From Acidobacteriota bacterium (GTDB lineage Bacteria > Acidobacteriota > Terriglobia > Bryobacterales > Bryobacteraceae): a stretch of 49,062 nucleotides of DNA. Under the pieces are notes generated by a model. The model ran no database searches. It saw nothing but the letters and a program-made list of their open reading frames with translations, and was not told the DNA's origin. Shown one piece after another: positions 1-49,062 of the stretch. Every line of letters begins with the position of its first letter. The stretch's first letter is position 1. A program made the translations under genes and the position numbers. The stretch lies in contig JANXXI010000124.1 in assembly GCA_025350695.1 (NCBI GenBank), positions 1-49,062 on the forward strand, in the 5' to 3' direction.

Positions 1-1
1 C

Positions 2-133
2 ATGGCAGAAGCTATCGTCAAACTCCGCTCTCTGTACCTCAGCGGCGACTTCGAAAACTACTGGTCTTTCCACGTCTCTCAAGAACAACTTCGCCTATAT
101 CCTCAAGGCCGCTGGACCGTCGTCGCAAAATAG
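2..133 (+). CDS. C-terminal end of a probable transposase (partial, runs off the left edge)
   Basis: An open frame enters from the left edge and ends at TAG 131-133, giving 43 visible residues. It ends in a Tyr-Trp rich stretch (ENYWSFHVSQEQLRLYP) followed by a short basic tail. From memory, this kind of ending is found in ISKra4-type transposases of environmental bacteria; I cannot confirm the family. An in-frame ATG lies at 2-4, but it is most likely an internal Met. A position beside an AT-richer accessory cassette fits a mobile-element remnant or a complete element outside the window. No terminal inverted repeat could be recognised just downstream. Confidence 0.45.
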   Translation: MAEAIVKLRSLYLSGDFENYWSFHVSQEQLRLYPQGRWTVVAK

Positions 134-266
134 ACACACCCCTCCTGAAAAGAAATTTCAAAAATATCTTGACTTTGTTCAAAGCGATGGTAGCCTTCCA
201 CATGAGACGAACCCCCATACTTACAATCTTGTTGGTAACAGCCGCAATAACAGCCTCGCGCTTCTA

Positions 267-274
267 CCCCCCCC
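267..274. repeat. C8 mononucleotide tract, probable frameshift site
   Basis: Eight consecutive C bases sit where two reading frames meet. Frame 1 starts at ATG 202 with a hydrophobic signal-like N-terminus and stops at 292-294. Frame 2 is open from 251 to the end of the cysteine-rich gene at 688. Removing one C joins them into one protein. This could be slippage, phase variation or a sequencing error. Confidence 0.5.
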
Positions 275-412
275 TCGTGGCAAAGGCCCGATAAGCACCA
301 TCGGATATTCGCTGATGATGGGACGAGCCTAACCTATTTTTTTGAGAGACTTACAGCCAACGATCCACGCTTCGGCCAACTTTCAAAAACTCAGAAATCC
401 TGGATTCGAAAC

Positions 413-688
413 ATGGTGTCACAATTGTCTTCAGTTTCATTGTTCAGATTTCTTGCCCTAACACCTACCTCGGTGTACGCGCAATATGGTTGCGGCGGCG
501 GATACAATACCGACATCACCGGATCATGCGGTATTTATTGCGGTGGCACTTATAGTGATACGGGATCCAGTCCCTCTTCTGATAGATGTGTCGGTAGCCG
601 CGCTTCTGGGCAGTCCTGTCAAAGTGACGATGAAGGCTGCAGCGGAAACTTTGCGTTTGAAACTTGTCCCATTCCATTTTGCAGCTAA
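413..688 (+). CDS. small secreted protein with eight cysteines (probably the 3' part of a longer gene starting at 202)
   Basis: The product is 91 residues. A hydrophobic N-terminus ends near AYAQ-like residues 20-24, and a Gly/Ser/Cys-rich remainder carries eight cysteines in about 65 residues, an even number suited to four disulfides. There is no Shine-Dalgarno sequence before ATG 413, and the frame is open upstream without a start codon to 251. A better N-terminus (MRRTPILTILLVTAAITA) begins at 202 in another frame and would join this one if the C8 tract at 267-274 lost one base, giving roughly 160 residues. The gene sits 17 bases before a propeller-like gene and shortly before a CxxC thioredoxin, so export and disulfide formation are likely themes. 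I do not recognise the family. Confidence 0.5.
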   Translation: MVSQLSSVSLFRFLALTPTSVYAQYGCGGGYNTDITGSCGIYCGGTYSDTGSSPSSDRCVGSRASGQSCQSDDEGCSGNFAFETCPIPFCS

Positions 689-705
689 ATTAAGGAGCCA
701 ACATT

Positions 706-1692
706 ATGACTAAACTAATGATTTCCCCACTTATTAGTACGATTCTTACAGTATATTGTTCACCGCTTCAAGCTGCTGAGAAAAAAGATATTGTCGTTGG
801 TGAGTCGGCCCAACTGCCCATTCATGCTCTTACACTTGAATTAAAACCGAAGTGGACAAAGGGTGCACTTGTCAACTTTGAAAAAAACGACACTGCCTCG
901 CCAGTTCTTCATTGGGTTGACGCCAGCCACCAGGAGTCTACTCTTGTATTCACTCTTGATGGGGCGGCAAGCATTCATATTGGTGATGCCGCTTTCGGCT
1001 CTGCGACCCTGGCCTTCACAGGCTTCGCTGCGGATCCTGATCAACGTGGTGCTGCCTTTATCGCATTTGTCTCAACGGTTTCAAAAGAGGTAACCACCGT
1101 ACGTTTGTCAAATTTCAGACCAGAGTTGATTACTGTTGCACAGGATGGAACTGTTTGGATAAAAGGTTGGCAGCCTGGTGCCAACGGTAAGGGCCTGGAT
1201 CTTACTGCTATGGTTCTCCGCCAATATGACCGAACAGGAAAAATGCTGAATGGTTTCGTTTCTCAAAAAGACGCACTAGCCCTAATGGAACGGTATCAAC
1301 TTACTGGTGTTGCTGGGCATCTAACATCCTCATTAACAAGAATCGGTTGGCACGAGTTTAGAAACGGGCCGTACTTTGAGATATCTCTCGATACGCTGAA
1401 ACTTTCCCAGTATCCCGCAGTCCCAGTGTCGGCCAAAGGTGAGTTTATAAGCGGATTGGCTATTACTGAGAATGGGACAGTTGTTGCAAACACATCAGTC
1501 TGGTGTTGTTCGGACCTGCCAAAAGGGGCATACCTATATGTTCTGGACCGCAGCAATGGAGTATGGGAACGGATTGATCTCTACAAAGGCAAATTTTCTC
1601 CGCAGCTATTGGGGAGACTTTTAGGTGCCGAAGGCGACAAATTGGTTATGGCTAATCGTGCTGGAAATGCTAACTTTGTCTCGCTAAAGTAA
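706..1692 (+). CDS. secreted protein, possibly beta-propeller-like, function unknown
   Basis: This is a 328-residue protein with a signal peptide (about residues 1-23, ending SPLQAAE). AAGGAG lies nine bases before ATG 706 and supports the start. The body is beta-rich with repeated short strands and turn motifs (ITVAQDGTVWIKGW, GLAITENGTVVANT, YLYVLDRSNGVWERIDLY), which resembles degenerate propeller blades. A CC pair occurs near residue 268. No catalytic motif is visible. It lies between the cysteine-rich peptide and the thioredoxin-like gene with gaps of 17 and 6 bases, so the three are probably co-transcribed. Codon use is AT-richer than in the genes after 3.3 kb, which suggests acquisition. 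Confidence 0.7.
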   Translation: MTKLMISPLISTILTVYCSPLQAAEKKDIVVGESAQLPIHALTLELKPKWTKGALVNFEKNDTASPVLHWVDASHQESTLVFTLDGAASIHIGDAAFGSATLAFTGFAADPDQRGAAFIAFVSTVSKEVTTVRLSNFRPELITVAQDGTVWIKGWQPGANGKGLDLTAMVLRQYDRTGKMLNGFVSQKDALALMERYQLTGVAGHLTSSLTRIGWHEFRNGPYFEISLDTLKLSQYPAVPVSAKGEFISGLAITENGTVVANTSVWCCSDLPKGAYLYVLDRSNGVWERIDLYKGKFSPQLLGRLLGAEGDKLVMANRAGNANFVSLK

Positions 1693-1698
1693 CCCTTT

Positions 1699-2271
1699 AT
1701 GCGGGCACGATTCTACCTTCCATTATTGGTATTGTTTGTGGCTTCCGCCGCGATAAATTTTAGGCAGGCCAGAAGAATTGGGGAATTAGAGGCCGCAACC
1801 GACTCTCAATTTAGGAACGGTCTACCCGAGGGTATGTTGCTTCCAGATCTTGATGCGCAGGACTTATCTGGGCATCAAGTGTCGGTTCGCTTCGGATTGC
1901 CGTCGACAAAACCACATGTCATCTATGTATTTCGGCCTTCCTGTGTATGGTGTCAACGTAACAAAAAACGGGTCAGTCTTTTAGCAGATCGACTTACTGG
2001 GAAGTACGATGTGATTGGATTGTCATTGGATCGCGAAGGGTTGGAGGAGTTTGTCGAAGGGCAATCTTCTTCAATCCGAGTTTTAACTGAGGTTTCAGAG
2101 GCTACTCGAAGTTCATACCGATTGAAAACAACACCAATGACAATAGTTGTATCTGCAAATGGTAAAGTCATGGCGAGTTGGATTGGAGCTTACGACCGAA
2201 TTCTCCTACCCGTGGTGCAACGGTTTTTCTCAATCAACCTCGAATCTGGCGAGGACTTTCCTGGAATTTGA
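1699..2271 (+). CDS. membrane-anchored TlpA/redoxin-like thioredoxin-fold protein
   Basis: The product has 190 residues. Residues 5-20 form one N-terminal membrane segment that is probably uncleaved, so the domain faces the periplasm. The fold signature is clear: a beta strand VIYVFRP, then the active-site CxxC (Cys82-Val-Trp-Cys85), and a Thr-cis-Pro loop at residues 145-146 (LKTTPMTIVV). Such proteins reduce or oxidise disulfides of exported proteins, as TlpA, ResA and MauD do. The neighbouring exported protein with eight cysteines is an obvious possible substrate; that link is inference from position. The start is ATG six bases after the preceding stop. No electron donor such as a DsbD/CcdA-like protein is present in the window. 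Confidence 0.82.
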   Translation: MRARFYLPLLVLFVASAAINFRQARRIGELEAATDSQFRNGLPEGMLLPDLDAQDLSGHQVSVRFGLPSTKPHVIYVFRPSCVWCQRNKKRVSLLADRLTGKYDVIGLSLDREGLEEFVEGQSSSIRVLTEVSEATRSSYRLKTTPMTIVVSANGKVMASWIGAYDRILLPVVQRFFSINLESGEDFPGI

Positions 2272-2723
2272 CTGACCTAATTTCTTGCGATTTCATAGGC
2301 AGCCACCGTTCTTCTGGCTACCAAGCTCCAATCGTGTTTTTTAGCAAAGTTGAGACAAGGTTCCTTGTTCCTGCCACCTCCAACAAACTGACCTCGGCTA
2401 GAGCATCCCTTAACGTCGTATGGCTTGAACCGCCGAACAAAAGGCCCGTGCCTGTCGGTATAAATTCGCTCTTAGGATGAGCTCTCCAACTTGCGCTAGG
2501 AACTAAGTCATTTGGTTCCTAACTAACCTCCGAATCGGCGGAACATTGATCATCACCGGCTATTTTCTTGCCGAATCCCATAAGGTTTTCAATCACTTAC
2601 CTTTTCCCAGAGCCCGACCCCCTTGCATGCCCTTGCCAAAATGGATTCGAGAATCAAAGGTGGCTCCTCTCAGGAAGAGCCAACCATTTCATTTCGAAGA
2701 GGAGTAAAACCGCCAACGCCCAA
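2272..2723. other. gene-free stretch with a small inverted repeat
   Basis: No convincing gene was found. A 100-codon open frame crosses it but lacks protein-like composition and overlaps the thioredoxin gene. A perfect 6-bp inverted repeat (AGGAAC at 2498-2503 and GTTCCT at 2515-2520) could form a weak hairpin. The start of the decayed SEC-C gene lies to the right. Confidence 0.4.
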
Positions 2724-3135
2724 TTATTTACTGGCTGGAACATCGAAAAAGCAAATCGGATCGAAGCCGCACTTGCCGTCGATGGCGTCGACCCTCTTCT
2801 CAGAAGCCAACGAAAAAACACTCAACCGCATCGCGACTTACCACATGCGAGCCGAACGTACTTTCCACAAATGCCTCAAGGAAAAACAGTCTTACCAAGC
2901 CGCACATCCGCTCGATGAACCGGTTTTGCGGAACGAACCCAAACCGGAAATGAAGAACGAAGCCAAATTAAGTCAACCAACGATAACTGAACATAAATTC
3001 AGCAGGAATCCCTACGTCCGTCCAGCTCCGAAAGTCGGCCGCAATGAACTCTGCCCATGTAATTCCGGCCGCAAATACAAAAATTGCTCCTTGCGGAACG
3101 AACCCAATTCCGTTAGGGAGGCTTTGGCCGCTTGA
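2724..3135 (+). pseudogene. decayed SEC-C tailed protein, first copy
   Basis: The conserved part begins in one frame (WNIEKANRIEAALAVDGVDP, from about 2736) and continues after a one-base slip near 2800 in another frame (SEANEKTLNRIATYHMRAER). It ends with a SEC-C zinc motif (GRNELCPCNSGRKYKNC) and stops at 3133-3135. The same order of blocks is found in the copy at 31034-31601, where the normal N-terminus with NATKHGFFSKHAVLLNEDD is still visible; here that N-terminus is gone. The second-last zinc ligand pair is also altered, NCS where CC is usual. The family is common in Acidobacteriota and its function is unknown. SEC-C motifs bind zinc. Confidence 0.65.
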
Positions 3136-3345
3136 TATAGAAGCGGTGCTAGAACACTTATTGGGATAACTCCTCCAACTCCAAGCGTTCAACTCGCGCA
3201 ATGTTCGTCAGGATAGTAGAGCTTTGGCCTAGCCCCGACGGAAATTGGGGGATTGTTCGGAGTCCCAACAACGGACCTGGTTCGGAAGAATCCCCCCATT
3301 TCGCATCGGGCTAGTCAAGTGGATGGATATAATGGCAGCTTAGTT

Positions 3346-5109
3346 ATGCCGCTTCGAATTTCAACCTTTACTATTTTTGCAGCATTGGCCGTACATGCCG
3401 CTGAGCCTGCTCCTAAAGAGATCATTACGATTGATGCCCATGTGCCTATACCGATGCGCGATGGCGTGAAGCTCTACGGTGACGTTTACCGGCCCAAGCG
3501 GGAAGGCAAATTTCCGGTGATCATCATCCGTACCCCATACGGTGTGCAACGGGATGGGTCGCACCAGGGGCCGACGATGTTCGCCCGGCAGGGCTACGTG
3601 GCGATGATGGTGGACGTGCGCGGGCGCTTTGAATCGGAGGGCAACTGGGATCCGTTCCGCGACGAAGGCAACGACGGGTACGACATTATTGAGTGGGCGG
3701 CGGTGCAGCCGTGGTCCAACGGGCGTGTTGGGACCAGCGGCGGATCATATCTTGGGCACAATCAATGGCGGGCGGCGTCGGCGGCCCCGCCCCACTTGGT
3801 TGCTTCGTTTCCCGCGGTGGCGTCCACAAGCATTTACAAGAACTGGGCATTCTTTGGCGGCGCGTTCCGCCTTTCTTTCAACTACGGCTGGGGCGTGGTG
3901 CGGATGCCGTTCCGAATTATGCAGCCGCAGTATTGGCATACGGAAAGCTACTCGCCCCCAGAGCTTTCTTATGACAAAATCCTTTGGAGCTTGCCGTTGA
4001 AAATGGCTGATGTGGAATCGGGTAAGGTCGTGAAACATTGGCGCGATTGGGTGGAGCATCAAAGCTTCGATGGCTATTGGAAAGCCTTCGATGACGAGGA
4101 GCGTTTCGAGAAGATCCAAGCGCCAATGCATACGCTGGGCGGGTACTTCGATATCTTTCTGGCCGGTTCGATTAACGGTTACGTGGGCATGCGGAATCGT
4201 GGTGGCAACGAGAAGGCGCGGCGAGGGTCGCGGATGATTTTGGGGCCTTGGGGACATGGGCCCAGCCAGAAGTTTGGCGACATCGACTTCGGCGCTTCCG
4301 CGATGGTGGATCAGCGGTTGATGGAGTTGCGCTGGTTCGATTATCACCTGAAAGGGGAACAGAATGGGCTGGATAAGGAGCCTCCGGTTGATTTCTTCTT
4401 CATGGGCATTAATAAGTGGCGGAAGGCGGAGAACTGGCCGCTACCGGGCACACGTTACACGCCAGTATATTTAGCGAGTGGCGGGGCGGCGAACACGGGG
4501 CGTGGGAATGGCGCGTTAAGTTTCAAGCAGCAGGCGGGGGCGGAGAGCGATACCTATAATTATGATCCGGCGAATCCGGTGATTACCTTGGGTGGGAACA
4601 ATTGCTGCGGTACGCCGACGATTGCCGGGCCGAAGGATCAGCGGCCGCTGGAATCGCGCAACGATTTGCTGGTGTACACTTCGGACTTCCTAAAGGAACC
4701 GGTGGCGATTGCCGGCCCGGTGAAGATGAAGCTGCATGCGGCCACTGACGGGCGCGATACGGATTGGATGGTGAAGTTGATCGACGTGCAGCCGAACGGC
4801 TATGCGATGAATATCGCCGAAGGAATTTTGCGAGCGCGATTCCGCAAGGGCGTGGATCAGATGGAACTGCTGGAACCAAATCGGGCTTACGAATTTGAAG
4901 TGGATATGGCGGGTACGGCGAACGTGTTTTTACCGGGTCACCGGATTCGGGTGGATATCACTAGCTCAAATTTCCCGCAGTTTGATCGCAATCCGAATAC
5001 GGGAGCGGACCTGGGCGCGGACGCCAAGCTGCGCGTGGCCAAGCAGACCGTTTATCATAGCGGTCAGAAACCTTCAGCTATCATTCTTCCGGTTGTGGAT
5101 CTTCCATGA
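3346..5109 (+). CDS. secreted CocE/NonD-family serine hydrolase (X-Pro dipeptidyl-peptidase S15 type)
   Basis: The preferred start is ATG 3346, which gives 587 residues and a signal peptide (MPLRISTFTIFAALAVHAAE); the frame is open further upstream but without support. An alpha/beta-hydrolase domain starts near residue 35 (VPIPMRDGVKLYGDVYRP). The nucleophile is Ser134 in GGSYLG, and the acidic loop is VDVRGRFESEG at about 90. GPWGHGP at about 300 supplies the probable catalytic His. A C-terminal jelly-roll domain typical of the family ends the protein (PGHRIRVDITSSNFPQFDRN). The family hydrolyses acyl or peptidyl esters and amides. The next gene overlaps by four bases and is probably translated with it. 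Confidence 0.9.
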   Translation: MPLRISTFTIFAALAVHAAEPAPKEIITIDAHVPIPMRDGVKLYGDVYRPKREGKFPVIIIRTPYGVQRDGSHQGPTMFARQGYVAMMVDVRGRFESEGNWDPFRDEGNDGYDIIEWAAVQPWSNGRVGTSGGSYLGHNQWRAASAAPPHLVASFPAVASTSIYKNWAFFGGAFRLSFNYGWGVVRMPFRIMQPQYWHTESYSPPELSYDKILWSLPLKMADVESGKVVKHWRDWVEHQSFDGYWKAFDDEERFEKIQAPMHTLGGYFDIFLAGSINGYVGMRNRGGNEKARRGSRMILGPWGHGPSQKFGDIDFGASAMVDQRLMELRWFDYHLKGEQNGLDKEPPVDFFFMGINKWRKAENWPLPGTRYTPVYLASGGAANTGRGNGALSFKQQAGAESDTYNYDPANPVITLGGNNCCGTPTIAGPKDQRPLESRNDLLVYTSDFLKEPVAIAGPVKMKLHAATDGRDTDWMVKLIDVQPNGYAMNIAEGILRARFRKGVDQMELLEPNRAYEFEVDMAGTANVFLPGHRIRVDITSSNFPQFDRNPNTGADLGADAKLRVAKQTVYHSGQKPSAIILPVVDLP

Positions 5110-5711
5110 AAATTATCCTTTTGGCATTGAGTCTGAGCTTGGCCGCCACGGCCGAAACGATTGAGGCATTTGGTTTGAAGTGGGACGTTCCGGTGGCGAG
5201 CGAATGGTCCTTCGAAAACGGCGTGCTGAAGATGCTGAGGGCGCGGCCACAGGAGAACAAACCACGCAGGCCGGTGCAGTTTGCGCTGGCACAGACCGAT
5301 CCTTATGGCGAGCTTGAGATCGCGGTGGACGTGAAGCGCCATGTGAAGTCGATGATCATCGTGTATGCGTGGCAAAAGGAAGGGTATTTTGACTATGCTC
5401 ATTTGAGCGTGGACCTGCCGTCGAAGCAGCCAGTGCATAACGGGATATTTCATTGCTATGGCGGGGATCGGGTGCGGATTTCATCGCTTGAAGGAGCGAA
5501 TGCTTTGCCGACGGAGGATTGGACTCCGGTAAAGCTGGTTTATTCGGCGAACACCGGGAAGGTGCAGGTGTGGGTTGCGGGGAAGGCTTTACCTTCGCTA
5601 CTGGCTGTAGACATGAGCCTGGGTGCGGGGCGGTTTGGGTTGGGGTCGTTTTTTGAGACGGGCGCGTTTCGGAATTTGAAATTCACTTCCATTCCTTCAA
5701 TTAAGAAGTAA
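5106..5711 (+). CDS. secreted LamG/DUF1080-like beta-sandwich protein
   Basis: This 201-residue protein starts inside the stop of the CocE gene (ATGA overlap, 5106-5109), so the two are coupled. Residues 1-16 are a signal peptide (ending AATAE). The remainder looks like a concanavalin-type sandwich: a polar strand pattern, KSMIIVYAWQ, DYAHLSVDLP, a VKLVYSANTGKVQVWVAG strand pair and a C-terminal GLGSFFETGAFRNLKFTS, which resembles the end of DUF1080 / LamG folds. These usually bind or act on glycans or related polymers. Substrate is not readable from sequence. Coupling suggests that it works with the hydrolase outside the cytoplasm. Confidence 0.75.
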   Translation: MKIILLALSLSLAATAETIEAFGLKWDVPVASEWSFENGVLKMLRARPQENKPRRPVQFALAQTDPYGELEIAVDVKRHVKSMIIVYAWQKEGYFDYAHLSVDLPSKQPVHNGIFHCYGGDRVRISSLEGANALPTEDWTPVKLVYSANTGKVQVWVAGKALPSLLAVDMSLGAGRFGLGSFFETGAFRNLKFTSIPSIKK

Positions 5712-5725
5712 CCGGGCCCCTTGCC

Positions 5726-6169
5726 GTGCCATACTACAATTTGAAAACAATGAAGGACGCCATCACCGAATACCAACAGTGGAAACAGCAGGGCAAGGAT
5801 CTGCGGTCGAAAGCTAAACAGGCCATAGAAACCCGCTTCAAAGAGCTTCTCACCGAAGCCATGCACTTAGCCGAAGAGTATCGTTCCGATTTTGGCGGCA
5901 CGCTCACGCCACCAGCCGTTATCACCGCTTTCCGCTACAAAGCCGGAGCTAAAAAAGCTACTCCAAAACCGAAACCTACGGCGGCTGCGCCCGTTATTGA
6001 GTTGCCCAAGGCCAAGCCGGATCCGAAGCTTGTCCGCATGCGCAAGACTCTCGAAGCCGCGCAAAATAAATTGGAAGACGCGAAGGCCAAAGGCTCGCCC
6101 ACGAAGAATCTGGAAGACCGCATTTACGAGATTGAGGATACCATCCGGCTGGCAACTCAAAAAAGTTAG
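5726..6169 (+). CDS. small helical, lysine-rich protein, function unknown
   Basis: A 147-residue product starts at ATG 5726; ATG 5750 (MKDAITEYQQWKQQGKDL) is an alternative. Residues 10-60 are predicted helical, followed by a Lys/Pro/Ala-rich linker (KKATPKPKPTAAAP, about 74-88) and a second helix with heptad character (residues 100-145). There is no signal peptide. The basic linker and flanking helices recall small nucleoid-associated or scaffold proteins, but no family is recognised. It lies 14 bases after the previous stop and ends 26 bases before the convergent receptor gene. Confidence 0.65.
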   Translation: MPYYNLKTMKDAITEYQQWKQQGKDLRSKAKQAIETRFKELLTEAMHLAEEYRSDFGGTLTPPAVITAFRYKAGAKKATPKPKPTAAAPVIELPKAKPDPKLVRMRKTLEAAQNKLEDAKAKGSPTKNLEDRIYEIEDTIRLATQKS

Positions 6170-6194
6170 CGGCGCGCTCAAAGCCTTGCGAATC

Positions 6195-8876
6195 TCATAA
6201 GCGGAACCGTACTCCTATCCACATCAAGCGGGGAGCGCCGGGAGCATAAAAGGTCGAGCGAGGCTTCGGGAAATCCGCACCCACGGCCGGAAGCGCCCTG
6301 GCCAGAAATCCGCCGGTCGATCCAAATCCGGTCGGCCCAAGTTGCGCCGCTGTGTTGTATCGCTGATTCAGCAGATTGTTGATCTGTCCTACTAACATCC
6401 AACGCTTCCCGAGCGCATACCGTGCCGCCAGGTTCACAACGCCATAGGCGCTGGTCGCCCCTGGGCCAAGAAAATAGGTTCCGTCGGGCCGGTGACTGTT
6501 ATTCTCATTGCCTCTGGCGAAGAATCCGGAAGCTGCCATGAAGCCAAGGTCCAAGTTGAGCTTTGCGGTTATGGCAAGGTCCGCATACGACTTAAATGTG
6601 TGTTGCGGTATCAGGGGGATCCGGTCTCCGGGTTGAATCGCGATGCCGCCATCTAGGCCCTTCGCCCTGGCATCATTAGTGCTGTTGCTGGATCCATTCA
6701 ACAGCTCCTTGGTCCTGTAGGTCGCCTCAAGCAACGTATATCCGCCCCCGATCGAAGCGCGACCCAGCTTGGCGTCCAGTCCCAACTCGATCCCCTGGCG
6801 GCGAGTCTTTCCGAAATTTTTGAAGTACCCATAGCCCGTGCGGCTTGAGCTCACAAACAGAATGTCGTTGCTATTCTCCGCGCGAAACGCGCCCAGGTTC
6901 CAGCGAAAGCTTCGCAGCCGCCCGCGAACCCCTGCTTCCTGCGTTCGCGCCACCACTTGTAACAACGGCGGATCGCCGGCGGCTGAGTTTGGCAACCGGC
7001 ACGGCCTATCAGGGTCGGCGCAACCAAGTTCAATTGAAGTTGGTCCTCGGCTCCCTTCGCTGTAGCTTGTGTACAAGTTCAAAACAGCCGAGGGAGAGTA
7101 GGTCAATCCGATAGCTGGATTCAATCGGCCAAATACTTCGAAGCCATCAAGGGAACCTGCGCCCCCTCCGGGACGAATTCGATCATGATTGCGAAGCGTT
7201 GTTCTGTTGTATCGTCCCGAAGCGGTCATGTTCCACTTGCCTAGCGTGATCGTATCGCTGCCAGAGACACTCCACGTCTGAACAGTCCCGCTCAAATCCA
7301 CACGCAAATCGTATGGCGCCCCATCCACGTTCCCGCCGGTCACTCCATCGGCGTAGGCATTGATGCCCGTGATGCTGCGATCAGGATTCAAATAGCCCAA
7401 TTGTGTCGATTGCCGGAACTCGGCTTTGCTGTGATCAATCCCCGCTCCAGCGGTGAATTGATTGTGTTCTGAAAACCACGTGGCCTGCCCGGCGGCGCCA
7501 TGGTTATTCTGGTCAATTGACGACCGATTCAGTAAGCCGTTACACTTTTCCCCGGGCTCGTCGCGCTGCAGCGCTTGCGCAATGCAGCGCCAAAATGGAA
7601 AAGGCGTGTTGACCGCCGTTGCCCCGCTTGCCGGAAACCCGGAATAGCCCGCCGCCGCAAGAGCAGCACGATCGACCGCACTCGGTTGATAGACCGATTG
7701 ATCAAGCGAGCCTTCGTTGATGTCTCCATTGAAAACGTTGCTGCGGATATCCCTGTAATAGAGGTTACCGGTAACCGAAACTTTGGTCGAAACATTCCGC
7801 CGTATGCCAAGATTCACAAAGGGCGACTTATTGTTAGTAATGTCGGGCTTGGTATAAACACTGGCGTAGTCACGCTCCAAAAAACGCTGCTCTTGCAGTT
7901 GATTTCCGGTCAGGGAGTTATTCGCATAACTCATCTTCAAATTAAGATCCGTCTTCTCTCGCCGCCAGCCCAATCGTCCAAAAAACTGCCGTACATTGGT
8001 AGGTGATGCATCCCGCCACCCTTCATCAAAGAAGAGGTTGCTGGCCAGATACCAACTCAAGCCCATATGCGCGCCGCCGTGTTCCATCTCCGCAGTCCTG
8101 CGCTGCTTGCTTCCATAGACAAGTTGAACGGACGTCCCAGAAGAGTTGCGCCCGTCCTTGGTTTCAACAGCTACTGCGCCGCCCAGAGTGTTGAGGCCGA
8201 ACAGCGGGTTCGACCCTGGCATCAATGTGATTTCCGAAATCGCGATGCGAGGAATTAAGTCCCAACTCACCGTGTCGCCGAATGGTTGGTTCATGCGCAC
8301 GCCGTCCATATAGATCGACATTCCCTGAGGCGTGCCCAGCAAGGGAGAGGCTGCATATCCCCGGTAGTTTAAATCGCTTTGGAACGGATTGCCCTGAATC
8401 TCATTCATGTGAACGCCATTCAATCGGCGATTCAAAAAGTCCGACAAGTCGACTGCCCCACTGACCGTCAATTCCTTTTGCGTGGCAACCTGCACAGGGG
8501 AAGCAATTTGATCCAATTCAAGATTGACGCCTGCCAGCGGCGTCGTCCCCACAACCTGGATAGAAGTACGTGTTTGACCCAGGCGCAGCGTGATGCTCCG
8601 TTCCAAAACGCTCGCCGGCGGTACTTCCACCACCAACACTTCAGTCTCGAAGCCCGGCTTTGAAATCTCCACTCGATGGGCGCCGACGGGCAATCCTACG
8701 ATCAAGACCTGCCCCAGCGCATCGGTTTTAAAATGCGATTTGACACCAGCCACAAGCAACACAGCGGATCTAACCGCGGCGCCCGAAGGGTCGGTAACCT
8801 TCAGGAGGACACTCCCAATGGATTCTTGGGCTATCGCAACCAAGCTCAACGTCAATAAGGCTAGAACAACTCGCAT
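6195..8876 (-). CDS. TonB-dependent outer-membrane receptor with carboxypeptidase-regulatory-like N-terminal domain (A)
   Basis: The start at 8876 gives 893 residues beginning with a signal peptide (MRVVLALLTLSLVAIAQ). The longer frame reaching 9209 crosses the divergent receptor's start and is rejected. Domains in order are: a CarboxypepD_reg-like beta-sandwich (about 20-105, LLKVTDPSGAAVRSAVLLVAG), a plug (about 125-260, DLSDFLNRRLNGVHMNEIQG, MSIYMDGVRMNQPFGDTVSW), and a 22-strand-type barrel ending with a C-terminal aromatic/aliphatic residue (MWIGVRFRL). It imports a ligand across the outer membrane using TonB energy. The ligand is unknown. It is divergent from receptor B over a 136-base gap. 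Confidence 0.9.
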   Translation of the reverse strand: MRVVLALLTLSLVAIAQESIGSVLLKVTDPSGAAVRSAVLLVAGVKSHFKTDALGQVLIVGLPVGAHRVEISKPGFETEVLVVEVPPASVLERSITLRLGQTRTSIQVVGTTPLAGVNLELDQIASPVQVATQKELTVSGAVDLSDFLNRRLNGVHMNEIQGNPFQSDLNYRGYAASPLLGTPQGMSIYMDGVRMNQPFGDTVSWDLIPRIAISEITLMPGSNPLFGLNTLGGAVAVETKDGRNSSGTSVQLVYGSKQRRTAEMEHGGAHMGLSWYLASNLFFDEGWRDASPTNVRQFFGRLGWRREKTDLNLKMSYANNSLTGNQLQEQRFLERDYASVYTKPDITNNKSPFVNLGIRRNVSTKVSVTGNLYYRDIRSNVFNGDINEGSLDQSVYQPSAVDRAALAAAGYSGFPASGATAVNTPFPFWRCIAQALQRDEPGEKCNGLLNRSSIDQNNHGAAGQATWFSEHNQFTAGAGIDHSKAEFRQSTQLGYLNPDRSITGINAYADGVTGGNVDGAPYDLRVDLSGTVQTWSVSGSDTITLGKWNMTASGRYNRTTLRNHDRIRPGGGAGSLDGFEVFGRLNPAIGLTYSPSAVLNLYTSYSEGSRGPTSIELGCADPDRPCRLPNSAAGDPPLLQVVARTQEAGVRGRLRSFRWNLGAFRAENSNDILFVSSSRTGYGYFKNFGKTRRQGIELGLDAKLGRASIGGGYTLLEATYRTKELLNGSSNSTNDARAKGLDGGIAIQPGDRIPLIPQHTFKSYADLAITAKLNLDLGFMAASGFFARGNENNSHRPDGTYFLGPGATSAYGVVNLAARYALGKRWMLVGQINNLLNQRYNTAAQLGPTGFGSTGGFLARALPAVGADFPKPRSTFYAPGAPRLMWIGVRFRL

Positions 8877-9012
8877 ACCTACTTCTATTATCCCTTTGAT
8901 TGAAGAACCAGAGCGAACTTCTCCGAAAGGAAACGTGATTGTAATCACTCCGTAATAGACGCTCGCTAATCTTGGAGAAAGTTTTTCGTGATCCGCACTA
9001 AGGGAGATTTTT

Positions 9013-11991
9013 TTGCCAACAACCATTTCTAGACTTTTCCTCATCACCATCGCAGGCTCTGCTATTTGGGCCCAATCGGAAACAGGCAGAGCCGCCATTG
9101 AAGGCCGCATCCTGGACCAATCGGGCCAGAGCGTCAACGTAGCGGAGGTCTCGGTTCTGGAGACGCAAACCGGTTTTCGCCGCAAGACCACTACGACTTC
9201 AGATGGCAAGTTTCGCTTTAGCGCGTTGCCCGTGGGCCTTTACGATGTTGCCGCGACCGCATCCGGGTTCGGCGAGACACGCGGCGCCAGAATCGAAGCC
9301 TCCGTTGGTGAAACCAGATCGATAGTAATCACTCTCTCCGTCGCCGCCATTTCCACTCAAGTGAATGTCGAAGCGGGAGCCGAAGTGGTCAACTTAGCAG
9401 ATACGAATAACAGCACTTCCGTCAACGAACGCGCCATCGAAAATCTACCAATCCGCGGCCGCAACTTCACCGAATTTATTCAACTCACCCCGAACGTGAT
9501 GCAGGAGGGCAATCGCTACGGCATCGTTGTGAATGGCCAACGATCCATCAATTCCAACATCTCAGTGGACGGAGTCGATTTCAACGACTCCCTGCAAGGC
9601 GGCCAACGCGGCGGGGGACCCAACGAATCAGCCTACTTCTTTCCGCAACTCGCCGTTCGCGAATTTCAAGTTGTGCGCGACGGCGTCTCCGCCGAAGTTG
9701 GCCGCACGAACTCTGGCTTCGTGAACGTAGTTACTAAGTCCGGCACAAACAATTACCACGGCGCTTCTTTCTATTCAAACCGCAACGGGCAGATGACTTC
9801 ACCTGACGCGTTCGGTAACGATAGCAGCAGCAACGCGCAAAACCAGTTCGGCGGCTCCATCGGCGGCCCTATCCGCAAGGACAAACTCTTCTTCTTTACC
9901 GCTGTTGAAAAAAACCGGGTGACCATTCCGTACACAGTGAAGTTCAGCACACCATCCGTTCCTTTGCCGGCCGATATCGCGTCACAGCAAGGCCAGTTCG
10001 ATCAAAAGAATAATCCGCTGGTGGCCTTTGGCCGCATGGATTACATCATGGACAAATCAACGTTCAACGTCCAATACACTTACGCCGCGCAGCACGGATT
10101 GAATTTCGGCGGGCAAAGCGGCCAAACCAACCAAGCCTCCACCAATAACACCCTACTTGACCGCGCCAGCCAAGCCGTCAAGGGCGCATTCACCACTGTT
10201 GTTTCTCCTTCAACAATTAACGAAGTGCGCGCCCAATACGCCTACGACAATCGCACGCAGCAGCCCAACAGCCGCCTCGCGGAAATTACAATTAACGATC
10301 TAGGCACGCTGGGCGGCAGCAAAAATGGCACTTACATTTACAACGCAACGCGCTTTGAGGTTCTAGACAACGTGACGTGGACCCACGGCCGCCACTCCGT
10401 CAAATTCGGAGTCGACGTCAATATTAACCCGCAAAGGCAGCAACGCGAAACCAACTACGGGGGCGTTTATACCTTTGCGACGCTCGCCGATTACCTCGCG
10501 GCTCTGGGCGGTAATAACGCTAAGATTCAGCAGTACCAACAATCCATCGCCGCCAATGGAACTCAAGGCCAGTATGAAGGCAGGCAGCAGGATCATAGCC
10601 TCTTCATCACTGACACGTTCCGCATTCGCCCCGACCTCACGATCACCGCCGGCCTTCGCTGGGAAGGGCAGATCAACCCACAGCCGCCAAACCCAAATCC
10701 GAAATATCCAGTGCTGACCGGCAAGATTCCCGATGACCTAAAGATGTTTCAACCGCGCCTGGGCTTTGCATGGAACATCGGCGGAAAGGCCTCCAGCGTA
10801 ATTCGCGTTTCCAGCGGCTTGTTCGATTCCCGCACGCCAGGCTACCTGCTGCAACGTGTGTTCACCGACAATGGCCTGAATACCTTAATCCTTGACACAG
10901 CCACCGATCCGACGCTGCTCAGCTTTCTGAAAGTACCCAACCCATTTGCCGCTGTTCCATCGGGAATCAAGACGCCAACCAATAGCATTTACGCCTTCGA
11001 TCAAAACTTTCGTAACCCCCGGTCGGGCCAAGTGGCTATTACGCTCGAACAGAAAATTGATCGTAACACGAAAGTCACCGTTGGCTACACACGCAACTCT
11101 ACATGGAATCTGCAACGCAGAGTAGACACCAACTTATATGCGCCAACCGTCCTAGCAAATGGCATCGCCGTCTACCCCACGATTGCCGCGAGCGGCAACC
11201 TCTTCAACGCCACGGGATACAACGCCCTCACTGCGTTGCCCATCTTCACTAACGCAGCCGGTGCAACCGTCGCGGCGAAAATTGCCCGTCCTGATACAAC
11301 ACTTGGCCAGATTAACGTGAACAAGTCCGTGGCGCATTCAAGTTACGATGGTTTCTCGATCAGTGTGCAACGCCGCATGAGCCATCGCCTGCAATTCGGA
11401 TTCAATTACACCCACGCCTATAATCACGACGACGATAGCAACGAGCGTGACTTCAACCGTCAAACCACTTACAACACCTTCAACATGAAATCGGATGCTT
11501 CTTACTCGAAAAACGACATCCGCAATGGTGGTAATTTCAACGCTCTTTACGCGCTGCCGAAGGGCTTTACGCTCAGCACGCTTCTATTCGCCCGTACGGG
11601 TCTGCCTGTGAAATCGGTTACCGGTTCGGACTCGCAGAACGATGGGAATACGGTGAACGATCGTCCCTTGATTAACGGAATTCTAGTCGGTCGCAATGTT
11701 CTTCGCCAGCCGGGTATGTTCGATTGGGACATGCGGCTGATTAAGGATTTCCGGGTTACCGAACGTGTGACCATCAGCTTGTCAATGGAAGGGTTCAACC
11801 TGACCCGCTCGTCGAACAAGACGTTCAATGGCGACGGCGAGACTAGCTTCGGCAAGCCGCAAGCAACCGTCAACCCACGCACAGGCTATGCATACGCAAA
11901 CAACAATGCAGGCATTCCCACGTTCTCCCCTGGCACTGATCGCTTCGGTGGCCCGCGTCAAGGACAGATGGGTGTTCGCGTAGTTTTCTAA
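9013..11991 (+). CDS. Oar-like TonB-dependent receptor with carboxypeptidase-regulatory-like domain (B)
   Basis: The product has 992 residues. The start is TTG 9013, chosen because AGGGAG (9001-9006) precedes it at good spacing and the signal peptide begins there (ending SAIWAQ). An N-terminal carboxypeptidase-regulatory-like domain (residues 28-110) is followed by a plug (NLPIRGRNFTEFIQLTPNV, SVDGVDFNDS) and a long barrel ending in VRVVF. The NLPxxGRNF motif is typical of the large acidobacterial Oar-type receptors linked to polysaccharide or peptide uptake. It converges with the broken FAD gene, overlapping by four bases at 11988-11991. Confidence 0.92.
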   Translation: MPTTISRLFLITIAGSAIWAQSETGRAAIEGRILDQSGQSVNVAEVSVLETQTGFRRKTTTTSDGKFRFSALPVGLYDVAATASGFGETRGARIEASVGETRSIVITLSVAAISTQVNVEAGAEVVNLADTNNSTSVNERAIENLPIRGRNFTEFIQLTPNVMQEGNRYGIVVNGQRSINSNISVDGVDFNDSLQGGQRGGGPNESAYFFPQLAVREFQVVRDGVSAEVGRTNSGFVNVVTKSGTNNYHGASFYSNRNGQMTSPDAFGNDSSSNAQNQFGGSIGGPIRKDKLFFFTAVEKNRVTIPYTVKFSTPSVPLPADIASQQGQFDQKNNPLVAFGRMDYIMDKSTFNVQYTYAAQHGLNFGGQSGQTNQASTNNTLLDRASQAVKGAFTTVVSPSTINEVRAQYAYDNRTQQPNSRLAEITINDLGTLGGSKNGTYIYNATRFEVLDNVTWTHGRHSVKFGVDVNINPQRQQRETNYGGVYTFATLADYLAALGGNNAKIQQYQQSIAANGTQGQYEGRQQDHSLFITDTFRIRPDLTITAGLRWEGQINPQPPNPNPKYPVLTGKIPDDLKMFQPRLGFAWNIGGKASSVIRVSSGLFDSRTPGYLLQRVFTDNGLNTLILDTATDPTLLSFLKVPNPFAAVPSGIKTPTNSIYAFDQNFRNPRSGQVAITLEQKIDRNTKVTVGYTRNSTWNLQRRVDTNLYAPTVLANGIAVYPTIAASGNLFNATGYNALTALPIFTNAAGATVAAKIARPDTTLGQINVNKSVAHSSYDGFSISVQRRMSHRLQFGFNYTHAYNHDDDSNERDFNRQTTYNTFNMKSDASYSKNDIRNGGNFNALYALPKGFTLSTLLFARTGLPVKSVTGSDSQNDGNTVNDRPLINGILVGRNVLRQPGMFDWDMRLIKDFRVTERVTISLSMEGFNLTRSSNKTFNGDGETSFGKPQATVNPRTGYAYANNNAGIPTFSPGTDRFGGPRQGQMGVRVVF

Positions 11992-13413
11992 GCTGACGCG
12001 TGATCTTTTATCGCCGCCCGCGCCGCGTGGAATCCGCACATACCGTGTACTCCCGCGCCGGGTGGGGTTGACGCTGAACACAAGTACACTCGCCGCAAGG
12101 GAGTCCGGTAGAGGGTTCTGGTTGGCCGCGCGAATAACTGGCTGAGGTTCATCGCGCCGCCTGTAATGTCGCCTCCGATCAGATTCGCATTGTGACTCTC
12201 CATCACCGCGGGACTTAGCACGCTTCGGGCCAGAATGAGGCTGCGAAAGCCAGGCGCAAAGCGTTCTATCTGATCTTCGATGCGCTGTGTCATTTCCTCT
12301 TTCGCCCCATTGGGCACGTGGCAATAGGCCCACGCGGTGTGCTTGCCGGCGGGTGCGCGGCTAACGTCGAACAGACTCGGCTGTGTCAACAGAACAAAAG
12401 GATTATCAGCACAGACGCCCGCCCATGGGGCTCGCTGGGCGGCGGCAACTTCTTCGTAAGGTCCCGCCAATATGCACCGTTCCGGCTTGCCTGCACGCAG
12501 TCGCCTTCCAAGGAATGGGTGCACTTAGCGCCCAGTCAAGCTTGAAGGCGCCCGGTCCATAGCGGTATGCTTCCAACTTCTTCGCAAAGGAAGTGGGGAA
12601 ACTGTCACCGGAAATTTGTAACAGCTGACGCGGCCCAACATCGCAAAGGATCGGACCGTCGGGTGGGAGATCCCTTAGATTGGAAATTCGCGCGCCAGTC
12701 ACAAGGGTACCGCCGATAGACTGAAAATAGGAAGCCAAAGCGTTGGCTATGCTTTGGGAACCACCACGAGGAATGGGCCAACCCACTGCATGTGCGGCAG
12801 CCATCAGGACCCATCCGATTGCCGCGCTGCTTTGTTCCTCCAGGGGCAAAATGGAATGCGCGGAAGCACCCGCGAAGAGCGCTTTGGCTTCCGGGGTATT
12901 GAAGCACAGATTCACTGCCTGTCTGGCGGACAGGATGGCGAGTAAGCCAAACCTTGCGAACAACACCGGATCGGCTGGGAAATGAAGCGGAGCCAAGAGA
13001 TCCTTCACTAACACATCCCACTTACTCACTAGCGGCTCAACCGCCCACCGGTAAGACGCCGCATCTTTGCCGAGTCCCTCCATCGTGCGGGCCAACGAAT
13101 GATGCAGAACGGCGCATCTATCCGCGCTTATGGGATGCGCCATCGGAACCGGAGAGTGGATCCACTTCAGGCCGTGCTCAGCCAAGGGAACAGTGGCGAA
13201 GACGGGAGAACAGGCCGCAAGCGGATGAACAGCCGAACAGACGTCGTGAGTATATCCTGGCAAGGTAAGTTCCGCCGAACGGAGTCCTCCACCAAATTGC
13301 GGTTCCGCTTCGTAGATCGTTGTTTTAAAACCAGCACGCGCCAAGAGGATGGCGGCGGTCAAACCATTCGGGCCCGAACCAACAACCGAAGCGGTTAACA
13401 TTGCATCTCTCAT
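11988..13413 (-). pseudogene. FAD-dependent desaturase/oxidoreductase (phytoene-desaturase-like), one frameshift
   Basis: Two frames on the minus strand together encode one NAD(P)/FAD oxidoreductase of about 470 residues. The N-terminal part begins at ATG 13413 (overlapping the stop of the upstream gene as ATGA) with the dinucleotide-binding motif VVGSGPNGLTAAILLARAGF and a following Glu (YEAEPQFGGGLRS). The reading frame changes near 12458, where HIGGT runs into YEEVAAAQRAPWAG after one extra T (minus strand). The C-terminal part carries the usual NLIGGDITGGAMNL region and the flavin-end motif TPPGAGVHGMCGFHAARAA. Family members are amine-oxidase/desaturase-like enzymes on isoprenoid or lipid substrates. 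It is either a recent pseudogene or a one-base sequence error. Confidence 0.75.
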
Positions 13414-14582
13414 TCGATCAACGCGCGGCAACTATAGGCGTCCTCATGTACTGGCTTGAACAGGACACGGCTTCGAATCACTAGTTGCAGCTCGGAAGGG
13501 TCTTTCGCATATTGGCAAAGCTGCCTTGCCAATATTTTGTAAACACGCGGTTCCGGATAGGCTGGCACGTTTAATTCGCCGGAAGACCAATCAGAGACAT
13601 CAAAAACATTCTTTCCTTTTGTATCTGTCAAAAACACATGTTGCAGTAAATGCGGAGGTAGCCTGTCAGCGTAAGAGTTGCTTACATAAACGAAAGGATA
13701 GTTCTTCCTTCCCGCATATAGCGAAAAGGAAAGATACTCGTCCCAAAGATTGAACATGCTTAGCGCCGGCGTCGCCAGGAACAATACTAGCGCAAGTTTT
13801 TGCGACAAAGCTCCTCCACACCAAAGAATGTCTTTCGGCCTTAGACTGGCTTGCTTCCCGAAAAGGGTTAGCAGAAGGCAGATCATCACTAAATTCCACG
13901 GCCACACCACCACATTTTTATTGTGCCCCAACGGTCCGATACAGAAGAGGATGAACAGATGCATACCTATGCCAACAATTACCGCTGGTTTCCGGAATCT
14001 TGGGATTAGTAAGCCAATGCCGATCACCGATTCCAGAATGGGAACTGCGCTGCTGGAAGCGAGGATGATTGGGTGGAGAATTGCAGGGAGATGAGTCATC
14101 AACGGCTGAGTCATCCACTCAAAGACCTTATCCGTGAACTCCAAGTTCCATTTGTGAAGGCCACTCCAGAAGTAGGTGCAACAAATCAATAGCCGGCAAA
14201 AATTCAATGCCGGGTGCTTGTCATCCTCGAAGACGTCACCTTGGTGGGCATACCATCCGATTGCGGCAATCATACACATGTACATGTAAAACCATGGCTG
14301 CCAGCGGGATTGGTCAACGATCGCCAAGCTGAAGCCGAATGCCACGCACAGGCCCATCAAGTGAGCCGGCTTTGGAAGAAAGGCAATCGCCACGGCGAGC
14401 ACAAGCATCGTCGCATAAGCGATGACGTCGAACGGCGCGGGAATCTGCCCCAAGGCTGGGATCAACGGGATATGAGGGTAGACGCGGTTCGTTAACCAGA
14501 GCGTTGGCGAAAGAGCGAGCGCGGCAAATAGCCCCAACGCGACAATCCCTTTTAGGCGCTGTTCGGTGCTGAAAGCAAGCAT
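13410..14582 (-). CDS. polytopic membrane protein, DoxX/HTTM-like, function unknown
   Basis: About 390 residues contain some eight hydrophobic segments between residues 15 and 285, and a soluble C-terminal tail of about 110 residues. The segment CTYFWSGLHKWN in the middle resembles the conserved helix of DoxX/MauE and HTTM-like proteins. ATG 14582 is preferred; TTG 14588 in frame is an alternative and no strong ribosome-binding site separates them. Its stop overlaps the start of the FAD oxidoreductase gene by four bases, so the two proteins are likely to act together, perhaps in a lipid or quinone modification. The substrate cannot be named. Confidence 0.75.
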   Translation of the reverse strand: MLAFSTEQRLKGIVALGLFAALALSPTLWLTNRVYPHIPLIPALGQIPAPFDVIAYATMLVLAVAIAFLPKPAHLMGLCVAFGFSLAIVDQSRWQPWFYMYMCMIAAIGWYAHQGDVFEDDKHPALNFCRLLICCTYFWSGLHKWNLEFTDKVFEWMTQPLMTHLPAILHPIILASSSAVPILESVIGIGLLIPRFRKPAVIVGIGMHLFILFCIGPLGHNKNVVVWPWNLVMICLLLTLFGKQASLRPKDILWCGGALSQKLALVLFLATPALSMFNLWDEYLSFSLYAGRKNYPFVYVSNSYADRLPPHLLQHVFLTDTKGKNVFDVSDWSSGELNVPAYPEPRVYKILARQLCQYAKDPSELQLVIRSRVLFKPVHEDAYSCRALIE

Positions 14583-14661
14583 CCTCAATATGTAGTCGCA
14601 AATGAAAGCCCAAAGAATGGGCCAGCCTGCCCAATAGTTCCATCGGCGAGTACTACGACTT

Positions 14662-15342
14662 TCACACTAGCAAGTGGCGCGCCGTTTCAAACACGTCTAG
14701 AAACATGCGTTCGGTTAGTCGTCCGGTTTGAGTATTCTGCCGACTTGGGTGGTAGGAGCAGATCAACCAAGGACTCAGATCATGGACAACCCCATGTCCA
14801 AACTTGTATCCGGAAGTCCGCCCGATGTCCCCCTGGTCCCGCAGAATCCTTAAATAGGTATCGAACGCGATCCGTCCAAGAACAACCACCGCCTTCACAT
14901 TCTTGAGTAACTTCAACTCACTTTCCAAATACGGCCGGCACTTAGCCAACTCGTCCGGATGCGGTTTGTTATCGGGTGGAGCACATCGACCAGCGCCGGT
15001 AATGTAGGCGTCGATAAGCTTCAATCCGTCCGCCTTCGACCGGCACTGAGCCTTCGAGGCAAAGCCCGCTTTGTGGAGCGTGCGAAATAGAAAATCACCC
15101 GATGCATCGCCGGTGAACATCTGCCCCGTTCGATTGGCTCCGTGGGCTCCCGGCGCAAGTCCAATAACCAGCAGCCTCGCTTTTTCATCGCCGAAGGATG
15201 GAACAGGCTTGCCCCAATATTCCCAGTCGAGATAGGCACGCCGTTTCACTTCGGCGATCTGTTGGCAGTGCCGGCGCAAACGTGGACAGGCTTCGCAACT
15301 GGCGATTTCGCGCTGAAGCTTCATCAGAGGGGTTATTGCCAT
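14662..15342 (-). CDS. type-5 (UdgB-like) uracil-DNA glycosylase with [4Fe-4S] cluster
   Basis: This 226-residue protein removes uracil and other deaminated bases from DNA. Motif 1 is GLAPGAHGANRTGQMFTGD, the form that marks family 5 (UDGb) and lacks the usual catalytic polar residue of family 1; motif 3 is SYHPSRQNTQTG. Cluster ligands are visible: CEACPRL near residue 16, GRCAPPDNKP near 118 and CRPYL near 133. CAGGAA precedes ATG 15342. It is upstream of the membrane/FAD pair on the same strand (gap about 80 bases) and divergent from the PEP carboxykinase gene. Confidence 0.93.
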   Translation of the reverse strand: MAITPLMKLQREIASCEACPRLRRHCQQIAEVKRRAYLDWEYWGKPVPSFGDEKARLLVIGLAPGAHGANRTGQMFTGDASGDFLFRTLHKAGFASKAQCRSKADGLKLIDAYITGAGRCAPPDNKPHPDELAKCRPYLESELKLLKNVKAVVVLGRIAFDTYLRILRDQGDIGRTSGYKFGHGVVHDLSPWLICSYHPSRQNTQTGRLTERMFLDVFETARHLLV

Positions 15343-15470
15343 CGCGTTCCTGCCAATAATAACAACAATGCGGAAAGAGCAATGAGGTTAAGTCCATCTC
15401 CGACGTATTTCGCTATCCGTCTTAGCGGCAATGGCCAAGTGCTTATCATGGAAAGACAATACGCGTCATA

Positions 15471-17312
15471 ATGGTAAGTCAAGACGACAACATGGCGATT
15501 TATAAATCTGAACTACCCCTCAGCAAGAACGATCATCTGCTCCGCTGGGTGGAAAAAATGGCGAGGCTAACTAAGCCCGCGGCAATTCATTGGGTCGATG
15601 GCTCTCAAGCCGAATACGATTCGCTCTGCGGTCAATTGGTGGACAACGGTACGTTTACCAAGCTCAATCAGGACCTATGGCCGGGCTGCTTTTATGCCCG
15701 CTCCGATGCCAACGATGTCGCGCGTGTTGAAGATCGCACCTTCATCTGCTCGCTATCGAAAGACAACGCCGGGCCCACCAACAATTGGGTAGCTCCGTTC
15801 ACCATGCGCCGAAAGTTGAAAGAGCTTTTCGATGGCTCGATGAAAGGCCGCACGATGTACGTGCTGCCGTTCAGCATGGGCCCGATCGATTCGCCCATGG
15901 CGCAAATTGGCGTCCAGCTTACCGATTCGCCATACGTCGTGGTGAACATGCGCATCATGGCGCGCATCGGCACGCCCGTTTATAAAGAGATCGACAAAGC
16001 TGAAAAGCGCGTGGTGCCTTGCATGCACAGCGTCGGCCAACCTCTTGGGCCTGGACAGAGGGATGTTCAATGGCCGTGCAATGTTGACAAGTACATCGTC
16101 CATTTTCCTGAGACGCGAGAGATTTGGTCTTACGGATCCGGTTACGGCGGCAACGCTTTGCTTGGCAAGAAATGCTTTGCCCTGCGCATTGCATCGAACA
16201 TTGCCCGCGATGAAGGCTGGATGGCCGAACACATGCTTATCTTGGGCGTGGAAAATCCCCAAGGTGAGAAGACGTATGTGGCGGCGGCGTTCCCTAGCGC
16301 CTGCGGCAAGACCAACTTCGCCATGCTGATTCCGCCTGACGGCTTCGAGGGCTGGAAGGTTTGGACAGTGGGCGACGACATTGCTTGGATCAAACCGGAT
16401 AAGAACGGCCGATTGCGCGCGATCAACCCGGAAGCTGGATTCTTCGGCGTGGCTCCCGGCACTTCCGTGCAGACCAACCCGAACGCAATGGCTGCCCTGG
16501 CCACCAATTCAATCTTCACTAACGTTGCACTGACTCCAGAAGGCGGGGTGTGGTGGGAAGGCATGACTGATGAGCCACCGGCTGAATGCCTGGATTGGCA
16601 AGGGAATCAGTGGACGCCGGCTATCGCCAAACAAACCGGCGCGAAGGCCGCGCATCCTAACGCGCGCTTCACGGCGCCTGCTTCGCAGTGTCCAACCATT
16701 GATCCGGCTTGGGAAGATCCAAACGGCGTGCCGCTTAGCGCCATCATATTCGGTGGCCGCCGCGCAACCACCATGCCGCTGGTTTATCAGGCTTTCAACT
16801 GGAGCTCTGGCGTATACATGGGCGCAACCGTTGGTTCGGAAATGACGGCTGCAGCCGCCGGCACAATCGGCAAGGTGCGTCGCGATCCTATGGCCATGCT
16901 TCCTTTCTGCGGCTATCATATGGGCGATTATTTCCGGCATTGGCTGAAGATGCAGCGTTCCATTAGCGAGACGCCGCGCGTGTTCCATGTGAATTGGTTC
17001 CGCAAAGATGCGGACGGTAAATTTCTGTGGCCCGGCTATCGCGAAAACATGCGCGTGCTGAAGTGGATCGTGGATCGCGCCCATGGCCGCGCGTCGGGCC
17101 AGGAGACTCCCATTGGATGGATGCCTCGTTATGAGGACATCTTATGGGAAGGGCTCGATTTCCCACGGGAGCGGTTTGATGAGTTGCAGCATTTCGATCG
17201 TCAAGCTTGGAAGGCCGAAGTGATCCAGCACGAAGAGCTGTTTATCGAGTTGCATGACCACTTACCTCCGGAGATGATTTACGAACGAGAACTTCTGATC
17301 TGCCGATTATGA
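15471..17312 (+). CDS. pckG: phosphoenolpyruvate carboxykinase (GTP)
   Basis: 613 residues is the normal length for the GTP-dependent enzyme, which converts oxaloacetate plus GTP to PEP, CO2 and GDP in gluconeogenesis. The P-loop is FPSACGKTN (275-282) with the hyper-reactive Cys278. Other family blocks present are [33 protein letters not shown]-like [10 protein letters not shown], and the guanine-binding region with FFRHWL. ATG 15471 has no clear Shine-Dalgarno; ATG 15492 is an alternative start. The DUF2891 gene begins inside its stop codon, so both are translated from one message. Confidence 0.97.
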
Positions 17313-18364
17313 TGCGCGGCTGGGCGATCTTTCTAGCGATGAACACGATGCCAATCGGCGCTGCGGGTCTCGATTCGCAGACAGCGGAAAAGCTTGCACA
17401 ACTGGCGCTCGATTGTGTGCATCGCGAGTATCCCAACAAGATTGCCCACCTGATGAATTCCGATGGCGACGCCAAACCACCGCGCGCGTTGACTCCGGCG
17501 TTCCATGGATGTTTCGATTGGCACTCGTCGGTGCATGGCCACTGGTTGTTGGCGCGTGTGGCTCGCACTTTTCCTAAGGATGCGGTGGCGGTCAAGGCGA
17601 AGGTCGCGCTGGCCAAAAGTCTAACAGTGGAGAATCTTCGGGCAGAGGCAGCGTATCTGAACGGATCCGGGCGAACCGGGTTTGAACGGCCATATGGCCT
17701 GGCGTGGCTGTTGCAGTTGGTGGCGGAATTACGGACATGGCCCGAGGCCAAGCAGTGGGCCGCGAATCTGGCTCCGCTGGAAGATGCCGCAGTGAAACGC
17801 ATTGAAGGGTGGATAGTGAAGTTGCCGTTCCCGGTACGTTCCGGTGAACACTCGAATACCGCATTTGCGTTGGGCCTGATGCTGGACTACGCGCGTGATG
17901 CCGGTAACAAATCTTTTCGCTCTCTGCTGGAAAAGCGCGCTCGTGATTTCTATTTGAAGGACGCCGCCTGTCCGTTCGCCTATGAGCCTTCAGGCGAGGA
18001 TTTCCTTTCACCGTGTTTAGCGGAAGCTGACGTGATGCGTCGCGTCATGGCCCCCGCCGAATTTCAGATTTGGCTTACGCGTTTTTTGCCGAATGGCAAG
18101 TTCCCCCTTACTCCGGCAGTGTCCCCAGACCCCACCGACGGAAAGCTGGCGCATCTGGACGGGCTCAATCTGAGCCGGGCATGGATGCTGAAGAACATTG
18201 CCGCGGCCTTGCCCTCGGGCGGTATGCCTCGGAAAGCGGAACTGACGGCGGCAAGCCTTGCGCATAGCCAAGACGGTTTGCGTGCAGTGACCGGCGCGCA
18301 TTATGAAGGCGGCCACTGGCTTGGCAGCTTTGCTGTGTATCTGTTAACCGATCGCGGCCGCTAG
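17309..18364 (+). CDS. DUF2891-family protein, probably secreted
   Basis: 351 residues begin at ATG 17309 with an ATGA overlap with pckG. A short hydrophobic N-terminus ([20 protein letters not shown]) looks like a signal or export sequence. DUF2891 hallmarks are [15 protein letters not shown] (about 67-81), an all-helical body, [15 protein letters not shown] (about 222) and [15 protein letters not shown] at the C-terminus. The His- and Glu-rich conserved blocks in an alpha/alpha fold suggest a metal or sugar site, but no activity is established for this family as far as I know. Coupling to a central gluconeogenic gene is unexplained. Confidence 0.9.
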
Positions 18365-18380
18365 CTTTTCAACATTTGCC

Positions 18381-18410
18381 TTGACTCTCGGAATTGATTC
18401 ATCGTATTAT
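18381..18410 (+). promoter_or_regulatory. sigma70-type promoter of the padR gene
   Basis: A -35 box TTGACT (18381-18386) and a -10 box TATTAT (18405-18410) are separated by 18 bases. The predicted transcription start falls at about 18417, the A of the padR start codon, so the message may be leaderless. Confidence 0.65.
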
Positions 18411-18425
18411 GTCGTCATGCGACAT
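18409..18425. promoter_or_regulatory. palindromic PadR operator covering the padR start
   Basis: ATGTCGTCATGCGACAT is a perfect 6-bp inverted repeat (ATGTCG / CGACAT) with a 5-base spacer. ATGT-ACAT ends are typical of PadR-family operators. It overlaps the -10 box and the start codon at 18417, so binding would block transcription: autorepression is the natural reading. Confidence 0.65.
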
Positions 18426-18758
18426 GTCGCCGATCAGCATTCCGAACCCTTAACCGAGGCAGTGTTCCTTATCCTGCTAAGCCTCGCCCCAGAACCGAAG
18501 CACGGCTACGCAATCATGAAAGACGTCGAGGAAATCTCGAATGGCCGAGTGAAGCTCAGCACTGGGACGCTTTATGGGGCGTTGCGACGGCTGCTGGAAT
18601 CGAAATGGATCGTGCGCTTCGCCGAGAAGGAAGCCTCGCGCGACCGGCAGGCTTATCGTTTGACCTCAAACGGACAAGCCGCGATGACCGCTGAGACCGC
18701 ACGCATGAAGAGCCTGACCCGCGTGGCCGCAAGCCGCATGGCAGAGGGGCAGGCATGA
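18417..18758 (+). CDS. PadR-family transcriptional regulator
   Basis: The start at ATG 18417 gives 113 residues; the open frame reaches back to the -35 box at 18381 but cannot start there. The winged-helix domain is plain: LTEAVFLILLSLAPEPKHGYAIMKDVEEI, then KLSTGTLYGALRRLLESKWIVRF, and a basic wing (ASRDRQAYRLTSNG). A short C-terminal helix follows. PadR proteins are ligand-released repressors. An operator palindrome lies on its own start. The next gene begins inside its stop codon (ATGA), so the membrane protein is under the same control. Confidence 0.93.
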   Translation: MRHVADQHSEPLTEAVFLILLSLAPEPKHGYAIMKDVEEISNGRVKLSTGTLYGALRRLLESKWIVRFAEKEASRDRQAYRLTSNGQAAMTAETARMKSLTRVAASRMAEGQA

Positions 18759-19777
18759 TTTACCGGGCGCTTTTGCGGTTGTATCCCACATCCATCCGCG
18801 AGCAATTCGCCGAAGAAATGCTTGCCGTCCATTCAAGCGCTCGCGAGCGTGCCCGATCAGCCAGCCGCGCTTCGTATCTTCGCTTTCAGGTTCGGGAAAT
18901 TGCTGGAATTCTATTCGACCTCGCCGGAGCATTCCGGCTCATTGCTTTTGAAGGAGGCTCAATGAAACGACTCAAATGGATCGCGGCCGGTGGTTTGCTT
19001 GGGCTCTTGGCGGCCTCCGCCATTTTGGAATTCGGTTTCGAGGAACAGTATCGCTCCACGGCTGTGATTCGAGTATACCCAGGCATTGTGTCGGAACAAT
19101 TCTTGCCGGGCAGGCAACTTCAAATGCAGAACGTGGTACAACGATTCGCTCCGAATTTGCTCTCCAGGGCGACCCTCACCAACATCATCCAAACCTACGG
19201 ACTTTATCCAAGCGAGCTTCGGCGAATACCGCTGGAAGATGTAATCGAAGACATGAGACATAACCTCAAGCTCCTGTCGGGTCGCGATGAGAAGCTAACG
19301 ATTTCTTTCAGCTACCCTGACCGCTTTCTTGCACAGAAAGTCACCCAAGACATTGTCGGACGATTCATTCAAGAAGACCAAACATTTCACAAAATGTCGC
19401 TTGGTTCGGTCAACGATATTTTCATGGGCGAGGCCGATGGCGCCAACACCGATTGGATCAAGGCCGAGGAAGAACTGAGAAAAGCTCAGGTGACTGGGCA
19501 TCTCAATTCACGCCTTGTTATTGACGTGGATTTGGCGCGGGATCGGTACAAAACTAGTAAAAACCGGCTCGCAGAAGTTCAGAGAGCATTGAGCATTGCG
19601 AAGCAAAAACTTGGGCCAACCCTTGAACTGATTGATCCGGCATCGCTACCGATGCGGCCAGAGCGGAATGTCAAAGCGATTCTTGGGGTAGGGTTACTGA
19701 CCGGGGCGATTGCCGGTTTTGCCGCTGGTCGAATACTGGCATTGCTGGAGAAAAAACCAGAACCAGCCCTAGCCTAA
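18755..19777 (+). CDS. PadR-coupled membrane protein with Wzz/GNVR-like domain
   Basis: The long form has 340 residues. Residues 1-65 ([22 protein letters not shown]) resemble the short cytoplasmic prefix found at the N-terminus of acidobacterial ADOP-type permeases. The rest looks like a polysaccharide chain-length determinant: a membrane helix at about 76-92 ([17 protein letters not shown]), a beta strand [10 protein letters not shown], a long coiled-coil with heptads (about 235-290), a Pro-rich [13 protein letters not shown], and a second membrane helix (about 308-328). Wzz/GNVR proteins regulate polysaccharide length or act as kinase-linked co-polymerases. A strong internal Shine-Dalgarno before ATG 18962 offers a 271-residue form lacking the prefix. 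A copy of part of this gene lies at 20132-20239. Confidence 0.8.
18951..18964 (+). promoter_or_regulatory. internal ribosome-binding site and in-frame start
   Basis: AAGGAGG (18951-18957) lies four bases before an in-frame ATG (18962-18964) within the Wzz-like gene. It would yield a protein starting [11 protein letters not shown], directly before the first membrane helix, as in ordinary Wzz proteins. The spacing is slightly short. It may be the ancestral start, with the upstream prefix gene fused later, or it may give two products. Confidence 0.5.
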
Positions 19778-20131
19778 GCGCCGCAGCACTTCTTGAATTT
19801 CCTACCGCTGCCACATGGGCAAGGGTCGTTGCGGCCAGCCGTTTTACTAGCGGCCCTCGCCGGCTCAACCGCCGCAGCGTGCGAGTGGGAATGGCCGTGG
19901 TTATGCCCGCAATTCTCGTCGTGTACATGCTCCTCCACCGGCATAAACACCGGCTCGTGACCATGCATCTGCAGCCGCTGATCAAGCGCTGATTCGACGG
20001 CCTCCTGCTCCTCTTCACTCAGCCCACCGGCCAAGTCGTCAATCTTGCGATAGACGCTTTTGGCAGTAGCTTTGGTCAACGCGCCGGGCACGCACAGCGC
20101 ATAGGCGAACAAGGAGTGATCGCGGTAATCG
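19774..20131 (-). pseudogene. 3' remnant of a SEC-C, His-rich zinc-binding protein
   Basis: The minus strand encodes about 118 plausible residues ending in a canonical SEC-C motif ([18 protein letters not shown]), preceded by a His-rich stretch ([17 protein letters not shown]) and an acidic helix ([18 protein letters not shown]). The open frame continues to 20205, but its first 25 or so codons are the antisense of a duplicated piece of the Wzz-like gene, so the true 5' end is missing. It ends overlapping the stop of the Wzz-like gene. The function of the intact protein is unknown; SEC-C and the His-rich segment suggest zinc binding. Confidence 0.6.
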
Positions 20132-20239
20132 GCCGGTGGATTGCTAGGACTCTTGGCCGCCGCCGCTATTTTGGAATTCGGTTTTGAGGAACAGTACCGC
20201 TCCACCGCGGTAATAAGAATTAAAGCCAGTTTCGCTTAG
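20132..20239 (+). pseudogene. duplicated internal fragment of the Wzz-like gene
   Basis: The frame reads [20 protein letters not shown] and then [10 protein letters not shown], matching residues 75-107 or so of the upstream PadR-coupled protein almost residue for residue, with mainly silent or conservative changes. It then runs into an unrelated tail and stops at 20237-20239. It has no start of its own. It is the remnant of a second, diverged copy of the gene, now abutting a truncated SEC-C gene. Confidence 0.75.
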
Positions 20240-20361
20240 TTGGGAGCCCACTCGTTATTGGGTCGGTTAACGTCGGAGATGGCACTTCTGGTTCGGGCTA
20301 CGATCCGCAGGGAGACTACTCGGGTCGTTGGTGCTAAGACGGAGAGTTCGCGGCGGTGGGG

Positions 20362-20679
20362 CTAGCGCAGGGTCATTGGTTTGACGCCGGAATGGGGCTC
20401 CGCCACAGGCCTCGCCGCCGCCATCTTCGTATGTGCGGGACCGTTAGGGACAACTGCAACCGTTGCCGGAACAATCGGCGGAGTCAGATTCACGATCTTG
20501 GGCTGAGCGTATCCCACTAAAAGGCCCTTGGCATCGTAAATCGGTCCGGTGTATCCCGGCACCGAAACAGGCGGCGCCCCGTCCATATTAAGATCCACGT
20601 GTTGACGCTGAGTCACGTTAGACAACAGAAATCCGGCTATCAATCCGGCAACAGCAATGTATAATCTGGATGACTTCAT
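20362..20679 (-). CDS. small membrane-anchored protein, proline-rich, function unknown
   Basis: 105 residues start at ATG 20679, with AAGGA about a dozen bases upstream. One N-terminal membrane helix (LYIAVAGLIAGFLLSNV, residues 6-22) is followed by an extracytoplasmic Pro/Ala/Val-rich tail (VSVPGYTGPIYDAKGLLVGY, then IVPATVAVVP). The YDAKG..VGYA segment is a likely beta hairpin. No family is recognised. It is divergent from the phosphatase gene over 149 bases. Confidence 0.55.
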   Translation of the reverse strand: MKSSRLYIAVAGLIAGFLLSNVTQRQHVDLNMDGAPPVSVPGYTGPIYDAKGLLVGYAQPKIVNLTPPIVPATVAVVPNGPAHTKMAAARPVAEPHSGVKPMTLR

Positions 20680-20828
20680 TCGGATCGGGTGTCCTTACCA
20701 AGTTAGTCAGCAAGAGAGATGCCAAACTCATAGCCCTGATTTTAGAATGGGTTATGGACAAAATCCAGAACATTGCTCTATCAGCTTTGAAAAAATTACC
20801 GCTCGACCTTAATCGGAAGGGAAATAAT

Positions 20829-22220
20829 ATGTGGTTAAGTAATGGTATGTATCTCGTGCGTTGTCTAATCTGCCTATGGGCCGTGCCTGCTATTTTTGGA
20901 GCCGAACTGGCTTCCGGTCCATTCGTCGCCAAGCCCTACCTGCAACTGGGGCGCATGCCGGCTGACCCGACCTACATGGACGTGGTTTGGCACTCTGCCG
21001 ATGCTGAGGCGGTTTGGACTGTGGAGACCCGCTCACCGGGCGGGGCTTGGTCCAAAGGCGTGAATCCCACTTATCGGCGCATTGGCGTGCCCACCATCGA
21101 GCCGCATCGAGTGTATCGCGCCGAGGTCAAGCATCTGGCCCCTGGGAAGACTTTCGAATACCGTGTCCTTCGCGATGGCCAGCCATTGTTTTCCTCAACT
21201 GGCACAGCGCGGAAAGCAGCCGGCCAGCCGTACCGCCTGGGCATCTTCGGCGATATCGCCGCAGATAAGGATCCGCAGAAGAAGGTGGCCTATCAACTTT
21301 CGAAGGCCAAGCCCGACGCTGTCATGGTCATGGGTGACATCGTGTACTCACGCGGCCGGATTACTGAATATCGCCACCATTTCTTCGATTGCTACAACGG
21401 TGAAGTGGCGTCGCCCGAAACAGGCGCTCCCCTTACGCGGTCCATTCTATTTATCGGCGCGCCTGGAAATCATGACACGGCGACAACGGATCTAGAGAAA
21501 TTTCCGGATGCACAAGCGTACTTCTATTATTGGTCGCAGCCTCTAAATGGGCCCACAATTGCGCCGGCCGGGGCCAATGCGGCGAAAATAACCGGTCCGC
21601 CGGCCAACATTCAAGCATTGAAAGATTCCGCCGGTGAGCAGTTTCCACGCATGGCCAATTTTTCCTTCGACTACGGTAATGCGCATTGGACCATACTCGA
21701 TTCCAACCCTTTTGTGGATTGGTCGGACGTAGAATTGCGCGAGTGGTTGAAAAACGACCTGGCTTCAGCCAAGGATGCCACGTGGCGTTTTATTGGCTTC
21801 CATCACCCGGGATTCAATTCCGCCATCAAGCATCAGGAAGAGAAGCAAATGCGCAAGGTGGCGGATTTGTTTGAAGAGTACAAGGTGGACGTGGTGTTCA
21901 GCGGCCATGTGCACAACTATCAGCGTAGCTTTCCGGTTAAGTGGGAGACCAAGACTAGCATGTGGACGCTGGATAAGAAGTTTGACGGGGCATCCCAAAC
22001 GCGGCCCAATGGAGTGATTTACATCGTCACAGGCGCCGGTGGAGCCGGGGTTTACAACCCTGAACAACAGGACTACCCTGACACCTGGTCGAAGTTCACC
22101 GACAAATTCGTTTCCAAGGTGAACTCATTTTCCCAGGTCGATGTGGATGGGCGGCGGTTCGAATTCAGGCAAATCTCCGACACTGGAACCGTGGTTGACC
22201 ACTTCGTGATTACCAAATAG
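20829..22220 (+). CDS. secreted purple-acid-phosphatase-like metallophosphoesterase
   Basis: ATG 20829, after an AAGGG ribosome site, gives 463 residues with a signal peptide (ending IFGAE). An N-terminal fibronectin-III-like domain (PYLQLGRMPADPTYMDVVWH to FEYRVLRDG) precedes the metallophosphatase domain, the architecture of purple acid phosphatases. Metal-binding motifs are GIFGDIA, MVMGDIVYSRG, APGNHDT, GFHHPGFN and FSGHVHNYQRS, in the usual order. Expected activity is periplasmic or extracellular phosphomonoester hydrolysis with a dinuclear metal centre. The longer frame upstream to 20670 lacks a signal and is rejected. Confidence 0.92.
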   Translation: MWLSNGMYLVRCLICLWAVPAIFGAELASGPFVAKPYLQLGRMPADPTYMDVVWHSADAEAVWTVETRSPGGAWSKGVNPTYRRIGVPTIEPHRVYRAEVKHLAPGKTFEYRVLRDGQPLFSSTGTARKAAGQPYRLGIFGDIAADKDPQKKVAYQLSKAKPDAVMVMGDIVYSRGRITEYRHHFFDCYNGEVASPETGAPLTRSILFIGAPGNHDTATTDLEKFPDAQAYFYYWSQPLNGPTIAPAGANAAKITGPPANIQALKDSAGEQFPRMANFSFDYGNAHWTILDSNPFVDWSDVELREWLKNDLASAKDATWRFIGFHHPGFNSAIKHQEEKQMRKVADLFEEYKVDVVFSGHVHNYQRSFPVKWETKTSMWTLDKKFDGASQTRPNGVIYIVTGAGGAGVYNPEQQDYPDTWSKFTDKFVSKVNSFSQVDVDGRRFEFRQISDTGTVVDHFVITK

Positions 22221-22273
22221 CTTCCCGAATTGGGTATCCTGTAAGAGAGATCCCTATTAGTTTTTTGAAGAGA

Positions 22274-23104
22274 ATGAAGTATACACATAGCCGCTCCCTC
22301 ATAGGTTGGCGCTTCCAACAAGTCTGTTTGTTCGCGCTTGCTTTCGCCAAGGAAGGTTCAGCGGTGGACTTGCAACCCCACACCAGCGCAATTTTCGACA
22401 ACCACATTGCGATCATCGAATGCCGCATTGAGAAGAGTTATCAGCAGCCGCAGTTCCTAACCGTGAATCAGGCGGACAAAGCGGAGAAAATCCGCCAGGG
22501 GACGATTCTGATCGAACCGGTTACCGGGGGGGGAAATCTCGACATCAAAGGCGGCATGATTCAGGACTGGAAGGGCACTATGTTCATCCCGTCTGCCAAA
22601 CTAGGCGATGTACTGACCGTCGCCAGGGACTTTCCGAGCCAGGCGCAGACCATGAAGCCGGATATTGCCGCCGTGCGTGTGCGGTCTCAGCAGGGCGATC
22701 GCTACCAAGTCTATATGCGGTTGGTAAAGTCGAAATTCGTGCTAACCGACGTTTTGAATACCGAACATGATATTCGCTTCGTTCAAACCGATCCGAAACG
22801 CGCGTACAGCCTTGGCCGTACGACACGTGTGGCGGAGGTAGTGGACCCGGGTAAACCGGGCGAACGCGAACTGCCGGTGGGCAAGGATCGAGGATTCCTT
22901 TGGCGGACGGCGGGGTTCTGGCTGTTCGAGGAAAAGGACGGCGGCGTGTACGTCGAATGGGAATCCGTAAGCCTGACGCGAGACATTCCGTTGGGTATGG
23001 GAAAGCTGTTCGGATCGATTCTAAAATCACTTCCAGCCGAATCAGTTCGGGTCAGTATGGAAGCGACGCGCAAGGCTGTCATAGCCCGGCTTTCAGGGCA
23101 TTAG
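22274..23104 (+). CDS. conserved secreted protein, possibly START/SRPBCC-like
   Basis: 276 residues from ATG 22274 (TTG 22265 is an alternative) with a short signal-like N-terminus ending FAKEGSA. The C-terminal half shows a pattern I associate with acidobacterial lipid-binding-like hypothetical proteins: RGFLWRTAGFWLFEEKDGGV, then YVEWESVSLTRDIPLGMG, KLFGSILKSLP, and a final amphipathic helix (SVRVSMEATRKAVIARL). A helix-grip fold is suggested but not proven. No catalytic residues stand out. It lies 53 bases after the phosphatase gene on the same strand. Confidence 0.65.
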   Translation: MKYTHSRSLIGWRFQQVCLFALAFAKEGSAVDLQPHTSAIFDNHIAIIECRIEKSYQQPQFLTVNQADKAEKIRQGTILIEPVTGGGNLDIKGGMIQDWKGTMFIPSAKLGDVLTVARDFPSQAQTMKPDIAAVRVRSQQGDRYQVYMRLVKSKFVLTDVLNTEHDIRFVQTDPKRAYSLGRTTRVAEVVDPGKPGERELPVGKDRGFLWRTAGFWLFEEKDGGVYVEWESVSLTRDIPLGMGKLFGSILKSLPAESVRVSMEATRKAVIARLSGH

Positions 23105-23216
23105 AACCAGAAAACTCCTTTAGTCTTAGGCATATAACCCTACAGACCAATTCCAGCAAAACACCAAAAAATAGAGAACAAGAGGCGAATCCCCCCAGAT
23201 TCGAGCTTACGACTTA

Positions 23217-23272
23217 GGTGAAACCTAGGTACTAATCTAAGGTCTTTCACCAATTTCTTACAGTACCGGTAC
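23217..23272. promoter_or_regulatory. hairpin and palindrome upstream of the PEP-CTERM fusion gene
   Basis: GGTGAAA (23217-23223) pairs perfectly with TTTCACC (23245-23251), and CCT/AGG pairing may extend the stem. A perfect 10-bp palindrome GTACCGGTAC follows at 23263-23272. Together they could be an operator or a leader structure; no family is recognised. Confidence 0.35.
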
Positions 23273-23341
23273 GACCGCATACTCAGTTCAGTACTAAGGC
23301 GTTTTATAGCTTTGGTCTCGAAAAGTGAGGTCCCTACCGAA

Positions 23342-25315
23342 ATGATCAAAAACAGCAAAGCCCTAATGACCCTTTGCCTATTGGGCGCGGCAACAGCAAG
23401 CGCAACCAATGTGACTATTGGTTCTGCAAACACCTCGGTTTGCTTTCCATTTAGCTGTAACGAGGGAGCCACCTCTGGCATGTCGATTCACTATCAGCAA
23501 GTGTTTTCGTCTGGCTTGTTTCCAACAGCTGCCATCAGCATCAACAGTATTTCCTTCGGCGTCGACGATTTTACAAGCATCGTATTTGGCACGGGAGGCA
23601 CGGTTCTTAATGGAAACTACCAAATTGCATTTTCCACTACAAACGCCGTAGTTGGCGGACTTACCGCAAACCTTGCCGCTAACCAGGGGTTGGATCTGAG
23701 CGTCTTCTATAACAGTGGTGGTATTTCAGGCTTCACCGCCGCTCCAGGCTCGCCCTTGTTCATCAGCGGACAATCGTTCGTCTACAACCCACTTGCCGGC
23801 AACCTACTGATAGACATAATCGTTACCAACCAAGCGTTTCTTTCTTCGTTGGATGCCGGTTCCTTCGATGGTTCAGATTTGAGCGGTGACTTTGTCCCTA
23901 TTAATACCAGCAGCGTCTTCCAAATCGGAACGAACGCTGCGGTAACTGGGGCTTTTGGCCTTGTAACAACATTCGACTTTTCTGCCGCGAGCGCCCCATC
24001 TTCCGTACCTGAAGTCGGGTCGATGCTGATGGTCGGATTCGGAGTGGCCGTACTGCTCTATGCCAAGCGTCGTGCAAAAGCGATGGGCGAACCAACTTCG
24101 GCTCGCGCATCCGGCTTTAGCGGATTAGGTCAACCGACAGCGGCGATGGTTGGGCTAATAGCCTTGTTCCAATCCTTTGGACAGGCTCAGGAGCCGATTA
24201 AGATCCGCTCCGTCGCCGTTCCGCCGCACCCATTCGGAGATCAAAAAAAGCGGCCCGTAACCACCTCTAAATCCTCGCTTGCCGTCACTGCTCCGAAACT
24301 GGCTACCACGCCGTCGTCATTGCCCGTTTGGTCGGCAACGTTTAATAACGGAGCGACGCCATACACTGTGTGGATGGCCGGAAATAGCCCATCTTCCAAT
24401 ACAACAACAAACATTGAAACGAACGTTGTCCCTGTAAGAATAGTTCTGTGCAACAACGGAACAAGTCCCTGCACCGATATCGCCTACACTTACGATCCGA
24501 CGAAGCCGCTTCGCAACAATCCCGCGGGCGTTACTCTGTCGGCTGCAGCCTCCACACTCAGCTCGCCAATCTTCCAAAACGCCACCTATACAACAGCGGC
24601 CGGAACCACGGTTGGGGCGGCAACTCAGTATACCGACGCAATGTTGCGCGCTAGTTTCTGGAATTATTCGGGCAACGCCGCCAGCGCCAACCCCAATTGG
24701 CACACACGGCTGCAATTCTCCTTAAAGCCGCCCGTCACCATCACCATAACCGCCGGTCAGTGGGATGCTTCGTCGGCTGCCGATCTTGGAAAGGTTAGCC
24801 TCTATCAGCTTTTTCAACCGCTCGACGCAGAGTCAGCTAAGTACCCCCCAGGGCAATTCACGTTCTTCCTGCTTTACAATGTGGCCATGACGTTTGGCTC
24901 CCCGGGGCCTTGCTGTGCGCTGGGCTACCATACATCGGACGGAGCGAATCCGGCGCCAAGCCGCACATACGGCATGGCCAGCTATTTCGACGCTACAGGT
25001 AAGTTACCCGCCGGATACGCCGATACCGGAGCTATCGCACACGAGATTTCCGAATGGGCCCTCAATCCATTCCTATCAAATTCCGTTCCTCTTTGGCCCG
25101 GTTCTGGAGGTTGCTACGACAATATGGAAGTCGCCGACCCACTTGAAAATCGCGGCGATGTGGCTTTCAAAATGACAACCTTTGGCCGATCCTACAATAT
25201 GGTGAACATTGCACTTGCTCCGTGGTTCATGAAGGGAAATTTCGGCGTGAACGGCTATTACACATACAAGGGTCCTGTTGACCAGACATTCACCGCTCCC
25301 GCGACTTGCCCCTGA
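23342..25315 (+). CDS. fusion: PEP-CTERM-like exported protein plus HExxxW protease-like domain
   Basis: 657 residues from ATG 23342 (signal peptide ending ATASATN). The first 215 or so residues look like an acidobacterial PEP-CTERM protein. At about 220-245 there is a complete sorting signal variant: SSVPEVGSMLMVGFGVAVLL and then a basic run YAKRRAK, which normally ends the protein. Here the frame continues into a second hydrophobic, signal-like segment (MVGLIALFQSFGQAQ) and a 390-residue domain with AIAHEISEWALNPF and a downstream NMEVADPL, a pattern seen in putative zinc peptidases of this phylum where HE(I/L)(S/A)EW replaces HExxH. It is either a true fusion or two genes joined by loss of a stop. 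The perfect stem-loop after it marks the end. Confidence 0.75.
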   Translation: MIKNSKALMTLCLLGAATASATNVTIGSANTSVCFPFSCNEGATSGMSIHYQQVFSSGLFPTAAISINSISFGVDDFTSIVFGTGGTVLNGNYQIAFSTTNAVVGGLTANLAANQGLDLSVFYNSGGISGFTAAPGSPLFISGQSFVYNPLAGNLLIDIIVTNQAFLSSLDAGSFDGSDLSGDFVPINTSSVFQIGTNAAVTGAFGLVTTFDFSAASAPSSVPEVGSMLMVGFGVAVLLYAKRRAKAMGEPTSARASGFSGLGQPTAAMVGLIALFQSFGQAQEPIKIRSVAVPPHPFGDQKKRPVTTSKSSLAVTAPKLATTPSSLPVWSATFNNGATPYTVWMAGNSPSSNTTTNIETNVVPVRIVLCNNGTSPCTDIAYTYDPTKPLRNNPAGVTLSAAASTLSSPIFQNATYTTAAGTTVGAATQYTDAMLRASFWNYSGNAASANPNWHTRLQFSLKPPVTITITAGQWDASSAADLGKVSLYQLFQPLDAESAKYPPGQFTFFLLYNVAMTFGSPGPCCALGYHTSDGANPAPSRTYGMASYFDATGKLPAGYADTGAIAHEISEWALNPFLSNSVPLWPGSGGCYDNMEVADPLENRGDVAFKMTTFGRSYNMVNIALAPWFMKGNFGVNGYYTYKGPVDQTFTAPATCP

Positions 25316-25324
25316 ATAGTGTCT

Positions 25325-25349
25325 CCGCCCGCGTACATCACGCGGGCGG
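25325..25349 (+). terminator. strong stem-loop after the fusion gene
   Basis: CCGCCCGCGT and ACGCGGGCGG form a perfect 10-bp GC stem around a 5-base loop (ACATC), nine bases after the stop codon. The following bases are T-rich (TTCATTGTCATT) but are not a clean U run. Confidence 0.6.
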
Positions 25350-25380
25350 TTCATTGTCATTGCTCTGACCAGGTAAAAAT

Positions 25381-26238
25381 ATGAAACCGACCCGACTCAT
25401 CCTTTTCTTCGCTATTCTCGCCCTTCCCGTAACCTTTGCTCAAACAGAACCGATTTCGAGCGACACGGTAGTCCTGCGCGCCGGCGCCTTCTCTCTAACC
25501 AAAGCGGAATACGAAAAATTGATTCCAGGCTTTGATCGAATATCGGGCGCTCCAACCACTGGGTCATCCAACCAATCGGTCCAATCTGGGCGCGATGTGG
25601 CACGGCTCCTGGCGCTGGTTTCCGAGGCCCAACGCCGCAATATGGACAAGGATGAGAAGATGCAAGCGTTGATTCGAGTTCGTGGTTATACACTGCTCGC
25701 TAACGCGCTTTTGCTTGAGTTGGAGAAAGATGTCAAAAAGGATGAGGCTGGAGCCAAGGCTCTGTGGGCGTCGGATAAGAACCCCTACGTCCAGGTTGAG
25801 GCTCGCCACATTCTAATTCGCTACCAAGGAGTCCAGACGGACAAACCCGGGGCAAAAGGACTGCATCGGACAGAGGCTCAGGCAAAAGCTCTTTCCGCGG
25901 TTCTCCGTGAAAAACTAAATAAGGGAGTGGATTTTTCAGCGCTCGCAAAATCATCTTCGGATGACGAGGCCACTGCGGACCTAGGCGGCGTTTTACCCGC
26001 TTTTGCTCGCGGCGTGATGAATGCCGAGTTCGAAAACGCCGCGTTTAACTTGCCTAACGGTGGAATCAGCGAACCAATCAAGACTCAATCGGGTTACCAC
26101 ATCGTGCAGCTAATTAAGAAGGCGCCGATGCCCTTTCAGAGCGTCAGGGCTGCTCTCGAAAACATTCGTGCACGTGAGCGGTTTGAACAAATTGGCAGTT
26201 CCGGCGTGGAACTCAACCAGCTGTACTTTAAGCACTAA
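25381..26238 (+). CDS. periplasmic parvulin-type peptidyl-prolyl isomerase
   Basis: 285 residues with a signal peptide (ending PVTFAQ). A helical chaperone-like region (residues 35-135) is followed by a parvulin domain (about 138-250): VEARHILIRYQG, FSALAKSSSDDEATADLGGV, FARGVMNAEFENAAFNLP, SEPIKTQSGYHIVQLIKK. This is the SurA/PpiC/PrsA type that helps outer-membrane and exported proteins fold. GGTAAAAAT precedes the ATG. It stands alone between the terminator and a gene-poor repeat, and probably has its own promoter. Confidence 0.92.
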   Translation: MKPTRLILFFAILALPVTFAQTEPISSDTVVLRAGAFSLTKAEYEKLIPGFDRISGAPTTGSSNQSVQSGRDVARLLALVSEAQRRNMDKDEKMQALIRVRGYTLLANALLLELEKDVKKDEAGAKALWASDKNPYVQVEARHILIRYQGVQTDKPGAKGLHRTEAQAKALSAVLREKLNKGVDFSALAKSSSDDEATADLGGVLPAFARGVMNAEFENAAFNLPNGGISEPIKTQSGYHIVQLIKKAPMPFQSVRAALENIRARERFEQIGSSGVELNQLYFKH

Positions 26239-26475
26239 TCTTTTACCCCACACGGCCTCCGTCCAAGAAATCAACCGAAGTCGTCTCGCGGCCAACTCCG
26301 GCGCTTGCGGCATGTGCCGATTGGCCTCCCCAATGAGAAAACCCACCTACTTCGTGAGTTGCTCGTTGAAAAACGGGGACTGACGAAACTAACATCTTTT
26401 TCGCGCCGCAAGGGATTGATTTTGCAAAAGGGTAGTTTGCGAAAAAAGGCTGTCTGTTCCGTCGGTCCCCGTTTT
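26239..26475. repeat. gene-free spacer carrying a nested inverted repeat
   Basis: The outer arms AAAACGGGGACTGACG (26369-26384) and CGTCGGTCCCCGTTTT (26460-26475) are inverted copies differing at one position, about 107 bases end to end. Inner arms CTTTTTCGC and GCGAAAAAA are also complementary. The layout resembles a REP/BIME or a tiny MITE; it abuts the stop of the LysR gene. No protein-coding potential is seen in it. Confidence 0.55.
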
Positions 26476-27360
26476 CTAACTCAACGCTTCTACTAAAAAC
26501 TTGGCGATCGATTCAGCAAGCGCCCTGGGGTGGTCGGAGTGGACCATCGCCAACGCCTGTTTACGCACTAGTTTTTGCCGGCCAACACGGCAAACGTGAA
26601 AGAAGCGTGGCTGCCCACGTAGCGCGTACTCCGGCAGTATCGAATACCCGAATCCGGACTCCACCAGCCGCTTGATCGACTCGGTATCGCCTGCTTCCAT
26701 AATCACGTTAGGTGTGATTCCCAAGTCCTGGAAAAACCGGTCAATCATGCGGCGCATGTTTGAATGTTCGGGATAAAGTATGAAAGGCACTCGAGCCAGA
26801 TCACCCGCCTCCAGATGGCCGATCTGCCAACCTTTAATCCGTTCGTGCGACGGTTTCAAAATCAGCATTTCTTCCTCAAACAAGGGAATAATCCGCAGTA
26901 GCTCGTTTTCCACCGGAAGCGTTAACAGCGCTAGATCAAAACGCCGCCCCAGTAGCCCCGACACCATTTCCTCCGTCGCCGAAACCGTCACCTTGATCTC
27001 GGCTTCAGGGAATCGCTTGCGTAACATCCGTAGAGGTTTTCCCAGACGATGGATTAACGTGGTGGGGCCGGTCGCGAAGTGAAATGGACGAATGTCGGTT
27101 GACGGGTTCGTGCTGAACTCCTGTTCTATCAAACGCATTTGACGCACCACGCCCGACGCCAGTTCAGCCAGACGCAACGCCGCGGGTGTCGGAGCCAGCC
27201 GTTTGCCGGAGCGAATAAACAATTCCGTCTTCAAGCCGGTAGACAAACCCTGCATCTGCAGACTAATGGCTCCCGTGGACAGACCCATTTTTTCCGCCGC
27301 CTTGGTGGCGCTGCCGCAGTCAATCACGGCCAAAAACATTTCCAGTTGACGAACGTCCAT
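26476..27360 (-). CDS. LysR-family transcriptional regulator
   Basis: 294 residues, standard length. The N-terminal winged helix-turn-helix covers residues 1-60 (MDVRQLEMFLAVIDCGSATKAAEKMGLSTGAISLQMQGL). The co-inducer domain is of type 2 periplasmic-binding fold (RRFDLALLTLP, RVPFILYPEHSNMRRMIDRF, VESGFGYSILPEYAL). It is divergent from the GH88-type gene over 118 bases, the usual arrangement for a LysR regulator and its target. An imperfect dyad lies between them. Confidence 0.93.
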   Translation of the reverse strand: MDVRQLEMFLAVIDCGSATKAAEKMGLSTGAISLQMQGLSTGLKTELFIRSGKRLAPTPAALRLAELASGVVRQMRLIEQEFSTNPSTDIRPFHFATGPTTLIHRLGKPLRMLRKRFPEAEIKVTVSATEEMVSGLLGRRFDLALLTLPVENELLRIIPLFEEEMLILKPSHERIKGWQIGHLEAGDLARVPFILYPEHSNMRRMIDRFFQDLGITPNVIMEAGDTESIKRLVESGFGYSILPEYALRGQPRFFHVCRVGRQKLVRKQALAMVHSDHPRALAESIAKFLVEALS

Positions 27361-27365
27361 ATTGA

Positions 27366-27385
27366 ATACCTAACCTAACGAGTAT
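27366..27385. promoter_or_regulatory. candidate LysR box
   Basis: ATAC-N12-GTAT forms a short interrupted dyad just upstream of the LysR start and within the divergent promoter region. LysR sites are commonly T-N11-A dyads. This is a weak, position-based call. Confidence 0.25.
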
Positions 27386-27478
27386 GCATTGAGGAATGCT
27401 AAAGTGTCCAGCTTTGTGCTCAAAAAAGACTTGACCGCGTTCCCTTCAGTTAAAATAGGCTCTGCACTCATTGTTCCC

Positions 27479-28831
27479 ATGAAAACTGAACCCTCACTTC
27501 AAACCTCTGATCTGGCCCCGGCCGTAAAGTCGCTATTCGATCACGCGGCGGTAAAAATTCGGTCTCTGAATAGCGGCTGGAGCCCTGCTTCCGGCTCCCC
27601 CGTCTTCACCTCGCACGGCAAATATACAAGTCGCGGTTGGACGGAGTGGACCCAAGGGTTCCAGTTCGGCTCCGCTCTTTTGCAATTCGACGGCACAGGC
27701 GATGCGGAATTCCTCGAGATCGGCCGCAAGCGCACAGTGGATGTGATGGCGCCCCACATCACACACATCGGCGTGCACGATCATGGCTTCAACAATGTAA
27801 GCACTTACGGCAATCTGCTGCGCTTGATGGCCGAAGGGCGGATCGAATCGAACCCATGGGAGCAGCGTTTCTACGAGCTCGCTCTGAAGTGTACCGGCGC
27901 CGTTCAAGCCGCGCGGTGGACGAATATCGCCGGAGGCAGCGGCTTCATTTATTCCTTCAACGGCCCCCATTCCCTCTTTGTCGATACCGTCCGGACCGTC
28001 CGCGCCCTCGCGGTGAGTCACCGCTTAGGGCATGCCTTGTTTGGAGAAAACGACAAACGCTTTTCGCTGCTCGACCGTATGCTGCAACACATGGATGCCA
28101 CCGCCCGCTATGCCGTCTACTATGGCGAGGGGCGTGATTCGTATGATGTGCGAGGCCGCGTCGCTCACGAAAGCATTTTCAACACCAACGATGGTAATTA
28201 CCGTTGTCCGAATTCGCAGCAAGGCTATGCCCCCTTCAGCACCTGGACCCGCGGATTGGCCTGGGCCATGCTTGGCTTTGCCGAAGAACTTGAGTTCCTG
28301 GAAACCGTTCCCGATTCGGATTTGGAAGCGCACGGCGGTCGGGCCAAAGTTGTAGCGTGGATGACTAAAGCAGCAACGGCAGCCTGCGATTTCTACATCG
28401 ATAACAGCGCCGCCGATGGCATACCTTATTGGGATACTGGCGCGCCGGGTTTGGAAAAGCTGGGCGATTGGCGTGGCCGTTCTTCCGATCCCTATAACGA
28501 ACATGAGCCCGTGGACAGTTCCGCCGCCGCGATCGGGGCGCAGGGTTTGTTGCGGTTGGGCCGCTACCTGAAGAACGAAAAGTATTGGCAAGCCGGCCTC
28601 ACCGTCACGCGCAATCTGTTCGCAGCGCCGTATTTAAGCACCTCCGACGCGCATCAGGGCTTAATTCTCCATGCCGTCTACCACAGGCCGAACGGATGGG
28701 ACACGGCGCCTGTAGGCAGTATGGTTCCATCAGGCGAGGCGTGCATGTGGGGCGACTATCATGCCATGGAACTCGCGGCGTACCTACGGCGAGTTATTGA
28801 AGGTAAGCCCTACTTAACCTTCTGGTGTTAG
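27479..28831 (+). CDS. GH88-type glycoside hydrolase (unsaturated uronyl hydrolase-like)
   Basis: 450 residues from ATG 27479; the open frame begins earlier but the domain starts after this Met. No signal peptide is apparent, so it should act in the cytoplasm. It has the alpha/alpha-barrel signature blocks of the family: HDHGFNNVSTYGNLLRLM, STWTRGLAWAMLGFAEELEF, DGIPYWDTGAPG, EPVDSSAAAIGAQGLLRLG and the C-terminal SGEACMWGDYHAMELAAYL. GH88/GH105 enzymes hydrate the unsaturated uronic acid left by polysaccharide lyases, releasing the neighbouring sugar. The divergent LysR gene is its probable regulator. No lyase is present nearby. Confidence 0.88.
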   Translation: MKTEPSLQTSDLAPAVKSLFDHAAVKIRSLNSGWSPASGSPVFTSHGKYTSRGWTEWTQGFQFGSALLQFDGTGDAEFLEIGRKRTVDVMAPHITHIGVHDHGFNNVSTYGNLLRLMAEGRIESNPWEQRFYELALKCTGAVQAARWTNIAGGSGFIYSFNGPHSLFVDTVRTVRALAVSHRLGHALFGENDKRFSLLDRMLQHMDATARYAVYYGEGRDSYDVRGRVAHESIFNTNDGNYRCPNSQQGYAPFSTWTRGLAWAMLGFAEELEFLETVPDSDLEAHGGRAKVVAWMTKAATAACDFYIDNSAADGIPYWDTGAPGLEKLGDWRGRSSDPYNEHEPVDSSAAAIGAQGLLRLGRYLKNEKYWQAGLTVTRNLFAAPYLSTSDAHQGLILHAVYHRPNGWDTAPVGSMVPSGEACMWGDYHAMELAAYLRRVIEGKPYLTFWC

Positions 28832-28878
28832 GTATCTTTCTGAACTGAAGCTGAGGATGTAATTTATAATGCGAGGCA

Positions 28879-28975
28879 CTTGCAAAATTCGGGCTTGTAA
28901 CGTCCGCGTTTATCGAATGAACATGAGTTTTCCGAACAGCGATCGTTAGGGAGTGGGTGTTGGGAATTTTGCAAG
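28879..28975. repeat. inverted repeat pair bounding an 85-bp stretch
   Basis: CTTGCAAAATTC (28879-28890) and GAATTTTGCAAG (28964-28975) are perfect 12-bp inverted copies, and similarity extends outward with mismatches (GAGGCA against GAGCCT). This looks like the two ends of a deleted insertion sequence or a small MITE. The remnant of a type ISP enzyme starts just to the right, so the element may mark the breakpoint that truncated it. Confidence 0.55.
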
Positions 28976-28997
28976 AGGCTCGTTTGTAAACGGCCAT

Positions 28998-29475
28998 CGA
29001 AAGGATCAAAGAGTCTACAGCACCTACCGTGAGAAATTCGCCGAAAACCTAAAGCGCGAACTCCCGCGCATCCCCTTCGCCCCAAACTTCGCCGCCTTCG
29101 CCGAAGCCGGCCGCGAACTTGCACGCCTCCACCTCGACTACGAAAAGCTAGAACCCTGTCGCTCAAATGGAGCGAGACGCCCACCGAGCCACTAAGTTAC
29201 AAAGTCGAAAAAATGCGTCTTAGTAAAGACAAGACAACCCTCGCCGTCAACTCATCTCTCACTCTCGCAGGCATCCTGCCCGAAACATTCGAATACCGTC
29301 TCGGGAATCGTTCAGCCCTCGAATGGGTCATCGATCAATACCGTGTTACTGAGGACGCCCGTTCTGGAATTCGCTCTGACCCCAACCGCGAAGAAGACCC
29401 CGAATACATCATCCGCCTGGTCGGTCAAGTTGTCCGTGTCAGCGTCGAAACAGTCGGTGTCGTGAAATCTCTCCC
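28998..29475 (+). pseudogene. 3' remnant of a type ISP restriction-modification enzyme
   Basis: The sequence encodes YSTYREKFAENLKRELPRIP and FAEAGRELARLHLDYEKLEP in one frame. After a one-base slip near 29158, it encodes KWSETPTEPLSYKVEKMRLS, LGNRSALEWVIDQYRVTEDA and DPEYIIRLVGQVVRVSVETV in another. I recognise these blocks from the C-terminal target-recognition region of single-chain type ISP enzymes (helicase, methyltransferase and nuclease in one protein, phage defence). Everything upstream is missing. The right end runs into a truncated antitoxin gene around 29475, so this is a deletion scar. It cannot make a functional enzyme. Confidence 0.75.
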
Positions 29476-29480
29476 TAAGG

Positions 29481-29748
29481 AATTCACGCGACTTCCAACG
29501 TAACACCCGCGACCATATTCGCAAGCTGAAGAAGTCCGGGCAAGTCTGCTGTCCTTACGGTCAACGGCGAGGCTGAAGTCGTCGTTCAAAGTGCACAGGC
29601 ATATCAACGCCTTCTTGATGACCAAGAACTCCTTCAAAACATGCGCAGTGTGGGGCGAGGTCTGGAACAAGCGAAGCGCGGTGAAGGTCGGTCTATGCGG
29701 GAATTTCTGGCAACTCTAGCCCAGGAGCATGGGATGAAGCTTAAGTGA
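29481..29748 (+). pseudogene. Phd/YefM-type antitoxin, frameshifted and 5'-truncated
   Basis: One frame gives NSRDFQRNTRDHIRKLKKSG (from 29481), the usual N-terminal DNA-binding part without its start codon. After a slip near 29545, a second frame gives VLTVNGEAEVVVQSAQAYQR and then a helix ending REFLATLAQEHGMKLK with TGA at 29746-29748. This matches the Phd/YefM antitoxin pattern closely. The toxin remnant starts with GTG inside this stop codon, the normal operon overlap, which strengthens the call. Confidence 0.75.
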
Positions 29749-30033
29749 AAACTTTTGAGGTCATTGTTACTCCCGAGGCCCAGTCTGGCATCAGAGAACC
29801 GTTTTTATATATCTTTGAGCGGTCGCCGGCGAATGCTGGCAAATGGCTCCAAGGGCTCTAGGCTCAAATTAACACTCTTATGCTCGCAAACGTGATTATC
29901 TTGATTGCGAACTTCGACAGCTGTATTCAAATCTCAACGAATCGTTTTTTACGTTGACAAGGCAAAGAGCACGGTCTACGTCCTTCACGTTCGCCACGCG
30001 CAGCGCCGGGCCGTTGGCGAACCAAAAGAATAA
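29745..30033 (+). pseudogene. RelE/ParE-type toxin, degenerate
   Basis: GTG 29745 begins VKTFEVIVTPEAQSGIREPF followed by FERSPANAGKWLQGL, then an in-frame TAG. The middle is out of frame (ELRQL), and the C-terminus reappears in another frame as RIVFYVDKAKSTVYVLHVRH and AQRRAVGEPKE with TAA at 30031-30033. Length and motif order fit a RelE/ParE ribonuclease or gyrase toxin, paired with the antitoxin just upstream. At least one nonsense change and one or more frameshifts make it inactive. Confidence 0.72.
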
Positions 30034-30063
30034 TTGTCCTTGCGCAAAGCTCTTCCAGGGAAT

Positions 30064-30276
30064 TCAAGGCGGTACACTAACAACTCTTTTACCAGTGCCG
30101 CACACGAGGAACCACCCGAAATCCTTATACCAATCTCCCTCCGGAGCGATCGGCCCGGTACGCACCCACGCTTGAAGTTCCTGGAGATCGTTCATCGATA
30201 TGCCGCGTTCATCAACGCGCTTTAGAATGGGATGCCAAACCGCCCGAGGAAGATCAGCGAACTGAATCTCCGGCAA
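30064..30276 (-). CDS. small protein partner of a ribbon-helix-helix gene, function unknown
   Basis: 70 residues from TTG 30276: an N-terminal FADLPRAVWHPILKRV helix, then ERGISMNDLQELQAWVRTGP, and a compact GDWYKDFGWFLVCGTGK end. The pattern (DLP..W..L..R..E..I....L..L..W......P.GDWYKDFG) feels familiar as a small conserved family, but I cannot name it. It starts inside the 3' end of the ribbon-helix-helix gene, the layout of toxin-antitoxin or regulator pairs. The final residues (RVVSVPP) may be altered by decay, as its neighbours are. Confidence 0.55.
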   Translation of the reverse strand: MPEIQFADLPRAVWHPILKRVDERGISMNDLQELQAWVRTGPIAPEGDWYKDFGWFLVCGTGKRVVSVPP

Positions 30277-30554
30277 TGGAATCCGTCCCGAATATGGAGC
30301 GGATCAGATCAGGGCCCGCCTCGTTCTTAACGGTCGGATCCTTCTCGTTAATGAAGCGGCTGTAGGAAGCTTTGAGTTGTGCCTTCGCTTCTGCCTCAGC
30401 GGACGCCCCGCTCCGCCAGTGCTACCAACGCACGGCTGATAGTCACATGCCGCTCTTTTGTGACACGCTGAACCTCGGCTACCAGCGTCGCCGGAATGGT
30501 TACGCGCTGTCGAACTGATTTCGTTGAGGCCGCCGCCTTTCTCCTTGTTCTCAT
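30254..30554 (-). pseudogene. ribbon-helix-helix (CopG/Arc-like) regulator, one frameshift
   Basis: From ATG 30554 the minus strand reads MRTRRKAAASTKSVRQRVTI and then PATLVAEVQRVTKERHVTIS, a typical MetJ/Arc ribbon-helix-helix domain with a basic N-terminus. It then stops at GCGTCCGCTGA near 30400. One base out of frame, the protein continues AEAEAKAQLKASYSRFINEK and on to TGA at 30254-30256. Restoring the frame gives about 100 residues, normal for this kind of antitoxin. The small partner gene overlaps its 3' end. Confidence 0.65.
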
Positions 30555-31033
30555 TCTTGAACAGTAACAAATGCACCCGGGTGGTGCTCTTTCCTCGCGA
30601 CTAAACGGCTCGTCCGTGCTCCGGACGAGACGCTGACAACCAGCCGAATCGACCCCAGAGCCGCCGCGCAGGACACGATCTGTCCCCGTAGACGGCGAAT
30701 CCTGGCAAGTAGCTCCTATCATTACCTCAAATCATTTAGCCTTTGTTTTTTTATCCGCGTGAATCGGCGTGAATCGGCGGCCAATTCCTGAAATGCCGAG
30801 ACTCCGGATAGCTCCTCTACCTCCAATGAAATCCTCGCGAACCAATCGGCAGACAACCCCGATCCCCCCAATCACCACCGCTAATAATTATTTTCTCCCG
30901 TACTTTCAACCCGCCCCCGCTTCCCGACGTCCCACCCATTCCCGCGATAGTGCCACAATAAGACAGCAAAAGGGCGGCGATTCCACCGAATCAGCCGCCC
31001 TTCTCTAATTTCGAAACAAGGATCACGAACATA
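30555..31033. other. gene-free stretch with tandem and hairpin structure
   Basis: No supported gene is present. GTGAATCGGC is repeated twice in tandem near 30760. Codon-like structure is absent and the strand is C-rich between 30820 and 30960. The right end holds the hairpin listed separately. Confidence 0.45.
30970..31002 (+). terminator. stem-loop before the second SEC-C gene
   Basis: AAGGGCGGC (30970-30978) pairs perfectly with GCCGCCCTT (30994-31002); an inner GATT/AATC pairing continues the stem past one bulged A around a CCACCG loop. It is followed by CTCTAATTT, not a clean U run. It could be a terminator or an element of the SEC-C gene leader. Confidence 0.5.
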
Positions 31034-31601
31034 ATGTCATCCGCAGCGCAAATCGAAGCCAATCAGACCAACGCCACAAAACACGGCTTCTTCTCCAAAC
31101 ACGCCGTCCTGCTCAACGAAGACGACCATCGCCAATTCGAATCGCTCCGCAATTCCTACGTCTATCAATTTAGCCCCACTAATATTGTCGAAGTGGCGCT
31201 GCTCGATCAACTCGTCCTTGCCGCCTGGAATATCGAGCGCACCAATCGCCTTGGAAGCCGAATTCGCCAACGCCGAAGGCATCGACCCTCTGCTCTCCGA
31301 AGCCAACAACAAAACACTCGACCGCATCGTAACCTACCGCATGTGCGCCGAACGGACGTTCCATAAGTGCCACAAAGAGCTGCGAGCGTTGACGCCACCC
31401 AGCCCCACGTCCAAGCAAAACAAGCCACTAGCAATCGTGCGAAACGAACCCAAATACAGCACCACCAGCACTCGCCCGTCGCCCAAGATTGGCCGCAACG
31501 AAGCCTGCCCCTGCAAGTCCGGACGCAAATACAAGCAATGCTGTTTGCGGAACGAACCCAATTTCCAGTTGAATCAAAGCACGCCGAACCTAGCGGCGTA
31601 G
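31034..31601 (+). pseudogene. SEC-C tailed acidobacterial protein, second copy, one frameshift
   Basis: The N-terminus is intact from ATG 31034 (MSSAAQIEANQTNATKHGFF, LNEDDHRQFESLRNSY). Near 31253 one extra T shifts the frame; the protein continues as LEAEFANAEGIDPLLSEANN, RTFHKCHKELR and a SEC-C motif GRNEACPCKSGRKYKQCC, ending at TAG 31599-31601. Corrected length is about 189 residues. I know this family as a multi-copy protein in Bryobacterales-like genomes; its role is unknown. The copy at 2724-3135 is more eroded. A single-base break here may be real or a sequence error. Confidence 0.7.
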
Positions 31602-33206
31602 CCCCACCGACTTCCGAAATATCGTCAAAGCCTTCTCCTGGGCCGATGGCGAATATTCCATCACCGCGCCCTGCGCCCGTAGCTTGGTGGTCAGCAACTT
31701 CGAATCGATTTCCTGCACCGCCACGCCCGCGTCAATCGCCATCTTTGCCGCCACGCCAGCCGCCTGGCCCATGATCATGTACTGCGGCTCCATCCGCATC
31801 GACGAATACGCCACATGCGAGGCCGAAAACGCCACAGGCACCAGCAGGTTCGTCGCTTCGGCGCGCTTAGGAAGCACAACCCGATATGGAATCTGGTACG
31901 GCTTCACCGCCACCTGCATGTCGCCTTCGTTTCGGGCGAAACCTTGTGCGTCCACCACGCGATGCACGTTGTGGGAATCGCTGTTATAGGACCCCATGCC
32001 GATCGGGTCCGGCTTGGTCAACTCGGTCTGCAGGTCCTTCTGCACTGCCACGTATTCGCCAACCATGCGCCGCGCTTCGCGGACGTATAGTTGAAAGGGC
32101 CAGTTCGCCGTGTCCGTAAACTCGTCCGTACAAAGACCCCATTCGTTGGTCTCTTTGCGCAGCGTCTCGGGCACTTGCGGGTCGTTCGCCAGGAAGTAGA
32201 AGAAGCCCGCCTGGTAATCCTTGTGAGCCTGCCAGATCTGTTGGCGCTTGGCGTAGCTGGCTTCCGGATAGTCCCAACTCGCCCCGATGAAGTCAGTCGA
32301 AAAGGCGCCGTTGTTGTTGTTATCGGCCTTGCCATTCGGGATGCGGTCGATCTTGGCCACCGTTCGCAGCGGGGCAACCGTTCCCTCTTTGGCTAATCGC
32401 GTCTTCAACAGATCGGCCAGCACTTGATAGCGCCGCGGATCGTATCCGGCAGGCTTGGCCCATGGAACGCGCGTCGCTGCGACATCGCTCAAGCAGAGGC
32501 GAAAATTATAGGCTTGCACCATCTTGTCCGCGGAGCCCGGAGTGCCGGCGGGAGCCGAATCGATCTCCGGCAGCAGCTTGCCGCCGCCATCGCGAGCCGG
32601 GACGTCCACTAGGAACTGATGCAGCGGCGTGCGTTCGCGGACGCCGGCCAACGGTTCGCCGTATTGGCTGGTTCCCTCGCGGCCCCATGTGTAAGTGATC
32701 CCGGCCTGCGCCATCAGGTCGCCTTCATAGGAACTGTCGGAGAAGATCTTCGCCTCAAACTTGGTCCCGTTCTCCATGGTGATCGATTCGATCCGCGTAC
32801 CGCGCTTCTCGACGCCGCCTTTTTGTTTGATCCCATGCCGCTCGTACACAGTGACCCCGGCCTCTTTCAGCATCTGTCGCAGGATCTGTTCAGCCACATG
32901 AGGTTCCGGTAGCCAGCCGATTTCCTGGCCATGACGGAACAGGTCGTAATGCTTGCCCACCCGGAAGTAGAACTCAAGCGCCGTGCCGCCGATCACTTCC
33001 TTCTTGCCGTAATCGGTCCAACTGAGGCCGCCAGAGACCATGCCGCCAATGTGGTTGCCCGGTTCTATCAAGGCTGTTTTCAGGCCGTCGCGGGCGGTTG
33101 TGACGGCCATGATGGCCCCGCCCGCAGTGCCGCCGTATACTACGATGTCGAATTGTTGGGCCTGGCAAAGGCCACTGAAGAGAAGTGGAAGGAGCGCGTA
33201 TTTCAC
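31590..33206 (-). CDS. secreted FAD-dependent oxidoreductase (PF12831-like)
   Basis: GTG 33206 is chosen because it begins a clean signal peptide (KYALLPLLFSGLCQAQ); the frame to 33326 adds residues without support. 538 residues. The FAD-binding motif is VVYGGTAGGAIMAVTTARDG, followed by ALIEPGNHIGGMVSGGLSW. The family blocks DSSYEGDLMAQAG, YNSDSHNVHRVVD and EPQYMIMGQAAGVAAKMAID are present. In this phylum such exported proteins often accompany carbohydrate degradation and are sometimes labelled xanthan-lyase-like or glycoside-associated; the substrate is not known. It converges with the SEC-C pseudogene, overlapping by 12 bases. Confidence 0.88.
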   Translation of the reverse strand: MKYALLPLLFSGLCQAQQFDIVVYGGTAGGAIMAVTTARDGLKTALIEPGNHIGGMVSGGLSWTDYGKKEVIGGTALEFYFRVGKHYDLFRHGQEIGWLPEPHVAEQILRQMLKEAGVTVYERHGIKQKGGVEKRGTRIESITMENGTKFEAKIFSDSSYEGDLMAQAGITYTWGREGTSQYGEPLAGVRERTPLHQFLVDVPARDGGGKLLPEIDSAPAGTPGSADKMVQAYNFRLCLSDVAATRVPWAKPAGYDPRRYQVLADLLKTRLAKEGTVAPLRTVAKIDRIPNGKADNNNNGAFSTDFIGASWDYPEASYAKRQQIWQAHKDYQAGFFYFLANDPQVPETLRKETNEWGLCTDEFTDTANWPFQLYVREARRMVGEYVAVQKDLQTELTKPDPIGMGSYNSDSHNVHRVVDAQGFARNEGDMQVAVKPYQIPYRVVLPKRAEATNLLVPVAFSASHVAYSSMRMEPQYMIMGQAAGVAAKMAIDAGVAVQEIDSKLLTTKLRAQGAVMEYSPSAQEKALTIFRKSVGLRR

Positions 33207-33555
33207 GCCCAATAGGTTATCAGGCCATTGAGCATCAAATAAATAGGTGGCAGAGGAAAAAAGGAAGCGTGATCGATCCGGCGTGACAGCGCTTCCTTTC
33301 AGGTTGATGTCGAACACGCGGTGCACGTAGGCGCCAACGTAAACCTGTTCTGGGGCCGTTTGGTCTCAGCTGCGGCTACTATCAGGGAGGCTAAAACAAG
33401 TGGTCGGGCAGTCTGCATTTCACAGAAAATGCCTCACAAGGTAGGGTAGGGTTTGAGGACAAAACGTTCCAAACAATTAAGTTTCTATATTTCTTTCGAC
33501 TTTTTCTTCGCCGCGTACGTCAATCCCATTTAAGATAGACTACAGGGAGACCTAT
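33207..33555. other. gene-free region upstream of the tol-pal operon
   Basis: No gene is supported. It must hold the divergent promoters of the FAD oxidoreductase and of tolQ. A perfect short dyad GCATTT/AAATGC lies near 33414-33431. AGGGAGA at 33544-33550 is the tolQ ribosome-binding site. No confident -35/-10 pair could be assigned. Confidence 0.45.
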
Positions 33556-34239
33556 TTGATCGCGCCTGTTGCCCTCCTTTTAGAAGGATCGAGCGTACTG
33601 AACCTGTTTCTAAGCTCGAATCCGATCCACATTGCGACGCTGTTGCTTTTGCTCGCCGCATCCGTCTTTTCCTGGACTCTGATCTTAGCAAAGTGGAAGC
33701 TTTTTAGGAAAATTGAGTTATCGAACACACGGTTCTTAAAGGCCTGCCGCAAATCCACGAACATGGAAGCCGTGGCCTTGGCTACCGAGCAGTTTCGGGA
33801 ATCGCCGCTGGTCACCGTGTTCGAATACGGATTCGAGGAAGTCACGCGGCAGGTGAAGAAGGCTCGCTCGGTTTTTAATAAAACCGCCGTGGAGCGCACC
33901 TTGCAACTCGGCATTAGCGAGGAACTCTCACGCCTGGAACTAAACATGAACTGGCTGGCGACCGTCGCGTCGGTTACGCCGTTTATCGGCCTATTCGGAA
34001 CCGTTTGGGGAATCATTGACGCCTTCAACGCATTGAGCGCCGCCGGTTCCGCTAGCTTGAAAGCCGTTGGTCCTGGCATTGCCGAGGCGCTGGTGGCCAC
34101 AGCCATGGGCCTATTTGCCGCCATTCCGGCCGCTGTCAGTTACAACTATTTCGGCAAGAAGGTTCGCGACGCCGGCGGTCGGATGGAAGATTTCGCCCTT
34201 GAGTTTATGAATCTGGCGGAGCGCCAGTACGAGGAATAG
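33556..34239 (+). CDS. tolQ: TolQ, inner-membrane energising subunit of Tol-Pal (MotA/TolQ/ExbB family)
   Basis: 227 residues from TTG 33556, supported by AGGGAGA five bases upstream. Three membrane helices are visible: about 24-44 (IHIATLLLLLAASVFSWTLI), about 135-155 (NWLATVASVTPFIGLFGTVWGII) and about 174-195 (GIAEALVATAMGLFAAIPAAVSY). The middle helix carries the family motif TPFIGLFGTVWGI. With TolR it forms the proton channel that drives the Tol-Pal complex to hold the outer membrane to the cell during division. First gene of a six-gene operon. Confidence 0.93.
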   Translation: MIAPVALLLEGSSVLNLFLSSNPIHIATLLLLLAASVFSWTLILAKWKLFRKIELSNTRFLKACRKSTNMEAVALATEQFRESPLVTVFEYGFEEVTRQVKKARSVFNKTAVERTLQLGISEELSRLELNMNWLATVASVTPFIGLFGTVWGIIDAFNALSAAGSASLKAVGPGIAEALVATAMGLFAAIPAAVSYNYFGKKVRDAGGRMEDFALEFMNLAERQYEE

Positions 34240-34241
34240 CA

Positions 34242-34694
34242 ATGGCTTTTTCCGTTGGTGGTGGCAATTCGACAGGCAGGCGGCGCGGTAGAGGCAGCTC
34301 GATCGGCGAGATGAGCGAGATCAACATCATCCCCTTGGTGGACGTCGTGTTGGTGCTGCTCATCATCTTTATGTTGACCGCCCATGTGATGGAGTACGGT
34401 ATGGAAGTGGAAGTGCCCAAGGTTGCATCGGGCCGTTCGGCTTCAACCCAGGATTTGCCGATTGTGACGTTCAGTAGCAAGGGTAGGATGCAGTTGAATG
34501 AGAAAGAGGTAAACATCAACGAGCTGGGCTCAGAGCTTAAGAAGCGCTTCCCCAAGCAGAAGGCTGTTTACTTGCGCGCCGACGGCAAGGCAACTTGGGA
34601 TGGACTCGCGCAGGTAGTTAGCACGCTTGGCAACGCGAAGTATGACGTTCGATTGGTGACGCAGGCAGCAGACGATGGCTCAAAACGCCGGTAG
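34242..34694 (+). CDS. tolR: TolR/ExbD-family biopolymer transporter
   Basis: 150 residues, two bases after tolQ. A basic, Gly-rich cytoplasmic start is followed by EINIIPLVDVVLVLLIIFML (about 24-43), the single membrane helix with the conserved proton-carrying Asp (LVDVVLVLL). A periplasmic domain with VYLRADGKATWDGLAQVV completes it. Works with TolQ as the motor of the Tol-Pal system. Overlaps the next gene by 20 bases. Confidence 0.93.
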   Translation: MAFSVGGGNSTGRRRGRGSSIGEMSEINIIPLVDVVLVLLIIFMLTAHVMEYGMEVEVPKVASGRSASTQDLPIVTFSSKGRMQLNEKEVNINELGSELKKRFPKQKAVYLRADGKATWDGLAQVVSTLGNAKYDVRLVTQAADDGSKRR

Positions 34695-35451
34695 CTTTCA
34701 GCAAAGTTACGAGGAAAACTTGCGCAACCCGTTCGCGGTTTCGCTGATGTTGCATTTGGCGCTCGGGGTGTCTTTCTTAGCGCTCACCTGGTGGAAGATG
34801 CGGTCCGCGGATTCGTTCGGTGTGGAAAATCCTGGAGCCGGAGCCTATTCAGTGGGTGTTGTGAATTCGATCCCGCTTCCTTCGAGGCAAGGGCGCGTCC
34901 AGCCGGTGGCCGACGATTCGCCGTCAGAGATTGAACCGGCCCCCGCTAAAGAAAAGAAGAAGATTAAGCCACTGTTCGATGATGAGGGAATCAAACTGGA
35001 TGATAAGCCCAGCCAGCGCAAAGAACGTCCCTCCAATAGTTCCGCTACCGCCAGCAAGGAACCAAACCGCGTGGCTTCCAATATTGGCCAGGCTGCGGTT
35101 TCGCCAATGTTCAAACAAGTCGGGGGCGGGGGCATCGGTATCGGGCAGAACGCTCCGATCGGCAAGAATTTTGGTTGGTACGCGGAGCTGATCCGGCAGA
35201 AGGTGGCCGAACATTGGCGGCAGGACGAGGTGAGTCCGTCGGTCAAATCCAGCAACCCCGCCATCGTCACATTCGTCATCCAAAGAGACGGGACGGTGAA
35301 AAACATTCAGCTGGTCAAGGCCAGTGGGGTCTCCGCTCTTGACTATTCGGCGCAACGGGCCATTCAGGAAGCCGGACCCTTTCCCAAGTTACCGGATCAG
35401 TTTGATAAGGACTCGGCGGCAATTGAGTTTTGGTTTGAATTAAAACGATGA
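34675..35451 (+). CDS. tolA: TolA-like energy-transducing protein (TonB C-terminal domain)
   Basis: 258 residues from ATG 34675, inside the end of tolR. One membrane helix at about 23-40 (VSLMLHLALGVSFLALTWW) leaves a short cytoplasmic N-terminus; the SHLS-like element expected in TonB/TolA helices is represented by LHLAL. A Pro/Lys-rich periplasmic spacer (EIEPAPAKEKKKIKPLFDDE) leads to a TonB/TolA C-terminal domain (ELIRQKVAEHWRQDEV, AIVTFVIQRDGTVKNIQLVK, SALDYSAQRAIQEAGPFPKL). It carries energy from TolQR to Pal/TolB. Shorter than the enterobacterial TolA, whose central helix is missing. Confidence 0.85.
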   Translation: MAQNAGSFQQSYEENLRNPFAVSLMLHLALGVSFLALTWWKMRSADSFGVENPGAGAYSVGVVNSIPLPSRQGRVQPVADDSPSEIEPAPAKEKKKIKPLFDDEGIKLDDKPSQRKERPSNSSATASKEPNRVASNIGQAAVSPMFKQVGGGGIGIGQNAPIGKNFGWYAELIRQKVAEHWRQDEVSPSVKSSNPAIVTFVIQRDGTVKNIQLVKASGVSALDYSAQRAIQEAGPFPKLPDQFDKDSAAIEFWFELKR

Positions 35452-36788
35452 ACAAAAAGCTATTCTTTTTTCTCGGATTTTGCGCGCTGCTTGCGCTGGC
35501 TCAGCAGAGCAATATTGTCATTAAGTTGGTGGGACAAGAGAAGCCTACAATCGCAGTACCCGATCTGCGTGGCTCCGGCGCCTCGCAAGCCTATATGGGC
35601 GCGTTCAACAGCACGTTATATTCCGATCTTGAGTCTTCAGGCTACTTCACGATGGCTGCCAAGAGCATGTACCCGCTGCAGGTACCCCAACGGTCGCAGG
35701 ATTTTCAATCGCCAGCCCCAGGTGCGCCGGCTACCGGTCTTTCGCTCGCGGGTTGGGCGAACCCTCCGGTGAGCACAACCTATCTGACTTTCGGCTATGC
35801 GGGCGAATCGAACGGGCAGTTCGTTTTGTATGGCTGGTTGTACAACGTGAAGCAGCCCGACTTGCAGAACGCTCAAATGATCGGCAAGATCTACCTTGGC
35901 CCAATGAGTGAAGTGGGGGCCACCAAGGTTGCCCACGAATTCGCCGCTGACATTTTGAAGTTGTTCGGAGTCGAGAGTCTCTTCGGAACTCGAGTCTTTT
36001 TTGTCTCCAACCGTTCCGGAGCGAAGGAAATCTGGTCTATGGATTGGGACGGCACGAATCAAAAACAAGTCACCTCGTACAAGACCATCACCACCATGCC
36101 TTCCGTTTCCTCCGATGGTTCACGAATCGCTTTCACCAGCTATCTGAACGGGCTTCCCCAAATTGTGGTGCACTCGACCGAGACTAACCGCCGGTTGCCG
36201 TTCTTCAACCAACAAGCTTCAATGAACTCGAACCTGACTTTCGCGCCCGACGGAAAGCACGTGATTTATTCTTCCAGCATTAGCCAGCATCCCAATCTTT
36301 ACGGAGCCGATTTGAACGGCGGCGGCATCAAACGGCTGACCTCGGGGAGGTTCATCGACGTTGAGGCGAAAATCAACCCCAAAACGGGTGGCGACGTGGT
36401 CTTCATTTCCGGCCGCGGCGGCCCGCAGCAACTTTATAGAATGAGTATTGAAGGCACTGATGTGGAACGCCTCACCAGCGGCGAAGGACAAGCGTCCAAC
36501 CCCAGTTGGCATCCCAATGGAACCCATGTTGCTTTTTCCTGGACAAGGGGGTATGATCCCGGTAACTTCAATATTTTTATAATGGATGTTGCAACCAAGA
36601 ATTACGTTCAATTGACCCATGGCGCCGGCCGTAACGAAAACCCCTGGTGGGGACCGGACGGGCGTCATATTGTGTTCGCGTCCAACCGTTCCGGCGGCAT
36701 GCAGATTTACACCATGCTGGCCGATGGGACGCAAGTAAAGCAGTTAACCAAAGCGGGCAGGAACGAGATGCCGGTTTGGGGTAAGTAA
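35448..36788 (+). CDS. tolB: TolB, periplasmic beta-propeller of the Tol-Pal system
   Basis: 446 residues, start overlapping tolA by four bases. Signal peptide (MNKKLFFFLGFCALLALAQ). The N-terminal two-layer domain (IAVPDLRGSG, AHEFAADILKLFGVESLFG) is followed by a propeller of PD40/WD40-like blades: IWSMDWDGTNQKQVTSYK, MPSVSSDGSRIAFTSY, LTFAPDGKHVIYSS, NPSWHPNGTHVAFSW, NPWWGPDGRHIVFASNRSGG. TolB binds Pal and communicates with TolA. 38 bases separate its stop from the pal start. Confidence 0.95.
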   Translation: MNKKLFFFLGFCALLALAQQSNIVIKLVGQEKPTIAVPDLRGSGASQAYMGAFNSTLYSDLESSGYFTMAAKSMYPLQVPQRSQDFQSPAPGAPATGLSLAGWANPPVSTTYLTFGYAGESNGQFVLYGWLYNVKQPDLQNAQMIGKIYLGPMSEVGATKVAHEFAADILKLFGVESLFGTRVFFVSNRSGAKEIWSMDWDGTNQKQVTSYKTITTMPSVSSDGSRIAFTSYLNGLPQIVVHSTETNRRLPFFNQQASMNSNLTFAPDGKHVIYSSSISQHPNLYGADLNGGGIKRLTSGRFIDVEAKINPKTGGDVVFISGRGGPQQLYRMSIEGTDVERLTSGEGQASNPSWHPNGTHVAFSWTRGYDPGNFNIFIMDVATKNYVQLTHGAGRNENPWWGPDGRHIVFASNRSGGMQIYTMLADGTQVKQLTKAGRNEMPVWGK

Positions 36789-36826
36789 GAAAAGTTGTTT
36801 GGCGTTGTGAATTGAGGAGGCAGATC

Positions 36827-37618
36827 TTGACCAGGAAAACTTTGGGAGTGTTGGCCCTGACACTTTCATTATTGTCGACGGGCGCTGGATGTAAGAAAAA
36901 GATCGGGAATTTGAGTAAACCCGATGCGCCGGCCGCGCCGGCCCCGCCGCCACCGCGAATTGAGGAGCCAAAGGTGAGACCTACCGTCGCCACCTTCACG
37001 GCTGAACCTTCGGCGATCGAAAAAGGAGCTTCATCCACGCTGCGCTGGTTGGTGAAAGATGCGACCAAAGTGACTATTACCCCAGGAGTTGGCGAAGTAA
37101 CCACTCTGGATGGGAGCCGCTCGGTTTTCCCGGGCGCCACAACCACGTACCGTCTTATGGCGGAGGGTCCGGGTGGAACTGCCGAATCGAGTGCAACCGT
37201 CACCGTAACGCAGCCTCCTCCGCCGGCGGTTGAAGCGCCGAAAGCCACCAAGGAAGACTTCTCGGTAGTAGTGAGCCGCGAGTTGGGCGACGTCTTTTTT
37301 GACTACGACAAGAGCGACATCTCCGAATCGGGCCGGGGCACATTGACGCGTAACGCCGATAAGTTGAAGCAGCTGTTGATCGACTATCCGTCGGCCATCG
37401 TGACAATTGAAGGCCATTGCGATGAACGTGGATCGGCTGAATACAATTTGGGACTGGGTGACCGGCGCGCCCTATCCGCCATGGATTTCCTAAAACAACT
37501 GGGGGTCTCCGCGGACAGGGTCCGCACGGTGAGCTATGGCAAGGAACGTCCGCAATGCACCGATGCCAATGAAGACTGCTATCAGAAGAATCGCCGCGCG
37601 CATTTCAGCGGCAACTAG
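36827..37618 (+). CDS. pal: Pal, peptidoglycan-associated lipoprotein with an extra Ig-like domain
   Basis: TTG 36827 is chosen because GAGGAGG (36814-36820) precedes it by six bases and the signal peptide begins there; the upstream TTG at 36812 lies within the ribosome site. 263 residues. A lipoprotein signal ends LLSTGAGCKKK with the acylated Cys at about 22. Next come a Pro-rich linker, an Ig-like domain (PTVATFTAEPSAIEKGASST, then TYRLMAEGPGGTAESSATVT), and the OmpA-type peptidoglycan-binding domain (VFFDYDKSDISESG, IEGHCDERGSAEYNLGLGDR, RRAHF). The last is the classic Pal signature. Confidence 0.9.
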   Translation: MTRKTLGVLALTLSLLSTGAGCKKKIGNLSKPDAPAAPAPPPPRIEEPKVRPTVATFTAEPSAIEKGASSTLRWLVKDATKVTITPGVGEVTTLDGSRSVFPGATTTYRLMAEGPGGTAESSATVTVTQPPPPAVEAPKATKEDFSVVVSRELGDVFFDYDKSDISESGRGTLTRNADKLKQLLIDYPSAIVTIEGHCDERGSAEYNLGLGDRRALSAMDFLKQLGVSADRVRTVSYGKERPQCTDANEDCYQKNRRAHFSGN

Positions 37619-37636
37619 TTGGTTGTTCGCTAAACT

Positions 37637-37661
37637 AGAGGCAGGCCCAAAGCTTGCCTCT
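37637..37661 (+). terminator. stem-loop between pal and cpoB
   Basis: AGAGGCA (37637-37643) pairs with TGCCTCT (37655-37661). The stem extends inward through a G-U and two G-C pairs to a loop of about five bases. It is followed by ATAAATAT. It may attenuate transcription between pal and cpoB or protect the upstream message end. Confidence 0.45.
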
Positions 37662-37676
37662 ATAAATATCTAACCT

Positions 37677-38606
37677 ATGAATTTAAAAAACCTCGCCCTA
37701 CTTACTCTTCTCGCTTATCCGGCAAACAGCTTTGCCCAGAACAAACAGTACGTGGAACTGCAACGAGACGTGGCCCTAATGCAGGACCAGTTACGCGCGA
37801 TGCAACGCGGCCAAGACGAGAAGTTCGCGGCGCTCGAAGTACTGCTTAAGCAGATTGCTGAATCGACCAATCGCGCGAATACCGCCGTTGCCGTGCTCGA
37901 ATCGAAAATGACGGACAAACTGGCCCAACAGGACAAACAATTGGCTGTGCCGTTGGCGAATATGGGTACGAAAGTGGACGCGATGGGCAGTGACTTTGGT
38001 GGCGTGCGGGAAGCTGTGCGGGATTTGGAATCGAAGATTGGTAAGATGCAGGGGCAGTTGGTGGACCTCGCCTCTCTGGTGAAAATCGGAAACGAGAAAG
38101 CCCTGCTACCTCCACCCGCACCCGTGCAACCGCCTCCGGGCGCCGAACCCGCCAAGCAAGCTGCTGGACAGCCCGCGGAATGCGCCGGATCTTCGGCCGA
38201 GGATTTGTTCAACAATGCCAGGCGCGATAGCCAGAGCGGCAATTCCGACCTGGCGGTCCAGGAGTTTCAGAACTATCTCAAGTGCTACGGAACGACGGAT
38301 ATGGCGCCCACTGCTTTATACAACATCGGCGTGATTTACTACATGCGGGGCGACCATGAAAACGCCATCTCCACGTTCGATAAAGTCATGGGCGACTATC
38401 CAGGTAACACAAAAACTCCGGACGTTATGCTGCTCAAGGGCAGATCGCTTGCCCGGATAGGGCAGAAGGAAGCGGCTCGCAATGAGTTTAAGTCGCTGAT
38501 TACGAAGTTTCCCGATAGCGAGAGCGCATCGAAAGCGAGAGTGGATTTGAATGCGCTGAGTCCGGCAAAGGTAACACCTCCGGCTACAAAGAAGAAAAAG
38601 AGATGA
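37677..38606 (+). CDS. cpoB: CpoB/YbgF-like Tol-Pal coordinator (coiled coil plus TPR)
   Basis: 309 residues with a signal peptide (LLTLLAYPANSFAQ). An N-terminal coiled coil (about 23-125, QRDVALMQDQLRAMQRGQDE) is joined by a Pro-rich linker (LLPPPAPVQPPPGAEPAKQA) to a C-terminal tetratricopeptide domain (about 165-300): SAEDLFNNARRDSQSGNSDL, ALYNIGVIYYMRGDHENAIS, KGRSLARIGQKEAARNEFK. This is the architecture of CpoB, which links cell-wall synthesis with Tol-driven outer-membrane constriction. Last gene of the tol-pal operon; an inverted-repeat element follows at once. Confidence 0.9.
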   Translation: MNLKNLALLTLLAYPANSFAQNKQYVELQRDVALMQDQLRAMQRGQDEKFAALEVLLKQIAESTNRANTAVAVLESKMTDKLAQQDKQLAVPLANMGTKVDAMGSDFGGVREAVRDLESKIGKMQGQLVDLASLVKIGNEKALLPPPAPVQPPPGAEPAKQAAGQPAECAGSSAEDLFNNARRDSQSGNSDLAVQEFQNYLKCYGTTDMAPTALYNIGVIYYMRGDHENAISTFDKVMGDYPGNTKTPDVMLLKGRSLARIGQKEAARNEFKSLITKFPDSESASKARVDLNALSPAKVTPPATKKKKR

Positions 38607-38611
38607 GGGCC

Positions 38612-38764
38612 GTAGGGCGGACCCCTGGTCGACCTGCCCAAGAACAAAGTGATGCTGAGATTTTTATTACATTCCTTCACCGGATGTTCCAGGATTAGAA
38701 TACTGCTTAAGAGCCTGAACAGGTCGACCAGGCGGTCGACTGCGGACCAGGGGGTCCGCCCTAC
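38612..38764. repeat. inverted-repeat element (MITE/BIME-like) after the tol-pal operon
   Basis: GTAGGGCGGACCCCTGGTC (38612-38630) is inverted as GACCAGGGGGTCCGCCCTAC (38745-38764), with one extra G; TGGTCGACCTG (38626-38636) is inverted as CAGGTCGACCA (38720-38730). A separate perfect hairpin GCGGACC/GGTCCGC lies in the right arm. The element spans about 150 bases and covers the annotated start of the next gene. A diverged relative is at 42420-42482. Confidence 0.65.
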
Positions 38765-39629
38765 CGCATACTTGCCATTTGTGTTGCTATTGGTATCTTT
38801 TCTTTCCCTCTTCGCCGGGGATTTTCCTCGCGCCTTGAAGGCCTATCCCGGAAAAACTCCGAAAATTGATGCTGTGTTGGATCCGGGTGAATGGGAAGAC
38901 GCCACGAAATTTGAGGGCGTCAGTGGACCGGGCGATCAGAAGTGGATCTCCACGTTCACCCCAACTACCGACCCCAAAGATTTAGCGCTGAAGGGATACG
39001 TGAAGCACGATGGCAAACGCCTTTACTTCGCCTTTGATGTGACTGACGATGTGCTCTATGGCATCAATACGCCGCGCTGGTTACCTGACGAAAATCCGAA
39101 GGCTCACGAACTGACGCAACAAGGGTTCCCTTGGTTCGGCGATGAAATGGAGTTGCTGATCAACGCCTCGAACGAGTGGACCGGTAACGAAGATACGCGC
39201 GGCGATGGATCAAGCTGGCAAATGGTGGTGAACCTCACGAAGTCGCGCCTCGGTGGCGTTGGCCATGGCGGGTTGCTTGAGGGTGAGCCTCGCAAGAACG
39301 ACAAGGCTTGGAACACATACCGGAAATGGATTGAGACCGGCGCGATGGAAGCGGCGGTGAACGTGAAGCCAGGAGGTCACGGTTACATCATTGAATGGGC
39401 GGTGAACTTTGATCCCTGTCTGGAGGTCTCGCCGGGCAAGTTTTATTCGACCGCAATGGGCGATCGGAAGATGGGGCTGAATATCGCGCTGGGCGATTTG
39501 GATGAGAAGGAACGCGGCAAGGGGAACTTCGGCAATTTTCATCATGAAGATTGGTTCGCGGGCACTCCCAAAGGCCGTACCAACGTGAATCAATGGGGAA
39601 CGCTATGGATGATGTCGAAGAAGCCGTAA
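38649..39629 (+). CDS. secreted CBM9/DOMON-like protein, 5' end supplied by a repeat element
   Basis: The open frame of 326 residues starts at ATG 38649 inside the inverted-repeat element. Its first 40 residues (basic, low complexity) come from the repeat. A normal signal peptide follows (YLPFVLLLVSFLSLFAGDFP) and the native start was probably TTG 38772 or nearby. The mature part is like the carbohydrate-binding family 9 / DOMON-type sandwich: KIDAVLDPGEWEDATKFEG, LKGYVKHDGKRLYFAFDVTD, EMELLINASNEW, GGHGYIIEWAVNFD. It may bind a glycan or haem-like ligand; no activity is proved. The next gene overlaps its 3' end by 25 bases. Confidence 0.72.
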   Translation: MMLRFLLHSFTGCSRIRILLKSLNRSTRRSTADQGVRPTAYLPFVLLLVSFLSLFAGDFPRALKAYPGKTPKIDAVLDPGEWEDATKFEGVSGPGDQKWISTFTPTTDPKDLALKGYVKHDGKRLYFAFDVTDDVLYGINTPRWLPDENPKAHELTQQGFPWFGDEMELLINASNEWTGNEDTRGDGSSWQMVVNLTKSRLGGVGHGGLLEGEPRKNDKAWNTYRKWIETGAMEAAVNVKPGGHGYIIEWAVNFDPCLEVSPGKFYSTAMGDRKMGLNIALGDLDEKERGKGNFGNFHHEDWFAGTPKGRTNVNQWGTLWMMSKKP

Positions 39630-40369
39630 TCGAAGCCCCCGCGCGGCCAGAACTGACAACCTACGAAGACTTGGCGGGACGCATTGAACACCAGATGCTT
39701 TCACCTGCTTTGCATGAAGATCAGATTATTGACGGTTGCCGCATGAGTTGGGAATACGGCCTTGCTTCGATTTGCGTGCGACCGACCGATGTGGACACGG
39801 CTGTGCGTATACTAGGCAACGCTCCAGTGAAGATTGGTTCCGTGGCCGGATTTCCGCACGGTACTTCGACGACTGCAACGAAGCTTTATGAAGGGCGCGA
39901 TTTGCTGCGGCGTGGAGCGAAAGAAGTGAGTCTGATGGTGAACGTCAGCAAGATGATCTCGCGCCAGTTTCAGCATGTGGAAGTGGAAATCCGGCAGATG
40001 GCCGATTCCTGCATAGAGAACGGGGCGGCGCTCAAGGTGATTTATGAGACCGGAGTGATGACTGAGGAAATGATCATCATCCTGTCTAAGATTGTGAAGC
40101 GCACCGGAACGAGGGTGGCTGTGGCCTCGACCGGGTATGGGCCGCCGTATACGATGGACCATCTGAAGTTGATGCGGCGCATCTTGCGGGATCAAGCAGA
40201 TTTGCAAGCAAGCGCGAAGTCTTTTGATGATGCGTTGAGGTTGTACGAAGCGGGCTGCGATCGCATCAGTACGACGGCGGCGGAACCCATGGTGGCCGAG
40301 TGGAAGCGGCTGTTGGCGGAGCGCGCGAAAGCAGCGGCCGCGACCGGTGAGACGTTGACCGCCTCGTGA
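39605..40369 (+). CDS. DeoC/DERA-family aldolase-like protein lacking the catalytic lysines
   Basis: ATG 39605, preceded by GGGGAA, gives 254 residues; the longer frame from 39551 runs deep into the upstream gene. The whole fold of deoxyribose-phosphate aldolase can be aligned: IEHQMLSPALHEDQ for the usual DHTLLKP region, VGFPHG-like VAGFPHGTSTTATK, EVSLMVNVSKM for EVDMVINIGAL, AALKVIYETGVMTEE, and VASTGYGPPYTMDHLKLMRR for KTSTGFGGGGAT. The Schiff-base Lys is Val173, the second Lys (in VKASGG) is Gln201 and the proton-relay Asp is Ser109. A standard aldolase reaction is therefore unlikely. It may have another function. Confidence 0.8.
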   Translation: MDDVEEAVIEAPARPELTTYEDLAGRIEHQMLSPALHEDQIIDGCRMSWEYGLASICVRPTDVDTAVRILGNAPVKIGSVAGFPHGTSTTATKLYEGRDLLRRGAKEVSLMVNVSKMISRQFQHVEVEIRQMADSCIENGAALKVIYETGVMTEEMIIILSKIVKRTGTRVAVASTGYGPPYTMDHLKLMRRILRDQADLQASAKSFDDALRLYEAGCDRISTTAAEPMVAEWKRLLAERAKAAAATGETLTAS

Positions 40370-40385
40370 TAAACTGAATGCCTGT

Positions 40386-41402
40386 ATGCTCGGCAATCAA
40401 CCCCTTCCTCATATTCAACTGATCCAAATGGCGACAGGACATTGGCTGTCGCGCATCATATACGTCGCAGCGGAGCTTGGCTTGGCCGACCATATCGCCG
40501 ATGGCGCAAAGAGCGCCGCCGAATTAGCTGGGCCCACTGGATCCCATCCTAGAACGCTGCACCGATTGATGCGAACTTTAGCCAGCTTCGGTGTTTTGAC
40601 GGAGCGGGAAGAAGGACGATTTGCTCTCACCAATCTGGGCGAAGCTCTCAAGACAGGCGCCCCTGGATCGGCCAGATCCTCGATCCTGACTTTTGCCGGT
40701 CAGCCGTGGTGGCGAGTGTGGGAAGAATTCCCGTACTCCGTACAAACCGGCAACACGGCGGCGGAGAAGGTTTTGGGAGTGCCTTTCTTCGACTATCTTG
40801 CGCGGTACCCGAACGATGCATCTATGTTCAGCGAATCGATGGTGGGCATTCACGGACCGGAACCACCAACCGTGGCCGCGGCCTATGATTTCTCCAATGT
40901 GGGAACCATCGTTGATGTTGGTGGCGCGACGGGGAACATGCTGGTTCACATTCTTGAACGCCACCCCGGGCCGAAAGGCATTCTGTTCGACCGGCCGCAC
41001 GTCACCACCGACGCTCCGGCCTTGATCCGCAACCATGGCCTTGAAGATCGCATCAAAATCGAGTCCGGCAACTTCTTCGAAAGCGTTCCGGAAGGCGGTG
41101 ACGTCTACATTCTGTCGCACATCATTCACGACTGGAGTGAAGAACAGTGCATGACGATTCTTGGGAATTGCCGTAAGGCCATGAAGCCGCAAAGCAAGCT
41201 CTTGATTGTGGAATTCGTGCTACCTCCAGGCGACACGCCGCACTTCGGAAAGCTTGCGGACATGATCATGCTGACCATCCCGGGTGGCGAGGAGCGAACC
41301 GAGCAAGAGTATGGCGTCCTTCTCGGCAAGGCTGGATTTAAGTTGTTGCGAGTTGTGCCTACCGAGTCACCGGTAAGTATCGTGGAGGCGAGCATCGCAT
41401 GA
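40386..41402 (+). CDS. SAM-dependent O-methyltransferase (acetylserotonin/hydroxyneurosporene type)
   Basis: 338 residues from ATG 40386. An N-terminal helical dimerisation and winged-helix domain (GHWLSRIIYVAAELGLADHI, SHPRTLHRLMRTLASFGVLT) is followed by a Rossmann methyltransferase domain: motif I VDVGGATGNMLVHIL (about 179), then GILFDRPHV, RIKIESGNFFESVPEGGDVY, and the catalytic-site region SHIIHDWSEEQC. The His-Asp pair there is the usual base. C-terminal ADMIMLTIPGGEERTEQEY is typical of the family. Substrates are hydroxylated aromatics or polyketide-like compounds. It follows the DeoC-like gene by 16 bases. Confidence 0.92.
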   Translation: MLGNQPLPHIQLIQMATGHWLSRIIYVAAELGLADHIADGAKSAAELAGPTGSHPRTLHRLMRTLASFGVLTEREEGRFALTNLGEALKTGAPGSARSSILTFAGQPWWRVWEEFPYSVQTGNTAAEKVLGVPFFDYLARYPNDASMFSESMVGIHGPEPPTVAAAYDFSNVGTIVDVGGATGNMLVHILERHPGPKGILFDRPHVTTDAPALIRNHGLEDRIKIESGNFFESVPEGGDVYILSHIIHDWSEEQCMTILGNCRKAMKPQSKLLIVEFVLPPGDTPHFGKLADMIMLTIPGGEERTEQEYGVLLGKAGFKLLRVVPTESPVSIVEASIA

Positions 41403-41506
41403 AGGTGGGTGGGCTGACTGCATTGGATCAATTTTGTAAAGACTGCCATCGACGGCTTGTCAGGCGATGAACAAGCGGAGATACTGAAAGTCACAGGAGT
41501 GAATTC

Positions 41507-42397
41507 ATGGAACGGAAAACTGCAAACGAGTTCCCGCAGGAACTGTTGGATATTTTTGATCTCTACGTGCACGGCGACATTGAGCGTCGCGAATTCATGG
41601 AACGCGCTAAGCGCTTCGCAACGGGCGGCGTCACCGTGGCCATGCTGTTTGAAAGCTTGCGCCCCAATTACGCCTGGGCGCAGCAAGTGCCGATGGACGA
41701 CAAGCGCATTAAGACCGAGCGCGTCACCGTGCCATCACCCGAAGGAAACGAGAATATCAAGGGCCTCTATGTGAAGCCTGCCAATGCAAAAGGCAAGTTG
41801 CCGGGTGTTTTGGTGGTGCATGAGAATCGTGGCCTGAATCCGTATATCGAAGATGTGGCGCGACGGTTGGGGACGTCGAATTTCATTGCGCTGGCTCCGG
41901 ATGGGCTGACCAGCGTTGGCGGCTATCCGGGCAACGACGAAGAGGGCGGAAAGAAGTTTGGGTCGGTTGACCGCACGAAGATGGGCAACGATTTCGTGGC
42001 CGCGGCTCACTGGTTGAAGAAGCATCCGGATTGTTCGGGCAAGATCGCGGTGGTGGGTTTTTGCTTCGGCGGCGGCGTGTCGAACAATCTGGCGGTGCGC
42101 TTGGGTGCGGATTTAGGTGGCGCCGTTCCGTTTTATGGGGCGCAGCCGGCGGTGGCTGACGTTCCGAAAATCAAGGCTCCGCTGTTGATTCATTATGCCG
42201 GCCTGGACACTCGTATCAATGGCGGCTGGCCGGCCTATGAGGCAGCGTTGAAGGCGGCTGATGTGAAGTACGAAGCTCATATTTATGAGGGCGCCAATCA
42301 TGGCTTTCATAACGACACCACGCCACGATATGACGAGAAGGCTGCGAAGTTGGCTTGGGAGCGGACGCTCGCGTTCTTCAATAAGAATTTGCGATAG
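41507..42397 (+). CDS. dienelactone hydrolase family protein with Tat-like export signal
   Basis: 296 residues from ATG 41507; CAGGAG at the normal distance supports the start. Residues 26-62 have an [20 protein letters not shown] core ending in AWAQQ, which looks like a twin-arginine signal placed after a 25-residue leader. The hydrolase domain contains the Cys nucleophile in GFCFGG (about 193), the acid in GLDTRI (about 242) and the catalytic His in NHGFH (about 270). Family members hydrolyse dienelactones or related esters. It sits apart from the methyltransferase by about 100 bases. Confidence 0.9.
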
Positions 42398-42419
42398 AGG
42401 GAAGGGAACGAACGGCGCA

Positions 42420-42482
42420 CTGGCTCGGCAAGCCTCGCTGCGGAGCGGCGTTTCGGCGTCGCACGCCGACCGTGGGTCGGCC
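42420..42482. repeat. hairpin-rich repeat, relative of the 38612 element
   Basis: CCGACC-GTG-GGTCGG (42466-42480) is a perfect hairpin; the segment GACCGTGGGTCGGCCTTAC is similar to GACCAGGGGGTCCGCCCTAC of the element at 38745-38764. GGCGTCGCACGCC gives another stem. It separates two convergent genes and may act as a bidirectional terminator. Confidence 0.45.
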
Positions 42483-43058
42483 TTACCGGGCCGCTAAAGC
42501 GGTCCGCATGGTCTCTGCCTGAGAGGCGGAAAACCGCAATCCGCGTTGGCCGATTTTCCTTGCCTGGACCCTATCCCATTGCGGCATCATGATTCCATCT
42601 CCATGCTCCGTTGTGCGAAAGAACAGGTGTCCCAATTCGTGAGCAATCGCCACCCCAAGAATGAATTCCACATCGGACATGTCAGAGTGTTTAGACGCAT
42701 ATGCTGTCACTCGGGAATAGATGACGGCAGCGCGGTTCCCCGAACCGATGGTTGGGTAGGCAAAACCCATTGTCACTGCTCGCATGTCCGAATCGGCCTT
42801 GAACGTTACGCGGAAACGAGTGGGATCCGCGTGCTGGCAGTGCCGCGGAATTTCGAGCGCGCCTTCAAAGCGTGTGCAATCTACCCAATTGATCTCCACG
42901 TCCGCCTTGCTGAACAGAAACTCTGCTTCCTTCAACGCCGCGCGCAGGATGCGGTTTGGGATGGCAGCTTGATTGGAGTAATTGACTGTAACAGCAATCG
43001 GCTCGCTTGCAACCGCCAAGGCCATCAGTAGGGTTCCGAGGTAGATTGTCTGTTTCAT
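42483..43058 (-). CDS. secreted zincin-like metalloprotease (HELGH)
   Basis: 191 residues from ATG 43058, which begins a clean signal peptide (MKQTIYLGTLLMALAVASEP); the frame to 43115 is discarded. A zinc-binding helix AIAHELGHLFFRTTEH (about 139) with a third His and a Met-containing turn (GIMMPQW) gives a metzincin-like active site. Two cysteines (VDCTRF, PRHCQHAD) may form a disulfide. I recognise this as a small family of acidobacterial secreted proteases, with no known substrate. It converges with the dienelactone hydrolase gene and is divergent from the nucleotidase gene by about 60 bases. Confidence 0.8.
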   Translation of the reverse strand: MKQTIYLGTLLMALAVASEPIAVTVNYSNQAAIPNRILRAALKEAEFLFSKADVEINWVDCTRFEGALEIPRHCQHADPTRFRVTFKADSDMRAVTMGFAYPTIGSGNRAAVIYSRVTAYASKHSDMSDVEFILGVAIAHELGHLFFRTTEHGDGIMMPQWDRVQARKIGQRGLRFSASQAETMRTALAAR

Positions 43059-43119
43059 ACCCGATAGAGCGGAGCAAACCGGAAAACTCCGCCAACCGAT
43101 TTGCGCTACCCTCAAAACA

Positions 43120-44424
43120 ATGCGTTTTTCTCTTCTTTTTTTGATGTTGGCCTCGGCGGACGCTCAGGATATCCGGCGGCTAACCATTCTGCATTCGAAC
43201 GATCTGCATGCCCGGCTGACTCCGGATACGAATGAGCGCGGAGGGTTTGCGTATTTGGCTACGCTGGTGCGGCGTGAGCGGGCGGGTTGCGATCACTGCC
43301 TTTACCTGAACGCAGGCGACTTGGTGCAGGGCAGTCCGGTTTCCACAATCTTTCGTGGCGAGCCGGTCTATAAGATCGGCAACATGCTGAAGTTCGATGT
43401 CTCGACGATCGGCAATCATGAGTTCGATTACGGCTACGTGCAAACCAAGAAATTTCTTCGCATGGCGAAGTATCCGGTGGTTTCCGGCAACATTGTGGAC
43501 GACAGTGGCAAGCTGTTCGCGAGGAAGGTTTACGTCATCAAGAAAGTGAATGGACTTAAGGTGGCGGTGATTGGCGGTGTCATGTCGGACCTTGGCGGAT
43601 TTCTGAAGCCGAAGGATTTGGGTCCGTGGCATTCGACTCCGGTGAAAGACATGGCGGCCAGGTATGCCAAGGAACTGCGCGGCAAGGTGGACGTGATCAT
43701 CGTTCTGGGACACATTCATCCGGAAGAAGGCAGTTCCATCATCAAAGAAGTCGCCGATGTGAATGTGGTGGTGGAGGGCCACGCCCACGGCGGACGCAAG
43801 GAGTTGGAAGCGGCTGATGGCCGTGTGGCGGTGGGTTGCGCGGGCTACGGCGTGGATTTATGCCGGCTTGATTTGGAGGTGAACAAGCGGGAGAAGAAGC
43901 TGGTCTCCTGGAAGTGGACGAAGATACCGGTGGATTCGGTAACGGTGGCTCCGGCGCCGGATGTGGCGAAGGTGGTGGCCAAATGGGAAAAGCGAGTTGA
44001 GGAAAAAGTAGATCGCGAGATTGGCGAGGCGCGGCGGGATTTGGAAAAGCGGGATCTGACGCCGATGATTGAGAAAGCCACGATGGAAGAGATGAAAGTG
44101 GATTTTTCGTACATGAATGCCGGCGGCGTAAGAGATCGGTTGGCTAAGGGAAAGATTTTGGAACGGCACATCTGGAACATCATTCCGTTCGACAATGTGA
44201 TGATGACGGCGAAGATCAAAGGGGCGGCAATTTCGGATGCCATTCGGAAGGGTCGAGCGGTGGAGCCGGATAAGGAATACACACTGGCCTTGAGTGATTT
44301 TCTGGCAACGAATCCGGCATCGATCAAGCAGCTTGGATTGGCAGGCGTCAAATTTGCTGAAGTGGATCTTTACCTTCGTGATGTTCTGATCAATTGGGTA
44401 AAGAAGAAAAAAGTGATCGAATAA
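43120..44424 (+). CDS. secreted 5'-nucleotidase/UshA-family metallophosphoesterase
   Basis: 434 residues with a signal peptide (ending ASADAQ). The N-terminal metallophosphatase domain has ILHSNDLHARLTP, YLNAGDLVQGSP, TIGNHEFDYG, VLGHIHPEEG and VEGHAHGG: all dinuclear metal motifs. The C-terminal 5'-nucleotidase domain follows (DFSYMNAGGVRDRLAKGKIL, WNIIPFDNVMMTAKIKGAA). Expected to release phosphate from nucleotides or related esters in the periplasm. Together with the purple acid phosphatase at 20.8 kb it suggests phosphate scavenging. Confidence 0.92.
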   Translation: MRFSLLFLMLASADAQDIRRLTILHSNDLHARLTPDTNERGGFAYLATLVRRERAGCDHCLYLNAGDLVQGSPVSTIFRGEPVYKIGNMLKFDVSTIGNHEFDYGYVQTKKFLRMAKYPVVSGNIVDDSGKLFARKVYVIKKVNGLKVAVIGGVMSDLGGFLKPKDLGPWHSTPVKDMAARYAKELRGKVDVIIVLGHIHPEEGSSIIKEVADVNVVVEGHAHGGRKELEAADGRVAVGCAGYGVDLCRLDLEVNKREKKLVSWKWTKIPVDSVTVAPAPDVAKVVAKWEKRVEEKVDREIGEARRDLEKRDLTPMIEKATMEEMKVDFSYMNAGGVRDRLAKGKILERHIWNIIPFDNVMMTAKIKGAAISDAIRKGRAVEPDKEYTLALSDFLATNPASIKQLGLAGVKFAEVDLYLRDVLINWVKKKKVIE

Positions 44425-44449
44425 CCATGTTTGATACCATCGAAGTTTC

Positions 44450-46231
44450 ATGAGCGACCCAACACCCCGCAAGAGACTTCGAAGTGAGATTTGGTTCAAC
44501 GACCTTTCCCGGTTGGATGAGACCGCCATTTACCTTGAGCGTTACGGCAATTTCGGGCTGACGCGCACGGAACTGCAGGCGGGCCGACCGATCATTGGCA
44601 TAGCGCAAACGGGCAGCGATCTTACGCCATGCAATCGCATTCATATGGAACTGGCCAAGCGTGTGCGCGACGGCATTCGCGATGCGGGTGGCGTGGCGTT
44701 TGAATTTCCGGTTCACCCCATCCAAGAAAGTTGCCGTCGGCCGACGGCTGCGCTGGATCGAAATCTGGCGTATCTGGGCGTGGTCGAAATCTTGTGCGGC
44801 TATCCGTTAGACGGCGTAGTGTTGATGACGGCATGCGACAAAACCACGCCTGCTTTACTGATGGCGGCGGCGACGGTGAACATGCCGGCCATAGTTCTTT
44901 CCGGCGGTCCGATGATTGACGGTTACTTCAAAGGGAAGCTGGCTGGTTCGGGCATGGCGCTTTGGGAAGCACGACGAATGTACCAGGCCGGTGAAATTGA
45001 AATGACTGAGTTGATGGACATCGTGTTTGCGTCGGCTCCAAGCGCGGGGCATTGCAACACAATGGGCACGGCGCTTTCTATGAACTCCCTGGCGGAAGCG
45101 CTGGGCATGTCTCTGCCTGGATGTGCGGCGATTCCGGCTCCCTATGGTGAGCGCGGCGCGATTGCCTATTCGACCGGCGTGCGTGCTGTTGCGATGGTTC
45201 ATGAAGATTTGACGCCATCGAAAATTTTGACCCGTGAGGCGTTTGAGAATTCCATTTATGTTTGTTCGGCCATTGGAGGGTCGACGAACTGTCCGCCGCA
45301 CATAAACGCGATTGCGCGGCATATTGGCGTGGAATTGGATGTGAAGGAGTGGGAAACGATTGGGCACGAGGTGCCGTTGCTGGTGAATTGCCAACCGGCT
45401 GGAGAGCACTTGGGCGAAGCGTATCATCGGGCTGGCGGCATTCCGGCGGTGATTGGAGAGTTGATCCGCGCGGGCAAGTTTAACCCGGGTGCGATGACGG
45501 TGAATGGCAAGACCATGGGGGAAAATCACGCGGCGACGCAATCGTCAAACCTGGATGTGATTCGGCCGTATGCCAAGCCGCTGATGGCGCATGCTGGCTT
45601 CCTTGTGGTTGGCGGAAACCTGTTCGATTCAGCGCTGGTGAAGACGTCGGTAATCAGCAAGGATTTTGAGAAGCGCTTTCTGTCGACGCCCGGCGATGAG
45701 GATTGCTTCACGGCCAGAGTGATTGTGTTTGAAGGGCCGGAAGATTATCACAATCGTATCAATGACCCGGCGCTTGAGATCGATGAGACGTGCATGCTGG
45801 TGGTGCGCGGCGCCGGACCGATTGCTTATCCGGGCGCTGCTGAAGTGGTCAACATGACGCCGCCGGATTACCTTGTGAAGCAAGGCGTGCGCATGTTGCC
45901 GTGCATGGGCGATGGGCGGCAATCTGGCACGTCGGATAGTCCATCGATTCTGAATGCTTCGCCTGAAGCGGCCGCTGGTGGGAACTTGGCGCTGCTGGCG
46001 ACGGGGGATCGGGTTAAGGTGGACCTGAAGAACCGGCGGGTGGATGTGCTGATCAGTGATGAGGAATTGGCGGCGCGGCGGGCGAAGTATGTTGCGCCGG
46101 AGATTGTGAACAACTCACCTTGGCAGGAACTTTACCGGGCGAACGTGGGGCAGCTTGAAACGGGCGCTTGTCTTGATTTCGCGGTGAAGTATCGGGATTT
46201 GCGGAAGGTGGTTCCTCGTCATTCTCACTAG
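44450..46231 (+). CDS. IlvD/Edd-family dehydratase, probably sugar-acid (arabonate/xylonate type)
   Basis: 593 residues from ATG 44450. The three [2Fe-2S] cysteines are visible: Cys61 (LTPCNRIH), Cys129 (MTACDKTTP) and Cys202 (AGHCNTMGTALSMNSLAEAL). The length, an SEIWFND start and the FEFPVHPIQESCRRPTAALD block resemble the sugar-acid branch (L-arabonate or D-xylonate dehydratase) more than the branched-chain amino acid enzyme. The product would be a 2-keto-3-deoxy sugar acid. No aldolase or dehydrogenase partner is adjacent. The gene follows the nucleotidase by 25 bases. Confidence 0.9.
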   Translation: MSDPTPRKRLRSEIWFNDLSRLDETAIYLERYGNFGLTRTELQAGRPIIGIAQTGSDLTPCNRIHMELAKRVRDGIRDAGGVAFEFPVHPIQESCRRPTAALDRNLAYLGVVEILCGYPLDGVVLMTACDKTTPALLMAAATVNMPAIVLSGGPMIDGYFKGKLAGSGMALWEARRMYQAGEIEMTELMDIVFASAPSAGHCNTMGTALSMNSLAEALGMSLPGCAAIPAPYGERGAIAYSTGVRAVAMVHEDLTPSKILTREAFENSIYVCSAIGGSTNCPPHINAIARHIGVELDVKEWETIGHEVPLLVNCQPAGEHLGEAYHRAGGIPAVIGELIRAGKFNPGAMTVNGKTMGENHAATQSSNLDVIRPYAKPLMAHAGFLVVGGNLFDSALVKTSVISKDFEKRFLSTPGDEDCFTARVIVFEGPEDYHNRINDPALEIDETCMLVVRGAGPIAYPGAAEVVNMTPPDYLVKQGVRMLPCMGDGRQSGTSDSPSILNASPEAAAGGNLALLATGDRVKVDLKNRRVDVLISDEELAARRAKYVAPEIVNNSPWQELYRANVGQLETGACLDFAVKYRDLRKVVPRHSH

Positions 46232-46321
46232 AGCTTCGACCGGGAAGTGGTTCGTAGGAGACCCCCCGATTCCCATTGAAGATCTAGACTTGCCAGCCGA
46301 GGCAGCAGGATAATAGTGTTT

Positions 46322-46777
46322 ATGAAATGCCTGCGACCTGGATCCGCGCTTGGTCTAATTATGCTCTTCTCTTGGACCGGCTGCACAAAGAAGCCCATCA
46401 CTCCTCAGGACGAACTCGACAAGAAATTCGAGGAGAGGATGAAGGGCGTCGCGTTGATTGGCCGTTCCTCACGGCAGAGCAGCGATAAGATCAGCAGTGA
46501 AGAAAAATACTTGATTGAAGGCGTTTCGAAATTGACAGGAGAGACGTGGCTGTTTCGTTCGCGGTTCCAATATGCGGGCAAGGATATTCCGTTGCCTGTG
46601 CCGGTGACCATTAAGTGGGCAGGGGACACTCCGGTGATTACGTTGGACAATCTTTCTATCCCGGGTATGGGCGCATTTAGCGCGCGCATTGTGTTGGATC
46701 GTGAGCAGTATGCCGGAACGTGGAGCAGTGAGAAAGGCGGAGGCCAGATGTTTGGAAAAATAGTTCGTGCCCAATAA
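46322..46777 (+). CDS. small lipoprotein, function unknown
   Basis: 151 residues from ATG 46322; GTG 46316 is an alternative. The N-terminus is a lipoprotein signal (GLIMLFSWTGCTKK). The mature part has a charged helix (DELDKKFEERMKGVALIG) and a beta-sandwich-like remainder with repeated hydrophobic strands (DIPLPVPVTIKWAGDTPVIT, LDREQYAGTWSSEKGGGQMF). The ending recalls proteins that report on a change in weight or content (GTW..), but no family is recognised. The next gene overlaps it by 11 bases. Confidence 0.7.
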   Translation: MKCLRPGSALGLIMLFSWTGCTKKPITPQDELDKKFEERMKGVALIGRSSRQSSDKISSEEKYLIEGVSKLTGETWLFRSRFQYAGKDIPLPVPVTIKWAGDTPVITLDNLSIPGMGAFSARIVLDREQYAGTWSSEKGGGQMFGKIVRAQ

Positions 46778-47579
46778 AACCGTACTGATTACGGGCTCGT
46801 CGAGCGGCATTGGCAGGGCCACTGCACTGCGATTTCAGCAAACGGGCTGGAGCGTGGCGGCCACGATGCGCAGTCCGGAAAAGGAAACGGAGTTGGGTAA
46901 GTTGGCAGGCATTACTCTGATTCGACTGGATGTGACCAGCGAAGATTCCATTGAGGCAGCGATTGCCGAAACCATCAAGCGCTTCGGCGGGATTGATGTT
47001 GTGGTGAACAATGCGGGCTATGGCCTGGTTGGCCCGTTTGAAGCTTCAACACCTGAGCAAATCCGCAGGCAATTTGAGACGAATGTGTTCGGGTTGATGA
47101 ACGTGGTGCGCGCCGTGCTGCCTCACATGCGCGAGAGGCGGGCGGGCGTGATTATCAATGTGGCATCGATGGGTGGGCGGATTACGTTTCCCTTGTATAG
47201 CCTGTATCACGGTACCAAATGGGCGGTGGAAGGTTTCTCTGAAGGACTGCAGTTTGAGTTGGAGCAGTTCGGGATACGCGTCAAGATTATTGAGCCCGGC
47301 GCGATCAAGACGGATTTTTACGATCGATCGATGGACGTGATGAAAAAGGCCGGTCTTGTCGCGTACGATTCGTTCGTGAATCGCGCCATGCCGAATATGC
47401 AAAGGGCGGGCGAGAACGGGCCGCCGCCATCGATAGTCAGCGAAGTGATTTTCAAGGCTGCAACCGATGGCTCGAACCGGATGCGATATCAGGCGGGAAC
47501 CAATGGCGTGCTGTTCTTGCGCCGGTTGTTGCCGGATGGACTGTTTATGTCGGTGATCAAACGCGCGGTGCTGAAATAA
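46767..47579 (+). CDS. short-chain dehydrogenase/reductase (SDR)
   Basis: 270 residues from GTG 46767, overlapping the lipoprotein gene. Classical SDR: cofactor motif TGSSSGIG (8-15), NNAGYGLVG (about 77-85), catalytic Ser in NVASMGGRI and YHGTK with the active Tyr and Lys (about 149-153), then EPGAIKTDFYD. An Arg-containing MRSPEKE loop after beta-2 suggests NADP(H). These enzymes reduce or oxidise many alcohols; substrate is not predictable here. Its stop almost touches the convergent ankyrin gene. Confidence 0.93.
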   Translation: MPNKTVLITGSSSGIGRATALRFQQTGWSVAATMRSPEKETELGKLAGITLIRLDVTSEDSIEAAIAETIKRFGGIDVVVNNAGYGLVGPFEASTPEQIRRQFETNVFGLMNVVRAVLPHMRERRAGVIINVASMGGRITFPLYSLYHGTKWAVEGFSEGLQFELEQFGIRVKIIEPGAIKTDFYDRSMDVMKKAGLVAYDSFVNRAMPNMQRAGENGPPPSIVSEVIFKAATDGSNRMRYQAGTNGVLFLRRLLPDGLFMSVIKRAVLK

Positions 47580-47580
47580 A

Positions 47581-48276
47581 TCATCGCGGAGTCCCCAACA
47601 AGTTAGCCTCCATGCCCGCACGGTCCGGACGAACTCGAAAGGGGCCGTAACATAGCTTATGCAGGATTGGCGCTGGCCGCAAATACCAACTGGCCCAACC
47701 CAGCGGCGAATCGCCGTTGCTATCCTTCGCGTCCAGCTTCGCGCCGGCGTCCAGTAGCATTTGAATCATTTGTTCATCGCCGAAAGCAGCGGCGCGGTGC
47801 AGCGGCGTTTCGCCTTTTGTGCGGCAATCGCGCATGAAGCCGCCGGTTTCGATGTCGGGATTCGTTACGGCGTTAGGGTTCGCTCCGTAGCTGAGCAGAA
47901 CTTTCACTACCAACCTGTGAGGCAAGCTTTCGGCTTTGCAGAGCGCGGCGTGTAGGGGCACTTCGCCAGTGTCCGGGAGCGGATGGTTCGGATCTGCTCC
48001 ACTTTCAAGCAGGAATTTGGCGAGACGCCAATGGCCGTGGAAGGCAGCCCCGTTCAGGTCGAGATTCTCGCCCAGGGTGGCAAGCGATTCGCCATTTGCG
48101 AGCAGGAACTTCATGGCGCTAACGTCGCCATAGTAGGCGCAGTGCCGGATCAGTTCGACGCCGTCGGGGGCCTTGTCTGTTGCTTTGCCTGCCTGCGAGA
48201 GATAGTCGAACACAAGCTCCGTGCGCCCGTCCGTAAGTTCGGCGAGGATGTCTTTTTTAGATTTGGGTTTTGGCAT
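47581..48276 (-). CDS. ankyrin-repeat protein
   Basis: 231 residues from ATG 48276. Five or so ankyrin repeats are seen: DGVELIRHCAYYGDVSAMKF, LDLNGAAFHGHWRLAKFLLE, GEVPLHAALCKAESLPHRLV, GETPLHRAAAFGDEQMIQML and DSNGDSPLGWASW. The usual G-xTPLHxAA pattern is best in the fourth. The start is a Lys-rich MPKPKSKKD segment. There is no signal peptide, so it acts in the cytoplasm through protein binding. No partner is indicated by the neighbours. Confidence 0.9.
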   Translation of the reverse strand: MPKPKSKKDILAELTDGRTELVFDYLSQAGKATDKAPDGVELIRHCAYYGDVSAMKFLLANGESLATLGENLDLNGAAFHGHWRLAKFLLESGADPNHPLPDTGEVPLHAALCKAESLPHRLVVKVLLSYGANPNAVTNPDIETGGFMRDCRTKGETPLHRAAAFGDEQMIQMLLDAGAKLDAKDSNGDSPLGWASWYLRPAPILHKLCYGPFRVRPDRAGMEANLLGTPR

Positions 48277-48477
48277 GAACTCTATTTTGACTTGGGTTTA
48301 GATGGGTTGTCGACTAGTGTCGATCACGCGTTCGGAGTTGGACTTGAGGGTGGACGTGAGGCAAAGCCTATGGGCGTGGTTATCGAACAGGCTCACGTAG
48401 GATCTTGACGCATCGGCGCACTGTATGAAATGTGGCGTAGGCGCACCAGGGTGTTAAACTGGAGGGGAACTTCCCTG

Positions 48478-48553
<76 letters not shown>

Positions 48554-48594
48554 ACCGTTATCATTCCAACGCATTCGTGTATCTTAGACTAAGC

Positions 48595-49062
48595 ATGAAC
48601 CGCAGAGACTTCCCGAAACAGACGGCCGGCTCCGTTGCCGCCGCGCTAGGCTTAATGGCCGCGCAATCAGCCTGCGCGCCCAACCAGACGAATGACAATT
48701 TGACCTTTGTCTTAGAATTCATTCGAGAGCTGCAGGCAACTGAAAGGATTCGTTCGTTAGGGGAACAGGAGCTAAAGGAAAAAGGAGTCGACAAAATCGC
48801 TGTCAATATTCGAAACAGTACCCGCGTTCAACTCGAACTTGGATCCAGCGTCAGAATTTTGAACCGCGTGCGCCTTAAGCCGCCCATAGACTCCCTTCCG
48901 CAGAGCATTATTGATACATACAAGCAAAAAATAGAACTGCACCAGTTGATGATCGATATTTGTTCGCAACTCTTGGCAGGACCTAAGCCGGGAGTTGATT
49001 ACGGAAAGCTCGCAGCGGAAATGCCGAAAATAACAGCATTACTTGAATTTGTCGACGAAACG
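48595..49062 (+). CDS. Tat-signal protein, 3' end beyond the window (partial)
   Basis: An open frame begins at ATG 48595 with MNRRDFPKQTAGSVAAALGL and runs to the right edge without a stop (156 codons). The NRRDF motif with a hydrophobic stretch is a twin-arginine signal; an SAC stretch at about 28-30 could be a lipobox-like site. The visible remainder is helical and charged (FIRELQATERIRSLGEQELK, then QKIELHQLMIDICSQ). I recognise no domain. It starts 42 bases after the tRNA. Confidence 0.7.
   Translation, partial: MNRRDFPKQTAGSVAAALGLMAAQSACAPNQTNDNLTFVLEFIRELQATERIRSLGEQELKEKGVDKIAVNIRNSTRVQLELGSSVRILNRVRLKPPIDSLPQSIIDTYKQKIELHQLMIDICSQLLAGPKPGVDYGKLAAEMPKITALLEFVDET

Follow-up and report, generated by a model that had tools for sequence, protein, structure and literature searches.

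A conserved acidobacterial gene cassette joining a Cys-rich secreted peptide precursor, a predicted propeller protein and, at many loci, a thiol protein

A trio of genes encoding a Cys-rich peptide precursor, an exported propeller-like protein and a membrane-anchored thioredoxin is real and conserved, recurs in related bacteria and fits none of the named systems tested. The precursor, propeller and thiol protein very probably constitute one functional unit, and we give a probability of roughly 0.55 to the full model, in which the cassette would serve specifically to fold an exported disulfide-rich peptide that has the propeller as its partner. Gene association gives good support to the disulfide part of this model; what the propeller does and what the peptide targets are inferred. 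The cassette was identified on a 49,062-nucleotide stretch of acidobacterial DNA (hereafter the window), which is an entire contig (C273) of a genome of 7.19 Mb in 391 contigs, and its features are as follows:

2-133, + strand: ISKra4-family transposase, C-terminal end only, at the edge of the contig; it flanks the cassette and is not part of it
202-294, + strand: N-terminal signal or anchor part of the precursor, in another frame than the rest; relatives have it in frame with the pro-region
251-688, + strand: open frame with the pro-region (GTSLTYFFERL) and Cys-rich core, matched by the precursor profile at E 7e-16 (the window is itself a seed) and by whole-genome matches
413-688, + strand: 91-aa ORF that has eight Cys and a secretion-signal-like N-terminus ending in VYAQ
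479-685, + strand: predicted mature 8-Cys core, past the V-x-A site, from alignments with relatives
706-1692, + strand: exported propeller of 328 aa, closest to six-bladed NHL domains in its AlphaFold model
1699-2271, + strand: membrane-anchored TlpA/ResA-like thioredoxin of 190 aa, with CVWC at 1942-1953 and TP at 2131-2136

The three closely packed same-strand genes of the initial annotation correspond to ORFs 413-688, 706-1692 and 1699-2271, and the first of these does encode a peptide with eight Cys and an N-terminus resembling a secretion signal. Placing the start of that gene at position 202 proved unreadable, as the frame of the ATG at 202 stops at 294. The frame that holds the pro-region and the 8-Cys core is open from 251 to 685, and its first start codon is the one at 413. 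Relatives carry both parts in a single frame, which leaves three readings of the window copy: a frameshift, an assembly error or translation from the ATG at 413. With its frame split, this copy may be broken or mis-assembled. Split or truncated precursors are also found at four other loci (L103, L152, L085 and L105).

Across relatives, the precursor consists of an N-terminal hydrophobic segment, a pro-region, a V-x-A cleavage-like site and a variable Cys-rich core. The pro-region features a GxxLxxxFxG motif and a Cys that is present in 83% of the aligned sequences with a letter at that position, and the Ala of the V-x-A site is invariant in 30 aligned sequences. The core has nine Cys columns (residues 104, 109, 121, 125, 154, 157, 159, 164 and 169 of the L100 precursor), each with Cys in 82-100% of the sequences that are not gapped at that position. 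The window core has eight Cys. A comparison of 24 precursors with NCBIfam and Pfam yielded single chance-level matches only, and a core profile matched none of the solved-structure sequences at E 10. The precursor was poorly predicted (pLDDT 62), so the model provides no usable fold or disulfide pattern, and Foldseek returned just two matches to it, with E above 1. The precursors of two loci (L030:3283-4785 and L033:4402-5874) reach about 490 aa and contain 30-31 Cys; their long C-terminal domain (SPIVLD..., ALDRNGNG) matches nothing in Pfam.

A precursor profile constructed from 24 seeds was searched against 257 whole genomes of the order irrespective of neighbouring genes, which gave 34 matches in 28 genomes, with two or three matches in each of five genomes. 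Every one of the 34 has a propeller match less than 500 nt away, with 327 the largest gap, and in 33 cases the two share a strand. The 11 matches that were not seeds are likewise all beside a propeller, and eight of these are in loci that had not been fetched earlier. A set of 71 propeller loci was also compiled from the protein and profile searches for propellers, best matches first, of which 39 have a precursor; this proportion is not a frequency, and 8 of the 10 loci of one fetched batch had been picked for a precursor already found. The 39 loci include weak or broken precursors (L032, L085, L103, L105, L106 and L152), along with L035, which was added by hand, and loci are described as lacking a precursor when none was recognised by the profile. 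Flanks cut short by contig ends can hide neighbours. Precursor and propeller genes share a strand in 38 of these 39 loci and the precursor comes first in 34; the most frequent layouts are precursor-propeller (18 loci), precursor-propeller-thioredoxin (seven loci, window included) and propeller(-propeller)-precursor-DsbA (five loci). Genomes with the three genes side by side and homologues of the peptide, the two findings on which the initial annotation had staked its proposal, were both obtained. Over 21 loci, precursor and propeller identities correlate (Mantel r 0.26, with 10 of 5000 permutations as high), a weak signal that common descent could produce.

A propeller profile matched eight of 396 genomes spread over the phylum, including the window's own genome. 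Among the seven propellers from outside the order, a Cys-rich gene is directly upstream of two (L217, which has the pro-region motif at E 2.5e-4, and L221, by eye), and there is no recognisable Cys-rich gene upstream of the other five. A precursor-profile search of 396 genomes sampled over the phylum matched only the window's own genome; because the propeller route found L217 and L221 in such a sample, that search is not sensitive. In each phylum-wide search of this kind, only some 5 to 12 first-look candidates were scored in a genome. The full trio is encoded in a Terriglobia MAG from the same class and another family (L035, identical to L169). A cultured strain, Acidobacteria bacterium KBS 96 (KB906767.1), also carries the cassette. 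It belongs to subdivision 3 (PMC5900883); passages of that article name the strain and gave no hit for cysteine, propeller, thioredoxin or bacteriocin. Across the literature searched, which covers a minority of subscription papers, no title or abstract opening names the gene set. In KBS 96, a gene with a weak DUF5819 match and an HTTM/SdpB-like gene directly follow the cassette (L031:7102-8828).

The third protein had been described as a CxxC thioredoxin with a cis-Pro loop, which agrees with its CVWC motif and with the TP pair found where the cis-Pro is expected. C82, W84, C85, T145 and P146 are invariant in 10 thioredoxin sequences, window included, and an N-terminal hydrophobic or membrane stretch is visible by eye. 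Matches to Redoxin (20.1 bits, cut-off 26.6), TrbB and ResA (12.7 bits, cut-off 170) are weak and all below cut-off. Thioredoxins of this type are found at 11 of the 39 precursor and propeller loci, where L029 has only a fragment without CxxC, and an all-against-all comparison of neighbours revealed six loci with a DsbA-like protein, each of which has a precursor. Two of these six were checked against Pfam and matched DSBA and Thioredoxin_4 above cut-off. Altogether, a thiol protein of either kind is encoded at 16 of the 39 precursor loci (one of which has both) versus none of the 32 loci without a recognised precursor (Fisher p 1.9e-5); at 23 of the 39, neither thiol protein is in the fetched stretch.

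A thioredoxin profile seeded from three precursor loci (window, L031 and L035) gave 22 matches in 21 of the 257 genomes; for 10 of these matches, a propeller match lies no further than 1.5 kb away. The 12 other matches were combined with two named loci, L168 and L170, to give 14 loci away from propellers. A short, signal-bearing, Cys-rich ORF is encoded on the same strand within 2 kb of the thioredoxin gene at seven of these 14 loci, or six of 13 distinct loci given that L170 and L200 hold the same sequence. Nine of the 14 contain a passing ORF, but those of L195 (over 2 kb away) and L203 (not near on the same strand) were not counted. The same strict screen found no such ORF in 574 kb of other fetched loci; it is tuned to short ORFs and misses the longer precursor family of the window. 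The presence of peptides at seven of 14 loci indicates that this thioredoxin family tends to accompany secreted Cys-rich peptides generally, rather than just those with a propeller. The earlier proposal that the thioredoxin would shape the disulfides of the peptide is thus supported by gene association (16/39 versus 0/32, and 7/14 loci).

Short secreted Cys-rich peptides encoded beside a thioredoxin of this family and without a propeller include L198:1787-2041, L199:3447-3725, L204:3198-3488, L194:3646-3936, L168:1173-1451 and L200:1491-1733. The L204 peptide weakly matches a plant defensin-like family (E 0.0038, below cut-off), and a further Cys-rich peptide at L201 was seen by eye and fails the screen. 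Near the thioredoxin or peptide, two ORFs (L194:2157-2984 and L195:5322-6212) feature a 'FEVASIKP'-like stretch, which we take to be that of the soil-associated TIGR03435 family.

The middle protein had been called propeller-like, and structure prediction agrees, with a confident propeller model from AlphaFold (62 sequences; mean pLDDT 89.6, pTM 0.87). Foldseek alone places Kelch propellers at the top, and the best matches in a second look with VIA are NHL-type, including Mei-P26 (7nyq_A; Z 18.2, 4.1 Å over 257 residues) and PknD (1rwi_A; Z 17.4), where NHL domains score Z 16-18. From these matches, the fold is predicted to be an NHL-type six-bladed propeller. A protein search matched 17 of 101 genomes, and a profile of 17 propellers matched 96 of the 257 genomes from the order (E 1e-6), own genome included in both cases. 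The conserved positions D147, W151, G154, G178, E225 and G307 look structural, not catalytic. Seventeen propellers matched no Pfam propeller family at E 0.1 and gave single chance-level matches only, a comparison that included PF17170, presumably the number of the Bacteroidetes 6-bladed propeller family. The 328-aa window protein itself has no Pfam or NCBIfam match, and the propeller profile gave six weak, unrelated matches to solved-structure sequences (best E 0.092). A second, partial propeller relative is encoded elsewhere in the same genome, without a recognised precursor (G000:C256:1717-2358, locus L114; E 3.2e-18).

The window tract was said to be AT-richer than the rest and to follow a transposase end, and both descriptions are accurate. 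G+C content is 47.0% for 202-2271 versus 55.0% for 3341-49062, and an equally low value occurs in six of 470 sliding windows of the same length (windows overlapping 202-2271 included). The 43-codon transposase end shares about 60% identity over 33 residues with the C-terminal ends of ISKra4-family transposases, and a second, identical copy is present elsewhere in the genome. Across the 33 loci whose precursor scored below E 1e-5 and whose flanks span 2 kb or more, cassette G+C is below that of the flanks in 32, with a mean difference of 4.9 points, and G001, the one other genome of the same genus, has no matches to any of the three genes. These sequence patterns fit an accessory cassette that may often be lost or gained. 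The suggested mobility of the cassette is partly supported by its low G+C and its patchy, sometimes multicopy occurrence, but the ISKra4 end lies at the edge of the contig, and assemblies tend to stop at repeats in any case. No plasmid DNA matched window positions 1-3300, and none of 73 stretches of viral contigs that fit the search pattern encodes a relative of the thioredoxin. Beyond the cassette, ORF 2623-3135 features a C-terminal SEC-C metal-binding motif (E 7e-7).

In the proposed folding system, the N-terminal signal or anchor would take the precursor into the cell envelope, where the membrane-anchored TlpA-like thioredoxin would form or correct the core disulfides, a role that a DsbA-like protein may take over at some sister loci. 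The exported NHL-type propeller would bind the pro-region or core as a dedicated folding and carrier partner, and cleavage at V-x-A would then free the core. A propeller is always beside the precursor and has no catalytic-looking residues, which suggests a binding partner; strict gene pairing and the predicted fold are the basis for proposing that it binds the peptide. Our leading guess is that the released peptide acts outward, on neighbours or as a signal. A more tentative and rather doubtful extension is that Acidobacteriota possess, across the phylum, an unnamed class of disulfide-rich exported peptides. Every such peptide would have its own propeller to recognise the pro-region, and many loci would add a thiol enzyme of their own that folds the peptide. 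This class could be a peptide arsenal or a signalling family with built-in chaperone-receptors, in which the conserved pro-region Cys might exchange disulfides with the thioredoxin and so help folding from within the precursor. Bacteria of this phylum are common in soil, and their secreted products are little known. If the cassette is a folding system, this gene set would open a new family of exported peptides to genetic study and might also serve to produce disulfide-rich proteins. Its presence in the cultured strain KBS 96 makes it testable.

An antibacterial peptide whose core is released to act on neighbours and whose propeller is an immunity or neutralising protein, binding the core to protect the producer, would account for the variable core, the patchy AT-rich loci and the presence of up to three copies per genome, and the KBS 96 cassette is followed by an HTTM-domain protein with a weak SdpB-family match (51 bits, cut-off 178). 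We nevertheless consider this unlikely: tblastn found an SdpB-like gene at only one place among 224 fetched loci (with short flanks), core-bearing precursors and propellers diverge similarly (mean identities of 24% and 25% over 21 loci), and neither PADLOC nor PHROGs matched any of the three window proteins or the one precursor compared. Distinctly less probable is a cell-surface or matrix protein in which the Cys-rich part forms a rigid module and the propeller and thiol proteins are assembly factors. The 490-aa, Cys-rich precursors of L030 and L033 with their long C-terminal domain would suit such a role, but the majority of precursors are short, have a cleavage-like site ahead of the core and show no recognisable anchor after it (by eye).

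A redox enzyme resembling methylamine dehydrogenase, with a Cys-rich light chain, a propeller heavy chain and a MauD-like thioredoxin for maturation, would follow the same gene logic as MauA, MauB and MauD, yet it is very improbable. PF02975 is over cut-off in none of 28 genomes and has no listed sub-threshold match at a precursor, no Trp column reaches 50% in the alignment of 30 precursors, and the closest folds among the matches listed are six-bladed NHL domains. MauA membership was rejected on the PF02975 and Trp results. Finally, unrelated neighbours beside a chance open frame, a notion that the frame-split window copy might invite, are in our view ruled out by family conservation, gene order, the 34/34 linkage (11/11 for non-seeds) and the loci outside the order.

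The thioredoxin resembles TlpA/ResA proteins in its N-terminal hydrophobic anchor, CxxC motif, TP pair and weak Redoxin and ResA matches, but the cassette subfamily falls under every curated cut-off, features CxWC and adjoins Cys-rich peptides. The propeller shares its predicted fold with the NHL six-bladed propellers of Mei-P26, Brat and the PknD sensor domain, but has 7-14% identity to them among the matches listed and, across 17 members, matches no Pfam propeller family at E 0.1. The methylamine dehydrogenase cluster also combines a Cys-rich small protein, a propeller and a thioredoxin. The TTQ cofactor of its light chain needs two tryptophans and MauB is a seven-bladed propeller, whereas the cassette has neither a MauA match nor a conserved Trp pair and its propeller appears NHL-like rather than MauB-like; MauB-type propellers are not named among the best 50 Foldseek or VIA rows, which excludes nothing.

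Sublancin and SDP-type disulfide-bonded bacteriocins similarly have dedicated thiol or SdpB-like maturation genes beside the peptide gene, but are smaller peptides of Gram-positive bacteria and are not known to come with a propeller. The window has no SdpB-family match, and the KBS 96 locus has the single weak one. The NVEALA peptides of Bacteroidetes, which have propeller and TlpA neighbours, are also small exported peptides with a conserved motif ahead of the core. Membership of this family (PF14055) was rejected, with none of 24 precursors matching at E 0.1 and none found in the window's own genome, in a search whose Bacteroides control was positive. An analogy only is offered by animal Dkk1-LRP6: the window peptide has nothing beyond a chance-level Dickkopf_N match in Pfam and NCBIfam (E 0.14), and LRP6-Dkk1, in which a Cys-rich ligand sits on a six-bladed propeller, appears in the structural list at Z 16.1.
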